The position numbers were made by a program, and so were the translations under genes. The notes under the pieces were generated by a model that worked only from the letters and a program-made list of their open reading frames with translations, was not told the origin of the DNA and did not search any database. A stretch of DNA of 64,000 bases from Micromonospora rhizosphaerae (lineage in GTDB: Bacteria; Actinomycetota; Actinomycetes; Mycobacteriales; Micromonosporaceae). Positions 1 through 64,000 of the stretch are shown one piece after another. The stretch is from positions 1,798,001 to 1,862,000 of the forward strand of contig NZ_FMHV01000002.1 in NCBI RefSeq assembly GCF_900091465.1. Direction: 5' to 3'. Numbering within the stretch: position 1 is the first letter of the stretch; each line of letters begins with the position of its first letter.

Positions 1-170
1 TGATGGGCAGCACCGTGATCGCCTTCGTCACCGGGTTCGCGGTGCAGATGACCGACGGCAACCCCGTCGCCTGGCTGGCGCCCACCGTGATCGGCTCGGT
101 CCTGATCGCCCGCCGGACCGCCCGTGAGGTGACCCGCGGCCCCCGCCGCGTCGTAGTGGAAGCCGGCTGA
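1..170 (+). CDS. C-terminal fragment of a membrane protein (cut by window start)
   Basis: The open frame is already running at the window edge and stops with TGA at 168-170. The visible 55 residues hold one hydrophobic stretch rich in Val, Ile, Phe and Ala, then a second shorter one, then a basic tail with several Arg. This looks like the last membrane segments and cytoplasmic end of a polytopic protein. In mycobacteria a GtrA-family membrane protein lies beside purK, so that is one possibility, but the fragment is too short for me to assign a family. Confidence 0.5.
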   Translation, partial: MGSTVIAFVTGFAVQMTDGNPVAWLAPTVIGSVLIARRTAREVTRGPRRVVVEAG

Positions 171-307
171 CAGCCGAGCTGCGGTTGCGCCCGAGAAGGG
201 CCTGATGGGCTTTCCGTCCGGTTCTGCGCGAATTGCGGGTATTGTGGCGACGAGGTCGCATCGCCGACCCGCAGCTCACCCAGCGCATCAGACCTGATGG
301 AGGAACG

Positions 308-934
308 TTGTCCGATCTCGTGATTCTGGCTCCGCACATGGACGACGAGACGCTCGGCTGTGGCGGTCTCCTCGCGCTCGCCAGCGACCCCCTTGTGGTC
401 TTCGCCGTCCGTACGAACGTGCCCGACAGCGACATCGACGAGGTCGCACAGCTGCTGGGTTTCCGCTACAAGGTGCTCTATGAAAAGGAGTACGACTCCA
501 GACTGCAGCAGGTCGACCGGTCGGAGCTGATCCGCCGGTTCGAGGACGTGCTGCACGACGAACGACCCCAGCAGGTGCTGATCCCCGAGCCGTCCTATCA
601 CCAGGACCACGTCACCGTGTATGAGTGCGGCATCGCCGCGACCCGTCCCTTGTCGCGCCGCGGCTACACCGCGCCGTTTGTGGCGACGTACGAGTATCCC
701 GGTTCGGCGTGGAGCCGCAGCGGGCGCGAGTCGGAGCTGAACTACTTCGTCGACACCACCGGCGTGCACAAGCTCAAGCTGGATGCAATCACCGTTTACG
801 AACGGTCGCAGCAGGGCCGGGACATGGTGACCCGGGAGGTGGTGGACGCGTGGGCGCGTCTGCGCGGCGAGGCCGTGGGACTCCCCTTCGCCGAGGGATT
901 CCGGGTGCTACGCCAGGTGGCGCCGTGCGGGTGA
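308..934 (+). CDS. PIG-L family deacetylase
   Basis: This predicted zinc-dependent N-deacetylase acts on an N-acetylated sugar or similar small molecule. The protein (208 aa) begins with a beta strand followed by P-H-x-D-D-E at residues 9-14, the PIG-L/LmbE metal motif, and has a second motif H98-Q-D-H101 that supplies the other metal ligand. The TTG at 308 was chosen because GGAGGA lies 6 bases upstream and the metal motif then falls at the usual distance from the N terminus. An in-frame ATG at 233 would add 25 basic residues not expected in the family. The 3' end overlaps the WbqC-like gene, so the two are probably co-translated and modify the same glycan or natural product. The substrate cannot be told from sequence. 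Confidence 0.85.
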   Translation: MSDLVILAPHMDDETLGCGGLLALASDPLVVFAVRTNVPDSDIDEVAQLLGFRYKVLYEKEYDSRLQQVDRSELIRRFEDVLHDERPQQVLIPEPSYHQDHVTVYECGIAATRPLSRRGYTAPFVATYEYPGSAWSRSGRESELNYFVDTTGVHKLKLDAITVYERSQQGRDMVTREVVDAWARLRGEAVGLPFAEGFRVLRQVAPCG

Positions 935-1593
935 TGATTCTCCAGCCGACGTACTGGGCCCGGTGCCATTTCTGGAACCGTTACCTGAACGCCGATGTGT
1001 TCGTCTGGCTGGATCATGTGCAGTTCGCGCGGTCGCGCACCAAGTGGGAGGACCGCACGGTCGTGGAGTCGCGCGCCGGAGAGCCCATCTGCCTGCGCCT
1101 GCCGCTGCGGGGCACGCGTAACGTGCCGTGGCGGGATGCGGGCCTTAACGACGGGTGGCGCAAACACGGTCTCACGATGCGCCACTGCTACGGCAAGGCC
1201 ATCGGTTGGCACGAGCTCGAGCCCGCAATGGACGCGGTGTACGGCTCGGAGGTCAGCCGTATCGAGGAGGTGTGCTGGCGGAGCTTCGAGCAGGTGACGA
1301 AGCTTTTCGGGAATCCCACGCGGGTAGTGCGCAGCTCGACGCTCAATCCGGTTTCGGCCAAGGGCGAGCTGATGCTGGAGCTCGTCCAGCGGGTCGGCGG
1401 CACCCGATACGTCACCGGCGAGCCAGGGGCGACGTACCTCGACCAGGAGGCGTTCCGGCGCGCCGGCGTCGAAATCGAGATCCAGCGCTGGACGGCGCCG
1501 CGCACCGGCCGAGGGCTCAGCAACCCGTCGGTCGTGCATCTGATCGCTGAGCACGGTGCCGCCGCGGCGGTCAAGATGCTCCGCGCGGCTTGA
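925..1593 (+). CDS. WbqC family protein
   Basis: The 222-aa product starts V-R-V-M-I-L-Q-P-T-Y-W, the signature N terminus of the WbqC family, whose members occur in O-antigen and natural-product sugar clusters; their chemistry is not settled. The length fits the family. The GTG at 925 places the ILQP motif at the usual position and overlaps the upstream deacetylase stop by 10 bases. An ATG at 934 is the alternative start. The tight coupling to a PIG-L deacetylase suggests an N-acylated amino-sugar substrate; that is inference. Confidence 0.8.
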   Translation: MRVMILQPTYWARCHFWNRYLNADVFVWLDHVQFARSRTKWEDRTVVESRAGEPICLRLPLRGTRNVPWRDAGLNDGWRKHGLTMRHCYGKAIGWHELEPAMDAVYGSEVSRIEEVCWRSFEQVTKLFGNPTRVVRSSTLNPVSAKGELMLELVQRVGGTRYVTGEPGATYLDQEAFRRAGVEIEIQRWTAPRTGRGLSNPSVVHLIAEHGAAAAVKMLRAA

Positions 1594-1760
1594 CCCGCAG
1601 CGGACGCCGGACGATCACCGGGAGCGCCGGGACGGTCGGTCGGCGTCCGGCGAAGCCGGCCACCATCGAGGATTTGCCCGTCCTACCGTCGTGCCAGTCG
1701 GCGGCCGGTCCGGCCCTCGCCGACGGTGGGCGTCGGTTTCCCGGATAGTCTGGGGCCGCT

Positions 1761-2948
1761 ATGGATTCCCGTACCGGACTGCCTGTTGTCGGCATGGTGG
1801 GCGGAGGGCAGCTGGCCCGGATGACCCACCAGGCCGCGATCGCCCTCGGCCAGTCGCTGCGCGTGCTGGCACTCGCCCCGGACGACGGCGCCGCGCTGGT
1901 CGCGGCCGACGTCCAGTACGGCGACCACACCGACCTGGCCGCGCTGCGCACCTTCGCCAAGGGCTGCGACGTGGTCACCTTCGACCACGAGCACGTGCCG
2001 ACCGAGCACCTCCGCACCCTCGCCGACGAGGGGGTGAAGCTCTTCCCATCGGCCGACGCGCTGCTGCACGCGCAGGACAAGCGGATCATGCGGGAGCGGC
2101 TCGGTGAGCTGGGCGCCCCGAACCCCGCCTGGCGGCCGGTCACCGAGCCCGCCGACCTGGTCGGCTTCGGCGACGAGATCGGCTGGCCGGTGGTGCTGAA
2201 GGCGGCCCGGGGCGGCTACGACGGCCGGGGCGTCTGGATGGTCGAGGACGCGACGCAGGCGGCCGAGCTGGCCGGCACGCTGCTCGCCGGCGGCACCTCG
2301 CTGATCGTGGAGGCGCGGGTGCCGCTGCGCCGGGAGCTGGCGGTGCAGGTCGCGCGGTCGCCGTTCGGGCAGGTGGCGGCGTACCCGGTGGTGGAGACCG
2401 TGCAGCGGGACGGCATCTGCGTGGAGGTGCTCGCCCCCGCCCCCGGCCTGTCGGAGGAGCTGGCGGTCGCCGCCCAGCAGCTCGCCATCGACCTGGCCAC
2501 CGCGCTCGGCGTGGTCGGCCTGCTCGCGGTCGAGCTGTTCGAGGTGACCGACGCGACCGGCCGGCCGGCGATCGTGGTCAACGAGCTGGCGATGCGCCCG
2601 CACAACTCGGGGCACTGGACCATCGAGGGGGCCCGCACGTCGCAGTTCGAGCAGCACCTGCGCGCCGTGCTCGACTACCCGATGGGGGACACCTCGCTGA
2701 CCGCGCCCGTCGTGGTGATGGCGAACGTGCTCGGCGGCGAGCCGGGCGGGATGTCGATCGACGAGCGGCTGCACCACCTCTTCGCGGCCGAGCCCGGTGC
2801 CAAGGTGCACCTGTACGGCAAGCAGGTGCGGCCGGGCCGCAAGATCGGGCACGTCACGGTGCTCGGCGACGACCTGGCGGACGTCCGGGCGCGGGCCGCG
2901 CGAGCCGCCCGCCGGCTCCGGGAGGGTGACGGTGAGCGCGAGGAGTGA
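1761..2948 (+). CDS. purK: N5-carboxyaminoimidazole ribonucleotide synthetase
   Basis: ATP-grasp enzyme of purine synthesis that converts AIR, ATP and bicarbonate to N5-CAIR, the substrate of the PurE mutase encoded next. The 395-aa protein has an N-terminal G-G-G-Q-L-A-R-M nucleotide-fold motif, an ATP-grasp centre with the glycine-rich loop G-G-Y-D-G-R-G, and the conserved N-E-L-A-x-R-P-H-N-S-G-H motif. The ATG at 1761 lies 9 bases after a TAGTCT -10-like hexamer (1746-1751), so the leader is very short or absent. The last residues (G-E-R-E-E) and the stop codon lie inside the first copy of repeat family A. Confidence 0.97.
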   Translation: MDSRTGLPVVGMVGGGQLARMTHQAAIALGQSLRVLALAPDDGAALVAADVQYGDHTDLAALRTFAKGCDVVTFDHEHVPTEHLRTLADEGVKLFPSADALLHAQDKRIMRERLGELGAPNPAWRPVTEPADLVGFGDEIGWPVVLKAARGGYDGRGVWMVEDATQAAELAGTLLAGGTSLIVEARVPLRRELAVQVARSPFGQVAAYPVVETVQRDGICVEVLAPAPGLSEELAVAAQQLAIDLATALGVVGLLAVELFEVTDATGRPAIVVNELAMRPHNSGHWTIEGARTSQFEQHLRAVLDYPMGDTSLTAPVVVMANVLGGEPGGMSIDERLHHLFAAEPGAKVHLYGKQVRPGRKIGHVTVLGDDLADVRARAARAARRLREGDGEREE

Positions 2949-3044
2949 GCTTGCGAGCCCCGCAGTCGCGAACGAGAGGCGGGCCCGGTGAGCGCGAGGA
3001 GTGAGCTTGCGAGCCCCGCAGTCGGCGAACGAAAGGCGGGCCCG
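2932..3044 (+). repeat. Repeat family A, two tandem copies at the purK-purE junction
   Basis: Two copies of a ~56-bp unit stand head to tail (2932-2987 and 2988-3044). They differ by one inserted G and one G-to-A change. The unit begins GTGAGCGCGAGGAGTGAGC, continues through TTGCGAGCCCCGCAGTC and ends GCGGGCCCG. The first copy supplies the last codons and TGA stop of purK. A third partial start (GTGAGC at 3045) is the purE start. Related copies lie at 39728-39786 and 51383-51434. Confidence 0.9.
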
Positions 3045-3536
3045 GTGAGCACCGTCGGTCTCATCATGGGCAGCGACTCCGACTGGCCGGTCATGAAGGC
3101 CGCCGCGGAGGCGCTGGACGAGTTCGAGGTGCCCTACGAGGTCGGCGTCGTCTCCGCGCACCGGACCCCGGTCAAGATGATCGAGTACGGCCGTGCCGCC
3201 GCCGGCCGGGGCGTCAAGGTGATCATCGCCGGGGCGGGTGGGGCCGCCCACCTGCCCGGCATGGTCGCCTCAGTCACCCCGCTGCCGGTGATCGGCGTGC
3301 CGGTCCCGCTGAAGTACCTCGACGGGATGGACTCCCTGCTGTCCATCGTGCAGATGCCGGCCGGCGTCCCGGTGGCCACCGTGTCGATCGGCAATGCGCG
3401 CAACGCCGGGCTGCTCGCCGTGCGCATCCTGGCCGCCTCGGACCCGGCGCTGCTCGAGCGGATGGCCGTGTACCAGGCGAGCCTGGAGGAGTTGGTCGCC
3501 GAGAAGGACGCCGCCCTGCGCGCCACCCTCGGCTGA
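3045..3536 (+). CDS. purE: N5-carboxyaminoimidazole ribonucleotide mutase
   Basis: Class I PurE moves the carboxyl group of N5-CAIR to give CAIR. The 163-aa protein opens with [14 protein letters not shown], the phosphate-binding motif of PurE, followed by the conserved S-A-H-R-T-P loop with the catalytic His and the [10 protein letters not shown] segment. The GTG at 3045 gives the standard length and has GAAAGG 6-10 bases upstream. A GTG at 2988 would add 19 residues made only of repeat A. It forms an operon with purK. Confidence 0.97.
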
Positions 3537-3542
3537 GGCTGT

Positions 3543-3567
3543 CCCCCGCCGCCTGCGCGGGCGGGGG
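3543..3567 (+). terminator. GC-rich hairpin after purE
   Basis: CCCCCGCC (3543-3550) pairs with GGCGGGGG (3560-3567) around a 9-base loop. It lies 7 bases after the purE stop. There is no U-run, as is normal in actinobacteria. Confidence 0.6.
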
Positions 3568-3975
3568 GCCGCGGGATGGGCGGCGGGACTGCGACTCGGC
3601 GGGGCTCGCGACGTGAGTGACATCGGTGGCGGAATTACTCATCGTGGTCGGCGTGTCGGCACCCCGAGCCTCCCATACCGCCTTGCTCTGCTGCCCTCCA
3701 CGCAACACATCCCCTGAGCTCGTGTTTCCTGTTCGTTCAGAAGCCGAGGCGCGGGGGCAGCGTTCACCATCGGTAGCTGTTGCGTGGGCTGCAGCAGAGC
3801 AAAGGGCGGTACGAGGTGGCTGACTACCTCCCTGGCCGACACCGACAGTGACAGGCGCGGACCCGCGGAGTGAGCTGCGGAGGCAGCTCAACCAGCCGGA
3901 CCCCTCTGCCGGCGGTCACGCTCGTAGCCGGACCCCTCTGCCCGACCGCGACGGTGGTCCAATGACCCTCCGTTC
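3568..3975. other. Non-coding gap between convergent purE and the large membrane protein gene
   Basis: No frame here has a start with a ribosome-binding site and a recognisable product. The stretch is less GC-rich than its neighbours. It holds two copies of a 16-base direct repeat (GCCGGACCCCTCTGCC at about 3896 and 3926, period 30). I see no RNA gene. Confidence 0.5.
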
Positions 3976-6900
3976 TCACCTCATGCCGCGCAGCGCCGTC
4001 TGCAGGCGTTCCTGGGCCCGGCGGCGGCGCTCGTTGCTGGCGCCGAGCACCAGCAGCAGGAAGCCGAACGGGATCAGCACCAGCCACGGCCCGAGGCTGA
4101 CCAGGGCGTGCACCGCCGCGATCGCGGTGACCGTGGCGCCGACGATCACCGGTGCCTGCTGCCGGCTCGTCGAGCCGAAGATCAGCACCGCTACGGCGCC
4201 GAGCAGCAGCAGCACCTGCCGCAGCATGCTGGTGTCGGTCGCCAGCACGATCGCCAGGGTCGGCAGGAACGCGGCGACCAGCGCCGGCCCGTACGCCACC
4301 CAGCTCGACAGGTCGGGCCGGTGGCGCAGTTCCAGCAGCCCGACCAGCAGGGCGAGCACGGCGAACGGGAGCGTGTACGCCTCGGGCAGCGCCACGTCGG
4401 CCACCCGCATCAGGATCCACCAGGCACTGATCTCGCATCCCACCACCGCCCAGAACAGGATCCGCCGCTCCACGGGCCGTCGGCCCGGCCGGCTGGCGGC
4501 CACCCCGAGGACCGCGCCCCAGGCGGCCAGCAGCGCGGCGATGTGCCGGGGCGAGTCGAACGCGAGGGCCAGGGCGATGAGCGCGGCGGCGTAGCCGCTC
4601 CACTCCACGGTGGCCGCCTCCCGGTACGCCTCGGGCTGGCGCAGCCGGGGCAGGGTCGCGGCGAAGACCTGCAGGGCCGCCCCGACCGCCAGCACCCCGA
4701 ACGCCGACCAGACCGCCGCCAGCCCGGCCACCAGGCCCAGGGTGAGCACGAAGAGCTCGGCCATCAGCGAGGCGAAGAGCCAGCCGAGGATGCGGGCCCG
4801 CTGGGTGGTGCCGAAGAGCGCGGCGACCGTGCCGACGCCGACCGCCCCGCCCAGGGTGAACAGCGTCAGCTCCCGGGTGGCGAGGCTGCCGGCCAGCCCG
4901 GCGCCCCCGGCGGCCAGCCCGATCGCGAAGACCAGCACCCGGGTCACCCGCAACGACCGGGCTGGCTCGACCAGCAGCGGGGGTGGGGTCAGGGCCAGCC
5001 CGAGCATCGAGATGGTGAAGACCGCCAGCCCGGCCAGCACAGTCTCCGGCCAGCCGTGACCGAGCGCCGCCGGTGTGATCAGCAGGGTGACCGCCGCGCC
5101 GGGCAGCACCACCGGCACGGCCCGGGACCGTCGCCCGCCGCTGAACCCGGTGGCGGCGAGCGCGGCGGTCGCGGTGAGCAGCAGCGCGGTCAGCACGTGC
5201 GTCCGGCCGACGGCGTCGGCCGGCGGGGTGAGCAGCTCCGGCGGCGGCCCCTGCCAGATCCGGGACAGCGACCGGAACGGCTCGACCAGGGCGACCACCA
5301 GCGGTGGCGCCAGCGACACCAGCGCGAGGGCGGTGGGCAGCACCGCCGCGGCCAGCGCGCCGGCGGCCGGGCTGACCCGCCAGCGCAGCTGGGTGCCGTC
5401 GTCCGGGAGCCGGCGCAGCGCCCCGTCCAGCAGCACCGACCAGCGCCGGACCGGCTGGGCGGAGCCGGCGGGTGGCGTGGTGACGGCCCGGACCAGCTCG
5501 GCGAGCACGCCCAGCAGCGCCGCGGCGGCCGCATACACCCCGGCGGGCAGGCCGGTGCCGATGGCGACCAGCGCGCTGACCGTCGCGGCGCCGACCACGG
5601 CCGCGCTCGCGTACGGGAGATACGCCGGGACCTGACGGCGGACCACCGCCACCACGGCCAGGCCGAGGCTGGACGCGGCCAGCGCGGCGGTGAGCACCAC
5701 TTCCGCCGAGCGGCCGGACTCGGCGGCCAGGGCGGCGACCGCGCCGGGAAGGGCGAGCAGGGCGGCGCCCGCGGCCGCACCCCCGACCTGTACCAGGTGC
5801 GGCGGCATCCCCTCGGTCTCGATATCCTCGACCAGCGGCGGCGCGAGCACCCGGGCCAGGGCGGCCACCACCACCCCGATCAGCGCGATGCTGCCGAGCG
5901 CCAGGGCGGTGGTCCACGGGCGGACCAGCCCGGCGCCGGTCGCGTGTAGGGCGACCACCCCGGCCACCGTGGCCCGGGACAGCGCCGCCCGGGGATCGAC
6001 CGCGGCCACCGCCGCCATGCCGTAGACCGTGGCGACCGCCGCCCCCACCAGCACCGGCGACCACCAGGGCAGGTCGAAGGCGGCCGGGGTGCCGATGGTG
6101 GCCAGCACGACGGCCGCGCCGGCCACGTCATACTTCCACGGTGGCGGCAGCAGGATGCCGGCGGCGACGGCCAGCAGCGCCAGCGCGACCGGGGCCTGCC
6201 AGGTCTCCCCGCCGGTCGGCGCGGCCGGCCAGCCGGTGAGGTCGCCCGCCCAGATCGGACCGGGGGTGGCGAGCACCCCGACCCCGCCGCGCAGCGCGCT
6301 CCAGCCGGCGATCAGCCCGATCAGGGTGGCGCCGATCGCGGTGCCGAGGACCGGTCCGCGCCGCCACTCCTGCGGCAGCGCCCGGACCGCCACGGTGACC
6401 ACCAGGACCAGCGCGGCGGCCACCACGAGCTGACCGCCGGGGGCCAGCACGGCGGCGATCCGGACCAGGGTGGCGATCAGCGCCGCGGTGGTCGCGGCGG
6501 CGGCCAGGTCGGAGCCGTCCAGGGTGAGGTCGGAGCGGCGACCCCGGTCGATGGACGGGGCGAGGAAGAGCAGCACCGCGGCAACCAGCAGCAGCGCACC
6601 CACCCAGGCGTCGGCGGTGGTGGTCCCGGGGGCCCCGAACGCGGCCGCGGCGACCGCCAGCGCGCCCAGCCCGGTGCCGACCGCGTGCGGCAGGCTGATG
6701 TGCCGCTCCGCCACCTGGAGGATGGCGGCGTACCCGAGGGTGACGCAGACCCCGAGAAAGCTCGCCGCCAGCACCGCGACGGTGACGTCGCGCAGGCTGG
6801 CCGGGGTGGGCGTCGGGTCGGTCGGCACGGTGGCGGCGACGAACGCGGCCACCGCCCCCGGCAGCGCGAACGCCGCGCCGCCGGCCGCCCAGCCGGAGAG

Positions 6901-8880
6901 CGCGTCCGCCGGGCTCGGTGCGGGCCGGGCCCGGGGCGCCAGCGAGATCAGCGCGCCGGCGATGAAGAGGGTGACCAGGGCGGCGGTGGTCAACGCCGGG
7001 CGGGCGAGCGCCGCCCCGGCCCCGACGAGGCCCAGCGCGGCCGCGGTGACTGCGTGCACCTGCGCGGATCGTTCGGTGCCCACGGAGAGCCCGAGCAGGC
7101 CAATGCCCACCGCGGTCAGCAGCATCGGCCAGGGGGCGGTCGCCCAGCCCAGCCCGAGGGAGGCCGGCACGGCGAGCGCGGTCAACGCCGCCCCGACCAC
7201 CGCGAAGTCCCGACGGATCTCCGGCGGCAGGGCCAGCACCGCGGCGATGGTGAGCAGGAAGGCGCTGGCGGCCAGTTGCCACGCGGCCGGACCGACCGCG
7301 GCCGACAGTACGGCGTGCCACCGGTCCAGGTCCGCCGCCCAGGCGGGCAGCGCGGCGCGGACCGGGGCCAGCCCGGCCCGTAGCGCGCCACCGGCGACCA
7401 CCAGGCCGCTGACCGTCAGCGCCACGGCCGAGGCCAGCTGGGGCCCGCGCCGGGCCCACTCCGGTACGGCCCGCACGGCCACCCCGGTGAGCGTGATGAC
7501 GGCCGCGATGAGCAGCAGGGACCGGCCGGGGAGGGCGACCGAGGCGACCCGGCCGAGCGCGCCGATGACGGCGAGGGTGACGATGCCGGCGCCGACGTCG
7601 GGCAGCGGCGGTCGACGTAGCACCAGCGTGCCGGCCAGCCCGACCAGTGCGGCGAGCAGCAGCACGGCAGCCGCTCGGGCGGCGGCCGGCACCGTGTCGG
7701 CGCGCAGCAGCGCGGTGACCGCGTACGCCAGGGCGACGGCGACCATCCCGCCGTGCAGCACCCAGGTCAGCTCGGGCAGCCAGGGCACCGGGCGGGCCGG
7801 CTCGGGCGTCGAATCGGCGGCGTCCGCCGCGAGCACCTCGTCGGCCTCCTCGGGATCCGCCTCCGGCCGGCCCTCGGCGGAGCGCTGCCGGGGCGGGGTC
7901 GGCGCCGGTGGTGGGGCGGGGAGGTCCTGGCGGACCGGTCGCTCGACGACCACCGTCGAGCGGGCCAGGCCGAGGTCGACGACGGCGACCACGGTCAGCA
8001 CCAGCGCCCAGCCGGCCGGCCCGGCGATCCCGTCGTACGCCAGCAGCGGCAGCACCGGTTGGGCGGCGAGCACCGTGGCGAACCGGGGTGCGCGCAGCCC
8101 GGTCCAGCGGGCGTACCCGAAGGCCACCACGGTGGTCGCCGCGAAGATGGACCCGGCGAAGACCGAGCCCGAGGCGGCGCCGCCGACCCGGTCGACCGCC
8201 CAGAGCGCGTACCCGGCCAGCGGTACCAGCAGCAGACCGACCGCGGCGATCGTCTCGGCGGTCGAGGTGAGCCCCCGCCGGGCCAGCACCGGCGGGGCGA
8301 GCAGCATCAGCACCGTCGCGACCAGCAGCACGCCGAGCCGGGCCAGCGCGTCCATCGAGCTGGTCGCGACCGCGGCGAAGACCACCGCGGCGACGCCGAG
8401 CAGCAGCGCGCCGAGCCCGAGCGGGATGTTCTGCACCTCTCGCGAGGAGGCCTCCGGCGGGTGCTCCGGGTCGTCGACGTCGAGCCAGTGCGCGGTGGAC
8501 CGGGGCGGCGGTGGCGGGCCATCCTCCTGGCCGGGCGGCGCGGTGCCCTGCCGGGGCACCCGGGGCGGCGCGCCGGTGGCGGCCGTCGGTGGGCGCCGGC
8601 CGGGACGCCGGCGTAACACCCGGCGGGGCCGGGTGGTCTGCTTCAGCCGCTCCTCACCGGCGTGCGCGAGGATGTCCCGCTGGAAGAGGGCGGCCTGCAT
8701 CTTGGCGGCGATCTGCCGCTGCTCGGCGAGGATGGCGGCCTCGCGGGCCTTCATTTCGGCGATGGAGCGCTCGATCTCCGCCACGTGCTCGATCCACTGA
8801 GGCTGGTCCGCGCCGCAGTGCGGGCACTGGGCGGCCGGCTTGATCTCCTGGCCGCACGAGGCGCACTTGTAGCTCTGCAC
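3976..8880 (-). CDS. Very large polytopic membrane protein with N-terminal zinc ribbon
   Basis: The 1634-aa protein begins with a four-Cys zinc ribbon (C6-x2-C9-x9-C19-x2-C22), then a charged coiled-coil-like helix rich in Glu, Ala and Gln, and a basic proline-rich linker. The rest, from about residue 150 to the end, is almost wholly hydrophobic with several dozen predicted membrane segments, interrupted near residues 330-390 by an acidic, proline-rich loop. This layout matches large actinobacterial membrane proteins annotated as SCO7613-like, whose function is unknown. The GTG at 8880 was chosen because it has GGAGGGG 4-10 bases upstream and puts the zinc ribbon at the N terminus; a longer frame upstream has no such support. 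Confidence 0.8.
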   Translation of the reverse strand: MQSYKCASCGQEIKPAAQCPHCGADQPQWIEHVAEIERSIAEMKAREAAILAEQRQIAAKMQAALFQRDILAHAGEERLKQTTRPRRVLRRRPGRRPPTAATGAPPRVPRQGTAPPGQEDGPPPPPRSTAHWLDVDDPEHPPEASSREVQNIPLGLGALLLGVAAVVFAAVATSSMDALARLGVLLVATVLMLLAPPVLARRGLTSTAETIAAVGLLLVPLAGYALWAVDRVGGAASGSVFAGSIFAATTVVAFGYARWTGLRAPRFATVLAAQPVLPLLAYDGIAGPAGWALVLTVVAVVDLGLARSTVVVERPVRQDLPAPPPAPTPPRQRSAEGRPEADPEEADEVLAADAADSTPEPARPVPWLPELTWVLHGGMVAVALAYAVTALLRADTVPAAARAAAVLLLAALVGLAGTLVLRRPPLPDVGAGIVTLAVIGALGRVASVALPGRSLLLIAAVITLTGVAVRAVPEWARRGPQLASAVALTVSGLVVAGGALRAGLAPVRAALPAWAADLDRWHAVLSAAVGPAAWQLAASAFLLTIAAVLALPPEIRRDFAVVGAALTALAVPASLGLGWATAPWPMLLTAVGIGLLGLSVGTERSAQVHAVTAAALGLVGAGAALARPALTTAALVTLFIAGALISLAPRARPAPSPADALSGWAAGGAAFALPGAVAAFVAATVPTDPTPTPASLRDVTVAVLAASFLGVCVTLGYAAILQVAERHISLPHAVGTGLGALAVAAAAFGAPGTTTADAWVGALLLVAAVLLFLAPSIDRGRRSDLTLDGSDLAAAATTAALIATLVRIAAVLAPGGQLVVAAALVLVVTVAVRALPQEWRRGPVLGTAIGATLIGLIAGWSALRGGVGVLATPGPIWAGDLTGWPAAPTGGETWQAPVALALLAVAAGILLPPPWKYDVAGAAVVLATIGTPAAFDLPWWSPVLVGAAVATVYGMAAVAAVDPRAALSRATVAGVVALHATGAGLVRPWTTALALGSIALIGVVVAALARVLAPPLVEDIETEGMPPHLVQVGGAAAGAALLALPGAVAALAAESGRSAEVVLTAALAASSLGLAVVAVVRRQVPAYLPYASAAVVGAATVSALVAIGTGLPAGVYAAAAALLGVLAELVRAVTTPPAGSAQPVRRWSVLLDGALRRLPDDGTQLRWRVSPAAGALAAAVLPTALALVSLAPPLVVALVEPFRSLSRIWQGPPPELLTPPADAVGRTHVLTALLLTATAALAATGFSGGRRSRAVPVVLPGAAVTLLITPAALGHGWPETVLAGLAVFTISMLGLALTPPPLLVEPARSLRVTRVLVFAIGLAAGGAGLAGSLATRELTLFTLGGAVGVGTVAALFGTTQRARILGWLFASLMAELFVLTLGLVAGLAAVWSAFGVLAVGAALQVFAATLPRLRQPEAYREAATVEWSGYAAALIALALAFDSPRHIAALLAAWGAVLGVAASRPGRRPVERRILFWAVVGCEISAWWILMRVADVALPEAYTLPFAVLALLVGLLELRHRPDLSSWVAYGPALVAAFLPTLAIVLATDTSMLRQVLLLLGAVAVLIFGSTSRQQAPVIVGATVTAIAAVHALVSLGPWLVLIPFGFLLLVLGASNERRRRAQERLQTALRGMR

Positions 8881-8988
8881 GACACCCCTCCGTCCGGCCG
8901 GCCCGCACTGTGGACCTCCACTGTCGCAGCATGCCTTGAGCAGGCGCGGATTTCGACCGTTGCCGGCGCGTTCGGGGCGACAAATGGA

Positions 8989-9026
8989 AGCGGCCGGCCG
9001 TGGCGGGAGTGCCACGGCCGGCCGCT
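8989..9026 (-). terminator. Strong hairpin downstream of ugd
   Basis: A perfect 16-bp inverted repeat (arms 8989-9004 and 9011-9026, core CGGCCGGCCG) with a 6-base loop lies 65 bases past the ugd stop and before the next minus-strand gene start. It fits a factor-independent terminator without a U-run. Confidence 0.75.
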
Positions 9027-9090
9027 ACGTGCGGCCGACCGGTTCCGGGTCGCGCGCGGCGTCAGCCGCGCCGAGCCGAAACGGTCGGGG

Positions 9091-10518
9091 TCAGGGGCGG
9101 CCCATGCCGCGGTACTCCCAGCCCGCCTGGGTCCACAGTGTGGAGTCGAGGCAGTTGCGGCCGTCGACCACCCGGCGGCCGTCGACCAGCTCGCCCAGGG
9201 CGACCGGGTCGGCGTTGCGGAACTCGGCCCACTCGGTGAGCACGCAGACCAGATCGGCGCCGCTGACGGCGTCGTTCATGCTCTCCTCGTAGGTCAGCTC
9301 GGGTACCGCCCGCCGGGCGTTCTCGGTGCCCTGCGGGTCGTACACGTGCACGTCCGCGCCGGCCTTGCCGAGCAGCGAGGCGACCGCGAGCGCCGGGGCG
9401 TCGCGGACGTCGTCGGTGTTCGGCTTGAAGGTGGCGCCGAGCACCGCGATCCGGGTGCCGGAGAGGTCCGGGCCGGCCGGGCCGGACCGGCGGCCGAGCA
9501 GCTCGGCGGCGAGCTGGACCACCCGGGTCCGGCGGCGCAGGTTGATCAGGTCGACCTCGTGCAGGAAGCGCAACGCCTCGCCGGCGCCGAGCTCCTGGGC
9601 GCGGGCCTGGAAGGCCCGGATGTCCTTGGGCAGGCAGGCGCCGCCGAAGCCGAGACCGGCCTGGAGGAAGCGGTTGCCGATCCGGGGGTCGTAGCCGATG
9701 GAGCGGGCCAGCTGGGTGACGTCGCCGCCGGCCGCCTCGCAGACCTCGGCCATCGCGTTGATGAAGGAGATCTTGGTGGCCAGGAAGGCGTTCGCGGCGA
9801 CCTTGACTAGCTCGGCGGTGGCGAAGTCGGTGACCACCAGCGGCACCTCGCGGTCCTCGGTGGCGGCCAGGTCGAAGACGCCCTTGTGGGCGGCGTAGAG
9901 CATGCCGTTGGCCCACTCGCTCTTGACGCCGACCACGATCCGGTTGGGCCGCAACACGTCGTCGACGGCGAAGCCCTCCTGAAGGAACTCGGGGCTCCAC
10001 GCCACCTCGATGCCGAGGTCGGCCGGCGTGTGCTTGTCGACCAGCTGCTCGACCCACTCGGCGGTGCCCACCGGCACGGTCGACTTGCCGACGATCAGCG
10101 CCTTGCGGGTCAGGTGCTGGGCCAGGCTGGTCACCGACGCCTCGACGTACGACAGGTCGGCGCCCATGCCGTCGGCGCGCTGGGGGGTGCCGACGCAGAT
10201 GAAGTGCACGTCGCCGAACTCGGCGGTCTCGGCGATGTCGGTGCTGAAGCGCAGCCGGCCGGCGGCCAGGTTGCGCCGGAGCAGCTCGTCCAGGCCCGGC
10301 TCGTGGATCGGCACCTCGCCGGCGTTCAGCTTGGCGATCTTGTCCGCGTCGACGTCGAAGCCGAGCACCTCGTAGCCAAGCTCCGCATAGCAGATGGCGT
10401 ACGTCGCACCGAGGTAACCGGTGCCCAGGAAGGTCACCCGGGGCCGGGCCGCGCCGGAGGGCGGGGTCACCGCGGCGATGGCCGGCATCGGCTGGGTGTT
10501 CGGGTACGGGATGGTCAC
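9091..10518 (-). CDS. ugd: UDP-glucose 6-dehydrogenase
   Basis: NAD-dependent oxidation of UDP-glucose to UDP-glucuronate, a precursor for cell-surface glycans. The 475-aa protein has a Rossmann G-T-G-Y-L-G motif near the N terminus, the Ser/Thr-rich linker G-K-S-T-V-P-V-G, the catalytic Cys in G-F-G-G-A-C-L-P-K-D, and the C-terminal UDP-binding domain with T-F-K-P-N-T-D-D-V-R. The GTG at 10518 is preceded by GGAGAAG and trims an Arg-rich upstream extension. Nearby glycosyltransferase, manC and WbqC/PIG-L genes fit a sugar-nucleotide neighbourhood. Confidence 0.95.
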   Translation of the reverse strand: MTIPYPNTQPMPAIAAVTPPSGAARPRVTFLGTGYLGATYAICYAELGYEVLGFDVDADKIAKLNAGEVPIHEPGLDELLRRNLAAGRLRFSTDIAETAEFGDVHFICVGTPQRADGMGADLSYVEASVTSLAQHLTRKALIVGKSTVPVGTAEWVEQLVDKHTPADLGIEVAWSPEFLQEGFAVDDVLRPNRIVVGVKSEWANGMLYAAHKGVFDLAATEDREVPLVVTDFATAELVKVAANAFLATKISFINAMAEVCEAAGGDVTQLARSIGYDPRIGNRFLQAGLGFGGACLPKDIRAFQARAQELGAGEALRFLHEVDLINLRRRTRVVQLAAELLGRRSGPAGPDLSGTRIAVLGATFKPNTDDVRDAPALAVASLLGKAGADVHVYDPQGTENARRAVPELTYEESMNDAVSGADLVCVLTEWAEFRNADPVALGELVDGRRVVDGRNCLDSTLWTQAGWEYRGMGRP

Positions 10519-10762
10519 GCCTGTCTTCTCCGCTCGCGCTGGCGGCGCTTCCTTGCGTCGCAATCGGCTGCGGCGCCTGGCCGGGCACCGGTGGGGGACT
10601 TGTCTTCTTGTGGTCGCCGGTCGGCGTCGACGCCCATCATGCACGAGCCTACGCGGCGGTCAGGAGACCCATAACCCCGGTCGCTATCCTTCAGTCGGCG
10701 CGGCCGGCGGTTCAGGGAGTCGCTACAGACTGCGCATGATAGCGGTGAAGGGGAGGGCCAGT

Positions 10763-11926
10763 ATGGCCGCAGAGCAGTCGTTCGACGTCTACCGATTGCC
10801 CGAGGAGCACGAGGCGATCCGGGAGGCGGTCCGTGAGGTCTGTGCGGCGAAGGTGGCTCCGCACGCCGCGGAGGCGGATGAGACCGGTGAGTTCCCGAAG
10901 GCGTCGTACGACGCGCTGCGGGCCGCCGACTTCCACGCCCCGCACATCCCCGTCGAGTACGGCGGCGCGGGCGCGGACGCGCTGGCCACGGCCATCGTGA
11001 TCGAGGAGGTGGCCCGGGCCTGTGCCTCGTCCTCGCTCATCCCGGCGGTCAACAAGCTGGGCACCATGCCGCTGATCCTGGCCGGCTCCGAGGAGCTCAA
11101 GCGGAAGTACCTGACCCCGGTGGCGGCCGGCGACGCCATGTTCTCGTACTGCCTCTCCGAGCCGGAGGCGGGCAGCGACGCCGCCTCGATGACCACCCGC
11201 GCGGTGCGCGACGGCGACCACTGGGTGCTCAACGGCGTGAAGCGGTGGATCACCAACGCCGGGGTGTCGGAGTACTACACCGTCTTCGCTGTGACCGATC
11301 CCACAGCCCGCTCGCGCGGCATTTCCGCCTTCGTCGTGGAGAAGTCCGACGCCGGGGTCAGCTTCGGCGCGCCGGAGAAGAAGCTGGGCATCAAGGGTTC
11401 CCCGACCCGCGAGGTCTACCTGGACAACGTCCGGATCCCGGCCGACCGCATGATCGGCGCCGAGGGGACCGGCTTCGCCACCGCGATGCGGACCCTGGAC
11501 CACACCCGGGTCACCATCGCCGCCCAGGCCGTCGGCATCGCGCAGGGCGCGCTGGACTACGCCAAGGGGTACGTCCAGGAGCGCAGGCAGTTCGGCAAGC
11601 CGGTCGCCGACTTCCAGGGCATCCAGTTCATGCTCGCCGACATGGGGATGAAGCTGGAGGCGGCGCGGCAGCTCACCTACGCCGCGGCCGGCAAGTCCGA
11701 GCGCGGCGACGCGGACCTGACCTACTTCGGTGCCGCCGCGAAGTGCTTCGCCTCGGACGCCGCCATGGAGATCACCACCGACGCCGTGCAGCTGCTCGGC
11801 GGGTACGGCTACACCCGCGACTACCCGGTCGAGCGGATGATGCGGGACGCCAAGATCACTCAGATCTACGAGGGCACCAACCAGGTCCAGCGCGTCGTCA
11901 TGGCGCGCCAGCTGCTCAAGGGCTGA
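10763..11926 (+). CDS. Acyl-CoA dehydrogenase
   Basis: FAD-dependent alpha,beta-dehydrogenation of an acyl-CoA thioester. The 387-aa protein has the usual order of N-terminal helical domain, the middle beta domain with Y-C-L-S-E-P-E-A-G-S-D, and the C-terminal helical domain ending G-Y-G-Y-T-R-D-Y-P-V-E-R and I-Y-E-G-T-N-Q, where the Glu of YEGT is the catalytic base. It resembles mycobacterial FadE25, which also sits beside purE/purK. The ATG at 10763 has GGGAGGG 6-12 bases upstream; upstream in-frame codons have no ribosome site. Confidence 0.95.
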   Translation: MAAEQSFDVYRLPEEHEAIREAVREVCAAKVAPHAAEADETGEFPKASYDALRAADFHAPHIPVEYGGAGADALATAIVIEEVARACASSSLIPAVNKLGTMPLILAGSEELKRKYLTPVAAGDAMFSYCLSEPEAGSDAASMTTRAVRDGDHWVLNGVKRWITNAGVSEYYTVFAVTDPTARSRGISAFVVEKSDAGVSFGAPEKKLGIKGSPTREVYLDNVRIPADRMIGAEGTGFATAMRTLDHTRVTIAAQAVGIAQGALDYAKGYVQERRQFGKPVADFQGIQFMLADMGMKLEAARQLTYAAAGKSERGDADLTYFGAAAKCFASDAAMEITTDAVQLLGGYGYTRDYPVERMMRDAKITQIYEGTNQVQRVVMARQLLKG

Positions 11927-11944
11927 CGCGGCGGACGCGGTCAG

Positions 11945-11975
11945 GCGGGCGGGCCGGGGTTTCCGGCCCGCCCGC
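11945..11975. terminator. Bidirectional hairpin between convergent genes
   Basis: A perfect 13-bp stem (GCGGGCGGGCCGG with CCGGCCCGCCCGC) and 5-base loop sits between the acyl-CoA dehydrogenase stop and the stop of the convergent membrane-protein gene. It probably serves both. Confidence 0.8.
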
Positions 11976-11983
11976 GGCTGTCA

Positions 11984-12643
11984 TCAGGCTCCGGTGGTGC
12001 CGGCCGGTCGGGTGGTGGCGCGGGGCGGCGCGGACCACGGCGACTCGCCGGTACGGCGGGGCAGGGGTTCGGCGGAGGTCTGGTCGGCGGAATAGCCGAC
12101 GGTGATGGGGGCGGTTTCCCGCTCGGTCTTCGCGCCGGAAGGCGGCCAGTCGCTGAGCGAGAAGGTGTTCTCGACGGGCTTGTCGGTCGAGGTCAGCTCC
12201 GCCTCGGCCGCCGGCTCGTTCGGCCACCGCCGCCAACGCTGCGCGCTGAGGGCGGCCATCAGCAGCAGCACGCCGATCAGGAACAGGGTGCCGTTCTCCA
12301 CGGGCTGGCGCAGCGGCATCGGGTCCCCGAGCGCCTTCCAGCTCTCGGGAATCCAGTCACGGACGGTGAATGGCGCGACGAACATCCCGACGTACGGGGT
12401 GATCAGCAGCAGTCCGGCGACGATGGGACCGAGCGGCGAGAAGCGAAGCGTGCCGAGCAGGCCGAGCAGGATGCCGGCGACGCAGAGGTAGACGGCCGGC
12501 TCGATCAGGTTGGGCGTGCTGTACGTACCGATCTCCACCCAGCGGTGAACGGTGCGTCCAGACCCGTCCTGACCGAGGGTGACGAGCGCCCAGGTGAGCG
12601 GCGCCACCACCAACCCGGCGAGGAAGCTCCAGAGATGTCGCAT
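11984..12643 (-). CDS. Membrane protein of unknown function, four membrane segments
   Basis: The 219-aa product has four hydrophobic segments (about residues 5-22, 45-65, 70-92 and 117-133), followed by a cytoplasmic tail of about 85 residues rich in Ser, Thr, Pro and charged residues. It looks like an actinobacterial small integral membrane protein with a disordered tail; I recognise no family. It is divergent from the thioesterase gene with only 23 bases between starts, so the promoters must overlap the coding starts. Confidence 0.7.
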   Translation of the reverse strand: MRHLWSFLAGLVVAPLTWALVTLGQDGSGRTVHRWVEIGTYSTPNLIEPAVYLCVAGILLGLLGTLRFSPLGPIVAGLLLITPYVGMFVAPFTVRDWIPESWKALGDPMPLRQPVENGTLFLIGVLLLMAALSAQRWRRWPNEPAAEAELTSTDKPVENTFSLSDWPPSGAKTERETAPITVGYSADQTSAEPLPRRTGESPWSAPPRATTRPAGTTGA

Positions 12644-12666
12644 CCGCGCACCGTACCGTTTTTGAC

Positions 12667-13185
12667 ATGACAGATCATCCCCCGACCGTGTCGGCCGGCA
12701 AGCCGACCTCGTACTCCCGCGTCACGCTGAGCCGGATCATGACCGCCGTCGATGTCAACCTGTACGGGACCGTGCACGGTGGGGTGCTGATGAAGTTCGT
12801 CGACGACGTGGCCGGGGCCGCCGCGGCCCGGCACAGCGGCGGCACCGCGGTCACCGCGTCGATCGACGAGATCGTCTTCTCCGAGCCGGTCCGGGTCGGC
12901 GACCTGGTGCACGCGCACGCCCAGGTGAACTGGACCGGCAACACCTCGATGGAGGTCGGGGTGAAGGTGGTCGCCGAGCGCTGGGACTCGGCCGAGGACG
13001 AGCCGGTCGCGGTCGCCACCGCGTACCTGGTCTTCGTCGCGGTGGACGTGGGCGGCGCCCCGCGGCCGGTCCGGCCGGTGCTGCCGGAGACCTCGGAGGA
13101 CGAGCGTCGCTACCGGGAGGCGGAGATCCGCCGCGCGCACCGGCTGGCCAGGCGGCGCGCCATCCAGGCGCACCGCGCCGGCTGA
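12667..13185 (+). CDS. Hotdog-fold acyl-CoA thioesterase
   Basis: Hydrolyses acyl-CoA to free acid and CoA. The 172-aa single-hotdog protein has the BACH/YciA-like motif N-x-x-G-x-V-H-G-G-x-x-M-K-x-x-D (N-L-Y-G-T-V-H-G-G-V-L-M-K-F-V-D-D), with the Asp expected to be catalytic, and a second conserved strand around I-D-E-I-V-F. An Arg-rich C-terminal helix follows. The ATG at 12667 is the first in frame and lies close to the divergent gene. The acyl-CoA dehydrogenase and acetoacetyl-CoA synthetase nearby make a fatty-acid or ketone-body setting likely. Confidence 0.9.
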   Translation: MTDHPPTVSAGKPTSYSRVTLSRIMTAVDVNLYGTVHGGVLMKFVDDVAGAAAARHSGGTAVTASIDEIVFSEPVRVGDLVHAHAQVNWTGNTSMEVGVKVVAERWDSAEDEPVAVATAYLVFVAVDVGGAPRPVRPVLPETSEDERRYREAEIRRAHRLARRRAIQAHRAG

Positions 13186-13188
13186 GGT

Positions 13189-13242
13189 GTTAGGAGGGGG
13201 CCCCTCTACAACGCCAGGCGTTAACAAGGGGCCCTTCCTTAC
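13189..13242. repeat. Palindromic repeat family B, possible terminator
   Basis: An imperfect 54-base palindrome starts three bases after the thioesterase stop. The left arm runs from GTTAGGAGGG through CAACGCC, the right arm from GGCGTTAAC through CCTTCCTTAC. It can fold into one long hairpin and could end thioesterase transcription. I recall similar GGGGCCCC/AACGCC palindromes being common in Micromonospora intergenic DNA; that recollection needs a genome count. Confidence 0.75.
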
Positions 13243-13391
13243 CCCCATCCACATAGCCGGCGGCCAGGGGGTGTGGGCAGGGCACGCCCCCTGACCGGCA
13301 CCCGGTGCGGACAATGGCGCTGCGAGGTAGGGCAAGATGGCGCCACGGCCCATGCACAGTGTCGTGACCGGGCCCGAGGGAGGGTGGAGCA

Positions 13392-15440
13392 GTGGGTGAC
13401 GTGCTGTGGACGCCGCCGGCCGACGTGCGCGAGCGGTCCCGGATCGGTGACTACCTGCACTGGCTGGCCGAGCACCGGGGGCTGGAGTTCGCCGACTACG
13501 ACGCGCTGTGGCGCTGGTCGGTCACTGACCTCGACGCGTTCTGGCGGTCGATCTGGGACTACTTCGAGGTCGTCGCGCACACCCCGCCGACGGCCACGCT
13601 GACCGACCGGGCGATGCCGGGCGCCCGCTGGTTCCCCGGCGCCACCCTCAACTACGCCGAGAACGTGCTGCGGATGCCCGGCCGCGCCGACGACGACCCG
13701 GTGGTGATCGCGCACGGCCAGACCCGGCCGCCGGCCACGCTCACCGCGGCGCAGTTGCGCGAGCAGGTCCGTCGGGTCGCGGCCGGGCTGCGCCGGCTCG
13801 GCGTGGGCCCCGGCGACCGGGTGGCGGCGTACGCGCCGAACATCCCGGAGACCTTCGTGCTGTTGCTCGCCACCAGCAGCCTCGGCGCGATCTTCTCCTC
13901 CTGCGCGCCCGAGTTCGGCACCCGCAGCGTCACCGACCGCTGGCAGCAGATCCAGCCCAAGGTCCTGGTCGCCGTCGACGGCTACCGGTACGGCGACAAG
14001 CCGGTCGACCGGCGCGGCGAGGTGGCCGCCATCCGGGCCGCGCTGCCGTCGCTCCAGCACACCGTCGGCATCGCGTACCTCGACCCCACCGGGACTGGCG
14101 GCCATAATTCGGCCTTCGCGCCGCTAGGCGGCGCTCCGGACCGAATGAAGGCCGCGCCGGAGGGCGCGATCTCCTGGGATGAGTTGGCGGCGGAGACCGA
14201 CGAGCCGCTGACCTTCACCCCGGTGCCGTTCGACCATCCGCTCTACGTGCTCTACTCCTCCGGCACCACCGGGCTGCCCAAGCCGATCGTGCACGGCCAC
14301 GGGGGAATCCTGCTGGAGCACCTGAAGATGCTCGCCCTGCACCACGACCTGGGCCCGGCCGACCGGTTCTTCTGGTACACCACGACCGGCTGGATGATGT
14401 GGAACTTCCTGGTCTCCGGGCCGGCGGTGGGCGCGAGCATCGTGCTCTTCGACGGCAACCCGGGCCACCCCGACCTGGGCGCGCTCTGGCGGATGGCGGA
14501 GGAGGCCGGCACCACGTACTTCGGCACCTCCGCGCCGTTCCTGCTGGCCTGCCGCAAGGCCGGCCTGAAGCCCGCGGAGATCGCCGACCTCGCCGCGCTG
14601 CGCGGGGTCGGCTCGACCGGCGCCCCGCTGCCCGCCGAGGGCTTCACCTGGGTGTACGAGAACGTCGGCGACCGCCTCCAACTCCAGTCGCTCTCCGGCG
14701 GCACGGACGTCTGCACGGGCTTCGTGGGCGGCGTGCCGCTGCTGCCGGTGCACGCGGGGGAGATCACCTGCCGGGCGCTCGGCGCCAAGGTGGAGGCTCG
14801 CTCCGCCGACGGCACCCCGGTCATCGGCGAGCTGGGCGAGCTGGTGATCACCGAGCCGATGCCGAGCATGCCGGTCGGCTTCTGGAACGACCCGGAGGGC
14901 ACCCGCTACCGGGAGGCGTACTTCGAGCTCTACCCGGGTGTGTGGCGGCACGGCGACTGGATCACCGTCAACGAGCGCGGCGGTTGCGTGATCACCGGCC
15001 GCTCGGACGCCACCCTCAACCGGGGCGGCGTCCGCCTCGGCACCGCGGAGTTCTACTCGGTGGTGGAGGGGCTGGACGAGGTCCTCGACTCGGTGGTGGT
15101 GCACCTGGAGGACGACCAGGGCGGCGCGGGCGAGTTGCTGCTCTTCGTGGTGCTGGCCGAGGGGCTGGAGCTGGACGACGCGCTGCGGAAGAAGATCTGC
15201 CGCGAGTTGCGTACCGCCCTGTCGCCGCGCCACGTGCCCGACGAGATCCACCAGGTCCGCGCCGTACCGCGCACCCTGTCCGCAAAGAAGCTCGAGGTCC
15301 CGGTCAAGAAGATCCTCACCGGCACCCCGGTCGACTCGGCCGCCGCCAAGGGTGCGCTGGCCAACCCCGAGTCCCTGACCGCCTTCGCCGCCTTCGCCCA
15401 GCGCCGCGCCACCGAGGACGAGTCGGCACCCACCGGCTGA
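13392..15440 (+). CDS. Acetoacetyl-CoA synthetase (acetoacetate-CoA ligase)
   Basis: Adenylates acetoacetate and transfers it to CoA. The 682-aa protein is of the acetyl-CoA-synthetase type with the N-terminal ACAS segment (F-P-G-A-T-L-N-Y-A-E-N), the AMP-binding loop Y-S-S-G-T-T-G-L-P-K, the T-T-T-G-W-M-M-W-N-F substrate-side motif, and the C-terminal swivel domain ending in K-K-L-E-V-P-V-K-K, which carries the acylation-regulated Lys. The length and extended ends fit AacS rather than Acs. The GTG at 13392 has a GGAGGG stretch 7-13 bases upstream. It is convergent with the TIGR03089 gene. Confidence 0.93.
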   Translation: MGDVLWTPPADVRERSRIGDYLHWLAEHRGLEFADYDALWRWSVTDLDAFWRSIWDYFEVVAHTPPTATLTDRAMPGARWFPGATLNYAENVLRMPGRADDDPVVIAHGQTRPPATLTAAQLREQVRRVAAGLRRLGVGPGDRVAAYAPNIPETFVLLLATSSLGAIFSSCAPEFGTRSVTDRWQQIQPKVLVAVDGYRYGDKPVDRRGEVAAIRAALPSLQHTVGIAYLDPTGTGGHNSAFAPLGGAPDRMKAAPEGAISWDELAAETDEPLTFTPVPFDHPLYVLYSSGTTGLPKPIVHGHGGILLEHLKMLALHHDLGPADRFFWYTTTGWMMWNFLVSGPAVGASIVLFDGNPGHPDLGALWRMAEEAGTTYFGTSAPFLLACRKAGLKPAEIADLAALRGVGSTGAPLPAEGFTWVYENVGDRLQLQSLSGGTDVCTGFVGGVPLLPVHAGEITCRALGAKVEARSADGTPVIGELGELVITEPMPSMPVGFWNDPEGTRYREAYFELYPGVWRHGDWITVNERGGCVITGRSDATLNRGGVRLGTAEFYSVVEGLDEVLDSVVVHLEDDQGGAGELLLFVVLAEGLELDDALRKKICRELRTALSPRHVPDEIHQVRAVPRTLSAKKLEVPVKKILTGTPVDSAAAKGALANPESLTAFAAFAQRRATEDESAPTG

Positions 15441-15457
15441 GGGCGGCCCGCGCCCGG

Positions 15458-16147
15458 TCAGGTGAGGGAGCGGGTGACCTTCTCCGTCGCGATGCGGGCG
15501 TCGAGGCGGGACGGATCGAGGTTGCCGCAGAGGACGATGCTGGCGCCGGCCCGAAGCGGTGCCAGCAGCCAGTCGACCGGGTCGGGGTGCACCGCCGCGT
15601 CGACCAGGACCCGGTCGCCGGCGGCGAGGCAGAGCTCCGTCGCCCGGTCGGCCGCGCGGGCCAGCAGCTCCGCGTCGGCCGGGCCGCCCTTCGGGTACGC
15701 GGTGAACTGGTCGCCGTGGCCGCGTACCTCGACCACGTAGTCGGCGAAGCCGGGCGGCACCTGGCGCAGCGGGGCGGCGAACGGGGCGAGCGCGAGGGCG
15801 TACCGCTCGCCGGCCGACCAGGCGTCCGCCTCGGCGACCCGGTCCGCGGCGGCGAAGAGCGCGTCCACGTCACCCGGCGTGTCGACCACGGCCAACCCGG
15901 CCGACCAGCAGCCGAGCAGCACCGCGGCGGTCTGCCAGTGCGGCGGGAGCAGCACACCGGCGGTGTCGCCGGGGGCGAGCGCGACCTCGTCGACGAGCAG
16001 GTTGGCCGTCTTGGCCACCCAGTTCGCCAGCGTCGCGCCGGAGAGTTCGGTCCGCTCGCCGGTGGCGTCGTCGTACCAGGTCAGCAGCGGTCGGGTCGGG
16101 TCGCTCGCGATCGCGTCGGCGAAAACCCGGGCAATGTTGTCGGCCAT
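15458..16147 (-). CDS. TIGR03089 family protein
   Basis: A 229-aa protein that resembles the N-terminal part of acyl-adenylating enzymes (L-T-W-Y-D-D-A-T-G-E-R-T-E-L-S-G and a G-D-T-A-G-V-L-L-P-P-H-W segment) but lacks the rest of the fold, as is usual for the actinobacterial TIGR03089 family. Function is unknown. The ATG at 16147 gives the family length; upstream frame has no homologous features. In M. tuberculosis its counterpart (Rv3268) lies in the same manC-F420 neighbourhood. Confidence 0.85.
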   Translation of the reverse strand: MADNIARVFADAIASDPTRPLLTWYDDATGERTELSGATLANWVAKTANLLVDEVALAPGDTAGVLLPPHWQTAAVLLGCWSAGLAVVDTPGDVDALFAAADRVAEADAWSAGERYALALAPFAAPLRQVPPGFADYVVEVRGHGDQFTAYPKGGPADAELLARAADRATELCLAAGDRVLVDAAVHPDPVDWLLAPLRAGASIVLCGNLDPSRLDARIATEKVTRSLT

Positions 16148-16298
16148 CGGCGCGAACGATACGCCTCCGGCACCCGTACTCGAAGACAACGACAAGTCGG
16201 CGTACCGTCGGGTCGCAGTCAGCGTCGGAACCCCGCCCCGGCGTAGGCTTGCCGACAGTGTTGCTTGCCACAGACCCGCCAGCCTGAGGAGTCGCCCC

Positions 16299-17444
16299 GT
16301 GACCCCCGGTAGCCCGCCCCGCGTGCTCATCGACGCCACGAGTGTCCCCGCCGACCGTGGCGGCGTCGGTAGATACGTCGACGGCCTGCTCGGCGCCCTC
16401 GGCAAGGTGTGCGGCTCCGGCGTGGACCTGGCCGTGGTCAGCCTCCGCACCGATCTGGAGCGCTACACCCGGATGCTGCCCGGGGCCGAGGTCATCCCCG
16501 CCCCGGCGGCGGTCGCGCACCGTCCCGCCCGGCTCGCCTGGGAGCAGACCGGACTGCCGCTGCTCGCCCAGCAGGTCGGCGCGGAGGTGCTGCACTCGCC
16601 CTTCTACACGTGTCCACTGCGGGCCGGCTGCCCGGTCACGGTCACCGTGCACGACGCGACCTTCTTCACCGAGCCGGAGCACTACGACAAGTCCCGCCGC
16701 ACGTTCTTCCGCAGCGCGATCAAGACCTCGCTGCGTCGCGCCGACCGGGTGATCGTGCCGAGCAAGGCCACCCGCGACGAGCTGATCCGGCTGCTCGACG
16801 CCGACCCGACCCGGATCGACGTGGCCTACCACGGCGTCGACCAGGCCGCCTTCCACGCGCCCAGCGAGGAGGAGAAGGCCCGGGTCCGGGCCCGGCTGGG
16901 GCTGGGCAGCAGCAGCTACATCGCCTTCCTCGGCGCCAAGGAGCCGCGGAAGAACGTACCCAACCTGATCCGCGGCTGGGCCCGCGCGGTGGCCGACCGG
17001 ACCGACCCGCCGGCCCTGGTCATCGCCGGCGGCCAGGGGCACGACGACGACATCGACCGCGCGGTGGCCGAGGTTCCGTCGCACCTGCGGCTGCTGCGCC
17101 CGGGCTACCTGCGCTACGCCGACCTGCCCGGCTTCCTCGGCGGCGCGCTGGTCGCCGCCTACCCGTCGTACGGCGAGGGCTTCGGCCTGCCGATCCTGGA
17201 GGCGATGGCCTGCGCGGCGCCGGTGCTGACCACGCCCCGGCTCTCCCTGCCCGAGGTGGGCGGCGACGCGGTGGCCTACACCAGCGAGGATCCGGCCCAG
17301 ATCGCCATCGACCTGGCCGCCCTGCTGGACGACGAGCACCGTCGGCTCTCGCTGGCCAAGGCCGGGTTCGACCGGGCCAAGGAGTTCACCTGGGAGTCCA
17401 GTGCCGAGGTGCACATCGCGGCGTGGAGTCGGGCGCGTTCCTGA
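16299..17444 (+). CDS. Glycosyltransferase family 4 (GT-B) protein
   Basis: Transfers a sugar from a nucleotide sugar, probably a mannosyl group given the manC gene 63 bases downstream. The 381-aa GT-B protein has the N-terminal R-G-G-V-G-R-Y motif near the start and the C-terminal donor-binding E-G-F-G-L-P-I-L-E-A-M-A motif (E-x7-E). The GTG at 16299 has GAGGAGTC 7-13 bases upstream. Acceptor and linkage cannot be read from sequence. Confidence 0.9.
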   Translation: MTPGSPPRVLIDATSVPADRGGVGRYVDGLLGALGKVCGSGVDLAVVSLRTDLERYTRMLPGAEVIPAPAAVAHRPARLAWEQTGLPLLAQQVGAEVLHSPFYTCPLRAGCPVTVTVHDATFFTEPEHYDKSRRTFFRSAIKTSLRRADRVIVPSKATRDELIRLLDADPTRIDVAYHGVDQAAFHAPSEEEKARVRARLGLGSSSYIAFLGAKEPRKNVPNLIRGWARAVADRTDPPALVIAGGQGHDDDIDRAVAEVPSHLRLLRPGYLRYADLPGFLGGALVAAYPSYGEGFGLPILEAMACAAPVLTTPRLSLPEVGGDAVAYTSEDPAQIAIDLAALLDDEHRRLSLAKAGFDRAKEFTWESSAEVHIAAWSRARS

Positions 17445-17507
17445 CAACCCGCCGCCGGTTCGGCCGACCGAGCGTCCGTACCATGGCGGTTCGGGCATGA
17501 TGTGCTG

Positions 17508-18599
17508 ATGTTCTACGCCGTCATCCCGGCGGGTGGCAGTGGCACGAGGTTGTGGCCACTGTCCCGTGCCGGCCATCCGAAGTTCCTCCACCCGCTGACC
17601 GGCACCCGCGCCTCGCTGCTCCAGGCCACGGTGGACCGATTGGAGCCGCTGACCACCCCGGAGCGCACGCTGGTGGTCACCGGGGCCGCGCACGTCGCGG
17701 CGGTGGCCCGGCAACTGGCTGGCCTGCCGGAGGAGAACATCCTCGTCGAGCCTTCGCAGCGTGACTCCTGCGCGGCGATCGCGCTGGCCGCTGCGGTGAT
17801 CGCGCTGCGCGACCCGGAGGCGGTGATGGGTTCGTTCGCCGCCGACCACCTGATCGGTGACCCGGCCCGCTGGGCGGATACGGTGCGCGAGGCGATCCGC
17901 GGCGCCGAGCAGGGGCTGCTGATGACGGTGGGGATCACCCCGACCCGGCCGGAGACCGGCTACGGTTACCTGGAGACCGGTGAGCCGGTCGGCGAGGGTC
18001 CACTGCGCCCGGTGATCGAGTTCAAGGAGAAGCCGGCCGCCGAGGTCGCCGAGGCGTACTTCCGCTCGGGTCGCCACCTCTGGAACGCCAGCATGTTCGT
18101 CTGGCGGGTGGACGTGTTCCTGGCCGAGCTGGCCCGGCAGCAGCCGGCGTTGCACGCCGGGATCACCGCGATCGCCGCGGCCTGGGGCACGCCGGAGCAG
18201 GACGACATCCTCGGCACGGTCTGGCCGACGCTGCCGAAGATCTCCGTCGACTACGCGGTGATGGAGGGTGCGGCGACCGCCGGCCGGGTCGCCACCGTGC
18301 CGGGCGACTTCGGCTGGAACGACGTCGGCGACTTCCACACCCTCGGCGAGGTGCTCCCGGCCGACGCGTGCGGCAACGTCGTGCTCGGCGTCGACGGGAA
18401 GCCGGGCGTCCTGCTGCGGGACAGCAAGAGTCTGGTGGTGGTGCCGCAGTCGGGGCGGCTGGTGGCCGTCCTCGGCGTGCACGACCTGATCGTGGTGGAC
18501 ACCCCGGACGCGGTGCTGGTCTGTCCCCGCGACCGCGCCCAGGACGTCAAGAAGCTGGTCGACGAGCTGAAGGAGCGGGGCGAGGAAGGCTACGTCTGA
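17508..18599 (+). CDS. manC: Mannose-1-phosphate guanylyltransferase
   Basis: Makes GDP-mannose from GTP and mannose 1-phosphate in the cytoplasm. The 363-aa protein carries the nucleotidyl-transferase signature A-V-I-P-A-G-G-S-G-T-R-L-W-P-L-S at its N terminus, the F-x-E-K-P motif (F-K-E-K-P), and W-N-A-S-M-F, typical of type II guanylyltransferases. It lacks the isomerase domain of bifunctional enzymes. The ATG at 17508 is preferred; a GTG at 17502 is possible and would add two residues. It corresponds in position to mycobacterial manB/manC near the F420 genes. The gene symbol follows enteric usage. Confidence 0.93.
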   Translation: MFYAVIPAGGSGTRLWPLSRAGHPKFLHPLTGTRASLLQATVDRLEPLTTPERTLVVTGAAHVAAVARQLAGLPEENILVEPSQRDSCAAIALAAAVIALRDPEAVMGSFAADHLIGDPARWADTVREAIRGAEQGLLMTVGITPTRPETGYGYLETGEPVGEGPLRPVIEFKEKPAAEVAEAYFRSGRHLWNASMFVWRVDVFLAELARQQPALHAGITAIAAAWGTPEQDDILGTVWPTLPKISVDYAVMEGAATAGRVATVPGDFGWNDVGDFHTLGEVLPADACGNVVLGVDGKPGVLLRDSKSLVVVPQSGRLVAVLGVHDLIVVDTPDAVLVCPRDRAQDVKKLVDELKERGEEGYV

Positions 18600-18670
18600 C
18601 CGCTCCCCGGACGGCCCGCCGGACCTCCGGCCGAGCGGGTCCGCCCCGGCTTCCAGCGACCAGCCGGGCT

Positions 18671-19267
18671 TCAGCGGCCGGCCCGGCGCAGGGCGGCCAG
18701 GGCCGGCGCGACGAGTTGGGCGGTGGCGTCGGCCAGCGGCTCGGGCAGCCGGTCCGCCGGGAACCAGCCGAGCGCCTCGGACTCGTCGCTGACCCGCTCC
18801 ACCGCGCCGGCCGGCGCGAAGACCGCGAACCGGACGTCGTAGTGCAGCGAGCCGCCCTGGCAGGCCACCGGATGGATGTCCACGTCGATCGGCGTGGGAT
18901 CGACCACCAGGTCGGTGATCCCGGACTCCTCGGTGGCCTCGCGCAGCGCCGCGCCGGCGAGCGTCCGATCGCCGGGCTCGCAGTGCCCGCCGAGCTGCAC
19001 CCACTTGCGGAACTTGCCGTGCAGGCAGAGCAGCACCCGCCCGCCCGTGGCGTCGAGCACCAGGGCGCTGGCCGTGACGTGGCCCGCCCGGTGGCTCCGG
19101 CTCATCGCCACCGGGCCCGCGCTCAGCAGTTCCAGCGTGCGGTTCCGGGCCGCCGCGGCCGCCGGGCCGGTCGGCGTCCAGCCGGTCAGCAGGGCGGTGG
19201 CGTCGGCGTACAGGTCGGCGTACCGGGAGAGATCGGGGGTCGCGGCGGTGGTCGAGGCGTCGGGCAC
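18671..19267 (-). CDS. NUDIX hydrolase
   Basis: Predicted hydrolase of a nucleoside diphosphate linked to another group. The 198-aa protein has the Nudix box G-H-C-E-P-G-D-(8)-R-E-A-T-E-E-S-G-I. It differs from the canonical G-x5-E-x7-R-E form by Asp for the first Glu and one extra residue in the helix loop; the metal-binding R-E-x-x-E-E core is intact. The substrate is unknown. The gene is divergent from the following gene with 39 bases between starts. Confidence 0.9.
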   Translation of the reverse strand: MPDASTTAATPDLSRYADLYADATALLTGWTPTGPAAAAARNRTLELLSAGPVAMSRSHRAGHVTASALVLDATGGRVLLCLHGKFRKWVQLGGHCEPGDRTLAGAALREATEESGITDLVVDPTPIDVDIHPVACQGGSLHYDVRFAVFAPAGAVERVSDESEALGWFPADRLPEPLADATAQLVAPALAALRRAGR

Positions 19268-19306
19268 TCCGACACTCTACGAGCGCCGCCTCCGTACCCT
19301 GGTTCG

Positions 19307-20344
19307 GTGACCCTGCGACTCGTCGAGTTCGTCGTGGCCGGCAACGAGGCCAGCGACCTGCTGCCGGTCCGTTCGTCGGCCCTGCTGCGCGCGCACCGCG
19401 CCCGGCGCGGCTTCTGGACCGTCCTCGACGAGGGCCCGGTGGAACGGTGCCTCGCGCTGCTGCTGGAACGTGAGGACGGCGAGTGGGTGGCCCACCACGT
19501 GGCCGCCGACGCCGGGGAAGAGAACGGCCGGACCGAGGACGGCGAGGCGCTCGCCCACCACGACGGCTGGGTGTACGTCTTCGGCTCGCACTTCGGGTCG
19601 AAGGCCGGGCCGCTGCGGCCGCGGCGGGCGTTCGTGGCCCGGTTCCGGGAGGACGACGCCGCGACGGGGACGGTGCCGCTGCACGTGGTGCGCAACCGAT
19701 TCCGGCTGCACCGGGCGATCAACGACGCGCTCGCCGCCGCGCCGCTGACCCCGCTGCCGCCCGGCGACCGGGTCCGACACCGGTTCATCGTGGAGACCCT
19801 GGCCCGGGGGACCGCCCGGGCCAAGAGCTGGGTGAGCCGGCTGGCCGAGGACGACCTGCCGCTGAACGTCGAGGCGGCCGTCTTCACGCCGACCGGGACG
19901 GTGCTGCTCGGGCTCCGGTTCCCGGTCACCGCCGAGGGCGAGCCGATCCTGGTCGAGCTGGCCGGCGTGGCCGACATGTTCTCCGCCGACCCGCGCTGGC
20001 CCCGGGCGGTCGGGGCGTACGCGCTGACCGGGGTGACGCCGCCCGGCGCGCTGACCGGCTTCCGGGCGATCGCCCCGACCGCCGACGGCGGGTACGCGGC
20101 AGTGGTGGGCTCGATCGACGCGCTGGGCAAGGGTTCGGTGCTGCTCGACGACCATCCCGCGGGCGGTGCGGTCACTTCGCGCCACGTCCGGTTCCGGCTC
20201 GACATCACGCCGGACGCGCGGGTGGCGGGAAAGCTGGTGGCCGAGCTGGCGCCGTTCCACCACGTGGAGGGCCTGGCCGAGCTGGAGGGGCGTTGCTTCT
20301 ACGTCACCGACGAGGACCATCGGGTGGCGCTCTGGGTGGGCTGA
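19307..20344 (+). CDS. Conserved hypothetical protein, possibly DUF3616-like
   Basis: The 345-aa product has no signal peptide. It shows repeated beta-rich segments with Gly-Ser-His and Gly-Leu-Arg turns (for example F-G-S-H-F-G-S-K and V-E-A-A-V-F-T-P-T-G-T-V-L-L-G-L), which suggest a beta-propeller. The pattern reminds me of DUF3616 proteins, but I cannot confirm this. The GTG at 19307 starts a sequence of uniform coding character; the frame upstream of it is shadow of other genes. Function unknown. Confidence 0.7.
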   Translation: MTLRLVEFVVAGNEASDLLPVRSSALLRAHRARRGFWTVLDEGPVERCLALLLEREDGEWVAHHVAADAGEENGRTEDGEALAHHDGWVYVFGSHFGSKAGPLRPRRAFVARFREDDAATGTVPLHVVRNRFRLHRAINDALAAAPLTPLPPGDRVRHRFIVETLARGTARAKSWVSRLAEDDLPLNVEAAVFTPTGTVLLGLRFPVTAEGEPILVELAGVADMFSADPRWPRAVGAYALTGVTPPGALTGFRAIAPTADGGYAAVVGSIDALGKGSVLLDDHPAGGAVTSRHVRFRLDITPDARVAGKLVAELAPFHHVEGLAELEGRCFYVTDEDHRVALWVG

Positions 20345-20561
20345 CACCTCGGACGTACCGGTGGACGACCGGGTGACACCTCTGCGGAACATGGGCCGCA
20401 GACCCTCGTGGTGCCGCCCCGGTCGCCGTTTCCCCGGCCCCCCGGTCGCCCGGGCGTTGGCGACGTCGCCGACGTCCCGGCGCCTGACGGGCAAGGGAAG
20501 CATGCCCAACCGGCCCGGCCTCCGTCGAGGTTTTTCAGCCCACGCTTAAAGATGGAGGTAA

Positions 20562-20575
20562 CTACCGGCGGGTAG
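20562..20575. promoter_or_regulatory. Palindrome upstream of the ArsR-like gene
   Basis: CTACCGGCGGGTAG is a 14-base palindrome-like element (arms CTACC/GGTAG) 51 bases before the ArsR-like start, between a TTAAAGAT stretch and TAGAGT. It may be the operator of this regulator; that is inference from position. Confidence 0.4.
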
Positions 20576-20625
20576 AGTACGAGTGGTCGGCGGGCACTCC
20601 CTCGGCCCGCCCCCGGGAGCGCTCC

Positions 20626-21630
20626 ATGCTAAGGATCTTTTTCTCGAGCGAGGACATCCTTCGGACCAGGATGGCCCCCGCCGCGGACCCCGTCTGGGAA
20701 CTGGTCCTCAGCCTGCACCTGCTGCAGGGCCGCAGCGCTGATCCGCTGATGGCGAACTGGCGGCGCACGGTGGCCCGCGGCCTGCACCAGGACAGCGCCT
20801 CCGACCGGCTTCGACTGCTCTTCGCGCTGAACCCGCCCCGGGGCTATTTCCCCGACTTCCTCACCCCGTATCAGAGCCTGCAGGGCTTCGAGGCGGGGCT
20901 GGAGGCGCTCCGCGGCATGCCGGCCGAGACGCTGCACCGGGACCTGACCGTGCTGGCCGGCGAGAACGAGCTGCCCTCCTCGGCGTCGGCGCTGGCCCGG
21001 GGCGAGCCGGAGGTGCTGCGCCACCTCACCGACTCGATGGTCCAGTACCAGACGCTGGCGATCACGCCGTACTGGCCGCGCATCCAGGCCGCCGTGGAAG
21101 CCGACCGGACCCGCCGGGCCCGGGCGCTGCTCGACGGCGGCGTGGAGGGGCTGCTGACCAGCCTGCGCCCGGCCATGCGGTGGGACGCCGGCGTGCTCGA
21201 GGTGCTCGACTACCCGGACACCCGGGAGTTGCACCTGGACGGCCGTGGCCTGCTGCTGGTCCCGTCCTTCTTCTGCGCGCGGACCCCGGTGGCGCTGCTC
21301 GACCCGGCCCTGCCCCCGGTGCTGGTCTACCCGGTCGACCGGCTCGGCGGGCTCCTCCGGGAGCCGGGCCGGGGCGCCGGGCCGGTGCCGGACGGCACCA
21401 ACCGGGAGGCGCTGGCCGCGCTGCTCGGCCGGACCCGCGCTGCCGTGCTCGAGGCCACCGACCAGGGCTCCACGACCGGTGAGGTGGCCCGCCGGCTGCA
21501 GATCTCGGCGGCTGCGGCGAGCCAGCACACCACCGTGCTGCGCAACGCCGGGCTGCTGGTCAGCCAGCGGGACCGCAACACCGTGCTGCACACCCTGACC
21601 CCACTCGGCCGCGCCATGCTCGACGCCTGA
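20626..21630 (+). CDS. ArsR-like winged-helix transcriptional regulator with large N-terminal domain
   Basis: The 334-aa protein has a C-terminal winged helix of about 70 residues (R-A-A-V-L-E-A-T ... G-E-V-A-R-R-L-Q-I-S-A-A-A-A-S-Q-H-T-T-V-L) followed by a wing with R-D-R-N-T-V-L-H, typical of ArsR/SmtB-type DNA-binding domains. The N-terminal ~250 residues match the DUF5937-type domain that precedes such domains in actinobacterial regulators; the family name is from memory. No metal-binding Cys cluster is visible. The ATG at 20626 fits the start of the conserved R-I-F-F-S segment. Confidence 0.85.
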   Translation: MLRIFFSSEDILRTRMAPAADPVWELVLSLHLLQGRSADPLMANWRRTVARGLHQDSASDRLRLLFALNPPRGYFPDFLTPYQSLQGFEAGLEALRGMPAETLHRDLTVLAGENELPSSASALARGEPEVLRHLTDSMVQYQTLAITPYWPRIQAAVEADRTRRARALLDGGVEGLLTSLRPAMRWDAGVLEVLDYPDTRELHLDGRGLLLVPSFFCARTPVALLDPALPPVLVYPVDRLGGLLREPGRGAGPVPDGTNREALAALLGRTRAAVLEATDQGSTTGEVARRLQISAAAASQHTTVLRNAGLLVSQRDRNTVLHTLTPLGRAMLDA

Positions 21631-21733
21631 CCGGCCCCCGCCCTCTTTCCCGGAAAGCGCGGCCATCCGCCGCGGAACAGCCCCTCTTTCCGGGAATGCC
21701 GTGAGGTTGGGGGGTGGGAGGGAGAGGCAACGG

Positions 21734-22822
21734 TCAGATGGCCAGGGCGGCGCTGGCGGGGCTGCCGGGCGGGGGCGGCAGGAGCGCGGAGGAGATGCCC
21801 TCCGCCGCCAGCGCGGTCCGCAGCCGTTGCAGGTCGGCCCCGAAGCGCACCAGGTCCGCCTGGTCGACCGGCGCCGGCGGAGCGCCGAGGATCAGCCCGG
21901 TGGCCCGCTCGGGCCAGCCCGGCACCGCCGCCACCATGCCGGCGCGTACCTCCTCGTCCGTGACATGGGTGAAGACCGTGTCGGGCGCGACCACCTCGGC
22001 GACCGCGGCGATCGCCCGCTCGACCGCGGCCGGGTCGGCCGGCGCCGGCCCCGGCCCGTCGGCCAGGGTGGCGGCCGCGCGCAGCCCGGCCGCCGTGGCC
22101 TCGGCGGTGCCCAGCGAGAAGAGGTCCAGCGCGGCGTCGCGGACCAGCGCCCGGGCGCCCTCGCCGTGGTCGGCCCGGGCGACGCCCGGGTAGCCGCGGA
22201 CCACCGCGACCGGCACCTGGTCGCACTTGCCCTTGATCAGCTCCCCGGCGCCGGCCAGCTCGTCGACCACCGCCATCTGGGTCAGCTGCAGCTCGTTGCC
22301 GTACGGGTCGATCTCGCCCCGGTGGTCCCGGATGGCGGGCATCCCGGCCACGCCGAGCGCCACGTCGGTTAGGCCGTTGCGCCACGGCCGGCCCATCGTG
22401 TCGCTGATGATCACCGCGACGTCGAGGCCGTGGCGCTCGCGCAGCGCGGCGCGTAGCGCCCGGGCGGACGCGTCCGGGTCCTTCGGCAGCAGCACCAGCC
22501 GCGTCTTGTCGACGTTGGACGCGTCGATCCCGGCGGAGGCCATCACGAAGCCGTGGTGCGTCTGCACGATCCGGGTCGCCCCCCGGGACGCCACCACCCG
22601 GGCGGTCTCCGCGGCGAGCACCTCGTCCCGGGCGGCGAGCCGCTCCGGGCCGTCCGCCGGTACGTCGACCAGCCGGCCCTCCGCCTTGGACACGATCTTG
22701 CTGGTCACCACCAGCACGTCGCCGTCGCGCAGCCAGGGCGCCGCGGTGGCGATCAGCGCCGCCAGGTCGTCGCCCTCGGTCACGTCGCCGATGCCCGGCA
22801 CCGGCAGGATCTCCAGCCTCAC
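21734..22822 (-). CDS. cofE: Coenzyme F420-0:L-glutamate ligase with reduced C-terminal domain
   Basis: Adds L-glutamate to F420-0 with GTP. The first ~245 of 362 residues form the CofE/FbiB ligase domain, with P-V-P-G-I-G-D-V near the start, V-V-T-S-K-I-V-S-K-A-E-G-R, the H-H-G-F-V metal region and D-T-M-G-R-P-W-R-N-G. The C-terminal ~115 residues align loosely with the start of the FbiB FMN-reductase domain but are only about half its length and lack a visible FMN site. The GTG at 22822 overlaps the cofD stop as GTGA, so the two are translationally coupled. Which protein reduces dehydro-F420 here is open. Confidence 0.9.
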   Translation of the reverse strand: MRLEILPVPGIGDVTEGDDLAALIATAAPWLRDGDVLVVTSKIVSKAEGRLVDVPADGPERLAARDEVLAAETARVVASRGATRIVQTHHGFVMASAGIDASNVDKTRLVLLPKDPDASARALRAALRERHGLDVAVIISDTMGRPWRNGLTDVALGVAGMPAIRDHRGEIDPYGNELQLTQMAVVDELAGAGELIKGKCDQVPVAVVRGYPGVARADHGEGARALVRDAALDLFSLGTAEATAAGLRAAATLADGPGPAPADPAAVERAIAAVAEVVAPDTVFTHVTDEEVRAGMVAAVPGWPERATGLILGAPPAPVDQADLVRFGADLQRLRTALAAEGISSALLPPPPGSPASAALAI

Positions 22823-23766
22823 ACCAGCTCCAATGCGGCCCGCACCATCTCCACCGTCGCGGCCTCGTCGGTCATCCGCAGCGGCGCCGACCGTACCGTC
22901 ACCTCCCGCACCAAGGTGCCCTCGTCCTCCGGCGCGACCAGCCAGCCGTCCAGCAGCCCGCCCGCCGACCGCCCACCGTAGAGCCCGCCCACCCCGGCCG
23001 CGCTGCACTCCACGCCGACCACGGCGAGGCAGCGGTCGGCCATGCCGCGGACCGGCGCGCCGCCGATGATCGGCGAGACACCGACCACCGGGGCCCGCCC
23101 GTCGGCGACGGCGTCCCGCAGCCCCGGCACGGCCAGCACCGGGGCGATGCTCACCACCGGATTGCTCGGTGCGATCAGCACGACGTCGGCCGAGCCGATC
23201 GCCTCCAGCACGCCGGGTGCCGGCCTGGCGGTCTCCGCGCCGACGAAGACGAACCGGTGGGTGGGGATGTCCGCCCGGTACCGCACCCACCACTCCTGGA
23301 AGTGGATCGCCCGCTGCCCCTGGTCCCCGTCCACGACCACGTGGGTCTCCAGCCGGTCGTCCGTCGCCGGCAGCAGGTCCAGGCCCGGCTCCCAGCGGGT
23401 GGTCAGCGCCTGCGTCACGGCGGAGAGCGGGTAGCCGGCGTTGAGCATCGTGGTGCGGACCAGGTGGGTGGCGATGTCCTTGTCGCCGAGGCCGAACCAG
23501 GTCGGCTCGGCGCCGTACGCGGCCAGTTCGGACTTGACCGTCCAGGTCTCGCCCACCCGGCCCCAGCCCCGCTCCGGGTCGGCGCCCCCGCCCAGCGTGT
23601 ACATCACGCTGTCCAGGTCGGGACAGACCTTGAGGCCGTGCAGCAGCAGGTCGTCGCCGACGTTGACCACGGCGGTCACCTCGGCCCCCACCTCCCGGGC
23701 GTACGCCCGGACGCCGACCAGGAACCGGGCGCCGCCGATCCCGCCGGTCAGAACCACGATGCGCAT
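22819..23766 (-). CDS. cofD: 2-phospho-L-lactate transferase (F420 biosynthesis)
   Basis: Transfers the phospholactyl or enolpyruvyl-phosphate group from its GPP-activated form to FO, giving F420-0 or dehydro-F420-0. The 315-aa protein starts M-R-I-V-V-L-T-G-G-I-G-G-A-R-F, the CofD nucleotide-binding loop, and holds the conserved S-N-P-V-V-S-I-A-P motif. The ATG at 23766 is chosen because GGAAGG lies 10-15 bases upstream; an ATG at 23775 would leave no spacing. It equals FbiA of mycobacteria. It forms an operon with cofE. Confidence 0.95.
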   Translation of the reverse strand: MRIVVLTGGIGGARFLVGVRAYAREVGAEVTAVVNVGDDLLLHGLKVCPDLDSVMYTLGGGADPERGWGRVGETWTVKSELAAYGAEPTWFGLGDKDIATHLVRTTMLNAGYPLSAVTQALTTRWEPGLDLLPATDDRLETHVVVDGDQGQRAIHFQEWWVRYRADIPTHRFVFVGAETARPAPGVLEAIGSADVVLIAPSNPVVSIAPVLAVPGLRDAVADGRAPVVGVSPIIGGAPVRGMADRCLAVVGVECSAAGVGGLYGGRSAGGLLDGWLVAPEDEGTLVREVTVRSAPLRMTDEAATVEMVRAALELV

Positions 23767-23840
23767 GGCGTCCATCCTTCCGCACCCGCCGCCGTCGGTC
23801 GGCGGGTGGACGGGAAGCTGTGACTATCTATTCCCACTAG

Positions 23841-24137
23841 ATGCTTGACAATCCGGTCTCAGGCCGCTGCGCCGGCTTGGGTCGCCGTAGCGGGGACCGG
23901 TTTCACTGCACCTGGTGCGGGGTGGTGTGGCAGGCCGACGTGAACGCCGCGATCAACATCCTGCACCGAGCTGACGACCCCGACATCGCCCTGCACACCC
24001 CGCACCACAGGGTGAAGCAGATCCTGCGGGACAGGACCGATCGCCACCGGACCAGACTGCCGGTCCAGGACTCCAGCCCGGCCACCGCCGAGCGGAGAGC
24101 GAACCATCCGAACCGCTCAAAAACGAGCAACCAGTAG
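23841..24137 (+). pseudogene. C-terminal remnant of an IS200/IS605-type TnpB (OrfB)
   Basis: A 98-residue open frame matches only the end of TnpB: the zinc-ribbon (F-H-C-T-W-C-G) and the last RuvC motif with its catalytic Asp (W-Q-A-D-V-N-A-A-I-N-I-L). TnpB is normally about 400 aa, so some 300 N-terminal residues are missing. The first Cys pair of the ribbon has decayed to C-A-G-L. The remnant abuts the cofD promoter on one side and the next gene on the other, so a former insertion was mostly deleted. No TnpA is present. Confidence 0.8.
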
Positions 24138-24192
24138 GAAGCAGACTAGGCTCACGTCGGCAACTGTTCGTTTTCATCCCTAGGGGGATCTC

Positions 24193-25068
24193 GTGACCAG
24201 CCCCGCCGAGCGTGCGTCCGGTGACGCGACGCAGGCCAGCCAGGTGACCAAGCCGCTGCGCGAACTGACCGCGCTCGTCCTGCTCGGCGCCAACGCCGTG
24301 CTCCTCTTCGTCGGCCTGATCCGGCTGCTGGTGCCGGCGGACGGATTCGGCACCTTCACCGACCGGGCGGGGAGCACCTTCTTCGCCTTCGTCGGCGTCG
24401 AGTCGACCGTGCTGCCACTGCTGGCCGTACTGCTCGCCACCCACCTGCGACCGGTGGTGCCGAAGGCTCGGCTGATCACCCAGGTCGCCCTCGGGGAGTA
24501 CACCGCCGGCGCGCTCTTCGGCGCGCTGACCTTCCTCATCTGGCTGGTCGGCCGGCTCGCCGAGGGCGAGCTGCTCGACGCCCTGCTCGGCATGCTGACC
24601 CGGGTCGCCTGGCTGGCGGTCTTCGCGGTCGCCGGGTACCTGGTAAACCGGATCTGGCGGACGCTCTACCACACCCCGAAGCCCAAGCCGCAGGCCGGCG
24701 TCTACGGCCAGCCGCAGCAGGGCTGGCCGCAGCAGCACGGCGGCTACCCGGCCCCCGGTCAGCCCGGCGGTTACCCGCCCCCGGGCCAGCCCGGCGGCTA
24801 CCCGCCCCCCGGCCAGGGCGGCTACCCCGCCGCCGGCGGCTACCCGCCGCCCGGCCAGTACGGCCAGCCGAACCCGCCGTACGGCAACGCCCCCCAGTCG
24901 GCCCCGCCGTACGGCGATCCGCACGCCGCCCCGCCGTTCGGCCAGCCGCCTTCCGCGGATCCCACGCAGGCCGTCCCCCGGCAGCCCGCCGACTACGGCT
25001 ACCCGACTCCCCACGACGACGACCGCACCCGGCGCTTCCACCGCGACGACCCGAACTACCCCCGCTGA
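24193..25068 (+). CDS. Membrane protein with Pro-Gly-Tyr-rich C-terminal tail
   Basis: The 291-aa product has four hydrophobic segments in its first 160 residues (about 27-46, 62-84, 96-120 and 135-155), then a cytoplasmic tail of about 130 residues made of G-G-Y-P-P-P-G-Q-type repeats that ends in a charged stretch. Such tails are common in actinobacterial membrane proteins and may bind partners or phase separate. The GTG at 24193 has GGGGGATC upstream. I recognise no functional family. Confidence 0.75.
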   Translation: MTSPAERASGDATQASQVTKPLRELTALVLLGANAVLLFVGLIRLLVPADGFGTFTDRAGSTFFAFVGVESTVLPLLAVLLATHLRPVVPKARLITQVALGEYTAGALFGALTFLIWLVGRLAEGELLDALLGMLTRVAWLAVFAVAGYLVNRIWRTLYHTPKPKPQAGVYGQPQQGWPQQHGGYPAPGQPGGYPPPGQPGGYPPPGQGGYPAAGGYPPPGQYGQPNPPYGNAPQSAPPYGDPHAAPPFGQPPSADPTQAVPRQPADYGYPTPHDDDRTRRFHRDDPNYPR

Positions 25069-25092
25069 CGGCCGGCGCTCCGCGGGCACAAC

Positions 25093-25142
25093 TTCACGGA
25101 AAGAGTGGCCTTCCACCGTCGGGAGGCCACTCTTTCCGTGAA
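25093..25142. repeat. Palindromic repeat family C, probable terminator
   Basis: Perfect 19-bp arms (TTCACGGAAAGAGTGGCCT at 25093-25111 and its complement at 25124-25142) flank a 12-base loop. It lies 24 bases after the preceding stop and can end its transcript. A region with the related string CTCTTTCC(C)GG(A)A twice lies at 21650-21695 between two convergent genes. Confidence 0.8.
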
Positions 25143-25213
25143 ACTGCGGCTCCGCCATCCGGGCGATCCGGGCGTGCGGTCGGGGCGGGCGGGTGAGCGC
25201 ATAGGCTGGGCGG

Positions 25214-27733
25214 ATGGTTGATCGCACCGAGTCCGCCCCGACCACGGCGAGCGTCCAGCGGGCGCTGCGCCGGGCCGCCACCGGGCGGGCGCTGGACGTC
25301 GACGAGGCGACCGCGCTGCTGAGCGCCCGGGGCGACGCGTTGGACGAGCTGCTCCGGATCGCCGGTGAGGTACGCGACGCCGGCCTGCGCGAGGCGGGCC
25401 GGCCGGGCGTGGTCACCTTCTCCAAGAAGGTCTTCATCCCGTTGACCCGGCTCTGCCGGGACCGCTGCCACTACTGCACCTTCGCCACCGTGCCACACCG
25501 GCTCCCGGCGGCGTTCCTGGACCGGGACGAGGTCCTCGCCATCGCCCGGGAGGGCGCCGCCCAGGGCTGCAAGGAGGCCCTGTTCACCCTCGGCGACCGG
25601 CCGGAGGAGCGGTGGCCGGCCGCCCGGAGGTGGCTGGACGAGCGCGGCTACGACTCCACCCTGGACTACCTGCGCGCCTGCGCGGTGGCCGTACTGGAGG
25701 AGACCGGGCTGCTGCCGCACCTCAACCCCGGCGTGCTGTCCTGGTCGGAGCTGCAGCGGCTCAAGCCGGTCGCGCCGAGCATGGGGATGATGCTGGAGAC
25801 CACGGCGACCCGGCTCTGGTCGGAGCCGGGCGGCCCGCATTACGGCTCACCGGACAAGGAGCCCGCGGTCCGGCTCCGGGTCCTCGACGACGCCGGCCGG
25901 GTCGGGGTGCCGTTCACCACCGGCATCCTGATCGGCATCGGCGAGACCCGGGCCGAGCGGGTCGACGCGCTCTTCGCGATCCGCCGCTCCGGGCGGGAGT
26001 ACGGCCACCTCCAGGAGGTGATCGTGCAGAACTTCCGCGCCAAGCCGGACACGGCGATGCGCGGCATGCCCGACGCCGAGCTGCACGACCTGGCCGCCAC
26101 GGTGGCGGTGGCCCGGGTGCTGCTCGGCCCGAGGGCCCGCATCCAGGCCCCGCCCAACCTCATCGAGGGCGAGTACGACCTGCTGCTGCGCGCCGGCATC
26201 GACGACTGGGGCGGCGTCTCCCCGGTCACCCCCGACCACGTCAACCCGGAACGCCCCTGGCCGCAGCTCGACGAGCTGGCCCGGCACACCGCGAAGGCCG
26301 GCTTCACCCTCCGCGAGCGGCTCACCATCTACCCGGAGTACGTCCGGGCCGGCGACCCGTGGCTGGATCCCCGCCTACTGCCGCACGTGACCGCGCTGGC
26401 CGACCCGGAGACCGGCCTCGCCGTCGAGTCGGCCCGCCCGGTCGGCCGCCCGTGGCAGGAGCCGGAGGAGGTCTTCGGCGGGCGTACCGACCTGCACGCC
26501 ACCATCGACACCACCGGGCGTACCGGCGACCGGCGCGGCGACTTCGACAGCGTCTACGGCGACTGGTCGGAGGTGGCCGGCAAGCTCACCACCGCCCCGG
26601 CGCCCGCCGCGCCGAGCGGGACCGATCCCGACCTGCGGGCCGGGCTGCGGCTGGCGGCCGACGATCCGGCGGCGCTGCTGGAGCCCCGGCACGCCGACGC
26701 CGCGCTGGCGCTCTTCGGCGCGGACGGGCCGGCGCTCGACGAGCTCTGCCGGATCGCCGACGACGTCCGGCGGGACGCGGTCGGCGACGACGTCACCTAC
26801 GTGGTCAACCGCAACATCAACTTCAGCAACGTCTGCTACGTCGGCTGCCGCTTCTGCGCCTTCGCGCAGCGGGAACGGGACGCCGACGCGTACCGCCTCT
26901 CCGTGGAGCAGGTCGCCGACCGGGCCGAGGAGGCGTGGGCGGCCGGCGCGAGCGAGGTCTGCCTGCAGGGCGGGATCGATCCGAAGTTGCCGGTGACCGG
27001 CTACGCCGACCTGGTCCGGGCGATCAAGACGCGGGTCCCGGGGATGCACGTGCACGCCTTCTCGCCGATGGAGATCGTGACCGCCGCGGCCAAGGCCGGG
27101 GTGCCGGTGAAGGAGTGGCTCATCCAGCTCCGCGACGCCGGGCTGGACACCATCCCGGGCACCGCCGCCGAGATCCTCGACGACGACGTGCGCTGGGTGC
27201 TCACCAAGGGCAAGCTGCCGGCCGCCGCCTGGGTCGAGGTGGTCAGCACGGCCCACGAGCTGGGCATCCGGTCCAGCTCCACGATGATGTACGGCCACGT
27301 CGACCACCCCGGCCAGTGGCTCGCCCACTTCCGGGTGCTGGCCGGGGTGCAGGATCGCACCGGCGGCTTCACCGAGTTCGTGGCGCTGCCCTTCGTGCAC
27401 ACAAACGCCCCGATCTACCTGGCCGGCGTCGCCCGGCCCGGGCCGACCTGGCGGGAGAACCGGGCGGTGCACGCGATGGCCCGGCTGCTGCTGCACGGCC
27501 GGATCGACAACATCCAGTGCTCCTGGGTCAAGCTGGGTGACTCCGGCACCGTGGCGATGCTGAAGGGCGGCTGCAACGACCTGGGCGGCACGCTGATGGA
27601 GGAGACCATCTCCCGGATGGCCGGCTCGGCCAACGGCTCCGCGCGTACGGAGGAGCAGCTGCGGAGCATCGCGGCGGCGGCGGGCAGACCGGCCCGCAAG
27701 CGGACGACCGCGTACGGTCACGCCGGCTCGTAG
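25214..27733 (+). CDS. fbiC: FO synthase, CofG-CofH fusion
   Basis: Builds the deazaflavin chromophore FO of coenzyme F420 from tyrosine and 5-amino-6-ribitylamino-uracil by two radical-SAM halves. In the 839-aa protein the CofG half carries C81-x3-C85-x2-C88 and the CofH half C541-x3-C545-x2-C548, the 4Fe-4S ligands. The two halves are joined near residues 410-480. The ATG at 25214 gives the usual length. With cofD and cofE 1.4 kb away, this window holds most of F420 biosynthesis, unlike mycobacteria, where fbiC is unlinked to fbiAB. Confidence 0.96.
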
Positions 27734-27747
27734 CGTCGAACCTTTCC

Positions 27748-27782
27748 CCGCCGCCGGCCGTACCAGTGCGTGCCGGCGGCGG
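27748..27782 (+). terminator. Hairpin after fbiC
   Basis: An 11-bp perfect stem (CCGCCGCCGGC with GCCGGCGGCGG) and 13-base loop starts 15 bases after the fbiC stop. A second GC-rich hairpin follows at about 27797-27831. Confidence 0.65.
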
Positions 27783-27903
27783 TTGTGGCGAGGACCGCCG
27801 CCGGCAGCCCCCGTGGGGGACCCGGCGGCGCCCCGCCACGGCGCAGCGCACGGGGCCTCCCGACCACCGCGGGCGCTGACGCGCCGGTCCGGAAAGGTTG
27901 CCC

Positions 27904-28182
27904 ATGACCAGTGATCAGCGGAAGCGGCCCTGGCCGCGACTGACCCGCCGGCAGACGTTGACCGCCGCCGCGAGCGCCACCCTCGGCGCCGCCGCCCTCA
28001 CCGTGCCGGGCCTCTCGGCCGCACAGAACACCCCCTCGGCGGGCCGCCGGGACGACCCGATCGTGGTCCACCTGCGCGACGCGGCCTCCGGCGCCATGGA
28101 CGTCTTCGTCGGCACGTCCCGGATCGAGGTACGCGACCGCGCCCTGGCGGACCGGTTGCGGCGCGCCGCCGGTCGACGCTGA
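27904..28182 (+). CDS. Small Tat-exported protein of unknown function
   Basis: The 92-aa product opens with a Tat-type signal: basic residues with T-R-R-Q-T-L, a hydrophobic Ala-rich core, and L-S-A-A-Q as the likely cleavage region near residue 38. The mature part (about 54 residues) is charged and contains I-V-V-H-L-R-D-A-A-S-G-A-M-D-V-F-V-G. The ATG at 27904 has GGAAAGG 7-13 bases upstream. It is 100 bases upstream of the DUF4331 gene and may be in its operon. I know no family. Confidence 0.7.
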   Translation: MTSDQRKRPWPRLTRRQTLTAAASATLGAAALTVPGLSAAQNTPSAGRRDDPIVVHLRDAASGAMDVFVGTSRIEVRDRALADRLRRAAGRR

Positions 28183-28282
28183 CCCGCCCGCGCCGCCCGG
28201 CGGCGCGACCCTGACCGGCGCGTGCTCTCGGCGCCGGCGATCCCGTTCGACTCCCGATCCCCTGACGCGAAGGTGGTGCGCC

Positions 28283-29677
28283 ATGTCCTCCCATCGTGAA
28301 GCCCCGGAGATAGCCAAGGATCCGGTCGCCGACAGCTCCGACCTGTACGCGTTCGTCAGTCCCGACCATCCGGACACGGTCACGTTGATCGCCAACTACG
28401 TGCCGGTGCAACTCCCCTCGGGCGGGCCGAACTTCTTCGAGTTCGGTGACGACGTGCGGTACGAGATTCATATCGACAACGACGGCGACGGCTATCCCGA
28501 CGTGACCTACCGGTTTGAATTCACCACCGAGATCAGGAATCCGAACAGTTTTCTCTACAACACCGGTCCGATCGAGTCGCTGGAGAGCAAGAACTGGAAC
28601 CGGCGGCAGTTCTACCGGCTGACCCGGGTGGCCGACGGCAAGGAGCGCGTGCTGGCGCACAAACTGCCCTGCCCGCCGTGCAACGTCGGCCCGCTCTCCA
28701 CCCCGAAATACCAGGACCTGGTCCGGCAGGCCACCTACCGCCTCTCCACCGGGGAGAAGGTCTTTGCCGGGCAGCGGGCGGACGGCTTCTTCGTCGACCT
28801 CGGCTCGATCTTCGACCTCGGTACGCTGCGGCCGTTCCAGCAGCTGCACGTGGCCGGCAAGAAGATCTTCAAGGCCGAGGGGGAGCCGGTGAACGCGCTG
28901 GACCGGATGAACGTGCACAGCATCGCCGTCCAGGTGCCGCTGACCCGGGTGCGCCACAACGCCAGCCGGTACGGCTCCGGCGACCGGGCCTCGGTGATCG
29001 GGGTGTGGACCGCCGCGTCCCGCCAGCAGGTCCGGGTGCTCGGCGACCGGGCCGCCGCGGACACCCCGGCCGGACCGTTCACGCAGGTGTCCCGGCTCGG
29101 CAACCCGTTGTTCAACGAGGTCATCGTCCCGATGTCCAAGAAGGACCTGTGGAACTCGCTGCCGCCGTCGGAGGACAAGCGGTTCGCCCAGTTCGTCGAG
29201 CATCCCGAACTGGCCGCCCTGCTACCGGCGCTCTACCCGGGGGTCTTCCCCAACCTGGACACGCTGAACAAGTCCAGGAAGCCCCGCGCCGACCTCGCGG
29301 CGATCCTGCTGACCGGAATCCCGGCCGGCCTGATCGACGGCTTCACCAACGCCACCGGCGACGTACCGGCCGACATGCTGCGGTTGAACACCGCGATCAG
29401 GCCGAACCGCAAGCCGAACCGGTTCGGGGTGCTCGGCGGCGACCTGGCCGGCTTTCCCAACGGCCGCCGGGTCGGCGATGACGTGGTCAGTATCGCGCTG
29501 CGGGCGATCGCCGGAGTCACGGTGCCCTTGGTGGACAAGGAGTTCAGCCCGGACGCGGCGGCGGGTGCGGTCACCCCGGGGCTCAGCGCCGCGGATGTGA
29601 CGGCGTCGTTCCTCGGCGATTTTCCCTTCCTCGGCACCCCGTACGACGGGTTCAACAACCCGCCGGCGTCGTCCTGA
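28283..29677 (+). CDS. DUF4331 family protein
   Basis: The 464-aa protein begins M-S-S-H-R-E-A-P, the hallmark of DUF4331, followed by D-P-V-A-D-S-S-D-L-Y-A-F-V-S and an N-D-G-D-G-Y-P-D Asp-rich loop that could bind calcium. No signal peptide is visible on this copy. Function of the family is unknown. It lies between a Tat-exported small protein and a 113-aa beta-rich protein 10 bases downstream, and the three probably form one operon. Confidence 0.88.
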   Translation: MSSHREAPEIAKDPVADSSDLYAFVSPDHPDTVTLIANYVPVQLPSGGPNFFEFGDDVRYEIHIDNDGDGYPDVTYRFEFTTEIRNPNSFLYNTGPIESLESKNWNRRQFYRLTRVADGKERVLAHKLPCPPCNVGPLSTPKYQDLVRQATYRLSTGEKVFAGQRADGFFVDLGSIFDLGTLRPFQQLHVAGKKIFKAEGEPVNALDRMNVHSIAVQVPLTRVRHNASRYGSGDRASVIGVWTAASRQQVRVLGDRAAADTPAGPFTQVSRLGNPLFNEVIVPMSKKDLWNSLPPSEDKRFAQFVEHPELAALLPALYPGVFPNLDTLNKSRKPRADLAAILLTGIPAGLIDGFTNATGDVPADMLRLNTAIRPNRKPNRFGVLGGDLAGFPNGRRVGDDVVSIALRAIAGVTVPLVDKEFSPDAAAGAVTPGLSAADVTASFLGDFPFLGTPYDGFNNPPASS

Positions 29678-29687
29678 GGAGCGGGCC

Positions 29688-30029
29688 GTGCACGCGCGTC
29701 ACGGCCACGGGCCGTCGCAGAGCGGCAGCGTCCTGCTGCACCTCGGCGGAAACTCGGGCGCCCTGATCATCTACACCGGACGGGAGCTGCGCGGCCGGGA
29801 GATCGAGATCAGCCGGGCCGACCGGGCGGCCGGGCCGCGCAGCCACTCGGCCGTACGGGAGCGCCACGTCCGAGACGGCGTCCTTCACAGCGCCGTGTAC
29901 CCGGACCTGGAGGCGGGGCTCTATACCGTCTGGTGGGACGATCACACGCCCGCCGGAGCGGTCACCGTCCGGGGTGGCGCGATCGCCGAGTTCGTCTGGC
30001 CGACCAGTGGGCCGCGGGCGGCGAACTGA
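29688..30029 (+). CDS. Hypothetical beta-rich protein coupled to the DUF4331 gene
   Basis: The 113-aa product has a compact beta pattern (S-G-A-L-I-I-Y-T-G-R-E-L-R-G-R-E-I-E-I ... G-L-Y-T-V-W-W-D-D), which suggests an immunoglobulin- or SpaA-like sandwich. The GTG at 29688 follows the DUF4331 stop by 10 bases, with GAGGAGCGGG between them as ribosome-binding site. No export signal is seen. Function unknown; a partner role for the DUF4331 protein is inference. Confidence 0.7.
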   Translation: MHARHGHGPSQSGSVLLHLGGNSGALIIYTGRELRGREIEISRADRAAGPRSHSAVRERHVRDGVLHSAVYPDLEAGLYTVWWDDHTPAGAVTVRGGAIAEFVWPTSGPRAAN

Positions 30030-30524
30030 GCCCACCGACCCTCTTCGGCCACCGCGCTCCGTCCACCATCTGGACGGGGCGCCGTCGGCGGGTTCCCGCT
30101 CGACGGGCGGTTGCTCCGGACTCGGGTTAACCTTTGCTCCACCACAATCCTGATCTTGGACGGTGCCGCTCCGGCCACCGGGGTACGGCCCGCCGAAGCC
30201 TCCACCGGGGGCCGCGGACGGTGTCGATGCCATGCCCGCCACGGCAGAAAACTCGGGCAACTCGCCGGGAAGGGCGTTACTCGTTCGGGGTCTGAATCGA
30301 TAGGGCAGGTTGCGAGGCTCGGGCGGCTCGGATGGCCGGCCGGAACGTGTCGGGAGGGCGACTCCATTATCAAGTTTGGCTTGACGGCGCACGCATTACA
30401 CGCGTGTAATTTGAATGGGGTTGTTCGCGCGGAACGCAACAAATTGTGACCGGACGGACAAGCACGCCTTTCGCGTGGGGGGTTGCAGCGGCGATGACGC
30501 CGGTGCGCGACAAGGAGGCATCTG
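30030..30524. other. Long upstream region of the whiB gene
   Basis: About 495 bases without a gene. The distal half is GC-rich with no clear structure. The proximal half is AT-richer than the surroundings and holds the promoter and palindrome listed separately. A long leader of about 110 bases would run from that promoter to the AAGGAGG ribosome site at 30510-30516. Confidence 0.6.
30381..30410 (+). promoter_or_regulatory. whiB promoter with overlapping 16-bp palindrome
   Basis: TTGACG (30381-30386) and TGTAAT (30405-30410) form a sigma-A-like pair with 18 bases between. The -10 element is the right half of a perfect palindrome, ATTACACGCGTGTAAT (30395-30410). A repressor bound there would block the promoter. 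The bound protein is unknown. Confidence 0.6.
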
Positions 30525-30785
30525 ATGGACGGCCAGCTCGAGGTGGCCGACCTGCTCGGAAACGCGCCGGAGTGGCAGGAGCGGGCGCTCTGCTCGCAGA
30601 CCGACCCGGAGGCGTTCTTTCCCGAGAAGGGCGGCTCGACCCGCGAGGCGAAGCGCATCTGCTCGCGGTGCGAAGTGAAGACGGAGTGCCTGGAATACGC
30701 TCTCGGCCACGACGAGCGGTTCGGCATCTGGGGCGGGCTCTCCGAGCGGGAGCGGCGCAAGCTCAAGCGGCGGGTCGCCGCCTGA
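30525..30785 (+). CDS. whiB: WhiB-family iron-sulfur regulator (WhiB2/WhmD type)
   Basis: Transcription factor that binds a 4Fe-4S cluster and partners with the primary sigma factor; WhiB/WhiB2 members control septation and sporulation. The 86-aa protein has the four ligands C23, C46, C49 and C55, the G-I-W-G-G turn at 67-71, and the basic C-terminal E-R-R-K-L-K-R-R DNA-binding tail. The sequence F-F-P-E-K-G-G-S-T-R-E-A-K-R-I-C is typical of the WhiB2 group. A strong AAGGAGG precedes the ATG. Its position next to the metallopeptidase-like and DUF3499 genes matches mycobacterial whiB2. Confidence 0.95.
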   Translation: MDGQLEVADLLGNAPEWQERALCSQTDPEAFFPEKGGSTREAKRICSRCEVKTECLEYALGHDERFGIWGGLSERERRKLKRRVAA

Positions 30786-30931
30786 AGCGGTGCCGGGCCA
30801 GGGCGGTGGGGGCCGCCGGGTTCGGGCCGATAGCTCGGCCGGTGGGGGCCGGCCGGGGCGGGCCCACAGCTCCGGTGGGGGCCGGCCGGGCCGGCGGCGC
30901 GGCGAGGGTCTGTGTGGCGGGAATCCCGCCC

Positions 30932-31381
30932 TCAGGCCAGCTCGTCGGGATCGACCCCGAGCAGGTTCGCCACCTGCTCGATGATCACGTCGTGCACGAG
31001 ATCGGCGAGGTCCTCGCGGTCCATGGCACGGAACTCCAACGGTCGGCGGTAGAGCACGATCCGGGGCGGCACCTCCTGCCGCCCCGGGCGACCCGGCAGC
31101 AGCCGGGCGAGCGGCACCTCGCCGTCCTCCAGTACGTCGGAGTCGTAGACGTTCAGCTCCGGCGGGACGTCCTCGACCGCGAACTCGACGCCGGCCAACT
31201 CCTTGGCGAAGCGTCGTTCCAGCGTCTCCACGGTGTCCAGCACCAGGTCGTCGAAGACCTCCGCCTTGGTCCGCGCCAGCGGCACGGTGGCCGGCACCAG
31301 CCGCCCGCGCAGCCCTCGACCGTGGCGGTCGCGGTTGGTGCGCCGGCCGGAGCCGGGGCGACGGTTTTCCGGGCTCGTCAT
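30932..31381 (-). CDS. Metallopeptidase-family (zincin-like) protein lacking HExxH
   Basis: The 149-aa protein has an Arg-rich N terminus and then the Zincin_1/MMP37-like fold pattern (P-P-R-I-V-L-Y-R-R-P-L-E-F-R). At the place where active members have H-E-x-x-H-H-F-G, this one reads I-I-E-Q-V-A-N-L-L-G, so neither His nor the catalytic Glu is conserved and peptidase activity is unlikely. The ATG at 31381 removes an upstream Arg/Ser-rich frame. It is convergent with whiB and divergent from the DUF3499 gene, the same neighbours as M. tuberculosis Rv3259. Confidence 0.82.
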   Translation of the reverse strand: MTSPENRRPGSGRRTNRDRHGRGLRGRLVPATVPLARTKAEVFDDLVLDTVETLERRFAKELAGVEFAVEDVPPELNVYDSDVLEDGEVPLARLLPGRPGRQEVPPRIVLYRRPLEFRAMDREDLADLVHDVIIEQVANLLGVDPDELA

Positions 31382-31535
31382 GAGGAAGAGAGTAGCCCCC
31401 GCTTCCGGCCCGACCGCCGCTGCGCTGCTGGTGCGGCGTGCCGGTGATCCGATCGGACGAATTGTGATCACCATGACGGGCGTGTCGCAGCGCGAAGCAG
31501 TGCGCCGGAGCCGGTAATGGAGATACCCTGCGGCC

Positions 31536-31904
31536 GTGAGGTCACCACGGCGCTGCTCCCGTAACGGCTGCCCCCGGCAAGCGGTCGCCACATTGACCTA
31601 TGTCTACAACGAATCCACCGCCGTGGTGGGTCCGCTGGCCGCCTTTGCCGAGCCGCACACCTACGACCTCTGCGAGCCGCACGCCCGTAACCTGACCGCA
31701 CCGCGCGGCTGGGACGTGGTCCGGCACGAGGGCGAGTTCGAGCCGCCGCCGCCCACCACCGACGACCTGGTCGCCCTGGCCGAGGCGGTCCGCGAGGCCG
31801 CCCGCCCGGTGGCCCCCCGCCCCCCGGAGGACGACCAGGACCTCCACCACCCCCAGCCGACCGGCCGCCGCGGCCACCTCCGGGTAATCCCCCCCACCCA
31901 CTGA
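31536..31904 (+). CDS. DUF3499 family protein
   Basis: The 122-aa product has C-S-R-N-G-C near the N terminus and a later Y-D-L-C-E-P-H-A, four potential zinc ligands typical of DUF3499, followed by a disordered Pro-rich tail. Function is unknown. The GTG at 31536 is 6 bases after a TACCCT -10-like hexamer (31524-31529), so the message may be leaderless. In mycobacteria the next gene downstream encodes phosphomannomutase; here the conserved order is broken. Confidence 0.88.
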   Translation: MRSPRRCSRNGCPRQAVATLTYVYNESTAVVGPLAAFAEPHTYDLCEPHARNLTAPRGWDVVRHEGEFEPPPPTTDDLVALAEAVREAARPVAPRPPEDDQDLHHPQPTGRRGHLRVIPPTH

Positions 31905-31941
31905 CCCCCGCCCCTTGCCACCCTCCCGCCGCGGAGCTGGG

Positions 31942-32002
31942 GTTGATCATGAAGTTATGACCAGCCGGATCGGCGTGTCATGACAACAACTTCATGATCA
32001 AC
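31942..32002. repeat. Palindromic repeat family E, copy 1
   Basis: Perfect 15-bp arms (GTTGATCATGAAGTT at 31942-31956; complement at 31988-32002) enclose a 31-base loop containing CCAGCCGGATCGG. It is far richer in A and T than its surroundings. The related copy 2 lies at 59934-59999, in inverted orientation. Confidence 0.85.
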
Positions 32003-32082
32003 GCCGACGCCGCGGAACCGGGCTACCGCGTCGTCGGCGGCGGGGCCACCGGCTGTGGGGGCAGGAGGCGGCAGGCGGGGGA

Positions 32083-33459
32083 TCAGTGGCCGAGGAGGCG
32101 GGAGAAGGCGGCGGCGCGGCGGGAGGGGCGGCCCGAGCGCGCCTCGGCCTCGTCGGCGGAGAACATGAGCTTGAGGCCAGCGTTGACGGCGAGCCAGCGC
32201 AGGGGCTCGGGCTCCCATCTGGGGGAGCGGTGGTTGACCCAGGGGAGCGCGGTGAGGTCGCTCTCCACGCCCCGGATCAGGTCGGCAAGCGTACGGCCGG
32301 CGAGGTTGCTGGTGCCGACGCCGTCGCCGACGTAGCCGCCGGCCCAGGCGAGTCCCGATGCCCGGTCCAGCCCTACCGAGGCGGCCCAGTCGCGGGCCAC
32401 CCCGAGCGGTCCGCCCCAGGTGTGGCTGACCGGCACCTCGGGCCCGAGCACCGGGAAGAGTTCGCCGAGCACCCGGCGCAGCGCCGTGAAGACCCGCGGC
32501 TCCCGGTCGTACCCGGGGGAGACGCGGGAGCCGAAGTGGTACGGGGCGCCCCGGCCGCCGAAGGCGAGGCGGCCATCGGCGGTGCGCTGGCCGTAGATGA
32601 TGACGTGCCGGTAGTCGGAGAAGGTCTCCCGCTCGGCCAACCCGATCCGGGCCCAGGTCTCCTCGGGGAGCGGCTCGGTGGCCACCATCAGCGAGTAGAC
32701 CGGCGCGACGGTCCGGTGCTGCCCGGGCAGGGCGGGCGTGAACCCCTCGGTGGCCCGGACCACCACCGGCGCCCGGACCACCCCGGCCGGGGTCACCGCC
32801 GCCCCGGCCCGGACCGCCGTCACCGGCGTACGTTCGAAGATGGTCACCCCGCGGCGCTCGACCGCCCGGGCCAGCCCGCGGACCAGCCGGGCCGGATGCA
32901 CGGCGGCGCAGTGCGGGGTGTACGTCCCACCGCGTACCCCCTCGGCGGAGCAGCGGGCGGCGGCCTCGGCGGCGTCGAGCAGCACCAGGTCCGCCGGGTC
33001 GAGGCCGTGGTGGTGAGCCTCGGCGACGGCGGCCCGGGCCCGGCCGAGCTGGACCTCGGTGCGGGCCAGCACCACCGTTCCGCCGCGCTGCCAGTCGCAG
33101 TCGATGCCCTCGGCGGCGACCACCCGGCCGACCTCGCGGACGGTCTCATGCATGGCCCGCTGCATCGCCAGCGCCGGGTCCCGGCCGTAGCGGCGGGCGA
33201 GCGCGGGCAGCGAGGTGGGGAAGAGCGCCGAGCACCAGCCGCCGTTGCGCCCGGAGGCGCCGTACCCGGCGATCTCCTTCTCCAGCACCGTGATCCGCAG
33301 CGTCGGGTCGGCCACCGCGAGGTAGTAGGCCGTCCACAGCCCGGTGTAGCCGGCCCCGACGATCACCACGTCGGCGTCGGCGTCGCCGGACAGCGCCGGA
33401 CGCGGAGTCAGCGGCTCGTCCAGACTGGACAGCCAGTACGACAGCTCCTGGTAGCGCAT
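32083..33459 (-). CDS. FAD-dependent oxidoreductase (DAO/PuuB-like)
   Basis: Predicted flavin amine or amino-acid oxidase of the cytoplasm. The 458-aa protein has an N-terminal dinucleotide fold V-V-I-V-G-A-G-Y-T-G-L-W-T-A-Y-Y-L, then the G-A-S-G-R-N-G-G-W-C motif typical of gamma-glutamylputrescine oxidase relatives, and a C-terminal W-A-G-G-Y-V-G-D-G-V FAD segment. The ATG at 33459 overlaps the upstream stop (TGATG), so it is coupled to the pyridoxamine-oxidase-like gene and the aminotransferase. Oxidation of a polyamine or its conjugate fits the context; the exact substrate is inference. Confidence 0.88.
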   Translation of the reverse strand: MRYQELSYWLSSLDEPLTPRPALSGDADADVVIVGAGYTGLWTAYYLAVADPTLRITVLEKEIAGYGASGRNGGWCSALFPTSLPALARRYGRDPALAMQRAMHETVREVGRVVAAEGIDCDWQRGGTVVLARTEVQLGRARAAVAEAHHHGLDPADLVLLDAAEAAARCSAEGVRGGTYTPHCAAVHPARLVRGLARAVERRGVTIFERTPVTAVRAGAAVTPAGVVRAPVVVRATEGFTPALPGQHRTVAPVYSLMVATEPLPEETWARIGLAERETFSDYRHVIIYGQRTADGRLAFGGRGAPYHFGSRVSPGYDREPRVFTALRRVLGELFPVLGPEVPVSHTWGGPLGVARDWAASVGLDRASGLAWAGGYVGDGVGTSNLAGRTLADLIRGVESDLTALPWVNHRSPRWEPEPLRWLAVNAGLKLMFSADEAEARSGRPSRRAAAFSRLLGH

Positions 33460-34274
33460 CACCACTCCGGTGGGGGCAGGTCGACGCGCAGCCGCGGGTC
33501 GGGCTGCGGGATACCGAGGGACTCGACGACCGGCACCACACCGGCCCAGACCGGCCGGTCGAGGTCGTCCTCGGGGTCGTCGGGCGGCCCGGCGCTGATC
33601 TTCACCGAGCACTCGTCGAGCGGCAGGGCGAGCACCAGCGTGGCGGCCAGCTCCTTGGCCGACGGCGGCCGGATCACCGCCCAGCGGCCGGGCAGCAGGT
33701 GCTCGGAGAGGCGTTCCAGGGCGGCCAGCTTGTCCTCGCCGTCGAGCCGGGTCAGCTCGCCGAGCACCATGGCGCACCGGTAGTTCATCGAGGACGCGAA
33801 GGCGCTGCGCGCCAGGACGAGGCCGTCGAGCAGGGTCACGGTCAGGCAGGCCGGCGCGCCGGCGACGAGGTGCCGGAAGAGCCGGCTGCCGGTGGAGCCG
33901 TGCACCAGCACCCGGTCGCCGTCGCGGGCGTACGCCACTGGCAGCGCGAAGGGCTGGTGGCCGTCGGCGATGGCGAGGTGGCCGACCCGGCCGGCGTCGA
34001 GGACGGCGTGCAGCGCGGCCCGGTTGTGCACGGCCAGGTCGGGCAGCCGGCGGATCCGCGTGCGCGGCGTGCCACCGATGGCCTCGGTGCTCGCGGTCCG
34101 GTCCCCGGTGTCGCCGGTGGCGGGTACGACGACCGTGATGGCCTCGGTGCTCGCGGTCCGGTCCCCGGTGTCGCCGGTGGCGGGTACGACGACCGTGATG
34201 GGCCGGTCCCCGGTGTCCCGGGGACCGGCCCCGTCGGGCGTCGACCCTGACCCACCGGTCAGAGACGTGCCCAT
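33459..34274 (-). CDS. Pyridoxamine 5'-phosphate oxidase-like protein with repeated N terminus
   Basis: The 271-aa protein has a split-barrel flavin-binding domain from about residue 75 (V-G-H-L-A-I-A-D-G-H-Q-P-F-A-L-P-V-A-Y-A-R-D-G-D-R-V, then S-S-M-N-Y-R-C-A-M-V-L-G). The N-terminal 70 residues are low complexity and include two identical 20-residue units encoded by an exact 60-bp tandem duplication. The start overlaps the last 16 bases of the aminotransferase gene. Relatives reduce or bind flavins, haem or F420; with F420 genes in the window an F420-linked role is possible but unproven. A later start past the repeats cannot be excluded. Confidence 0.8.
   Translation of the reverse strand: MGTSLTGGSGSTPDGAGPRDTGDRPITVVVPATGDTGDRTASTEAITVVVPATGDTGDRTASTEAIGGTPRTRIRRLPDLAVHNRAALHAVLDAGRVGHLAIADGHQPFALPVAYARDGDRVLVHGSTGSRLFRHLVAGAPACLTVTLLDGLVLARSAFASSMNYRCAMVLGELTRLDGEDKLAALERLSEHLLPGRWAVIRPPSAKELAATLVLALPLDECSVKISAGPPDDPEDDLDRPVWAGVVPVVESLGIPQPDPRLRVDLPPPEW
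34081..34200 (-). repeat. Exact 60-bp tandem duplication inside a coding region
   Basis: Bases 34081-34140 and 34141-34200 are identical over all 60 positions. The unit is 20 codons, so the frame is kept. A third partial match (CCGGTCCCCGGTGTC) follows at about 34203. Identity without synonymous changes points to a recent duplication or an assembly effect. Confidence 0.95.
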
Positions 34275-35605
34275 GCCTCGGTCAGTACGGCCCGCAGGAT
34301 CTGCTCGATCTCGTCGAACTGCTGCTGCTCGGCGATCAGCGGCGGGGCGAGCTGCACCACCGGGTCGCCCCGGTCGTCGGCGCGGCAGTAGAGCCCGGCC
34401 TGGAAGAGCGCGGTGGAGAGGAAGCCGCGCAGCAGCCGTTCCGACTCGGCCTCGTCGAAGGTCGCCTTGGTCGCCTTGTCCTTGACCAGCTCGATGCCGT
34501 AGAAGTAGCCGTCGCCCCGGACGTCGCCGACGATCGGCAGGTCGTTGAGCTTCTCCAGGGTGGACCGGAAGGCGCCCTCGTTGGCTCGGACGTGGCCGAC
34601 CAGGTCCTCCCGGGCGAAGACCTCCAGGTTGGCCAGGGCCACCGCGCAGGAGACCGGGTGGCCGCCGAAGGTCACCCCGTGCGCGAACATGGCGGTCTCG
34701 GTCAGGAACGGCTCCATCAGCCGGTCACTGGCGATCATCGCGCCCAGCGGGGCGTACCCGGAGGTGAGGCCCTTGGCGGTGGTGATGATGTCCGGCTGGT
34801 AGCCGTACCGGGTGGCGCCGAAGTACTCGCCGAGCCGGCCCCAGGAGCAGATCACCTCGTCGGAGACGAGCAGCACGTCGTACGCGTCGCAGATCTCCCG
34901 CACCCGCTCGAAGTAGCCGGGCGGCGGCGGGAAGCAGCCGCCGGAGTTCTGCACCGGCTCGAGGAAGACGGCGGCGACGGTGTCCGGCCCCTCGCGCTCG
35001 ATCGCGCGGCCGATCTCCTCGGCGGCCCAGCGGCCGAACGCCTCCGGGTCATCGCCGTGCTCGGGGGCCCGGTAGAAGTTGGTGTTCGGCACCTTGATGC
35101 CGCCGGGCACCAGCGGCTCGAAGTCGCTCTTGATGCCGGGCAGGCCGGTGATCGACAGCGCGCCCATCGAGGTGCCGTGGTAGGCGATGTAGCGGCTGAC
35201 CACCTTGTACTTGTTGGGCTGGCCGGTGCGCTTGAAGTAGGCCCGGGCCAGCTTCCACGCCGCCTCGACGGCCTCGGAGCCGCCGGTGGTGAAGAAGACC
35301 CGGTTCAGGTCGCCGGGGGCGAGCGCGGCGACCTTCTCGGCCAGATCCACCGCCTTCGGGTGGGCGTACGACCAGAGCGGGAAGTAGGCCAGCTCGCCCG
35401 CCTGCTTGGCGGCCGCCTCGGCGAGCTCGGTGCGCCCGTGGCCGGCGTTGACGACGAAGAGCCCGGCGAGTCCGTCCAGGTAGCGCCGGCCCTGGGAGTC
35501 CCAGACGTACGTGCCCTCGCCGCGCACGATGGTCGGTACCTCGCCGGCCGAGTAGCTGGCCATCCGGGTGAAGTGCATCCAGAGGTGGTCGGTGGCGTTG
35601 GCCAT
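34259..35605 (-). CDS. Class III aminotransferase, probable putrescine/polyamine-pyruvate type
   Basis: PLP-dependent transfer of a terminal amine, most like SpuC/putrescine:pyruvate or omega-amino-acid transaminases. The 448-aa protein has G-T-Y-V-W-D-S-Q-G-R-R-Y-L-D near the start, T-T-G-G-S-E-A-V-E-A-A-W-K, the PLP Asp in L-L-V-S-D-E-V-I, and the Schiff-base Lys in T-T-A-K-G-L-T-S-G-Y. The ATG at 35605 gives the family start M-A-N-A-T-D-H-L-W. It heads an operon with the PNPOx-like and FAD genes and lies next to the Lrp gene and Pot transporter, which supports a polyamine substrate. Confidence 0.9.
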   Translation of the reverse strand: MANATDHLWMHFTRMASYSAGEVPTIVRGEGTYVWDSQGRRYLDGLAGLFVVNAGHGRTELAEAAAKQAGELAYFPLWSYAHPKAVDLAEKVAALAPGDLNRVFFTTGGSEAVEAAWKLARAYFKRTGQPNKYKVVSRYIAYHGTSMGALSITGLPGIKSDFEPLVPGGIKVPNTNFYRAPEHGDDPEAFGRWAAEEIGRAIEREGPDTVAAVFLEPVQNSGGCFPPPPGYFERVREICDAYDVLLVSDEVICSWGRLGEYFGATRYGYQPDIITTAKGLTSGYAPLGAMIASDRLMEPFLTETAMFAHGVTFGGHPVSCAVALANLEVFAREDLVGHVRANEGAFRSTLEKLNDLPIVGDVRGDGYFYGIELVKDKATKATFDEAESERLLRGFLSTALFQAGLYCRADDRGDPVVQLAPPLIAEQQQFDEIEQILRAVLTEAWARL

Positions 35606-35660
35606 GTCAGCCCCATCGGGTCTCGGGCCGGTCAGGGGTGACACCGGCCGCTCTGCCAAC

Positions 35661-35670
35661 GGTTATCGCA
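35661..35670 (-). promoter_or_regulatory. -10 element of the aminotransferase operon, shared with the aldehyde dehydrogenase promoter
   Basis: On the minus strand this reads TGCGATAACC, an extended GATAAC -10 element about 56 bases before the start. A TTGCCT hexamer lies 17-18 bases upstream of it. The same 10-mer occurs before the aminobutyraldehyde dehydrogenase gene at 52912-52921. Confidence 0.45.
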
Positions 35671-35738
35671 CAAGGGATGCGAAGAAGGCAAGTCTCCGGC
35701 GGCTTTGGCGACGGAATCAGCACGGAGCGTTTGTTAAT

Positions 35739-35750
35739 GCAACGGAATCC
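35739..35750. promoter_or_regulatory. Candidate Lrp site 1 (GCAACGGAATCC)
   Basis: The 12-mer GCAACGGAATCC occurs here, between the Lrp stop and the aminotransferase promoter, and again at 36352-36363 between the Lrp and potD starts. A weaker CGGAATC core lies at 35712-35718. Both lie where the Lrp protein would control its neighbours. Confidence 0.45.
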
Positions 35751-35753
35751 GTA

Positions 35754-36266
35754 TCAGGCCGTGCCCCAGCTGTAGGTCTGCTTGCGCAGCTTCAGGTAGA
35801 CGAATGCCTCGGTCGCCAGCACGCCGTCGACGGCGCGCAGCCGCTGCAGGATCTCCAGCAGGTGGGCGTCGTTGCGGCAGACCACCTCGGCCAGCAGGTC
35901 GAACGAGCCGGCGGTGATCACCACGTAGTCGATCTCCTCGAACTCGGCGAGCCGGTCGGCCACCGTCTCCAGGTCGCCGTCGGTGCGTAGGCCGATCATG
36001 GCCTGCCGGGGGAACCCGAGCTGGAGCGGATCGGTCACCGCGACGATCTGCATCACCCCGGCGTCGAGCAGGCGCTGCACCCGCTGCCGTACCGCCGCCT
36101 CGGAGAGACCGACGGCCTTGCCGATGGCCGCGTACGGCCGCCGGCCGTCCTCCTGGAGCTGCTCGATGATCTGCTTGGCCACGTCGTCGAGCAGAGCGTG
36201 ACTCGCACCCTCACGCACGGTGACGCGACGTGAGCCGTTTCCGCTCTCCACGTGCCGGTTGTTCAT
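35754..36266 (-). CDS. Lrp/AsnC family transcriptional regulator
   Basis: The 170-aa protein has an N-terminal helix-turn-helix (D-D-V-A-K-Q-I-I-E-Q-L-Q-E-D-G-R-R-P-Y-A-A-I-G-K-A-V-G-L-S-E-A-A-V-R-Q-R-V) and a C-terminal RAM ligand/oligomer domain (I-D-Y-V-V-I-T-A-G-S-F-D-L-L-A-E-V-V). The ATG at 36266 has GGAG 7-10 bases upstream; an N-terminal extension is possible but has no ribosome site. It sits between the aminotransferase operon and the divergent pot operon, so it is the likely amine-responsive regulator of both. Confidence 0.92.
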   Translation of the reverse strand: MNNRHVESGNGSRRVTVREGASHALLDDVAKQIIEQLQEDGRRPYAAIGKAVGLSEAAVRQRVQRLLDAGVMQIVAVTDPLQLGFPRQAMIGLRTDGDLETVADRLAEFEEIDYVVITAGSFDLLAEVVCRNDAHLLEILQRLRAVDGVLATEAFVYLKLRKQTYSWGTA

Positions 36267-36351
36267 CTTCCGCTCCCCATGTCCGATTCCTTGCCGCTGA
36301 GCGTAGTGTTCCGGCGCAGTGTGGCGTATTTCGTGGCCCATGGCTAATCCC

Positions 36352-36363
36352 GCAACGGAATCC
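36352..36363. promoter_or_regulatory. Candidate Lrp site 2 (GCAACGGAATCC)
   Basis: Second exact copy of the 12-mer, in the 209-base region between the divergent Lrp and potD starts, about 112 bases before potD. Confidence 0.45.
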
Positions 36364-36475
36364 CTTGTAAGGCAGGTCACTCCATGTCAGGATCAGTCGT
36401 CCATCGCCACTGACCCTCCCGTCGGCGCGCCATCCCCGTCCCGCCGCCGACGATGACCCCCCTAGGAGTCGTCAT

Positions 36476-37660
36476 ATGCGAAGTACCCTCCGGTCCCTCA
36501 CCCGCCGCGGTCTGCTCACCGGGACCCTCGGCTCGGCCGCGCTGCTCGCCACCGCAGGCACCCTCGCCGGCTGCGGCACGAAGGGCGCCCAGCAGACCGA
36601 GGCCGGGTGTAAGAGCGACGATCTCTCCGCGACGGAGAAGAAGCTGGCCTTCTCGAACTGGCCGCAGTACATCGACGTCGACGAGAAGGACGAGTCCAAG
36701 CGGCCGACCGTCGACGATTTCGGCAAGAAGACCGGCATCCAGGTCACCTACACCGAGGACATCAACGACAACAACGAGTTCTTCGGCAAGGTGCAGAACC
36801 AGCTCGCCGGCTGCCAGCCCACCGGGCGGGACATCATGGTCCTCACCGACTGGATGGCGGCCCGGATGATCCGGCTCGGCTGGATCCAGAAGCTGGACAA
36901 GGCCAAGCTCCCCAACGTCGATGCCAACCTGCTCGGCTCGCTGCGCAACCGCTCCTTCGACCCGGACCGGCAGCTGGCCATCCCGTGGCAGTCCGGCCTG
37001 TCCGGCATTGCCTACAACGGCAAGGTGGCCAAGGAGATCAAGACCATCGACGAGTTGCTCACCAAGTCCGAGTTGAAGGGCAAGGTGACCGCGCTGTCCG
37101 AGATGCGGGACACCATGGGCCTGCTGCTGCAGTCCAACGGCCACGACCCCTCGAACTTCACCACCGCCCAGTTCGACGACGCGCTGGCGAAGCTCAAGCG
37201 GGCCGTCGACTCCGGACAGATCCGGAAGTTCACCGGCAACGACTACACCCAGGACCTCAACAAGGGCGACATCGCCGCCTGCATCGCCTGGTCGGGCGAT
37301 GTGATCCAGCTCGGCTTCGACAACGACAAGATCAAGTTCGTGGTGCCGGAGTCCGGCGTGATGCTCTGGTCGGACAACATGCTGGTGCCGAACAAGGCCA
37401 CCCACAAGGCGAACGCCGAAGAGCTGATGAACTACTACTACGACCCGGCGGTGGCCGCGAAGCTCGCCGCGTACGTGAACTACATCTGCCCGGTCAAGGG
37501 CGCCCAGGCCGAGATGGAGAAGATCGACCCCGACCTGGCGAAGAACCCGCTGATCTTCCCGGACGAGGACATGCTGTCGAAGTCCAAGGTCTTCATGGCC
37601 CTGGACGAGAAGCAGGAGAAGGAGTACGAGGCCAAGTTCCAGCAGGTCATCGGGGCGTGA
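36476..37660 (+). CDS. potD: Spermidine/putrescine-binding lipoprotein
   Basis: Extracellular binding protein of the polyamine ABC importer. The 394-aa protein has a Tat-like signal (T-R-R-G-L-L) and a lipobox L30-A-G-C33, so it should be lipid-anchored at Cys33. The mature part begins with K-L-A-F-S-N-W-P-Q-Y-I-D, the N-x-P-x-Y-I pattern of PotD/PotF proteins, and includes G-R-D-I-M-V-L-T-D-W. It is the first gene of a seven-gene run (36476-44220) with overlapping stops and starts. Confidence 0.94.
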   Translation: MRSTLRSLTRRGLLTGTLGSAALLATAGTLAGCGTKGAQQTEAGCKSDDLSATEKKLAFSNWPQYIDVDEKDESKRPTVDDFGKKTGIQVTYTEDINDNNEFFGKVQNQLAGCQPTGRDIMVLTDWMAARMIRLGWIQKLDKAKLPNVDANLLGSLRNRSFDPDRQLAIPWQSGLSGIAYNGKVAKEIKTIDELLTKSELKGKVTALSEMRDTMGLLLQSNGHDPSNFTTAQFDDALAKLKRAVDSGQIRKFTGNDYTQDLNKGDIAACIAWSGDVIQLGFDNDKIKFVVPESGVMLWSDNMLVPNKATHKANAEELMNYYYDPAVAAKLAAYVNYICPVKGAQAEMEKIDPDLAKNPLIFPDEDMLSKSKVFMALDEKQEKEYEAKFQQVIGA

Positions 37661-37665
37661 GAACG

Positions 37666-38820
37666 ATGGGACACGATGCACCGGCCGGCGATCTGCGGCT
37701 GGCCAACCTGACCAAGCGGTTCGGGAGCTTCACCGCGGTCGACGACCTCAGCCTGACCATTCCGCAGGGCTCGTTCTTCGCCCTGCTCGGCGCCTCCGGC
37801 TGCGGCAAGACCACAACCCTGCGGATGATCGCCGGGCTGGAGGAGCCGACCAGTGGGCAGGTGCTGCTCGGTGACCGGGACATCGCCCGGCTGCGGCCGT
37901 ACAAGCGGCCGGTGAACACCGTGTTCCAGAGTTACGCGCTCTTCCCGCACCTGGACATCCACGAGAACGTGGCCTTCGGGCTGCGCCGGCGGGGCATCCG
38001 CAAGGTCGCCGACCAGGTCGACCGGATGCTCGCGCTGGTGCAGCTCGAAGGCTACGGCCGGCGTCGGCCCGCCCAGCTCTCCGGCGGGCAGCAGCAGCGG
38101 GTCGCGCTGGCCCGCGCCCTGATCAACCACCCGCAGGTGCTGCTGCTGGACGAGCCGCTCGGCGCGCTCGACCTGAAGCTGCGCCGGCAGATGCAGATCG
38201 AGCTGAAGCGGATCCAGACCGAGGTCGGCATCACCTTCGTGCACGTCACCCACGACCAGGAGGAGGCCATGACCATGGCCGACACGGTCGCGGTGATGAA
38301 CGCCGGGCGGATCGAGCAGCTCGGCGCCCCCGCCGAAATCTACGAGTTCCCGGCCAGCGCGTTCGTGGCGAACTTCCTCGGGCAGTCCAACCTGCTCGCC
38401 GGCGAGGCCGGCGGGACGAGCGGCTCCGACGTGCTGGTCTCCGCGCACGGCGGCCGCTTCTCGGTCCCCACCAGGCGGGCGCGCGTCGGCCGCGGGCCGG
38501 TCTTCCTCGGGGTACGCCCCGAGAAGCTGCACCTGGTCGCCAGCACCGGCGAGGTGCCGGCCGGGCACCAGCACATCGGCGGCGTGGTGTCCGACGCCTC
38601 CTACGTCGGGGTGAGCACCCAGTACCTGGTCCGCACCGCGTGGGGCAGCGAGCTGTCGGCGTTCGCGGCGAACAGCGGCCTCGGCGGGCAGCTCCCCGTG
38701 GGCGCTCCGGTGGTGGCGCACTGGGACCCGCGGCACGCCTTCCTGCTGCGCCGAGAGCCGGGCGAGGACGACCGCACCACCCCGCTGCTCGACGAACCGA
38801 CGGTGGTCGTGGCGTCATGA
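37666..38820 (+). CDS. potA: Polyamine ABC transporter ATP-binding protein
   Basis: Cytoplasmic ATPase of the importer. The 384-aa protein has Walker A G-A-S-G-C-G-K-T-T, the Q loop at N-T-V-F-Q-S-Y-A-L-F-P-H, signature L-S-G-G-Q-Q-Q-R, Walker B V-L-L-L-D-E-P-L-G-A-L-D and a C-terminal TOBE regulatory domain. The ATG at 37666 is 5 bases after potD; a GTG at 37657 overlapping the potD stop (GTGA) is an equally possible start. Confidence 0.95.
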   Translation: MGHDAPAGDLRLANLTKRFGSFTAVDDLSLTIPQGSFFALLGASGCGKTTTLRMIAGLEEPTSGQVLLGDRDIARLRPYKRPVNTVFQSYALFPHLDIHENVAFGLRRRGIRKVADQVDRMLALVQLEGYGRRRPAQLSGGQQQRVALARALINHPQVLLLDEPLGALDLKLRRQMQIELKRIQTEVGITFVHVTHDQEEAMTMADTVAVMNAGRIEQLGAPAEIYEFPASAFVANFLGQSNLLAGEAGGTSGSDVLVSAHGGRFSVPTRRARVGRGPVFLGVRPEKLHLVASTGEVPAGHQHIGGVVSDASYVGVSTQYLVRTAWGSELSAFAANSGLGGQLPVGAPVVAHWDPRHAFLLRREPGEDDRTTPLLDEPTVVVAS

Positions 38821-39728
38821 CCGCTCTCGCGCACGTACCGACCGGATCGGGGCAGTCGGCGGCACCGCCGGCGCCCCGGCGCGGGCGGCATCGGCTGCTG
38901 CCGTACCTGCTGCTGCTGCCGGGCGCGGCCTGGCTGCTGCTCTTCTTCGCCGTGCCGCTGCTCCAGCTCGCCGCGGCCAGCCTCTACGACCCGAGCGGCT
39001 CGCTCTCCACCGGGTACGCGATGACCTGGGCGATCGACAACTATCCCACGGCGCTGGAGGCGTACTGGCCGCACTTCCTCCGGTCGTTCGTCTACTCCGC
39101 GATCGCGCTGGTGCTGGCCCTGCTGATGGGCTACCCCCTGGCGTACGCGATCGCGCAGAAGGCCGGCCGGTGGAAGAACCTGCTGCTGGTCTGCGTGGTC
39201 GCGCCGATGTTCACCAGCTTCCTGGTGCGCACCCTGGCCTGGAAGACCATCCTGTCGGACAACGGCTGGCTGGTCGGGCTGCTGCGGGACGTGCACCTGC
39301 TCGGGCCCGACGGCCGGCTGCTGGCCACTCCGGTGGCGGTGGTGCTCGGCCTGACGTACAACTTCCTGCCGTTCCTGGTGCTGCCGCTGTACGCGAGCCT
39401 CGAGCGGCTGGACCACCGGCTGCTGGAGGCGGCGAGCGACCTCTACGCCAGCCCGCTGCGCGCGTTCCAGAAGGTCACCCTGCCCCTGTCGATGCCCGGC
39501 CTGATCGCCGGCACGCTGCTCTTCTTCATCCCGGCGACCGGTGACTACATCAACGCCGAGCTGCTCGGCACCCCGAACGAATACATGATCGGCAACGTCA
39601 TCGACTCGGCGTTCCTGGTCCGGCTGGACTACCCGCAGGGCGCGGCCCTGTCGTTCCTGCTGATGGCGGCGATCCTCCTGGTGGTCTTCGTCTACCTGCT
39701 CAAGGCGGGCACGGAGGAGGTGCTCTGA
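38817..39728 (+). CDS. potB: Polyamine ABC transporter permease 1
   Basis: The 303-aa membrane protein has six hydrophobic segments and the permease EAA loop (L-L-E-A-A-S-D-L-Y-A-S-P-L-R-A-F-Q-K-V-T-L-P-L-S). Its ATG overlaps the potA stop as ATGA. Its stop codon lies at the edge of repeat A copy 3. Confidence 0.95.
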   Translation: MTALAHVPTGSGQSAAPPAPRRGRHRLLPYLLLLPGAAWLLLFFAVPLLQLAAASLYDPSGSLSTGYAMTWAIDNYPTALEAYWPHFLRSFVYSAIALVLALLMGYPLAYAIAQKAGRWKNLLLVCVVAPMFTSFLVRTLAWKTILSDNGWLVGLLRDVHLLGPDGRLLATPVAVVLGLTYNFLPFLVLPLYASLERLDHRLLEAASDLYASPLRAFQKVTLPLSMPGLIAGTLLFFIPATGDYINAELLGTPNEYMIGNVIDSAFLVRLDYPQGAALSFLLMAAILLVVFVYLLKAGTEEVL

Positions 39729-39790
39729 TGAGCGCGAGGAGTGCAGCGAAGCGGAGCCCCGCAGTCGCGAATGAAGGTGGGCTCTGATGA
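39722..39790 (+). repeat. Repeat family A, copy 3, at the potB-potC junction
   Basis: A copy of the junction repeat (GAGCGCGAGGAGTGCAGCG, then GCGGAGCCCCGCAGTCGCGA and GAAGGTGGG) lies between direct 9-10-base flanks CTCTGATGA at about 39722-39731 and 39781-39790. The flank is the potB-stop/potC-start overlap itself, now present on both sides. Confidence 0.88.
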
Positions 39791-40587
39791 CCCGACTGTC
39801 GCGGTGGATCGCCGACCGCTGGGTGATGGGCGTGGCCCTGCTGGTGCTCGGCTACCTCTCGCTGCCGATCCTGGTGGTGGCCGGGCTCTCCTTCAACCGC
39901 CCGGCCAGCCGGCTCTCCTACGACTTCAACGAGTTCACCCTGGACAACTGGCGGCACCCCTGCGCCAGCTCGGACATGTGCGACGCGGTGGTCCGCAGCG
40001 TGCAGATCGGCTTCATCGCCACCGTGGTCGCCACCGTGCTCGGCACGCTGATGGCGTTCGCGCTGGTCCGGCACCGGTTCTCCGGCCGGTCCGGGATCAA
40101 CCTGCTGATCTTCCTGCCGATGGCCACCCCCGAACTGGTGATGGGCACCTCGCTGCTCGCCCTCTTCGTCGCCGCCGGTGTGCCGCTGGGCTTCTGGACC
40201 ATCGTGATCGCGCACGTGATGTTCTGCGTGTCGTTCGTGGTGGTGACGGTCAAGGCGCGGCTGGCCGGCATGGACAGCCGGCTGGAGGAGGCCGCGATGG
40301 ACCTGTACGCCAACGAGTGGCAGACGTTCAGGCGGGTCACCCTGCCGCTCGTGCTGCCCGGCATCGTCGCCGCCGCGCTGCTCGCCTTCTCGCTCAGCTT
40401 CGACGACTTCATCATCACGAACTTCAACTCCGGTACCACCGTCACCTTCCCGATGTACGTCTGGGGCGCCGCCCAGCGCGGCATCCCGCCGCAGGTGAAC
40501 GTCATCGGCACGGCCATGTTCGTGATCGCGGTGCTGCTGGTCGGGGTCAGCTCGCTGCGTGGGCGACGGGCGAAGCGCCTGTCATGA
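39787..40587 (+). CDS. potC: Polyamine ABC transporter permease 2
   Basis: The 266-aa membrane protein has six hydrophobic segments and an EAA loop (L-E-E-A-A-M-D-L-Y-A-N-E-W-Q-T-F-R-R-V-T-L-P). It completes the PotDABC set. The ATG at 39787 stands in the right flank TGATGA of repeat A copy 3; AAGGTGGG from the repeat serves as its ribosome-binding site. Confidence 0.95.
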   Translation: MTRLSRWIADRWVMGVALLVLGYLSLPILVVAGLSFNRPASRLSYDFNEFTLDNWRHPCASSDMCDAVVRSVQIGFIATVVATVLGTLMAFALVRHRFSGRSGINLLIFLPMATPELVMGTSLLALFVAAGVPLGFWTIVIAHVMFCVSFVVVTVKARLAGMDSRLEEAAMDLYANEWQTFRRVTLPLVLPGIVAAALLAFSLSFDDFIITNFNSGTTVTFPMYVWGAAQRGIPPQVNVIGTAMFVIAVLLVGVSSLRGRRAKRLS

Positions 40588-42005
40588 ACCTCCCGCATAC
40601 CGGCCGGGCGCTGGCCGACGCGGCGCCCGTGCCGTACTGGCTCGACCGTCCGGAACGCCCCGACCCGCTGCCGCCGCTGACCGGTGCCGACAGCACCGAC
40701 CTGCTGGTGGTCGGCGGCGGGTACGCCGGGCTCTGGACCGCCCTGCTCGCCAAGCGGGCGGATCCCGATCGGGACGTGCTCCTGGTCGAGGCCGGCACCT
40801 GCGGCTGGGCGGCGTCGGGGCGCAACGGCGGCTTCTGCGCCGCCTCGCTCACTCACGGGTTGGCCAACGGCGTGGACCGCTTCCCGGGCGAGATCGAGGT
40901 GCTGGAACGGTTGGGCCGGGAGAACCTAGACGCGATCGCCGCCACGGTCGACGAGTACGGCATCGACTGCGACCTCGAACGCAGCGGTGAGCTGGCGGTG
41001 GCGGTCGAGCCGTACCAGCTCGCCGGGTTGGCTGAGGACGCCGACCTGGCCCGGCGATACGGCCACGACGTCCGTCTGCTCGACCGGGACGAGGTGCGCG
41101 CCGAGGTGGACTCGCCGACGTACCTGGGTGGGATGTGGGACCGGGACCGGGTGGCCATGCTCGACCCGGCGAGGCTGGCCTGGGGGCTGCGGCGGGCCTG
41201 CCTGGCGCTCGGCGTGCGGATCCACGAGCACACCCGGGTCACCGGCCTGGGCCGGGATGGCGGGTCGCTGCGGGCGCTGACGGTCGGCGGTCCGGGCGAG
41301 GCACCGGGCTCCGTTCGTGCCCGGCAGGTCGCGCTGGCCACCAACGCGTTTCCGCCGCTGCTGCGGCGGCTGCGCGCCTGGCTGGTCCCGGTCTACGACT
41401 ACGCGCTGATGACCGAGCCGCTGTCGCCGTCCCAGCGGGACGCAGTGGGCTGGCGCAACCGGCAGGGGCTCGCGGACACCGGCAACCAGTTCCACTACTA
41501 CCGGATCACCGCCGACGGGCGGATCCTGTTCGGCGGGTACGACGCCGTCTACCACTACGGCAACCGGATGGCACCGGAACTGGAACAGCGGGGGGCCACC
41601 TTCACCGCGCTCGCCGAGTACTTCTTCACCACGTTCCCGCAGCTCTCGGATGTCCGCTTCACCCACCGGTGGGCCGGGGTCATCGACACCTGCACCCGGT
41701 TCTGCCCGTTCTTCGGCACGGCGTACGAGGGGCGACTCGCGTACACCGCCGGGTTCACCGGGCTCGGCGTCGGGGCGACCCGGTTCGGCGCCCGGGTGAT
41801 GCTGGACCTGCTGGGCGGGGAGGAGACCCCGCTGACCCGGCTCGACCTGGTGCGCAGCAAGCCGCTGCCGTTCCCGCCGGAACCGTTCCGGGCCGCCGGC
41901 ATCAACCTCACCCGTTGGTCGCTCGCCCGCGCCGACGCGCGCGAGGGCCGGCGCAACCTCTGGCTCCGTACTCTTGATCGTTTTGGTTTGGGGTTTGATT
42001 CCTGA
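40584..42005 (+). CDS. FAD-dependent oxidoreductase, PuuB-like
   Basis: A 473-aa flavin oxidase with L-L-V-V-G-G-G-Y-A-G-L-W-T-A at the N terminus and W-A-A-S-G-R-N-G-G-F-C, the motif shared with gamma-glutamylputrescine oxidase, plus a C-terminal A-G-F-T-G-L-G-V-G FAD segment. Its ATG overlaps the potC stop (ATGA) and its stop overlaps the next start (TGATG). It is a paralogue of the enzyme at 32083-33459. No PuuA-like ligase is present, so it may oxidise the free amine or a different conjugate. Confidence 0.9.
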   Translation: MNLPHTGRALADAAPVPYWLDRPERPDPLPPLTGADSTDLLVVGGGYAGLWTALLAKRADPDRDVLLVEAGTCGWAASGRNGGFCAASLTHGLANGVDRFPGEIEVLERLGRENLDAIAATVDEYGIDCDLERSGELAVAVEPYQLAGLAEDADLARRYGHDVRLLDRDEVRAEVDSPTYLGGMWDRDRVAMLDPARLAWGLRRACLALGVRIHEHTRVTGLGRDGGSLRALTVGGPGEAPGSVRARQVALATNAFPPLLRRLRAWLVPVYDYALMTEPLSPSQRDAVGWRNRQGLADTGNQFHYYRITADGRILFGGYDAVYHYGNRMAPELEQRGATFTALAEYFFTTFPQLSDVRFTHRWAGVIDTCTRFCPFFGTAYEGRLAYTAGFTGLGVGATRFGARVMLDLLGGEETPLTRLDLVRSKPLPFPPEPFRAAGINLTRWSLARADAREGRRNLWLRTLDRFGLGFDS

Positions 42006-43207
42006 TGCGCATCCTGCTCGTCGGGGCCGGCGGTGTCGGCTCGGCCGCCGTCGCCATCGCCGCCCGCCGCTCCTTCTTCGAGACCATGGTGGTCGCCGAC
42101 TACGACCTCGGCCGCGCGTCGCGGGCGATCGCCGAGCATGACTCCCGCTTCGTCGCCGCCCACGTCGACGCCTCCTCGGCCGACGCGGTCGCCGCGCTCT
42201 GCCGGGAGCACCGGATCACCCACGTGCTGAACGCGGTCGACCCGCGCTTCGTCATGCCGATCTTCGACGGTGCGTTCGCCGCCGGGGCGGACTACCTCGA
42301 CATGGCGATGTCCCTTTCCCACCCGCACCCGTCGCGGCCGTACGAGGAGACGGGGGTGAAGCTCGGCGACGACCAGTTCGCTGCTGATGAGCGGTGGAGC
42401 GAGGCCGGGCGGCTGGCGCTCTGCGGCATCGGCATCGAGCCGGGCCTGTCGGACGTCTTCGCCCGCTACGCCGCGGACGAACTGTTCGCCGAGATCGACG
42501 AGATCGGGGTACGCGACGGCGCCAACCTGACCGTCGACGGCTACGACTTCGCGCCGTCGTTCTCCATCTGGACCACCATCGAGGAGTGCCTGAACCCGCC
42601 GGTGATCTGGGAGTCGGACCGCGGGTGGTACACCACCGCGCCCTTCTCCGAGCCGGAGGTCTTCCACTTCCCGGAGGGGATCGGCCCGGTCGAGTGCGTC
42701 AACGTGGAGCACGAGGAGGTGCTGCTGATCCCGCGCTGGGTGCGGGCCGGGCGGGTCACTTTCAAGTACGGCCTCGGCGACGAGTTCATCGAGGTGCTCA
42801 AGACCCTGCACAAGCTCGGCCTGGACTCGACGACGCCGGTGAGCGTCCGGGGCGTTGAGGTCTCCCCGCGCGACGTGGTCGCCGCCTGCCTGCCCGACCC
42901 GGCGACGCTGGGGGACAGGATGCGCGGCAAGACCTGCGCCGGCACGTTCGTGACCGGCACCGGGGTCGACGGCCGGCCACGGAAGGTCTACCTGTACCAC
43001 GTGGTCGACAACGAGTGGTCCATGAAGGAGTACGGCCACCAGGCGGTGGTGTGGCAGACCGCGATCAACCCGGTCGTCGCCCTCGAGTTGCTCGCCACCG
43101 GCGCCTGGTCCGGCGCGGGCGTCCTCGGTCCCGAGGCGCTGCCCCCGAAGCCCTTCCTCGACCTGCTGACCAGCTACGGCTCGCCGTGGGGGATGGAGGA
43201 GCGGTGA
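42005..43207 (+). CDS. Saccharopine-dehydrogenase-like NAD(P) oxidoreductase
   Basis: The 400-aa protein has an N-terminal Rossmann fold (I-L-L-V-G-A-G-G-V-G-S-A-A-V) and a C-terminal domain of the saccharopine dehydrogenase/carboxynorspermidine-synthase group, with G-I-G-I-E-P-G-L-S-D-V-F-A-R. Carboxynorspermidine and carboxyspermidine dehydrogenases belong to this superfamily and link polyamines with an aldehyde through a secondary amine. In a polyamine operon a reversible reductive amination or its reverse is a reasonable guess; the substrate is not proven. Coupled to both neighbours by overlaps. Confidence 0.85.
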   Translation: MRILLVGAGGVGSAAVAIAARRSFFETMVVADYDLGRASRAIAEHDSRFVAAHVDASSADAVAALCREHRITHVLNAVDPRFVMPIFDGAFAAGADYLDMAMSLSHPHPSRPYEETGVKLGDDQFAADERWSEAGRLALCGIGIEPGLSDVFARYAADELFAEIDEIGVRDGANLTVDGYDFAPSFSIWTTIEECLNPPVIWESDRGWYTTAPFSEPEVFHFPEGIGPVECVNVEHEEVLLIPRWVRAGRVTFKYGLGDEFIEVLKTLHKLGLDSTTPVSVRGVEVSPRDVVAACLPDPATLGDRMRGKTCAGTFVTGTGVDGRPRKVYLYHVVDNEWSMKEYGHQAVVWQTAINPVVALELLATGAWSGAGVLGPEALPPKPFLDLLTSYGSPWGMEER

Positions 43208-44220
43208 ACCGCTACGGCCCGATGTTCGGCCCGGACATCACGTTCCTCGGGGTTCCGCGGTGCACGCTGGAGGAGCCCTCCACCTACGTGGACGCCGATA
43301 TCGTCATCGTCGGCGCGCCGTTCGACGGCGGCACCTCGCACCGGCCGGGCACCCGCTTCGGCCCGTCGGCCATCCGGCAGGCCTGCTACCTGCCGCACGA
43401 CGGTTCCCGCCCGTCCCTCGCCCTGCGCGTCGACGGCCTGCAGGACCTGCGCGTCTATGACGCGGGTGACGTGGAGATGTTCTCGGGCGACATCGAGCGG
43501 TCCCTGTCGTCCCTGGAATCGGCCGTCTTCGCGGTGGCGCGCGCCGGGGCGATCCCGATCGTGCTCGGCGGCGACCACTCCATCGCCCTGCCCGACGCCA
43601 CCGGGGTGGCCCGCCAGCACGGGCTCGGCCGGGTGTCGCTGGTGCACTTCGACGCGCACGCGGACACCGGGGACATCGAGTTCGGCTCGCTGCACGGGCA
43701 CGGCCAGCCGATGCGCCGGCTGATCGAGTCCGGCGCGGTACGCGGCGACCGCTTCCTCCAGATCGGCCTGCGCGGGTACTGGCCCGGCCCGGAAACCCTG
43801 ACCTGGATGGCTCAACAGCGGATGCGGTCGTACGAGATGACCGAGCTGGTTTCGCGTGGCCTGGACGAGTGTCTGACCGAGGCCTTCGAGATCGCCACCG
43901 ACGAGTGCGAGGGGGTCTTCCTCTCCGTCGACGTGGACGTCGTCGACCCCGGCATGGCCCCCGGCACCGGCACCCCCGAGCCCGGCGGCCTCACCTCGCG
44001 CCAGCTCCTCGACGCCGTCCGCCGGGTCTGCTACGAACTCCCGGTGGTCGGAGTGGACGTGGTCGAGGTCGCCCCGCCCTACGACCACGCCGACATCACC
44101 GCGTACCTGGGCAACCGCGTGGTCCTGGAGGCCCTCTCCGCCATAGCCCGCCGCCGCCACGACGCCACCCCCGGCAACCCCCCTTGGAACCCCCACCAAC
44201 CCCTCCTCGACGCCCGCTAA
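43204..44220 (+). CDS. speB: Agmatinase/ureohydrolase family protein
   Basis: Manganese ureohydrolase releasing urea from a guanidino compound. The 338-aa protein has all the metal motifs: G-G-D-H-S, F-D-A-H-A-D and S-V-D-V-D-V-V-D-P. The GTG at 43204 overlaps the previous stop as GTGA. Substrate choice among agmatine, guanidinobutyrate and related compounds cannot be fixed from motifs; agmatinase would make putrescine for the rest of the island. The symbol reflects the family, not a proven activity. Confidence 0.9.
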   Translation: MNRYGPMFGPDITFLGVPRCTLEEPSTYVDADIVIVGAPFDGGTSHRPGTRFGPSAIRQACYLPHDGSRPSLALRVDGLQDLRVYDAGDVEMFSGDIERSLSSLESAVFAVARAGAIPIVLGGDHSIALPDATGVARQHGLGRVSLVHFDAHADTGDIEFGSLHGHGQPMRRLIESGAVRGDRFLQIGLRGYWPGPETLTWMAQQRMRSYEMTELVSRGLDECLTEAFEIATDECEGVFLSVDVDVVDPGMAPGTGTPEPGGLTSRQLLDAVRRVCYELPVVGVDVVEVAPPYDHADITAYLGNRVVLEALSAIARRRHDATPGNPPWNPHQPLLDAR

Positions 44221-44235
44221 CCGCGCCCCCTTTCC

Positions 44236-44313
44236 CCCGCGATCTTGCAGTTGTGGTGGGAATTTTTGCGGCCAAAAGGGATAAATGGCTAACCAGATCT
44301 GCAAGATCGCGGG
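44236..44313. repeat. Palindromic repeat family D, copy 1
   Basis: Perfect 14-bp arms CCCGCGATCTTGCA (44236-44249) and TGCAAGATCGCGGG (44300-44313) surround an AT-richer 50-base loop with GGCCAAAAGGG. It lies 15 bases after the agmatinase-like stop and may end the long pot operon transcript. Confidence 0.88.
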
Positions 44314-44438
44314 TGCGTCGGGTGGTTGGCGCTAGCAGATCACGGGGCTGGGTGGGGGGTTTCCACAGGAGGGTGTGTTGTGCACAGGGCGGTTGGGGGG
44401 CGCTCTGGATTGGTGGTGCGGCAGGGCACCGTGCCGGC

Positions 44439-45290
44439 ATGGGGCAGGAGCTTTGGCGCGGTGCCGATCTGATCAGCGGATCGAGTCGGCAGGCGGTACG
44501 GACGCGAGCGGCTGGCGGCGACCTGGTACGCGTCCGACGCGGCATCTACGCCGCAGCTGTGCCTGATGACGAGGACTGCCTGCGCGCGTTGTTTCTCTGC
44601 CTTCCTCCTGAGGCACTGCTGACGGGCGGGTCCGCCCTGCGGCGCTACGGGATCCCGCTCCCGGGCGACGGGTGGGTTCACGTTCATCTGCCTCCGAACA
44701 TCGCGCGCCCTCGGTTGCCAGGACTCGTGGTCCATCACGGTGTTCTGCCGGTGACGGCGCCCGTGATGCTGCGGGGAGTGCCTTGCGTCCCGCCGGCCCG
44801 GTGCGCAGTGGACTTGGCGCGAGCGGTCCGGCGACCGGATGCCCTGCCACTGCTCGACGCGGTGTTGCGGGCGGGGCTGGCACATCCGGACGACCTGCAG
44901 GCCGAGGTGTGCCGACATGGTGGGCTCAAGGGCGTCCGCCAGGCCAGGGAACTCGTCCGGCTCGCCGATGGCAGGGCTGAGTGCCGGCAGGAGAGCCAGC
45001 TGCGGTTGGTGCTCCTCGATGGTGGGCTACCTGCTCCCGAGCCTCAGATCTGGGTGTACGACTCAGAGGGAGTCGGCCGGTACCGGCTTGACCTGGGCTA
45101 TCGGGCCAAAAGAATCGGCATCGAGTACGACGGCGTCTCCCACCTCGACCGGGATCGCCTACGGCACGATCGGGACCGGGCCAACTGGCTCGACGCCCAG
45201 GGCTGGACGATGCGCTACTTCACCGACCGCGACCTCTACCGCCGCCCCAGCCACGTAGTCGCCACCATCCGCGCCGCCCTAACTCCCTGA
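44439..45290 (+). CDS. DUF559-type protein with N-terminal AbiEi-like domain
   Basis: The 283-aa protein has an N-terminal winged-helix-like part (L-V-R-V-R-R-G-I-Y-A-A-A) and Ala-rich middle as in AbiEi-type antitoxin relatives, and a C-terminal DUF559 Vsr-like nuclease fold (Y-R-L-D-L-G-Y-R ... I-G-I-E-Y-D-G ... H-D-R-D-R). No cognate AbiEii toxin gene is adjacent. The DNA is lower in GC and less biased in codons than neighbouring genes, and it is bracketed by the two family D palindromes, which suggests separate mobility. The role is unknown. Confidence 0.82.
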   Translation: MGQELWRGADLISGSSRQAVRTRAAGGDLVRVRRGIYAAAVPDDEDCLRALFLCLPPEALLTGGSALRRYGIPLPGDGWVHVHLPPNIARPRLPGLVVHHGVLPVTAPVMLRGVPCVPPARCAVDLARAVRRPDALPLLDAVLRAGLAHPDDLQAEVCRHGGLKGVRQARELVRLADGRAECRQESQLRLVLLDGGLPAPEPQIWVYDSEGVGRYRLDLGYRAKRIGIEYDGVSHLDRDRLRHDRDRANWLDAQGWTMRYFTDRDLYRRPSHVVATIRAALTP

Positions 45291-45307
45291 CCTCATCCAC
45301 CAGTGCC

Positions 45308-45382
45308 CCGCGATCTTGCAGTTTTGGCGGCCACATAAAGGAAGTACAACGCAAAAGGGCAACCCAAACTGCAAGATCGCGG
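45308..45382. repeat. Palindromic repeat family D, copy 2
   Basis: Perfect 17-bp arms CCGCGATCTTGCAGTTT (45308-45324) and its complement (45366-45382), with the inner string GGCCACATAAAGG. It begins 18 bases after the DUF559 stop. Confidence 0.9.
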
Positions 45383-45410
45383 ACGGGGGTGAGGCGCGCC
45401 GATCTAGGCA

Positions 45411-45440
45411 TTGACAAGTTTGCGGCCGCTCCGCTAACTT
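45411..45440 (+). promoter_or_regulatory. Promoter with consensus -35
   Basis: TTGACA (45411-45416) and TAACTT (45435-45440) stand 18 bases apart and about 34 bases before the start of the SCO6745-like gene. This is one of the best sigma-A-like promoters in the window. Confidence 0.65.
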
Positions 45441-45473
45441 GACGATGACAAGATGAGGCTCGGGGAGGTCGAG

Positions 45474-46328
45474 ATGGAACCGAAGATGGTCCGGCAGATG
45501 TGGCAGCTCATCGAGCCGGTGCACGCGCTGCTCTACTACGCGCCGGAGCTGACCGAGGAGGCGGCCGCGCTGGGCCTGCCGACCGACGAGCGGTGGCCGA
45601 GCTACTTCGCTTGGCGGTCCGCCCCGCTCGGCCCGGCCGGGCCGCAGCTGGTCACGGCCACCTACTACAGCTTCAGCCCCCGAATGGTCGCCGAGTACGT
45701 GCCGGCGATCTGGTCGACCGCCGATCCCGCCAAGGTCCTCGACGCGCGACTCTCCGGGGTGGACCGCGCGCTGCGCGCCCTGCTAGGTGACCGGGTCCAT
45801 TCGCCGGAGCTGGCCGAGGCCGCCGCGCTGGCCCGCCGGGCCGCCGAGGCCGCCGACGTCGCCGGGCGTCCGCTGGCCGCCGCCAACGCCGACCTGCCCT
45901 GGCCGGACGCGCCGCACCTGGTGCTCTGGCAGGCCGCCACCGTGCTGCGCGAGCACCGCGGCGACGGGCACGTGGCCGCCCTGCTGACCGCCGGGCTCGA
46001 CCCGACCGAGGCGCTGGTCTCCTTCGCCGCCGTCGGGGCCGCGCCGGTCGAGGTCTTCGCCAGCCGCCGCTGGACCGAGGAGGAGTGGGCCGCCGCGCGT
46101 GATCGGCTCGCCACCCGTGGCCTGGTCGACGCCGCCGGCGTGGCGACCCCCGAGGGTCACCGGCTGCGCGACGAGGTGGAGCGGCGTACGGACGAACTCG
46201 CCGCGGCACCGTGGCGGGCGCTCGGCCCGGCGGCCGGTCGGCTGGCCCAGCTGGTCGCGCCGGTCACCCGGGCGGTGGTCGCCTCCGGAATGCTGCCCAC
46301 GCAGAGCACCCTGGGCATCCGCCGGTAG
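45474..46328 (+). CDS. SCO6745 family protein
   Basis: The 284-aa protein matches, from memory, actinobacterial SCO6745-like proteins: E-P-V-H-A-L-L-Y-Y-A-P-E near the N terminus, an F-A-W-R-S-A-P-L-G segment, and a C-terminal winged-helix-like region (R-W-T-E-E-E-W-A-A-A-R-D-R-L). The function is unknown; a MarR-like fold has been suggested by annotation. The ATG at 45474 has GGGGAGG 6-12 bases upstream; an ATG at 45453 is closer to the promoter but lacks one. Confidence 0.8.
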   Translation: MEPKMVRQMWQLIEPVHALLYYAPELTEEAAALGLPTDERWPSYFAWRSAPLGPAGPQLVTATYYSFSPRMVAEYVPAIWSTADPAKVLDARLSGVDRALRALLGDRVHSPELAEAAALARRAAEAADVAGRPLAAANADLPWPDAPHLVLWQAATVLREHRGDGHVAALLTAGLDPTEALVSFAAVGAAPVEVFASRRWTEEEWAAARDRLATRGLVDAAGVATPEGHRLRDEVERRTDELAAAPWRALGPAAGRLAQLVAPVTRAVVASGMLPTQSTLGIRR

Positions 46329-46496
46329 CGGTGACCGGGCTGGATCGTCGGTCAGCGTGACCTGGCGATCCAGGGTGGTGGGAGCGGTGGCGCCGGAGCG
46401 TGCCTGGCTGCCTACCGTGGGATGTGCCACTGAACGGACGGTGCTCCCGGTCCGTACCAGACGTCGGACCGAGATCGTCGGACGACTGGAGGCGCA

Positions 46497-47291
46497 GTGA
46501 AGGTACAGCGGAAGCACGTGCTGGCGGCGGGGGTGGCGGTGGTCGCCTCGGCGGTGGTGGCGGTCGGGACCGGGTTCGGCTTCGCCGACACCACACCCAC
46601 CCGGCCGAGCGCCTGCCAGGGGTCCGTCACGTTCTCGGCGGAGGGCGGGGCGCCCGCGGCGACGAGCGACCGGTTCCCGGTGGGGACCCGGCTGCGGGTG
46701 ACCAACCTGGACAACGGGAAGGCGGCGACCGTCACGGTGACCGGTCCGTCGGGCAGTTGCGTGCTGCTCAACGTGGCCGCAATGGAGTTGGTCAGGGAGT
46801 CGGGGAAGAACGTGATCCGGCGCAACCTGGTGGAACGTTTGGACGGCGGCGCGGCGCAGCCCGGTGGAGCGGCCCGGCCGGGCGGCGGAGCGCAGGCCGG
46901 CGGGCAGGCCCGGCCGGGCAACGCGCAGCAGCCGGGCGGCGCCCAGGCCGGCGGCGCCCAGGCCGGCGGCGCCCAGGCCGGCGGCGCCCAGGGCGGTGGG
47001 CAGTCGGGCGGCGCCCAGGGCGGCGGGCAGGCGGGCGGGGCGGCCGGGCGCAGCGTGTGTGCCGGGGCAATCACGTTCTCGGGCGAGGGTGGGGCGCCGG
47101 CCGCGACCAGCGACCGGTTTCCGGTGGGGACCCGGCTGCGGGTGACCAACCTGGACAACGGCAAGGCCGTGACGGTGACGGTGACCGGCCCCTCGGGCAG
47201 TTGTGTGCTGCTCAACGCCACGGCGATGGACCTCGTCCGCGAGCCGGGCAAGAACCTGATCCGCCGCAACGTGGTGGAGCTGCTCCGCTGA
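46497..47291 (+). CDS. Secreted protein with two near-identical beta-barrel-like domains
   Basis: The 264-aa product has a signal peptide (basic start, Ala/Val core, cleavage near residue 30). Then come two domains of about 65 residues, each with V/I-T-F-S-(A/G)-E-G-G-A-P-A-A-T-S-D-R-F-P-V-G and a G-S-C-V-L-L-N motif. They are joined by a 75-residue linker of G-G-A-Q repeats. The R-F-P-V-G-T-x-L-R-V-T-N pattern matches RlpA-like double-psi beta barrels. Each copy keeps two Cys that may pair. A cell-wall role is likely; catalytic Asp/His of lytic RlpA are not evident. Confidence 0.82.
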   Translation: MKVQRKHVLAAGVAVVASAVVAVGTGFGFADTTPTRPSACQGSVTFSAEGGAPAATSDRFPVGTRLRVTNLDNGKAATVTVTGPSGSCVLLNVAAMELVRESGKNVIRRNLVERLDGGAAQPGGAARPGGGAQAGGQARPGNAQQPGGAQAGGAQAGGAQAGGAQGGGQSGGAQGGGQAGGAAGRSVCAGAITFSGEGGAPAATSDRFPVGTRLRVTNLDNGKAVTVTVTGPSGSCVLLNATAMDLVREPGKNLIRRNVVELLR

Positions 47292-47297
47292 GCCGGA

Positions 47298-47336
47298 GGC
47301 GGGCGGGTGTCGCGCCGTGCGCCACACCCGCCCGCC
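47298..47336. terminator. Hairpin after the secreted protein gene
   Basis: A perfect 13-bp stem (GGCGGGCGGGTGT with ACACCCGCCCGCC) and 13-base loop starts 7 bases after the stop. It lies between convergent genes. Confidence 0.75.
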
Positions 47337-47357
47337 ATCCGGCGGCGCGGGGCATTG

Positions 47358-47407
47358 GGTGGAACACCATGTGTCTCCTGGCGCTGTGGCACCCATGTTG
47401 TTCCACC
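47358..47407. repeat. Palindromic repeat family F, copy 1
   Basis: Arms GGTGGAACACCATG (47358-47371) and CATGTTGTTCCACC (47394-47407) match at 13 of 14 positions. A related element lies at 49960-50010 on the far side of the GntR-ABC operon. Confidence 0.8.
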
Positions 47408-47480
47408 GAGGCGCGCCGGTCGCGGCGACGCGGCCTCGCGGTCGGAGCGTCGGGGGCGCGGACCCGCCCAGGCGGCGGGG

Positions 47481-48470
47481 TCAGGCGATGCGGCGGATGC
47501 GGCGGAAGGCGAGGTAGAGCAGGAGCGCGGCCAGGGCGACGAAGATGCCGGTCTCGATGCCCTGGAACAGCCAGAACCGATCCGCCGGCTGGTAGAGCTG
47601 CCAGTTGTAGGCGCCCGGTCCGACACCCAGCTCCGCGCCGCAGGCACCGCCGCCCGGCCCCTGAGCACCCGGCGGACACATGATCTGGGTGTCGGCCGCC
47701 ACCATCTTCCCGTCGGCGGCGCGGACCCCGCTGGCGAGGATCCAGTCGCCCCGGCTCTCCCTCAGCAGCTCGGTCCCCTCGATGGGGAAGGTGAGCGTAC
47801 GGGCGGGCTGGTAGTGCGGCCTGGCCAGGATCGCCACCGCCGCGCGTACGCCGATGAGCCCGACCAGGGTGACGGTCATGGCGGGCAACATCCGGCGCCA
47901 GAGCGTGCCGGCGAAGATGCCGAGCGCCACGGCGAAGAGGGTGTAGCCGATCGGGGCGACGCCCTGCAGGTCGAAGACGATGAAGCCGAGCCGGCCCTCG
48001 CGTGCGGCGTGGGTCAGCGGGCTGACCCACCACGACATGCCCAGCCCGTAGCAGACCGCTGCGGTCACGGTGACCGCGACGACCAGCCCGAGCTTCACCA
48101 CGGCCCAGTGCGTCCGGCCGACGCTCTGGGTCCAGGCGAACCGGTGCGTGCCGTGCTCCACCTCCCGGGCGACCAGCGGGGCACCCCAGAACAGGCCGAC
48201 GAGCATCGGCAGGACGAGCAGCAGGACGGCGACGAGGTTCAGGCTGCCGTACCGGTTGGTGAATCGGCGGAAGCCTGCCTCGCAGCCGTCAACGGTCGCC
48301 GGGGTCACGTCCGTGGCGGCCAGTTGGCGGACGCAGTCCGGCAGCCCGAGCTCGGTGAAGGTGTGCCGCATCGACAGGCCGATCGGGATCATCAGGGCGG
48401 CCAGGGCCGCGAACCCGATGAGGGTGAACAGAAGCTGCTTGCGGTGCTGCCGCCAGGCCAGCCAGATCAC
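47481..48470 (-). CDS. ABC transporter permease
   Basis: The 329-aa membrane protein has six hydrophobic segments (first at about residues 17-37, last near the C terminus) and a large Cys-containing extracellular loop between the last two. The pattern W-L-A-W-R-Q-H-R and W-G-A-P-L-V-A-R-E-V-E-H-G-T fits actinobacterial ABC-2-like exporters. The GTG at 48470 overlaps the ATPase stop as GTGA. The exported compound is unknown. Confidence 0.88.
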   Translation of the reverse strand: MIWLAWRQHRKQLLFTLIGFAALAALMIPIGLSMRHTFTELGLPDCVRQLAATDVTPATVDGCEAGFRRFTNRYGSLNLVAVLLLVLPMLVGLFWGAPLVAREVEHGTHRFAWTQSVGRTHWAVVKLGLVVAVTVTAAVCYGLGMSWWVSPLTHAAREGRLGFIVFDLQGVAPIGYTLFAVALGIFAGTLWRRMLPAMTVTLVGLIGVRAAVAILARPHYQPARTLTFPIEGTELLRESRGDWILASGVRAADGKMVAADTQIMCPPGAQGPGGGACGAELGVGPGAYNWQLYQPADRFWLFQGIETGIFVALAALLLYLAFRRIRRIA

Positions 48471-49357
48471 GCGGGCACCCCCCACTCGGTGTGACGCGAC
48501 GTCGTGTCGCCGTCGGCCAGGTAGGCCAGGATGATGTCCTCCAGGCCGACCTCGCGGACGGACCAGGAGGGATCGTCGATCGCGCCGCCCGTACGGACCA
48601 GCAGCGTCGACTGACGGTCGGTGTGGCTTTCCCGGACCACGGCCTCGACTCCGCTGGGCGAACGGCCGCCGTTGCGGGGGCCCACGAGTTGCCGGTGCCC
48701 GGCCACGAGGTCGTCGACCGCGCCGACGAGCTGCACCCGAGCGGCGTGCAGCACCATCAGGTAGTCGCAGACCCGTTCCAGGTCGGCCAGCAGGTGCGAG
48801 GAGAGCAGCACCGTCGTCTCGGAATCGGCGACGCTGCCCATCAGCGACTGCAGGAACTCCCGACGGGCCAGCGGATCCAGGCTGGCGACCGGTTCGTCGA
48901 GCAGCAGCAGCCGGGGCCGTTTCGCCAGCGCGAGCGCCAGCGCGACCTGGGCGCGTTGGCCGCCGGAGAGCTTGCCGACCGGCAGGTTCGGTGGGATGCC
49001 GAGCTGGGCGAGCCGGTTGCGGGCCAGCGCGGCGTCCCAGCGCTTGTTCATCCGGCCGCAGAGGTGGACCAGTTCGGCGGCGGTGAAGTCGCGGTAGAGC
49101 GGGGTGTCCTGAGCGACGAATCCGATCTCCGGCAGGACCGCCGGATTGTCGTACGGCGACTGGCCGAAGACGCGCACCGCGCCGGCGTCCGGCCGGAGCA
49201 GGCCGACGGCGAGATGCAGGAGCGTGCTCTTGCCGGCGCCGTTGGGGCCGACGAGGGCGGCGATCCGCCCGGCGGGCAGGCGCAGCGAGCAGTCCCGCAG
49301 CGCCCAGGTTCTCCCGTACCGCTTGCCGAGCTGCTCGGCCTCCAACGCGATCTCCAT
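48467..49357 (-). CDS. ABC transporter ATP-binding protein
   Basis: The 296-aa ATPase has Walker A G-P-N-G-A-G-K-S-T, signature L-S-G-G-Q-R-A-Q and Walker B L-L-L-L-D-E-P-V-A-S-L-D. The ATG at 49357 has GAGAGG 7-12 bases upstream; an ATG at 49372 that overlaps the GntR stop (ATGA) is the alternative. The order regulator-ATPase-permease is that of YtrA-type operons that respond to cell-wall antibiotics. Confidence 0.92.
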   Translation of the reverse strand: MEIALEAEQLGKRYGRTWALRDCSLRLPAGRIAALVGPNGAGKSTLLHLAVGLLRPDAGAVRVFGQSPYDNPAVLPEIGFVAQDTPLYRDFTAAELVHLCGRMNKRWDAALARNRLAQLGIPPNLPVGKLSGGQRAQVALALALAKRPRLLLLDEPVASLDPLARREFLQSLMGSVADSETTVLLSSHLLADLERVCDYLMVLHAARVQLVGAVDDLVAGHRQLVGPRNGGRSPSGVEAVVRESHTDRQSTLLVRTGGAIDDPSWSVREVGLEDIILAYLADGDTTSRHTEWGVPA

Positions 49358-49368
49358 CGGGTGTCCTC

Positions 49369-49785
49369 TCATCCTGCTGAGGCGGGCTCGGCGCGCGGCG
49401 TCTCGGCGGCCGGCGCGGCCCGCATGGTGGTCTCGACCAGGGCGGTGACGTCTTCGGGGGTGAGACCGGCGGCCCGGGCGCGGTGCAGCCAGGCCACCAG
49501 CTCCTCGCGCAGCTCGGCCTGATCGGCCAGGGACGAACCGGCGAGGGTGCGGCGGACGAAGGTGCCCACCCCGGGGCGCCCCTCCACCAGACCCTCGATC
49601 TCCAGCTCGCGGTACGCCTTCAGCACCGTGTTGGGGTTGATGGCCAGCGACTGCGCGACGTCGCGGACCTTGGGCAGCTGGTCGCCGGGCGCCAGCAGCC
49701 CCACCCGCAGGGCCTGCTTCACCTGCTGGATCAGCTGCACGTAGGTGTTCACCTTGGACCGGCCGTCCAGCACGAACTCGATCAC
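49369..49785 (-). CDS. GntR family regulator, YtrA subfamily
   Basis: The 138-aa protein has the GntR winged helix (Y-V-Q-L-I-Q-Q-V-K-Q-A-L-R-V-G-L-L-A-P-G-D-Q-L-P-K-V-R-D-V-A) and a short C-terminal helical region, too small for a FadR or UTRA ligand domain, as in YtrA. It is the first gene of the ABC operon. A matching inverted repeat lies just upstream, so it probably represses its own operon. Confidence 0.9.
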   Translation of the reverse strand: MIEFVLDGRSKVNTYVQLIQQVKQALRVGLLAPGDQLPKVRDVAQSLAINPNTVLKAYRELEIEGLVEGRPGVGTFVRRTLAGSSLADQAELREELVAWLHRARAAGLTPEDVTALVETTMRAAPAAETPRAEPASAG

Positions 49786-49801
49786 CCAGGACCAACCCCT
49801 C

Positions 49802-49819
49802 TATTGTCCTACGACAGTA
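49802..49819 (-). promoter_or_regulatory. Probable YtrA-type operator
   Basis: An inverted repeat TATTGTC-N4-GACAGTA (6 of 7 positions symmetric) stands 17-34 bases before the GntR start, in a local AT-rich patch. Its position fits autoregulation. Confidence 0.6.
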
Positions 49820-49959
49820 AGACTATGGGGCAGCATGGCGGGGCGGAGCCGTTCTGTCAACGACCTGGCGTGTCAGGGAAGGGCATACGGTCGAACGTGG
49901 AGCCGGCGGTGCTGGTCGCGGCGCTGTGGGCGGCGATCCGCCCCCGGCGACGGCGGTGA

Positions 49960-50010
49960 GTGGCACGCGATGGGTGTCACGGAGGACGGGAGACACCCAT
50001 GGCGTTCCAC
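49960..50010. repeat. Palindromic repeat family F, copy 2
   Basis: Arms GTGGCACGCGATGGGTGTC (49960-49978) and GACACCCATGGCGTTCCAC (49992-50010) match at 17 of 19 positions. It lies between the GntR start region and the gabT stop. Confidence 0.8.
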
Positions 50011-50098
50011 CGGCCGGATTCCCCAGGCGGGTCGCACGAGGGTGGAACGGCGACGGGCGCCGCGCGGTGCCGGCGCGACGCCCGTCGGTCCGCTCGAC

Positions 50099-51370
50099 TC
50101 AGCCGAAAGCGGCGTCCAGGATGTCCAGTCCGCGGGCCAGGTCGTCGTCGGAGATGACCAGCGGGGGCAGGAAGCGCAGCACGTTGCCGTACGTGCCGCA
50201 GGTGAGGGTGAGCAGGCCGGCGGCGTGGCAGGCCGCCGAGACCGCCGCGGTGGCGGCCGGGTCGGGGATGAGGGTGCCGGGCTGCACCAGCTCCACGGCG
50301 AGCATCGCACCGCGGCCGCGTACCTCGGCGACGCGCGGGTCGCGCTCGGCGATGGCACGCAGCCGGGCGCCCATCACCGACTCGATCCGCCGGGCCGCGG
50401 CGGCCAGGTCCAGCTCGTGCATGGTCTCGATGGCGGCCAGCGCGGCGGCGCAGGCGATCGGGTTGCCGCCGTAGGTGCCGCCGAGGCCGCCGACGTGCAC
50501 CGCGTCCATCAGGTCCGCCCGCCCGGTCACCGCCGCGAGGGGCAGGCCACCGGCGATGCCCTTGGCCAGGGTGATCAGGTCGGGCTCGACGCCCTCGTGC
50601 TGGCAGGCGAACCAGTCGCCGGTCCGGCAGAACCCGGTCTGGATCTCGTCGGCGATGAAGACCACCCCGGCCGCCGTCGCCCACGTGCGCAGCGCCGGCA
50701 GGAACCCTTCTGCGGGTACGACGAAGCCGCCCTCGCCCTGGATCGGCTCGATCAGCAGCGCGGCGACGTTCTCCGCGCCGACCTGCTTCTCCACCATCTC
50801 GATGGCCCGCGCGGCGGCGTCCGCGCCGGACAGGCCGCCGTCGCGCAGCGGGTACGACATCGGCACCCGGTAGATCTCCCCGGCGAACGGTCCGAACCGG
50901 TGCTTGTACGGCATGTTCTTCGCCGTCAACGCCATGGTCAGGTTGGTCCGACCGTGGTACGCGTGGTCGAAGACCACCACCGCCGGCCGCCCGGTGGCGT
51001 GCCGGGCGATCTTCACGGCGTTCTCCACCGCCTCGGCGCCGGAGTTGAACAGCGCCGAGCGCTTCTCGAAGTTCCCCGGGGTCAGCGCGTTGAGCTGCTC
51101 GCAGACCGCCACGTACGACTCGTAGGGGGCGACCATGAAGCAGGTGTGGGTGAAGCGCTCGACCTGCGCCTTCACCGCCTCGACGACCCGCGGGGCGGAG
51201 TTGCCGACGTTGGTCACCGCGATGCCGGCGGCGAAGTCGATCCACTCCCGGCCGTCGACGTCGGTGATGGTGCCGCCGCCGGCCCGATCCACGTAGGACG
51301 GGATGACACTGCCGACGCCCCGGGCGACCGCCGCCCCGCGCCGCTTGTGCAGTTCCTCAGACGATGCCAT
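50099..51370 (-). CDS. gabT: 4-aminobutyrate aminotransferase
   Basis: Moves the amino group of GABA to 2-oxoglutarate, giving succinate semialdehyde. The 423-aa class III aminotransferase has N-S-G-A-E-A-V-E-N-A-V-K, H-G-R-T-N-L-T-M-A-L-T, the PLP Asp in F-I-A-D-E-I-Q and the Schiff-base Lys in L-A-K-G-I-A-G-G-L-P. The ATG at 51370 begins M-A-S-S-E-E-L; upstream frame is repeat A sequence. It is 13 bases past repeat A copy 4 and 64 bases after the aldehyde dehydrogenase gene, with which it forms an operon. Confidence 0.93.
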   Translation of the reverse strand: MASSEELHKRRGAAVARGVGSVIPSYVDRAGGGTITDVDGREWIDFAAGIAVTNVGNSAPRVVEAVKAQVERFTHTCFMVAPYESYVAVCEQLNALTPGNFEKRSALFNSGAEAVENAVKIARHATGRPAVVVFDHAYHGRTNLTMALTAKNMPYKHRFGPFAGEIYRVPMSYPLRDGGLSGADAAARAIEMVEKQVGAENVAALLIEPIQGEGGFVVPAEGFLPALRTWATAAGVVFIADEIQTGFCRTGDWFACQHEGVEPDLITLAKGIAGGLPLAAVTGRADLMDAVHVGGLGGTYGGNPIACAAALAAIETMHELDLAAAARRIESVMGARLRAIAERDPRVAEVRGRGAMLAVELVQPGTLIPDPAATAAVSAACHAAGLLTLTCGTYGNVLRFLPPLVISDDDLARGLDILDAAFG

Positions 51371-51382
51371 GAACTGTGCCTT

Positions 51383-51434
51383 CTTTCGTTCGCGACTGCG
51401 GGGCTCGCAAACCCGGCTCACTCCTCGCGCTTCA
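51383..51434 (-). repeat. Repeat family A, copy 4, between aldehyde dehydrogenase and gabT
   Basis: On the minus strand the copy reads TGAAGCGCGAGGAGTGAGC, then a 5-base change, then TTGCGAGCCCCGCAGTCGCG and AACGAAAG. It begins immediately after the TAG stop of the aldehyde dehydrogenase and ends 13 bases before the gabT start, providing GAAAGAAGG as ribosome-binding site. Confidence 0.88.
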
Positions 51435-52871
51435 CTAGGCCTCGATGTTGTGCATGACGTGCTTGATCCGGGTGTAGTCCTCCAGGCTGTAGACCGAGAG
51501 GTCCTTGCCGTGCCCGGAGTGCTTGAAGCCGCCGTGCGGCATCTCCGAGATGAACGGGATGTGGGTGTTCACCCAGACGCAGCCGAAGTCGAGCCGGCGG
51601 GTCATGCGCATCGCCAGGCCGTGGTCCTTGGTCCAGACCGAGGCCGACAGGCCGTACTCGACGCCGTTGGCCCAGCGCACCGCCTCGTCCTCGTCCGAGA
51701 AGCGCTGCACGGTGATGACCGGCCCGAACACCTCGTCCTGGATGATCTCGTCGGCCTGCTGCACGCCGGAGACCACCGTCGGGGAGTAGAAGTAGCCGCG
51801 CTCGCCGACCTGCGAGCCGCCGGTCTCGACCTTCGCGTGGTCCGGCAGGCGGTCCAGGAAGCCGCGCACCCGGGCGAGCTGGTTGGCGTTGTTCAGCGGG
51901 CCGTAGAGCACGTCCTCGTCGTCCGGCGCGCCGGTCTTGGTGTTGCGGGCCTGGTCGGCGAGGGCGGCCACGAAGTCGTCGTAGATGCCGGGGCCGGCGA
52001 GCACGCGGGTGGCGGCGGTGCAGTCCTGGCCGGCGTTGAAGTAGCCGCCGATCGCGATCGCCTCGGCCGCCGCGGCGATGTCCGCGTCGTCGAAGAGCAC
52101 CACCGGGGCCTTGCCGCCCAGCTCCAGGTGGGTCCGCTTGAGGTCCGGCGCGGCGGCCGCGGCGACCTCCATGCCCGCGCGGGTCGAGCCCGTGATCGAC
52201 ACCAGCTGCGGGGTCGGGTGGGAGACGAGGGCGCGACCGGTGTCCCGGTTGCCGCAGACCACGTTGAACACGCCCGGCGGGAAGAATTCGGAGGCGATCT
52301 CGGCCAGCAGCAGCGTCGACACCGGGGTGGTGTCGGAGGGCTTGAGCACCACGGTGTTGCCGGCGGCCAGGGCCGGGGCGATCTTCCAGACCGCCATCAT
52401 CAGCGGGTAGTTCCAGGGCGTCACCTGGGCGCAGACGCCGATCGGCTCCCGCCGCACGTACGAGGTGTGGCCGGCCATGTACTCGCCGGCCGAGCGGCCC
52501 TCGAGGAGGCGGGCGGCGCCGGCGAAGAAGCGGAACTGGTCGACGGCCGGCGGCAGCTCCTCGTCGGCGGTGAGCTGGCGGGGCTTGCCGGTGTTGCGTA
52601 CCTCGGCGTCGACCAGCTCGGCGGCCCGGGCCTCGACCGCGTCGGCCAGCTTGAGCAGGGCCTTCTGCCGTTCGGCGGGGGTGGTGTCCCGCCAGGTCTC
52701 GAAGGCGCTGGCGGCGGCCTTCATCGCCGCGTCCACGTCCGCCGCGCCGGAGACCGGTGCCTGGGCGAAGACCGCGCCGGTACACGGGTCGATCAGGTCG
52801 GCGTAGCCGCCGTCCACCGGGTCGACGTACTCGCCGTTGACGAAGTTGCGCAGCTGCTGCTGGTCGCTCAT
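51435..52871 (-). CDS. Aldehyde dehydrogenase, probable 4-aminobutyraldehyde dehydrogenase
   Basis: NAD-dependent oxidation of an aminoaldehyde, most likely 4-aminobutanal to GABA, the substrate of the next gene product. The 478-aa protein has P-W-N-Y-P-L-M-M, the catalytic Glu in L-E-L-G-G-K, and the catalytic Cys in F-N-A-G-Q-D-C-T-A. The N-G-E-Y-V-D-P start and N-A-G-Q-D-C-T-A-A segment match the PatD/YdcW group. The ATG at 52871 has GGAG upstream and shares a -10 element with the aminotransferase operon. Confidence 0.9.
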   Translation of the reverse strand: MSDQQQLRNFVNGEYVDPVDGGYADLIDPCTGAVFAQAPVSGAADVDAAMKAAASAFETWRDTTPAERQKALLKLADAVEARAAELVDAEVRNTGKPRQLTADEELPPAVDQFRFFAGAARLLEGRSAGEYMAGHTSYVRREPIGVCAQVTPWNYPLMMAVWKIAPALAAGNTVVLKPSDTTPVSTLLLAEIASEFFPPGVFNVVCGNRDTGRALVSHPTPQLVSITGSTRAGMEVAAAAAPDLKRTHLELGGKAPVVLFDDADIAAAAEAIAIGGYFNAGQDCTAATRVLAGPGIYDDFVAALADQARNTKTGAPDDEDVLYGPLNNANQLARVRGFLDRLPDHAKVETGGSQVGERGYFYSPTVVSGVQQADEIIQDEVFGPVITVQRFSDEDEAVRWANGVEYGLSASVWTKDHGLAMRMTRRLDFGCVWVNTHIPFISEMPHGGFKHSGHGKDLSVYSLEDYTRIKHVMHNIEA

Positions 52872-52911
52872 CAGAAGTCTCCGAGGGATGGCCGGGGGTG
52901 AGGTCAGCGGA

Positions 52912-52921
52912 GGTTATCGCA
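52912..52921 (-). promoter_or_regulatory. -10 element of the aldehyde dehydrogenase-gabT operon
   Basis: On the minus strand TGCGATAACC, identical to the element at 35661-35670, about 41 bases before the start. The 140-base region between this gene and the divergent aldehyde dehydrogenase is clearly AT-richer than its surroundings. Confidence 0.45.
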
Positions 52922-53013
52922 ATCTGACTGCCATCTTGGCTACTGAATTCGCGGCAGACAAGGCCTTGAGCAACTGTTTCCGCGCGGGCGGACGTCGTCT
53001 ACGCTGCCGAGGT

Positions 53014-54453
53014 GTGGAGCCGACCGAATTCTTCGTCGCCGGCCGCCCCGCACACGGCGAGGGCGAGCTGACCGTCACCCACCCGTACGACGGCCGGACG
53101 GTGGGGCGTACCACCTTTGCCACGGCCGACCAGGTCGAGGCCGCCGTCGCGGCAGCGGCCGGGGTGGCCGCGGAGGCCGCGGCCCTGCCCGCGCACGTCC
53201 GGGCGGCGGCCCTGGACCACGTCTCCCGGCGGCTCGGCGAGCGGGCCGAGGAGGTCGCCCAGCTCATCACGGCCGAGAACGGCAAGCCGATCAAGTGGGC
53301 GCGGGCCGAGGTGGGTCGGGCGGTGTCCACGTTCCGGTGGGCGGCCGAGGAGGCGCGACGGTTTTCCGGCGAGCTGCAGCGCCTCGACACCGACCCGGCC
53401 GCGACCGGGCGGATCGCGCTGGTCCGGCGGGTGCCGAGGGGGCCGGTGCTGGGCATCGCGCCGTTCAACTTCCCGCTCAACCTGGTCGCCCACAAGGTGG
53501 CCCCGGCCATCGCGGTCGGCGCGCCGATCGTCGTGAAGCCGGCCCCGGCCACCCCGCTGTCCGCGCTGCTGCTCGGCGAGATCCTGGCCGAGACCGAGCT
53601 GCCGGAGGGGATGTTCTCGGTGCTGCCGCTGCCCAACGAGCGCGCCGCCGAACTGGTCGCCGACCCGCGGCTGCCGGTGGTGTCGTTCACCGGCTCCGGG
53701 CCGGTCGGCGCGGCCATCCGCCGGTCCGTGCCGGAAAAGCACGTGACGCTGGAGCTGGGCGGCAATGCGGCGGCGGTGATCTGCGAGGACTGGATCTCCG
53801 ACGAGGACCTGACCTTCGCCGCACACCGGATCGCGACCTTCGCCAACTACCAGGCCGGGCAGTCCTGCATCGCGGTGCAGCGGGTGTACGTGCACGAGTG
53901 GGTGTATGACGGCTTCCTGCCCCGCCTGATCGCGTCGGTCGAGGCGCTCAGGACGGGTGACCCCTTCGACTCGCATGTGGATGTCGGGCCGCTGGTGTCG
54001 GAGGAGGCGGCGCTCCGGGTGGAGGAGTGGGTGGACGAGGCGGTGACCGCCGGGGCCAACCTGCACGTCGGCGGCCGGCGCGAGGGTGCCACCTACCCGC
54101 CGACCGTCCTGAGCGGCGTGCCGAAGGACGCCAAGGTCTGCACCGAGGAGGTCTTCGGGCCGGTGCTGGTGGTCGGCCCGGTGGAGAGCGACGACGCCGC
54201 GTTCGCCGAGGTCAACGATTCGGCGTACGGGTTGCAGGCTGGGGTGTTCACGCACAGCCTGCAGACGGCCTTCTCGGCGGCGCGGACCCTTGAGGTCGGC
54301 GGGATCATCGTCGGGGACGTGCCGTCGTACCGCGCCGACCAGATGCCGTACGGCGGGGTGAAGGGGAGTGGCGTCGGGCGGGAAGGGCTGCGCAGCGCGA
54401 TGGAGGACTACACCGAACCGCGGGTGTTGGTGCTGACCGGGGTGACGCTCTAA
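53014..54453 (+). CDS. Aldehyde dehydrogenase (succinate-semialdehyde-like)
   Basis: The 479-aa NAD(P)-dependent enzyme has P-F-N-F-P-L-N-L, catalytic Glu in L-E-L-G-G-N and catalytic Cys in Y-Q-A-G-Q-S-C-I-A. It is divergent from the 4-aminobutyraldehyde dehydrogenase. Succinate semialdehyde from GabT would be a logical substrate, but the sequence also fits lactaldehyde or glyceraldehyde-type members. The GTG at 53014 gives the usual N terminus E-P-T-E-F-F-V-A-G; a GTG two bases upstream is out of frame. Confidence 0.9.
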   Translation: MEPTEFFVAGRPAHGEGELTVTHPYDGRTVGRTTFATADQVEAAVAAAAGVAAEAAALPAHVRAAALDHVSRRLGERAEEVAQLITAENGKPIKWARAEVGRAVSTFRWAAEEARRFSGELQRLDTDPAATGRIALVRRVPRGPVLGIAPFNFPLNLVAHKVAPAIAVGAPIVVKPAPATPLSALLLGEILAETELPEGMFSVLPLPNERAAELVADPRLPVVSFTGSGPVGAAIRRSVPEKHVTLELGGNAAAVICEDWISDEDLTFAAHRIATFANYQAGQSCIAVQRVYVHEWVYDGFLPRLIASVEALRTGDPFDSHVDVGPLVSEEAALRVEEWVDEAVTAGANLHVGGRREGATYPPTVLSGVPKDAKVCTEEVFGPVLVVGPVESDDAAFAEVNDSAYGLQAGVFTHSLQTAFSAARTLEVGGIIVGDVPSYRADQMPYGGVKGSGVGREGLRSAMEDYTEPRVLVLTGVTL

Positions 54454-54597
54454 GCCCTCCCCTGGCACGCTTGGTGTCCCGGAAGGCTGTCCCGCTGGCC
54501 GAGCTGGTGTCGTTCTACCAGGACGCGGCACGACAGCTCGGCTCCCCCTAGCGGCGCAAAATCTTCCTCTCACCTCAACGTCCCGATAGACGCAAGA

Positions 54598-54624
54598 AAC
54601 GAAGGGAGTTACGATACCTTCGTT
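54598..54624 (+). promoter_or_regulatory. Inverted repeat at the antitoxin promoter
   Basis: AACGAAGG (54598-54605) and CCTTCGTT (54617-54624) flank TACGAT (54610-54615), a good -10 hexamer. An antitoxin dimer bound here would shut off the operon. It lies 37 bases before the antitoxin start. Confidence 0.55.
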
Positions 54625-54661
54625 CAGACTACCGGCTCCAAACGTTCCGCAAGGAGAGGCA

Positions 54662-55192
54662 ATGGCCGCGGCTGTGCTGAGGGAAGAGACCTACCTGCCG
54701 GATGGTCGGGAGCAGCTCGCCCGGGTGTACGACTTCGTGAGAGCTCACGAGGAGGCCGGACTCGGACCGTTGAAGCCACGTTATTTCCTGTCCGGAGCCG
54801 AGCCAGGAGACCAAGTTGAGCTTCCGGCTGAGCTGTACGCGGCGCTTCGACAGGTGGTCGAAGCGCTGCAACGAGGCCTTGCGGTGACTGTGGCACCCCG
54901 TACCCTGACGCTCACGACCCAACAGGCCGCCGATCTGCTCGGGGTCAGTCGGCCGACCGTGGTCAAGCTCCTCGACGAAGGCAAGATCCCATTCGAACGC
55001 GTGGGGACTCACCGCCGGGTACTGCTACCGGACCTGCTTGCGTACCGGGAACAGCGCCGCGCCGACCAGTACGCCGCGCTTGAGGCGACATCCGTCAGCG
55101 TCGACGACGAAGAGGACCTCGATGCGATGCTGCAACAGCTCCGCGACGCGCGTCGAGCGATCGGGCGCCGTCGCAGGGGCCTGACAGAATGA
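54662..55192 (+). CDS. Antitoxin-type DNA-binding protein (excisionase-like helix-turn-helix)
   Basis: The 176-aa protein has a C-terminal MerR/excisionase-type helix-turn-helix (T-T-Q-Q-A-A-D-L-L-G-V-S-R-P-T-V-V-K-L-L-D-E-G-K-I-P-F-E-R-V-G-T-H-R-R) and an acidic tail (V-D-D-E-E-D-L-D) expected to cap the toxin. AAGGAGAGG precedes the ATG. Four bases separate it from the PIN gene, the usual antitoxin-toxin order. Confidence 0.88.
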   Translation: MAAAVLREETYLPDGREQLARVYDFVRAHEEAGLGPLKPRYFLSGAEPGDQVELPAELYAALRQVVEALQRGLAVTVAPRTLTLTTQQAADLLGVSRPTVVKLLDEGKIPFERVGTHRRVLLPDLLAYREQRRADQYAALEATSVSVDDEEDLDAMLQQLRDARRAIGRRRRGLTE

Positions 55193-55196
55193 CGCG

Positions 55197-55611
55197 GTGT
55201 TCACAGCCCTCCTCGACACATGTGTCCTGTGGCCCAGTCTTCAGCGTGATTTCCTTCTCTCGCTTGCGGTCGAAGGCATGTACCGACCTGTGTGGAGTTC
55301 GGTCGTCCTCGATGAGCTGGAGTACGAGGAAAGGGCGAAGTGGATCAGGCGGGGCGTGGACGAGGTCGAGGCGGTCCGGCGAGCCTCGCACCTCATTGAG
55401 CAGATGCGGCGCAGCTTCGACGACGCGGAGATCAAGGGCTGGGAAGGGCTGGAAGGCACGTACGGCTGCGGTCGCCGCTCTCAGGGCGCGATCCGGCAGG
55501 ACAGGTCCCGTCCGGACCGAAGGGGAAGTCCTGAAAACTCTCGCTCACCGCTACGGGATGACCTCCGTAGCCGAGGCGATGGGCCAGGCGCCAGCGACGC
55601 ATCACGAGTGA
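55197..55611 (+). pseudogene. PIN-domain toxin, disrupted by internal deletion and frameshift
   Basis: Residues 1-90 from the GTG at 55197 are a normal PIN N-terminal half (L-L-D-T-C-V-L-W-P-S with acidic D7, then D39-E40-L-E-Y). After G-T-Y-G (near 55466) the frame turns to nonsense, but another frame then reads A-V-A-A-L-R-A-R-S-G-R-T-G-P ... H-R-Y-G-M and stops at 55611, which looks like the family's C terminus. The central segment with the D-P-D-D-E-H acidic site is missing. RNase activity should be lost, leaving an orphan antitoxin. Confidence 0.72.
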
Positions 55612-55743
55612 AGCGGCCTACCGCGGGTCTCCTGATCAAAGCCCATCGCCCGGTGCCGGCACCCTGAGCGGCCACGGTAAGCCGGGCACTATGACGATGG
55701 ATCACAGCAGCTGATGCGCCGTGCCCGCGTTCGATCGAAGCGA

Positions 55744-56859
55744 TCAAGCCACCCGCTTCGATCGACGGGAGGGCTGGCGGCGCCGGTGGGACAGGTCGGT
55801 GTGGTGATGCCGGCCGGGATGGCTGTCAGGGTCGGTGTGAACGGTAGCGCTGGTCAGCCGGGGCACGGCGTGGGTGAGTTGATGCTCGGCGTCGGCCGCG
55901 ATCTCGTGTGCGGCGATGACGGTGAGGTTGGCGTCCACGACGAGTTCGGCTTCGGCGTGCAGTCGGTGGCCGATCCAGCGGAGCCGGACCGATGCCACGT
56001 CTTGGACGCCTTCGACGGCACGTAGGGCGGTTTCGGCCTGGTCGACGATGGCGGGGTCGACGGCGTCCATGAGGCGTCGGTAGACCTCGCGGGCGGCGTC
56101 TTTGAGGACGAAGGTAATGGCGGCGGCGATGACCAGGCCGATGACCGGGTCGGCCCACCGCCAGCCGAGGGCTGCGCCGCCGGCGGCGGCGAGGACGGCG
56201 AGGGAGGTGTAACCGTCGGTGCGGGCGTGCAGGCCGTCGGCGATCAGTGCCGCGGAGCCGATGCGTCGGCCGACGCGGATGCGGTACTGGGCGACGAGCT
56301 CGTTGCCGAGGAATCCGACCAGGCCGGCGGCTGCCACCCACGGCACGTGGGTCACCTCTGCGGGATGCAGCAGCCGAGTGATGGCGGTCCAGGCGGCGGC
56401 GACGGCGGACGCGGCGATGACGACGACGATGATGATGCCGGCGAGGTCTTCGGCGCGGCCGTAGCCGTAGGTGTAGGCGCGGGTGGCGGCCCGCCGGCCG
56501 AGGAGGAACGCGATCCCGAGCGGTACGGCGGTCAGGGCGTCGGCGACGTTGTGCAGAGTGTCGCCGAGCAGGGCGACCGAGCCGGAGAGCACGACGATGA
56601 TCGCTTGGGCGAGGGCGGTGATCCCGAGGCCGACCAGCGAGATCCACAGGGCGCGTAGCCCTTCGCGGGAGGTCTCCAGCGCGGGGTCGATCTTGGTCTG
56701 GGAGTCGTGCGAGTGTGGGACGACAGCGTGACTCAGCCGGTGCCACAAGCTCGCCAGCCAGCCGCGGTGGTGGTGGTCGTGTTCGTGTTCGTGGTGATCG
56801 TGCGAGTGGTCCTGGCCGTGGTCATGGCTGTGACCGTGCTCGTGATCGTGGCTCTTCAC
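55744..56859 (-). CDS. Cation diffusion facilitator with His-rich N terminus
   Basis: The 371-aa membrane exporter is probably for zinc or a similar metal. It starts with a His/Asp-rich loop (H-D-H-E-H-G-H-S-H-D-H), has six hydrophobic segments, the paired metal sites L-G-D-T-L-H-N-V-A-D in TM2 and D-G-L-H-A-R-T-D in TM5, and a cytoplasmic C-terminal domain with a second His-rich tail. The GTG at 56859 has GGGGGAG upstream. It is divergent from an ArsR gene, which should control it. Confidence 0.93.
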   Translation of the reverse strand: MKSHDHEHGHSHDHGQDHSHDHHEHEHDHHHRGWLASLWHRLSHAVVPHSHDSQTKIDPALETSREGLRALWISLVGLGITALAQAIIVVLSGSVALLGDTLHNVADALTAVPLGIAFLLGRRAATRAYTYGYGRAEDLAGIIIVVVIAASAVAAAWTAITRLLHPAEVTHVPWVAAAGLVGFLGNELVAQYRIRVGRRIGSAALIADGLHARTDGYTSLAVLAAAGGAALGWRWADPVIGLVIAAAITFVLKDAAREVYRRLMDAVDPAIVDQAETALRAVEGVQDVASVRLRWIGHRLHAEAELVVDANLTVIAAHEIAADAEHQLTHAVPRLTSATVHTDPDSHPGRHHHTDLSHRRRQPSRRSKRVA

Positions 56860-56927
56860 CGCTCCCCCAGCCTTCCCGGCCGCACGGACGGTCCGTTTAC
56901 CCCGGCTACCGGCGATAATATGTGCTC
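56860..56927. promoter_or_regulatory. Shared control region of the CDF exporter and ArsR regulator
   Basis: Only 62-68 bases separate the divergent starts. GATAAT (56914-56919) is a strong -10 for the ArsR gene, with the ATG at 56928 just 9 bases away, so that message is likely leaderless. An imperfect ATATGTG-CTCATGTA string overlaps it and may be the ArsR operator. Confidence 0.5.
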
Positions 56928-57287
56928 ATGTACGCACGCGACAACGTTGCAGATGCCAGTGACCTGCAACAACGCCTTCCTGGCGGGCCGGAGGTGGAGG
57001 CGGCGACGGAGATGCTGCGGATGTTGGCCGACGGGACGCGGCTGCGGCTGATGTATCTACTCAGCGAAGGCGAGCACGACGTGACCGCGCTGGTGGCGGC
57101 GGTGGGCATGGCCCGGCCGGCGGTGTCTCAGCACCTTGGCAAGCTCCGGCTGGCCGGGCTGGTGAGCGTACGACGTGAGGGCCGCCGCGCCCTCTATCGC
57201 GCCAAGGGCGGGCATGTGCGCCGGCTGGTGACCGAGGTGATGCACGCGGCGTCGCACCGGGTGACCGGCAGGCCGGAGCACGACTGA
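56928..57287 (+). CDS. ArsR/SmtB family metalloregulator
   Basis: The 119-aa winged-helix repressor has L-R-M-L-A-D-G-T-R-L-R-L-M-Y-L-L, recognition helix M-A-R-P-A-V-S-Q-H-L-G-K-L-R, a wing with R-R-E-G-R-R-A-L-Y, and a C-terminal His-containing helix (G-G-H-V-R-R ... M-H-A-A-S-H-R) that matches the alpha-5 zinc/nickel site type. There is no Cys pair of the arsenic type. It probably derepresses the divergent CDF exporter when metal binds. Confidence 0.9.
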   Translation: MYARDNVADASDLQQRLPGGPEVEAATEMLRMLADGTRLRLMYLLSEGEHDVTALVAAVGMARPAVSQHLGKLRLAGLVSVRREGRRALYRAKGGHVRRLVTEVMHAASHRVTGRPEHD

Positions 57288-57288
57288 G

Positions 57289-57612
57289 CTACTCGATGGG
57301 CTTGGAGCGCGGGTCGGCGAACCAGTCCCGGGTGAACTGGCGGACCGCGTCGATGTCGACGGTGTCGCAGGCGACCGTCCGGTAGGCGTGCACGGCCTTG
57401 ACCGCCTCGCTCTGACCGGGAGCGGGGCCGCCGACGACCCGGCCCGAGACGTAGTCGGTGACGAAGGCGCGCACCTGGGCAACCTGCTCGGCGGTCAGGT
57501 CCGGCCGGTAGTTGACGATGACGTACCCGTCACCGATGACGTGCCCGAACGAGGTCGCGGGCACCGCCTCGCCCGGCTCGAAGAAGTCCTTGGCCGAGAT
57601 CCTCGACCCCAC
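57289..57612 (-). CDS. Short protein resembling the end of DUF3105
   Basis: The 107-aa product contains D-G-Y-V-I-V-N-Y-R-P-D-L-T-A-E-Q-V-A-Q-V-R, which recalls the H-G-x-V-x-V-x-Y-R-P-D-L segment of DUF3105 proteins, but it has no signal peptide, no N-terminal half and lacks the conserved His before the glycine. It may be a truncated or diverged copy. The GTG at 57612 is 6 bases after the small GntR gene stop, so both are likely in one operon. Confidence 0.5.
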   Translation of the reverse strand: MGSRISAKDFFEPGEAVPATSFGHVIGDGYVIVNYRPDLTAEQVAQVRAFVTDYVSGRVVGGPAPGQSEAVKAVHAYRTVACDTVDIDAVRQFTRDWFADPRSKPIE

Positions 57613-57618
57613 GAGCAG

Positions 57619-57846
57619 CTAGTGCTTGGGCAGTGGGTCCGCGACGTAGACGCCCTTGCCCTGGCGACCGTCGATCAACTGCTCAGCCTTCAGCACGAGC
57701 ATGGCTGACCTGATGACGGTGCTGCTGGCGCCGTAGTGCTCGCACAGGGCGCTGAAAGACGGCAACTTGTCGCCCGGCTTCAACTTCCCGGAGCTGATCT
57801 GCTCGCGGATGTCTCGGGCGACCTGAAGGTACGCAGGTTCGGACAC
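57619..57846 (-). CDS. Minimal GntR-type winged-helix regulator
   Basis: The 75-aa product is just the GntR DNA-binding domain (Y-L-Q-V-A-R-D-I-R-E-Q-I-S-S-G-K-L-K-P-G-D-K-L-P-S-F-S-A-L-C-E-H-Y-G-A-S ... G-V-Y-V-A-D), with no effector domain. The GTG at 57846 gives V-S-E-P-A-Y; a longer start at 57888 would add 14 residues. It is divergent from three coupled small genes and probably regulates them. Such short GntR proteins recur in actinobacterial integrative elements. Confidence 0.85.
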   Translation of the reverse strand: MSEPAYLQVARDIREQISSGKLKPGDKLPSFSALCEHYGASSTVIRSAMLVLKAEQLIDGRQGKGVYVADPLPKH

Positions 57847-57926
57847 AGGTGGTGCTCCCAGCTTGGCGGCTGGGACCAAGGAGACCACACGAGGCGGCTC
57901 ACCTACAACGCAATGTACTTAATGTT

Positions 57927-57955
57927 GATGCGGCGCACTATGTGCACTATGTTGC
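57927..57955 (+). promoter_or_regulatory. Promoter of the Cys-motif operon with direct repeats
   Basis: TTGATG (57927-57932) and TATGTT (57950-57955) are 17 bases apart. Two direct repeats CACTATGT (57938-57945 and 57947-57954) cover the -10 region and could be GntR half-sites. The patch is AT-rich compared with flanks. Confidence 0.5.
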
Positions 57956-58066
57956 TCGTGGGGCTCCTGAGCTTGGCGGCCAGACGCCCCGCCGTGGGTG
58001 TCTGACCTGGAAACCCCCGTCCCGGGCGGGCACCCGCGGCACCGTCCCGACTCGGCGGGAGGTGGC

Positions 58067-58249
58067 ATGCGGCGCGTCTCGTACGAGGAGTACCTGCTCG
58101 CGGTCGCGCTGACCCTGGCGCGGCGACATCGGCCGGTCTGGTGCTGGCGGCGGTGGCGGCGCGTCTGCCGCTGCGGCGAGGAACTGCCCTGCCGAGCGCG
58201 GCATTCGGTCCCGATCAATCGTGGCCATTGGTCGGGGGAGGAGCAGTGA
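58067..58249 (+). CDS. Small Arg/Trp/Cys-rich protein, first of three coupled genes
   Basis: A 60-aa basic protein with M-R-R-V-S-Y-E-E-Y-L-L-A-V-A-L-T-L-A and a W-C-W-R-R-W-R-R-V-C-R-C-G-E-E-L-P-C segment holding four Cys. The ATG at 58067 has GGGAGG 5-10 bases upstream; a GTG at 57998 would add 23 residues. The gene stop overlaps the next start as GTGA. I recognise no characterised family. Confidence 0.65.
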   Translation: MRRVSYEEYLLAVALTLARRHRPVWCWRRWRRVCRCGEELPCRARHSVPINRGHWSGEEQ

Positions 58250-58425
58250 ACGACGAGTCGGTGCGGGCGATCCTCGCGGCCCACGTTCGGGCCATCGACG
58301 GCACGTGCGTCGGGTGCAGGCTGTGGTGGTCGCGGCTGTCGCCGTACCCCTGCTGGCAGGTCCTTTGGGCGACCAGCCGGCAGGCGCGAGCGATCACCGC
58401 GCGGTTTCTCGGCGGCCTCCGGTGA
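58246..58425 (+). CDS. Small Cys-motif protein, second of three
   Basis: A 59-aa protein with a C-x2-C-x11-C arrangement (T-C-V-G-C-R-L-W-W ... Y-P-C-W). GGGGGAGGAG precedes the GTG. Both ends overlap the neighbours by four bases. Likely zinc-binding; function unknown. Confidence 0.65.
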   Translation: MNDESVRAILAAHVRAIDGTCVGCRLWWSRLSPYPCWQVLWATSRQARAITARFLGGLR

Positions 58426-58715
58426 CCGCCCATGCGCCGGTGCCGCCGCTGTGGAACTGCGCCGGCTGCGGCGTCGGATGGCCCTGCCCGACGCGGCGGC
58501 GCGAGCTGCGGGCTGAGTTCGAGGATGCGCCCGTCTCGCTGGCCCTCTACATGAGTTCCCACTTTGTGCGGGCCGCCGAGGACCTGGTCGGCGTGCCGGC
58601 CGGGCAGTTGCATCAGCGCTTCGTCGGGTGGGTGCGGGGCGACGAGCAGGTCCACCAGCACACGGAGCGCCACCTGGCCGGCGAGCGGCCACGGTTCCGG
58701 CGGCGGCGGATCTGA
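58422..58715 (+). CDS. Small Cys-motif protein, third of three
   Basis: A 97-aa protein with W-N-C-A-G-C-G-V-G-W-P-C-P-T-R-R-R-E-L (C-x2-C-x6-C) near its N terminus and a helical charged rest ending R-F-R-R-R-R-I. The C-P-T-R-R-R-E-L string recurs in many small actinobacterial proteins sometimes labelled flavin reductase, probably wrongly. It completes the operon opposite the small GntR gene. Confidence 0.68.
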   Translation: MTAHAPVPPLWNCAGCGVGWPCPTRRRELRAEFEDAPVSLALYMSSHFVRAAEDLVGVPAGQLHQRFVGWVRGDEQVHQHTERHLAGERPRFRRRRI

Positions 58716-58779
58716 GCAGGCAGATTAGCCGGCGGGGCAGTGGCAGCCGGGTTCTCGGGACCTGTGCGAGACTCCCGTC

Positions 58780-59301
58780 ATGATCGAGGAGGCCGACCGC
58801 GTCCCGGCACGACGCCGGCTATGGCACTGGGCCGTCGCAGCGGCTCTGGCACTCACGCCCGGCGCGATCAGCGCCGTCCTCATCAGTGGCGGACAAGCTG
58901 CGACCGGCACAGGTCCGGGCCCGCTCGCTGGCCCGAGGTTTGTCGTGTCCGGAGCCGTGGTGATCGCCGACACCAGTGGCGAGTCGTTCAGCCGCGACGG
59001 GCGCGGCGGCTGCGCCGGCGGGGGTGACTACGCCAACATCCGCGACGGTGCGCCGGTCGTCATCTACGTTGATGATCGAGACTCCGCCGTCGGTCAGCTG
59101 ACCGACGGACGGTTCCTTACCGACGGGACGTGCCGGTTCTGGTTTGCCGTCAGGGAGGTACCGGCCGGGCATGACCGCTACCGCCTACAGGTCTCCGAGC
59201 AGGACGGTGGGGAGTACTCCGAGGCAGACCTCAAAGCCGGGTTGGTGACCATCCGCCTCGGTGGCCAGAGCACGTTCTACCGGCCACCGAGCCCGGCGTA
59301 A
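58780..59301 (+). CDS. Membrane-anchored or secreted protein of unknown function
   Basis: The 173-aa product has basic residues, then one hydrophobic segment (about 16-36) that could be a signal anchor, then an extracytoplasmic beta-rich domain with two Cys (G-G-C-A-G-G and G-T-C-R-F-W-F) that may pair. It resembles small actinobacterial lipoprotein-like domains, but the lipobox is absent. No family recognised. Confidence 0.7.
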   Translation: MIEEADRVPARRRLWHWAVAAALALTPGAISAVLISGGQAATGTGPGPLAGPRFVVSGAVVIADTSGESFSRDGRGGCAGGGDYANIRDGAPVVIYVDDRDSAVGQLTDGRFLTDGTCRFWFAVREVPAGHDRYRLQVSEQDGGEYSEADLKAGLVTIRLGGQSTFYRPPSPA

Positions 59302-59342
59302 TTGCGTTGCGGGGCGGGTGAGGGGTGGACGAGGGTCCCGGC

Positions 59343-59933
59343 ATGGCTGACGCGCGTACGACCGCAGACACCGACGACCAGCCCGCCCGCCAGTTCGGCT
59401 GGTCCGACATGTTCGTCCACCCCGACGAGGACCCGCGCTCAACTGAGAGCTACGACGACGAACGCAGCATGCTGATCGGCTACCTGCGCGACTATCGCCT
59501 GACGCTGGAGATGAAGTGCTCCGGGCTGGGGCCCGAGGAGCTGGCCCGCCGCTCGGTGCCGCCGTCGACCATGTCGCTGCTCGGGCTGGTACGCCACCTG
59601 GCCGAGGTGGAGCGCAACTGGTTCCGCCGGGTGATGGCCGGACAGGACGCGCCGAGGATCTACGCCACCGAGGAGGACTCGGACGGGGACTTCAACGGTG
59701 CGGCGGCCGATCCGGAGGTGGTCGCCGAGGCGTGGCACACCTGGCGGTCCGAGGTGAAGTTCGCGGAGCAGTTGGTGGCCGAATCGCCCGACCTCGGGGT
59801 CCGGGGGCGTATGCGTGACGGCGGGACCATCTCGCTGCGCGAGGTGCTGCTGCACATGGTCGAGGAGTACGCCCGGCACTGCGGCCACGCCGACCTCCTG
59901 CGCGAGCGGATCGACGGCCGGGTAGGTCAGTAG
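59343..59933 (+). CDS. DinB family protein (DUF664)
   Basis: A 196-aa four-helix-bundle metalloenzyme of the DinB/mycothiol-transferase superfamily. It has L-L-G-L-V-R-H-L-A-E-V-E-R-N-W-F with the first metal His, and a later V-L-L-H-M-V-E-E-Y-A-R-H-C-G-H-A-D with the other two. Mycothiol-dependent detoxification is the usual role in actinobacteria. The ATG at 59343 has GAGGG upstream; a GTG at 59325 would add six residues. The stop is directly followed by repeat E copy 2. Confidence 0.9.
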   Translation: MADARTTADTDDQPARQFGWSDMFVHPDEDPRSTESYDDERSMLIGYLRDYRLTLEMKCSGLGPEELARRSVPPSTMSLLGLVRHLAEVERNWFRRVMAGQDAPRIYATEEDSDGDFNGAAADPEVVAEAWHTWRSEVKFAEQLVAESPDLGVRGRMRDGGTISLREVLLHMVEEYARHCGHADLLRERIDGRVGQ

Positions 59934-59999
59934 TTGTCGATGACCATGAAATTGTTGTCGCAACACTCCGGACCAGCCGACAATAACTTCATGATCAAC
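59934..59999. repeat. Palindromic repeat family E, copy 2
   Basis: CATGAAATTGTTGTCG (59945-59960) pairs with CGACAATAACTTCATG (59979-59994) at 14 of 16 positions, and the right end TAACTTCATGATCAAC is shared with copy 1 (31942-32002) in inverted orientation. It fills the space between the DinB stop and endonuclease V. Confidence 0.8.
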
Positions 60000-60665
60000 G
60001 GGCGGAGCCCGGGGAGTGTGGCGGAGGCGCTGCGCATACAGGATGAGTTGCGGCCGTTGGTGGACCTGGTGGGGCCGGGGCCGACGGCGCCCGCGACGGC
60101 GGCCGGCCTCGATGTCGCGTACGCGGAGAGCGGTGACCGGCTGGCGGCGGCCGTCACCGTGCTGGACGCGACGACCCTCGCCGTGGTCGACGAAGCCGTC
60201 AGCGTCGGTCGGCCCGCCTTCGCGTACGTGCCCGGGCTCTTCGCCTTCCGCGAGCTGCCCGCGCTGCTGGACGCCCTGGATCGGCTGACCGTCCGGCCCG
60301 ACCTGCTGGTCTGCGACGGGCACGGGCTGGCCCATCCGCGCCGGTTCGGGCTGGCCTGTCACCTTGGCGTGGTCACCGGCCTGCCGTCGATCGGGGTGGG
60401 CAAGACGCCGCTGGTCGGCCAGTGGGACGAGCCGGGCCCGCGGCGGGGTGCGTCGACGCCGTTGCGGGACGGCGGCGAGGTGGTCGGTCGGGTGCTGCGT
60501 ACCCGGGACGGGGTGAAGCCGGTCTTCGTCAGCGTGGGCCATCGGATGAGCCTGGACAACGCCGTCGACCGGGTGCTCGCGCTGACGCCGCGCTACCGGC
60601 TGCCGGAGACCACGCGGACCGCCGACCGGCTCTGCCGGGCCGCCTTGGCGGCCCGGCCGCGCTGA
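59991..60665 (+). CDS. nfi: Endonuclease V
   Basis: Cuts DNA or RNA near deaminated bases such as inosine. The 224-aa protein has G-L-D-V-A-Y-A with the first catalytic Asp, Y-V-P-G-L-F-A-F-R-E with the catalytic Glu, and C-D-G-H-G-L-A-H-P-R-R-F-G-L-A-C-H with the third acidic residue. The start is uncertain: ATG 59991 lies inside the right arm of repeat E and has no ribosome site; an upstream frame to 59934 would be encoded by the repeat, and GTG 60018 is a further option. Confidence 0.9.
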   Translation: MINGRSPGSVAEALRIQDELRPLVDLVGPGPTAPATAAGLDVAYAESGDRLAAAVTVLDATTLAVVDEAVSVGRPAFAYVPGLFAFRELPALLDALDRLTVRPDLLVCDGHGLAHPRRFGLACHLGVVTGLPSIGVGKTPLVGQWDEPGPRRGASTPLRDGGEVVGRVLRTRDGVKPVFVSVGHRMSLDNAVDRVLALTPRYRLPETTRTADRLCRAALAARPR

Positions 60666-60766
60666 CACACCCCCGACCGCCCTCGCCGCCAGCCAGCACC
60701 GGGCTGCGGGGGGCCGCGGGAGCGAGCGCGGCGCGCGGTTGATCCACACCAGGTGCGCGACGTGGC

Positions 60767-60788
60767 GGTGTCCGGGCGCCGGGACACC
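60767..60788. promoter_or_regulatory. Hairpin/inverted repeat upstream of the LPxTG-like protein gene
   Basis: GGTGTCC (60767-60773) and GGACACC (60782-60788) surround an 8-base loop in the 277-base gap between endonuclease V and the next gene. It may be an operator or the end of the nfi transcript. Confidence 0.4.
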
Positions 60789-60942
60789 TACATACGCTGT
60801 ACGGAGTGGATCAAGCCGCACAGGCGGAGCCCACCCGCCGGGTGGCGCTGCACACATGGGGAGCGCTCAATGAGCGGGAGTCACCCTGGCCCGGTAGTAA
60901 CCTACCCGCGGACCCCGGCGGGGAAGAAACGGTGAGGTGGAC

Positions 60943-61935
60943 ATGTCGGTTCGGCGGCACGCGGCACGGCTGGCCATGGTCGGCGCGATGCTGGGCGGCC
61001 TGGTGGCCGTCGGAGCGTCTCCGGCGCTGGCCGACGACGACCGGGTGGAGGTGCATGCGGCGAGCAGCTTCACGGCCGGCGGATCGCCCGGCACGGTGGC
61101 GATCGAGGTGCGCAAGCGCACCGACGGCTGCGTGCTGCTGCGGACCGGGCTGGGCCTGCGGCTCGACGGCCTCCAGGCCAACCAGGTCCAGGCGCAGGTC
61201 AACGCCGGCGGCCGGTGGTGGCCGGTCGGGGTCTCCGGTGACAGCGGCACCGTGAGTACCGCTTACACCTCGCCGGCCAACCCCACCCTCTGCAAGGGCA
61301 AGGGCATCACGGTCCGTTACCGAATCGCCTTTCTGGCCGGCGCACCCGACGGTCGGTTGACGGTCGTGGGCGAGGCGGTCACCGCTCGCGGCCGGCTGCT
61401 CGGCCGGGCCGCCGACACGTCCCGGGTGGTCGGCGGGGCGAAGGCGCCCTCGCCGACGCCGACGAAGAAGCCATCGCCGACGCCGAGCGCCGTGGTGACC
61501 GAGCCGGCGAGCGCCGACGCATCCGCCGTGGGCGCCGCGCTCCCGGCCACCGGGCAGCGCGCCGCCGAAGAGTCCTCTGGAGGTTCCCCGATCATGTTCT
61601 TCGGCATCGCGCTGGTGCTGGTCGGCATCGCCCTGATCGTCCTGCTGGTCCGCAACAACCGCGCGGACAAGGTCGACGACAGCGCCGCCGGTTACCCGGA
61701 GGTACCGCTGGCGAGCAATCCCGGCGGCACCACCTACCGCTCCGGCACGCCGACCCTGTACGGGCAGCAGCCGCCCACCCCCGGCGTCTACGGGAGTACG
61801 CCCACCCCCGGCGTCTACGGGGGGACGCCGACGTCCGGCCCGACCGGCAACGTCTACGGTGGCCCGGCCGGCGGCGAGCCCCCGGCGCCGGCCGGCGGCG
61901 GAGACACCACGGTCATGCCCCGCCTGCCCGGCTGA
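60943..61935 (+). CDS. Secreted, membrane-anchored protein with LPATG and a long Tyr/Pro-rich tail
   Basis: The 330-aa product has a signal peptide ending A-L-A-D near residue 32, a beta-rich extracytoplasmic domain with two Cys (D-G-C-V-L-L and L-C-K-G-K-G), a Pro-Thr-Ser linker, then L-P-A-T-G-Q, a transmembrane segment of about 22 residues and R-N-N-R. Unlike sortase substrates it continues for about 85 more residues, with repeated T-P-G-V-Y-G units, on the cytoplasmic side. GAGG precedes the ATG. Sortase anchoring is possible but the tail argues for a plain bitopic protein. Confidence 0.78.
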   Translation: MSVRRHAARLAMVGAMLGGLVAVGASPALADDDRVEVHAASSFTAGGSPGTVAIEVRKRTDGCVLLRTGLGLRLDGLQANQVQAQVNAGGRWWPVGVSGDSGTVSTAYTSPANPTLCKGKGITVRYRIAFLAGAPDGRLTVVGEAVTARGRLLGRAADTSRVVGGAKAPSPTPTKKPSPTPSAVVTEPASADASAVGAALPATGQRAAEESSGGSPIMFFGIALVLVGIALIVLLVRNNRADKVDDSAAGYPEVPLASNPGGTTYRSGTPTLYGQQPPTPGVYGSTPTPGVYGGTPTSGPTGNVYGGPAGGEPPAPAGGGDTTVMPRLPG

Positions 61936-61942
61936 GCCGGGA

Positions 61943-61959
61943 CGGAGCAAGCCGCTCCG
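61943..61959 (+). terminator. Short hairpin after the LPxTG-like gene
   Basis: CGGAGC (61943-61948) pairs with GCTCCG (61954-61959) around a 5-base loop, 8 bases after the stop. Confidence 0.5.
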
Positions 61960-62112
61960 TTAGGCTCAGGTGCGGTGACGGCCCGTGGTGGAGACGTGAC
62001 GGCCGCCGGGCCGGGATGCGTCATAAGGTGTCCGACCGGGTTCGCCGATAAGATCGCGTGCGCCGGTCGGCACCGCCGACGGTGAGACCGCATACGTGGA
62101 AGGAGCCGCGCC

Positions 62113-62325
62113 GTGGCCCTGGACCCGCAATTGCTCGAGATCCTCGCCTGTCCGGACACACACCACGCCCCGCTCGACTACGACGCGCAGTCGCAGACGC
62201 TGACCTGCACCGAGTGCGGTCGGATCTTCGAGGTCCGCGACGACGTGCCGGTGCTCCTGCTGGATGAGGCGCGCGGCGGGCCCGCGGCGGAGAACCCGCG
62301 CGGCGGCTCCGCGTCGCAGCGGTGA
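62113..62325 (+). CDS. Trm112 family protein
   Basis: A 70-aa zinc-ribbon protein with L-L-E-I-L-A-C-P-D-T and L-T-C-T-E-C-G-R-I-F; the usual C-x2-C first pair is C-P-D-T here, so only three Cys remain. The core Y-D-x(6)-L-x-C and I-P/V-P-V-L-L segments fit Trm112-like proteins. GGAAGGAG precedes the GTG. Its stop overlaps the SIS gene start as GTGA. It probably serves as a small partner or stabiliser of a neighbouring enzyme; that is inference. Confidence 0.85.
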   Translation: MALDPQLLEILACPDTHHAPLDYDAQSQTLTCTECGRIFEVRDDVPVLLLDEARGGPAAENPRGGSASQR

Positions 62326-63518
62326 TGGAGGGTACGGCCGGGGTCAGCGGGCACCGGTACGCCGACGAGTCGTTCCTGGACAACCCGGACGCGCTCAACG
62401 AGCAGGACCCGGGCGGCATGCTCCGGTTCACCGCATCGGCGGGCGCCCAGGTGCGCGAGTCGGCGGCCCTGGCGGCCGAGGCCAACCTGAGCATCCTCGC
62501 CGACGAGGGGCGTCCGCGGGCGGTCGTCATCGCCGGCATCGGCACCGCGGGGCGTACCGGTGACATCCTCGCCACCGTCGCCGGGCCGCGTTGCCCGGTG
62601 CCGGTCATCCCGCACCGCAGCGCCGGCGTACCCGGCTGGGTCGGTGCGGCGGACGTGGTGATCGCGGTGAGCGCCTCCGGTCGCAGCCCCGAGGCGCTCG
62701 GCGCCGCTGAGGCGGCGCACCGCCGTGGCGCCCGGCTGGTCGCCGTCGGCGCCCCGGATTCGCAGCTCCAGTCGGTGGCCGAGCGGGCCCGGGCGCCGTT
62801 CATCCCGGTGCCGCGGCGCGCCCCGGCGCGGGCGAGTCTCTGGGCGCTTACCGTGCCCGTGCTGCTCGCCGCCCGTACGCTCGGGCTGGTGAAGGTGAAC
62901 GAGGCGGACCTGGCCGAGACCGCGGCCCGGCTGGACGCGGACGCCGACCGGTGCCGCCCGACCGCCGAGTCCTTCGTCAACCCAGCCAAGTCGCTGGCCC
63001 TGGGCTTGGCCGGCTCGATCCCGATCGTCTGGGGCTCGTCCCCGCTCGCCACCGTGGCCGCGCGGCGGTTCGGTGACACCCTGTCTGCCAACGCCCGCTA
63101 CCCGGTGGTCGCCGGGGCGCTCGGCGAGGCCGGCCGGGGTCGCGTCGGCCTGCTGGACGGCGTCTTCGGCGGGCTGGCCGAGGGGGAGCGGGACATCTTC
63201 GCCGACCCGGACGAGACCGACGGCGGCGCCACCCGGCTGCGGCTGGTTCTGCTTCGCGACGGCGGGCTCAACGCCGAGGACGACACCGACGAGCCGCTGG
63301 TGGTCGAGGAGCGCCGGGCGGAGGCCGTGCAGACCCTCGCCGAGCGGCGCGGGGTGCGCTGCGACGTGGTCACCGCCGAGGGGGGTTCTGCGCTGGAACG
63401 GCTCGCCTCGCTGATCGCCGTGCCAGACTTCGCCTCGATCTACCTCGCACTCGCGCACGGACTGGACCCCATGGCGGTTCCGGCCATCACGGAAATGAAG
63501 GAGCTGGCAAACCAGTGA
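62322..63518 (+). CDS. SIS-domain protein, phosphoglucose/phosphomannose isomerase-like
   Basis: The 398-aa protein has two SIS sugar-phosphate-binding folds: the first with V-I-A-G-I-G-T-A-G-R and V-I-A-V-S-A-S-G-R-S-P-E, the second around I-P-I-V-W-G-S-S-P-L-A. The glycine-serine loop of active isomerases is partly kept. It corresponds to M. tuberculosis Rv3256c, next to manA and the phosphomannomutase gene, so a role in mannose phosphate metabolism is likely. Coupled by overlaps to Trm112 and to the following CDF gene. Confidence 0.88.
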   Translation: MMEGTAGVSGHRYADESFLDNPDALNEQDPGGMLRFTASAGAQVRESAALAAEANLSILADEGRPRAVVIAGIGTAGRTGDILATVAGPRCPVPVIPHRSAGVPGWVGAADVVIAVSASGRSPEALGAAEAAHRRGARLVAVGAPDSQLQSVAERARAPFIPVPRRAPARASLWALTVPVLLAARTLGLVKVNEADLAETAARLDADADRCRPTAESFVNPAKSLALGLAGSIPIVWGSSPLATVAARRFGDTLSANARYPVVAGALGEAGRGRVGLLDGVFGGLAEGERDIFADPDETDGGATRLRLVLLRDGGLNAEDDTDEPLVVEERRAEAVQTLAERRGVRCDVVTAEGGSALERLASLIAVPDFASIYLALAHGLDPMAVPAITEMKELANQ

Positions 63519-64000
63519 GCGCTAATGGGGGGACGAAGGCGGTCATCGCCGCCCTGCTGGCGAACCTCGGCATCGCCGTCACCAAGTTCATCGCGTTCGC
63601 GCTGACGAACTCGTCGTCGATGTTGGCGGAGGCGATCCACTCGGTCGCCGACTCCGGCAACCAGGGGCTGCTGCTGCTCGGTGGCCGGCGGGCCAAGCGG
63701 GCGGCCACCCCGCAGCACCCCTTCGGCTACGGCCGCGAGCGCTACATCTACGCGTTCATCGTCTCCATCGTGCTGTTCAGCGTCGGTGGTCTCTTCGCGC
63801 TGTACGAGGCGTACCACAAGTGGGCCGAGCCACACCCCATCGAGAACTGGCAGTGGGTGCCGGTCGCCGTGCTGGTGATCGCGATCGTCATGGAGGCGTT
63901 CTCCTTCCGGACCGCCGTCAGGGAGTCCAACCACACCCGGGGCAAGCAGTCCTGGGTGCACTTCGTCCGCCGGGCCAAGGCTCCGGAGCTGCCGGTGGTG
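63515..64000 (+). CDS. Cation diffusion facilitator, N-terminal part (cut by window end)
   Basis: The 162 visible residues contain the first four CDF membrane segments, with S-S-S-M-L-A-E-A-I-H-S-V-A-D-S-G-N-Q carrying the TM2 metal site (H..D replaced to H-S-V-A-D form) and H-P-F-G-Y-G-R-E-R-Y typical of the family. The GTG at 63515 overlaps the SIS stop as GTGA. It lacks the His-rich N terminus of the copy at 55744-56859 and belongs to a different CDF branch. Confidence 0.9.
   Translation, partial: MSANGGTKAVIAALLANLGIAVTKFIAFALTNSSSMLAEAIHSVADSGNQGLLLLGGRRAKRAATPQHPFGYGRERYIYAFIVSIVLFSVGGLFALYEAYHKWAEPHPIENWQWVPVAVLVIAIVMEAFSFRTAVRESNHTRGKQSWVHFVRRAKAPELPVV

Follow-up and report, generated by a model that had tools for sequence, protein, structure and literature searches.

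A putative MIRU-like mobile element with covarying arms at stop/start overlaps in Micromonospora and related genera

Tandem units between purK and purE

The window, i.e., the whole 64-kb stretch of Micromonospora rhizosphaerae DNA analyzed here, contains purK (1761..2948, + strand; Pfam PF02222 and PF17769) followed by purE (3045..3536, + strand; PF00731). The space between the two genes raises the question of how a tandem repeat can supply the end of one gene, resemble the start of the next and leave both genes readable. Two units lie head to tail, unit 1 (2932..2987, + strand, 56 bp) and unit 2 (2988..3044, + strand, 57 bp), whose only differences are a substitution and an inserted G (~96.5% identity). 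The last codons of purK and its TGA (2946–2948) are within unit 1. Both units begin with GTGAGC, as purE does at position 3045, and each holds a ribosome-site-like signal, GAGAGG at 2974–2979 in unit 1 and GAAAGG at 3031–3036 in unit 2. All of these features, proposed in the sequence-only reading of the locus, are confirmed. Its explanation, that the unit is a duplicate of the purK–purE junction, gives way to that of a dispersed element inserted in a stop/start overlap, as described below.

Unit 1 consists of a 5′ arm, GTGAGC (2932..2937, + strand), a conserved core of the short loop type, GCGAGGAGTGAGC-TT-GCGAGCCCCGCAGTC (2938..2967, + strand), a 3′ arm, GCGAAC (2968..2973, + strand), and a tail (2974..2987, + strand) including the GAGAGG motif. 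The pairing of the two arms is deduced from covariation over the family. GTGAGC is the element's own 5′ arm, which would pair with GCGAAC, and not a copied purE start. A mini-ORF runs from the GTG at 2932 to the TGA at 2989–2991, giving a 4-nt overlap with the GTG of unit 2. Unit 2 is in the same frame as purE, so that purE may have a 19-residue N-terminal extension through the unit (ORF 2988–3536).

The array is untypical of the family at both ends. At the upstream end, the stop codon of purK is the second TGA of unit 1, not the first; this second TGA is found at +15, in another frame, in units with the short and the +5 loops. At the downstream end, the 57-nt unit 2 is in frame with purE and forms no 4-nt overlap with it. 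The tandem copy at this locus is secondary. A cmscan search of positions 2700–3300 against Rfam gave only two matches, both far under the gathering score, and thus a described Rfam RNA was ruled out.

The same junction was compared among 61 genomes of the genus. The purK stop is within 9 nt of the position for a plain 4-nt overlap in 29 of them (exactly there in 22), and the plain overlaps mostly read GTGAGC or ATGAGC. Nine genomes clearly carry the element (two units in 2, one unit in 7), two carry a remnant (nhmmer E ≤ 5e-4), and 21 have a different, longer spacer with no clear match. The unit is therefore not the normal sequence of this junction in all relatives, and bare overlaps exist.

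Two further repeats downstream of purE in the window should be mentioned. An imperfect inverted repeat of 25 nt (88%) with arms 70 nt apart is located at 3683–3802; 11 additional rows from the rest of the genome show short stretches resembling its arms, suggesting that it may be another dispersed palindrome. A direct repeat, AGCCGGACCCCTCTGCC, is present in two copies, 32 nt from start to start, at 3894–3942.

Dispersal of the unit and its empty sites

A BLAST search of the own genome with the 119-mer gave 49 rows, and the best non-self match (E = 1.7e-47) is far beyond chance. With nhmmer applied to the stretches around the BLAST matches, at least 62 units were found in at least 41 clusters; this tally, which includes nested and partial units, is a lower bound, with 40 of 97 candidates scored. 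Four of the units are in the window. The third (39728..39786, + strand) has 59 nt, the arms ATGAGC/GCGAAT and a loop longer by 3 nt, and is placed at the TGATG overlap of two transport-permease genes. The fourth (51371..51434, − strand) directly follows the stop codon (TAG) of an aldehyde dehydrogenase gene and precedes a class-III aminotransferase gene. Both sites are empty in the close relative G053.

Two nested copies are seen in the own genome at C2:752144–752180 (L088) and 1246931–1246969 (L097), where one unit seemingly lies inside another. The inner units are inserted after CCC(C) of the outer core, each with matched arms of its own.

In G053, the element is absent from all 35 own-genome places searched, among which the site for 4813834 has a doubtful ortholog. 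The comparison covers 35 of the 41 places, the purK–purE junction among them (542421, 752144, 6259888, 6168983, 7003198 and 7052833 were left out). Twenty-three of the empty sites are 4-nt NTGA stop/start overlaps and one is TGATG; the other 11 are neither 4-nt nor 1-nt overlaps, which counts against the coupling-cassette reading given below. Three of these 11 are places inside genes where the own genome has in-frame insertions (551540, 3149960 and 7029481), with a net gain of 54, 54 and 57 nt, respectively, relative to G053. In another genome (G025), several of the matches are split, so some of the own-genome sites are filled there. The element is thus patchy in its presence even among close species. 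Pairs of filled and empty sites are established by these alignments, and the element may still be mobile at present.

The distribution beyond the species was examined with a covariance model built from 45 own-genome units. In a sample of the family Micromonosporaceae, known for antibiotic producers, the element was found in 77 of 150 genomes and 27 of 44 genera, with no more than 40 matches counted in any one genome. In a sample of the class, 15 of 296 genomes gave a match, three of them from the own genus. Two others, G376 and G454, both of another family (f36), carry tandem copies, and ten have single weak matches (E from 2e-5 to 8.4e-4). The ten weak matches, all outside f36, mostly look like chance, though two of the loci (L183 and L188) share the core by eye. 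A strict core pattern was found in six of the 296 genomes, three of the own genus and three of f36, with none for the reversed control; it was found in 0 of 25 sampled genomes of other families of the same order, in no viral contigs and in 1 of 72,556 plasmid records. A phage search gave no match. Exact 44-mers occur in 101 named stretches, and the taxa among the 80 of these listed are Micromonospora, Verrucosispora, Plantactinospora and an unclassified Micromonosporaceae bacterium. No published description of the family was found in a literature search of limited depth, and an earlier publication is possible.

A similar core is seen at eight f36 loci (L182, L206, L212, L213, L214, L223, L227 and L235, in G454, G470 and G376), some of them at gene starts. 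There, the core is slightly different from that in the own family and is flanked by complementary arms of 6–10 nt that are wholly different between loci, such as GTCTTC/GAAGAC, GGGCGGCG/CGCCGCCC and GGCCTGG/CCAGGCC.

A purely local tandem duplication of the purK–purE junction would account for units that each begin like purE. It has virtually no chance of being correct, and was ruled out, since the same sequence is present at no fewer than 41 places in the own genome and in many species and since relatives have the bare junction with no unit.

Reading frames and loop lengths

Coding frames around the copies were scored by a codon model whose training set was the window plus own-genome stretches. 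Pooling the window and the own-genome stretches with the loci found by model and by pattern gave 134 clusters, or 82 loci after merging by flank similarity. Tandem arrays of two to four units are present at 33 of the 82 loci. Six loci were dropped for unclear coding, leaving 76 with both flanks clearly coding. Both flanking genes run with the element at 72 of the 76; the upstream gene is opposed at three and both genes are opposed at one.

Among the 72 co-oriented loci, the first TGA of the unit (N2–N4, where N1 is the unit's first base) is the stop codon of the upstream gene at 54, and the downstream gene is in frame for a 4-nt overlap with the mini-ORF stop at 51. Both features (the canonical upstream stop and the −4 coupling frame) occur together at 44 loci, i.e., 44 of the 54 (p about 5e-13). 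Half of the 72 loci are from the own genome, where the idea arose. The upstream stop is canonical at 24/36 own-genome loci, 20 of these 24 with the −4 frame, and at 30/36 loci from other genomes, 24 of these 30 with the −4 frame. Other genera of the family contribute 14 loci to the 72, and both features are found at 12 of them, two of the 12 with a weak upstream coding signal. A fresh set was taken from named genomes (80 of 101 named loci in 76 clusters, of which 23 were left after removing matches to the earlier set). It gave 22/23 co-oriented loci, the canonical upstream stop at 15/22 and the −4 frame at 13 of these 15. The NCBI annotation of plasmid pLB1 of Micromonospora terminaliae independently gives the same geometry: the last base of an acyltransferase gene is 1204, the first of the unit 1201 and the first of the next gene 1260, so that the stop is at N2–N4 and the next start is at N1+59.

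In 42 of 61 last units, the end of the mini-ORF and the downstream start share 4 nt, and in 10 of the 61 the frame continues into the next gene. As window controls, 1 of 37 GTGAGC and 14 of 489 RTGA sites are at such overlaps. The preference for stop/start junctions anticipated from the purK–purE locus thus extends to the family, as does the observation that both neighbors remain translatable, the unit bringing stop, ribosome-site-like and start signals of its own. Two counts weigh against the cassette reading: 18 of the 72 co-oriented loci are outside the canonical upstream frame, and within the tandem arrays the 4-nt overlap is found at only 26 of 46 internal boundaries.

From these geometries, we consider it very probable that the unit is a MIRU-like, non-autonomous mobile element of Micromonospora and relatives that acts as a self-contained coupling cassette. 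The element, mostly 53–65 bp, would insert mostly where the stop and start of co-oriented neighbors overlap (NTGA). Its own NTGA would then serve both as the end of the upstream gene and as the start of the mini-ORF, which would cross the hairpin and end in a TGA with a 4-nt overlap of the downstream start, with a GAAAGG-like ribosome site of the cassette preceding that start. A ribosome leaving the first gene could re-start on the mini-ORF and then on the second gene, and insertion would for that reason cost little.

The lengths of the units should be noted in this regard. The loop has mainly three lengths, short, +3 nt and +5 nt. At loci with the canonical upstream stop, the distance between the first base of the last unit and the downstream start was measured; the latter is in range at 65 of the 72 loci, 51 of them with that stop, and for three of the 51 the loop type is unassigned. 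The distance is 53 or 56 in 8 of 10 units with the short loop, 59 or 62 in 11 of 11 with the +3 loop, and 59, 62 or 65 in 22 of 27 with the +5 loop, all in phase. Some of the remaining units read in frame into the next gene. A distance of 61, expected for the +5 type from the loop change alone, never occurs; the tail has therefore adjusted to hold the phase. Differences of 5 nt in the loop are offset by changes in the tail and the frame is kept; translation through the unit thus appears to be selected. The +3 and +5 loops change the encoded peptide, so what is kept seems to be the open frame, not the peptide. A function of the peptide itself was ruled out, since the loop types shift the frame and hence the peptide.

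Survival alone would also yield in-phase lengths. The element could be a passive parasite that hits TGA-like targets generally, the overlap insertions being those that survive selection and the mini-ORF being harmless, not useful. The three in-frame intragenic insertions (above) also survive, and any benefit of the element is putative. Against this explanation, to which we give somewhat less than an even chance, insertion is very rare at intergenic sites that lack two co-oriented genes (4/76), though RTGA is equally common on the antisense strand. This near-absence suggests a real choice of target, and it does not separate mere survival from a useful function.

Filled and empty sites, which number in the dozens in these soil and plant bacteria, make it directly testable how the repeats choose stop/start sites and how they affect the ratio of neighboring proteins. 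Caution is also advisable in annotation, as the units can yield false N-terminal extensions and altered C-termini.

Arms, movement and likeness to known systems

The core is flanked by covarying arm pairs: GTGAGC/GCGAAC, ATGAGC/GCGAAT, GCGAGC/GCGAGC, GTGAGT/ACGAAC and others. The first of these is the commonest, in 94 of 176 distinct units. In the ten-pair structure, 97.8% of cells pair; five pairs are changed on both sides (reached by 2 of 500 shuffles), and the covariation score was reached by none of 500 shuffles. Of the 234 positions in 39 distinct arm pairs, 140 pair, compared with 116 in permutations, and none of 2000 permutations reached the observed number. Folding energies are less informative. 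Among six single sequences compared with shuffles, a clearly better fold is seen for just one, the copy at 39728 (z = −1.9 as RNA and −2.3 as DNA), and z is from 0.87 to −1.5 for the other five. Thermodynamic stability was accordingly set aside as weak evidence, and the putative hairpin rests on the covariation.

At an orthologous locus next to a release-factor gene (PF03462, PF00472), two of six pairs are changed on both sides among six genomes while the 30-nt core is unchanged, with a covariation score reached by 4 of 500 shuffles. The element adjoins this gene in at least six genomes (C2:1896306, L096, in the own genome, and L244, L246, L248, L261 and L263). It is opposed to the gene in the own genome, and arrays are found in some of the six.

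Compensatory changes at the release-factor locus, a nearly invariant core beside covarying arms (140/234 versus 116) and the recurrence of the core with other arms in the distant actinobacterial family f36 are all compatible with an RNA or DNA structure that has its own function, such as a protein-binding hairpin or a regulator, its placement at junctions being incidental. The patchy presence even between close species, the frame preservation, which points to translation, and the mostly unremarkable folding energies make such a function rather doubtful. Alternatively, it might be template switching within the palindrome as it replicates, and not selection, that maintains the arm complementarity. 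Template-switch correction could give changes on both sides without any function, and whole-arm replacements with an intact core do exist, namely GCTGAC/GGCAGC, in an own-genome copy beside a start GTGGCTGAC, and GCGCGG/CCGCGC. This explanation is unlikely: tandem G-A mismatches, which correction should erase, persist in the arms of most copies.

The arms either evolve fast under a pairing constraint or are renewed at insertion. Fast evolution is better supported, since ordinary copies hold GTGAGC even where the target reads otherwise. The bolder form of renewal is that the element targets coupling sites and rebuilds its arms, taking the 5′ arm from the target and making the 3′ arm as its complement, with only the 30-nt core inherited. 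If true, it would account for core-identical copies with wholly different, matching arms and for the locus-specific arms in f36; we think it improbable, and we know of no counterpart of such a self-templating mode of insertion.

The last bases of the tail, those adjoining the downstream start, were compared with the bases immediately preceding the element. Over 46 loci, match runs total 77, compared with 25.7 for permuted pairs (reached in 0 of 3000 permutations), and the matches are significant singly only at positions −1 to −3. In some copies of the family, the 3′ end of the tail duplicates the target. As a group, the matches exceed those of permuted pairs, so a target duplication is likely, its length uncertain and mostly blurred; a fixed long duplication is unsupported, given the few positions that are significant singly. 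The best single example of target duplication is at a locus in another genus of the family (L180 in G189), where GGGGTGGCACC and GTGA (11 + 4 nt) are found on both sides of a single unit.

The element as we interpret it, a mobile coupling cassette, can be compared with four known systems. REP sequences are dispersed imperfect hairpins, single or in arrays, and are extragenic. The present family likewise consists of dispersed imperfect hairpins, single or arrayed, whereas the Y1 transposase of RAYT type (PF01797) has no match in the own genome. PF01797 is present in 40 of 150 family genomes and in 4 of 16 genus genomes; it was not found in 11 of the 15 genus genomes sampled besides the own one, while all 16 have at least nine element matches. 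A REP/RAYT identity was ruled out on this basis. The family resembles MITEs in its small size, the lack of a transposase gene, the inverted arms and the signs of target duplication, the last seen as a group over the 46 loci with no fixed length. It differs from them in that its arms vary by copy instead of being fixed terminal repeats, and in that its target is a translation signal.

Rickettsia palindromic elements are described as mobile and palindromic, about 150 bp long, able to sit in frame within genes, and encoding a conserved peptide (PMC10969869). The in-frame intragenic copies at 3 of the 41 own-genome places are a likeness to them; the present family differs in having no conserved peptide, as the frames differ by loop type, and in that its copies are mostly intergenic.

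The closest likeness is to MIRUs. A review describes MIRUs as apparently mobile repeats at start codons with an internal ORF coupled at −4 nt (PMC12548453). In another account, the units named are of 77 and 53 bp, several units can also lie between two genes of one operon, and MIRUs are said to be confined to the M. tuberculosis complex and M. leprae (PMC4213456). Units of the present family are similarly short, dispersed, often tandem (arrays at 33/82 loci) and placed between neighbors in the direction of the genes (72/76). They also insert at the stop/start overlap with an internal ORF at −4 nt, a likeness of geometry only. The fixed core with covarying arms may be a difference. The family would work like MIRUs and is not filed as a MIRU, since any homology between the two is putative and since MIRUs are described as limited to a few mycobacteria. 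This comparison indicates that the MIRU way of life, in which a repeat survives because it leaves translational coupling intact, extends beyond a few mycobacteria and is widespread in Micromonosporaceae as well.
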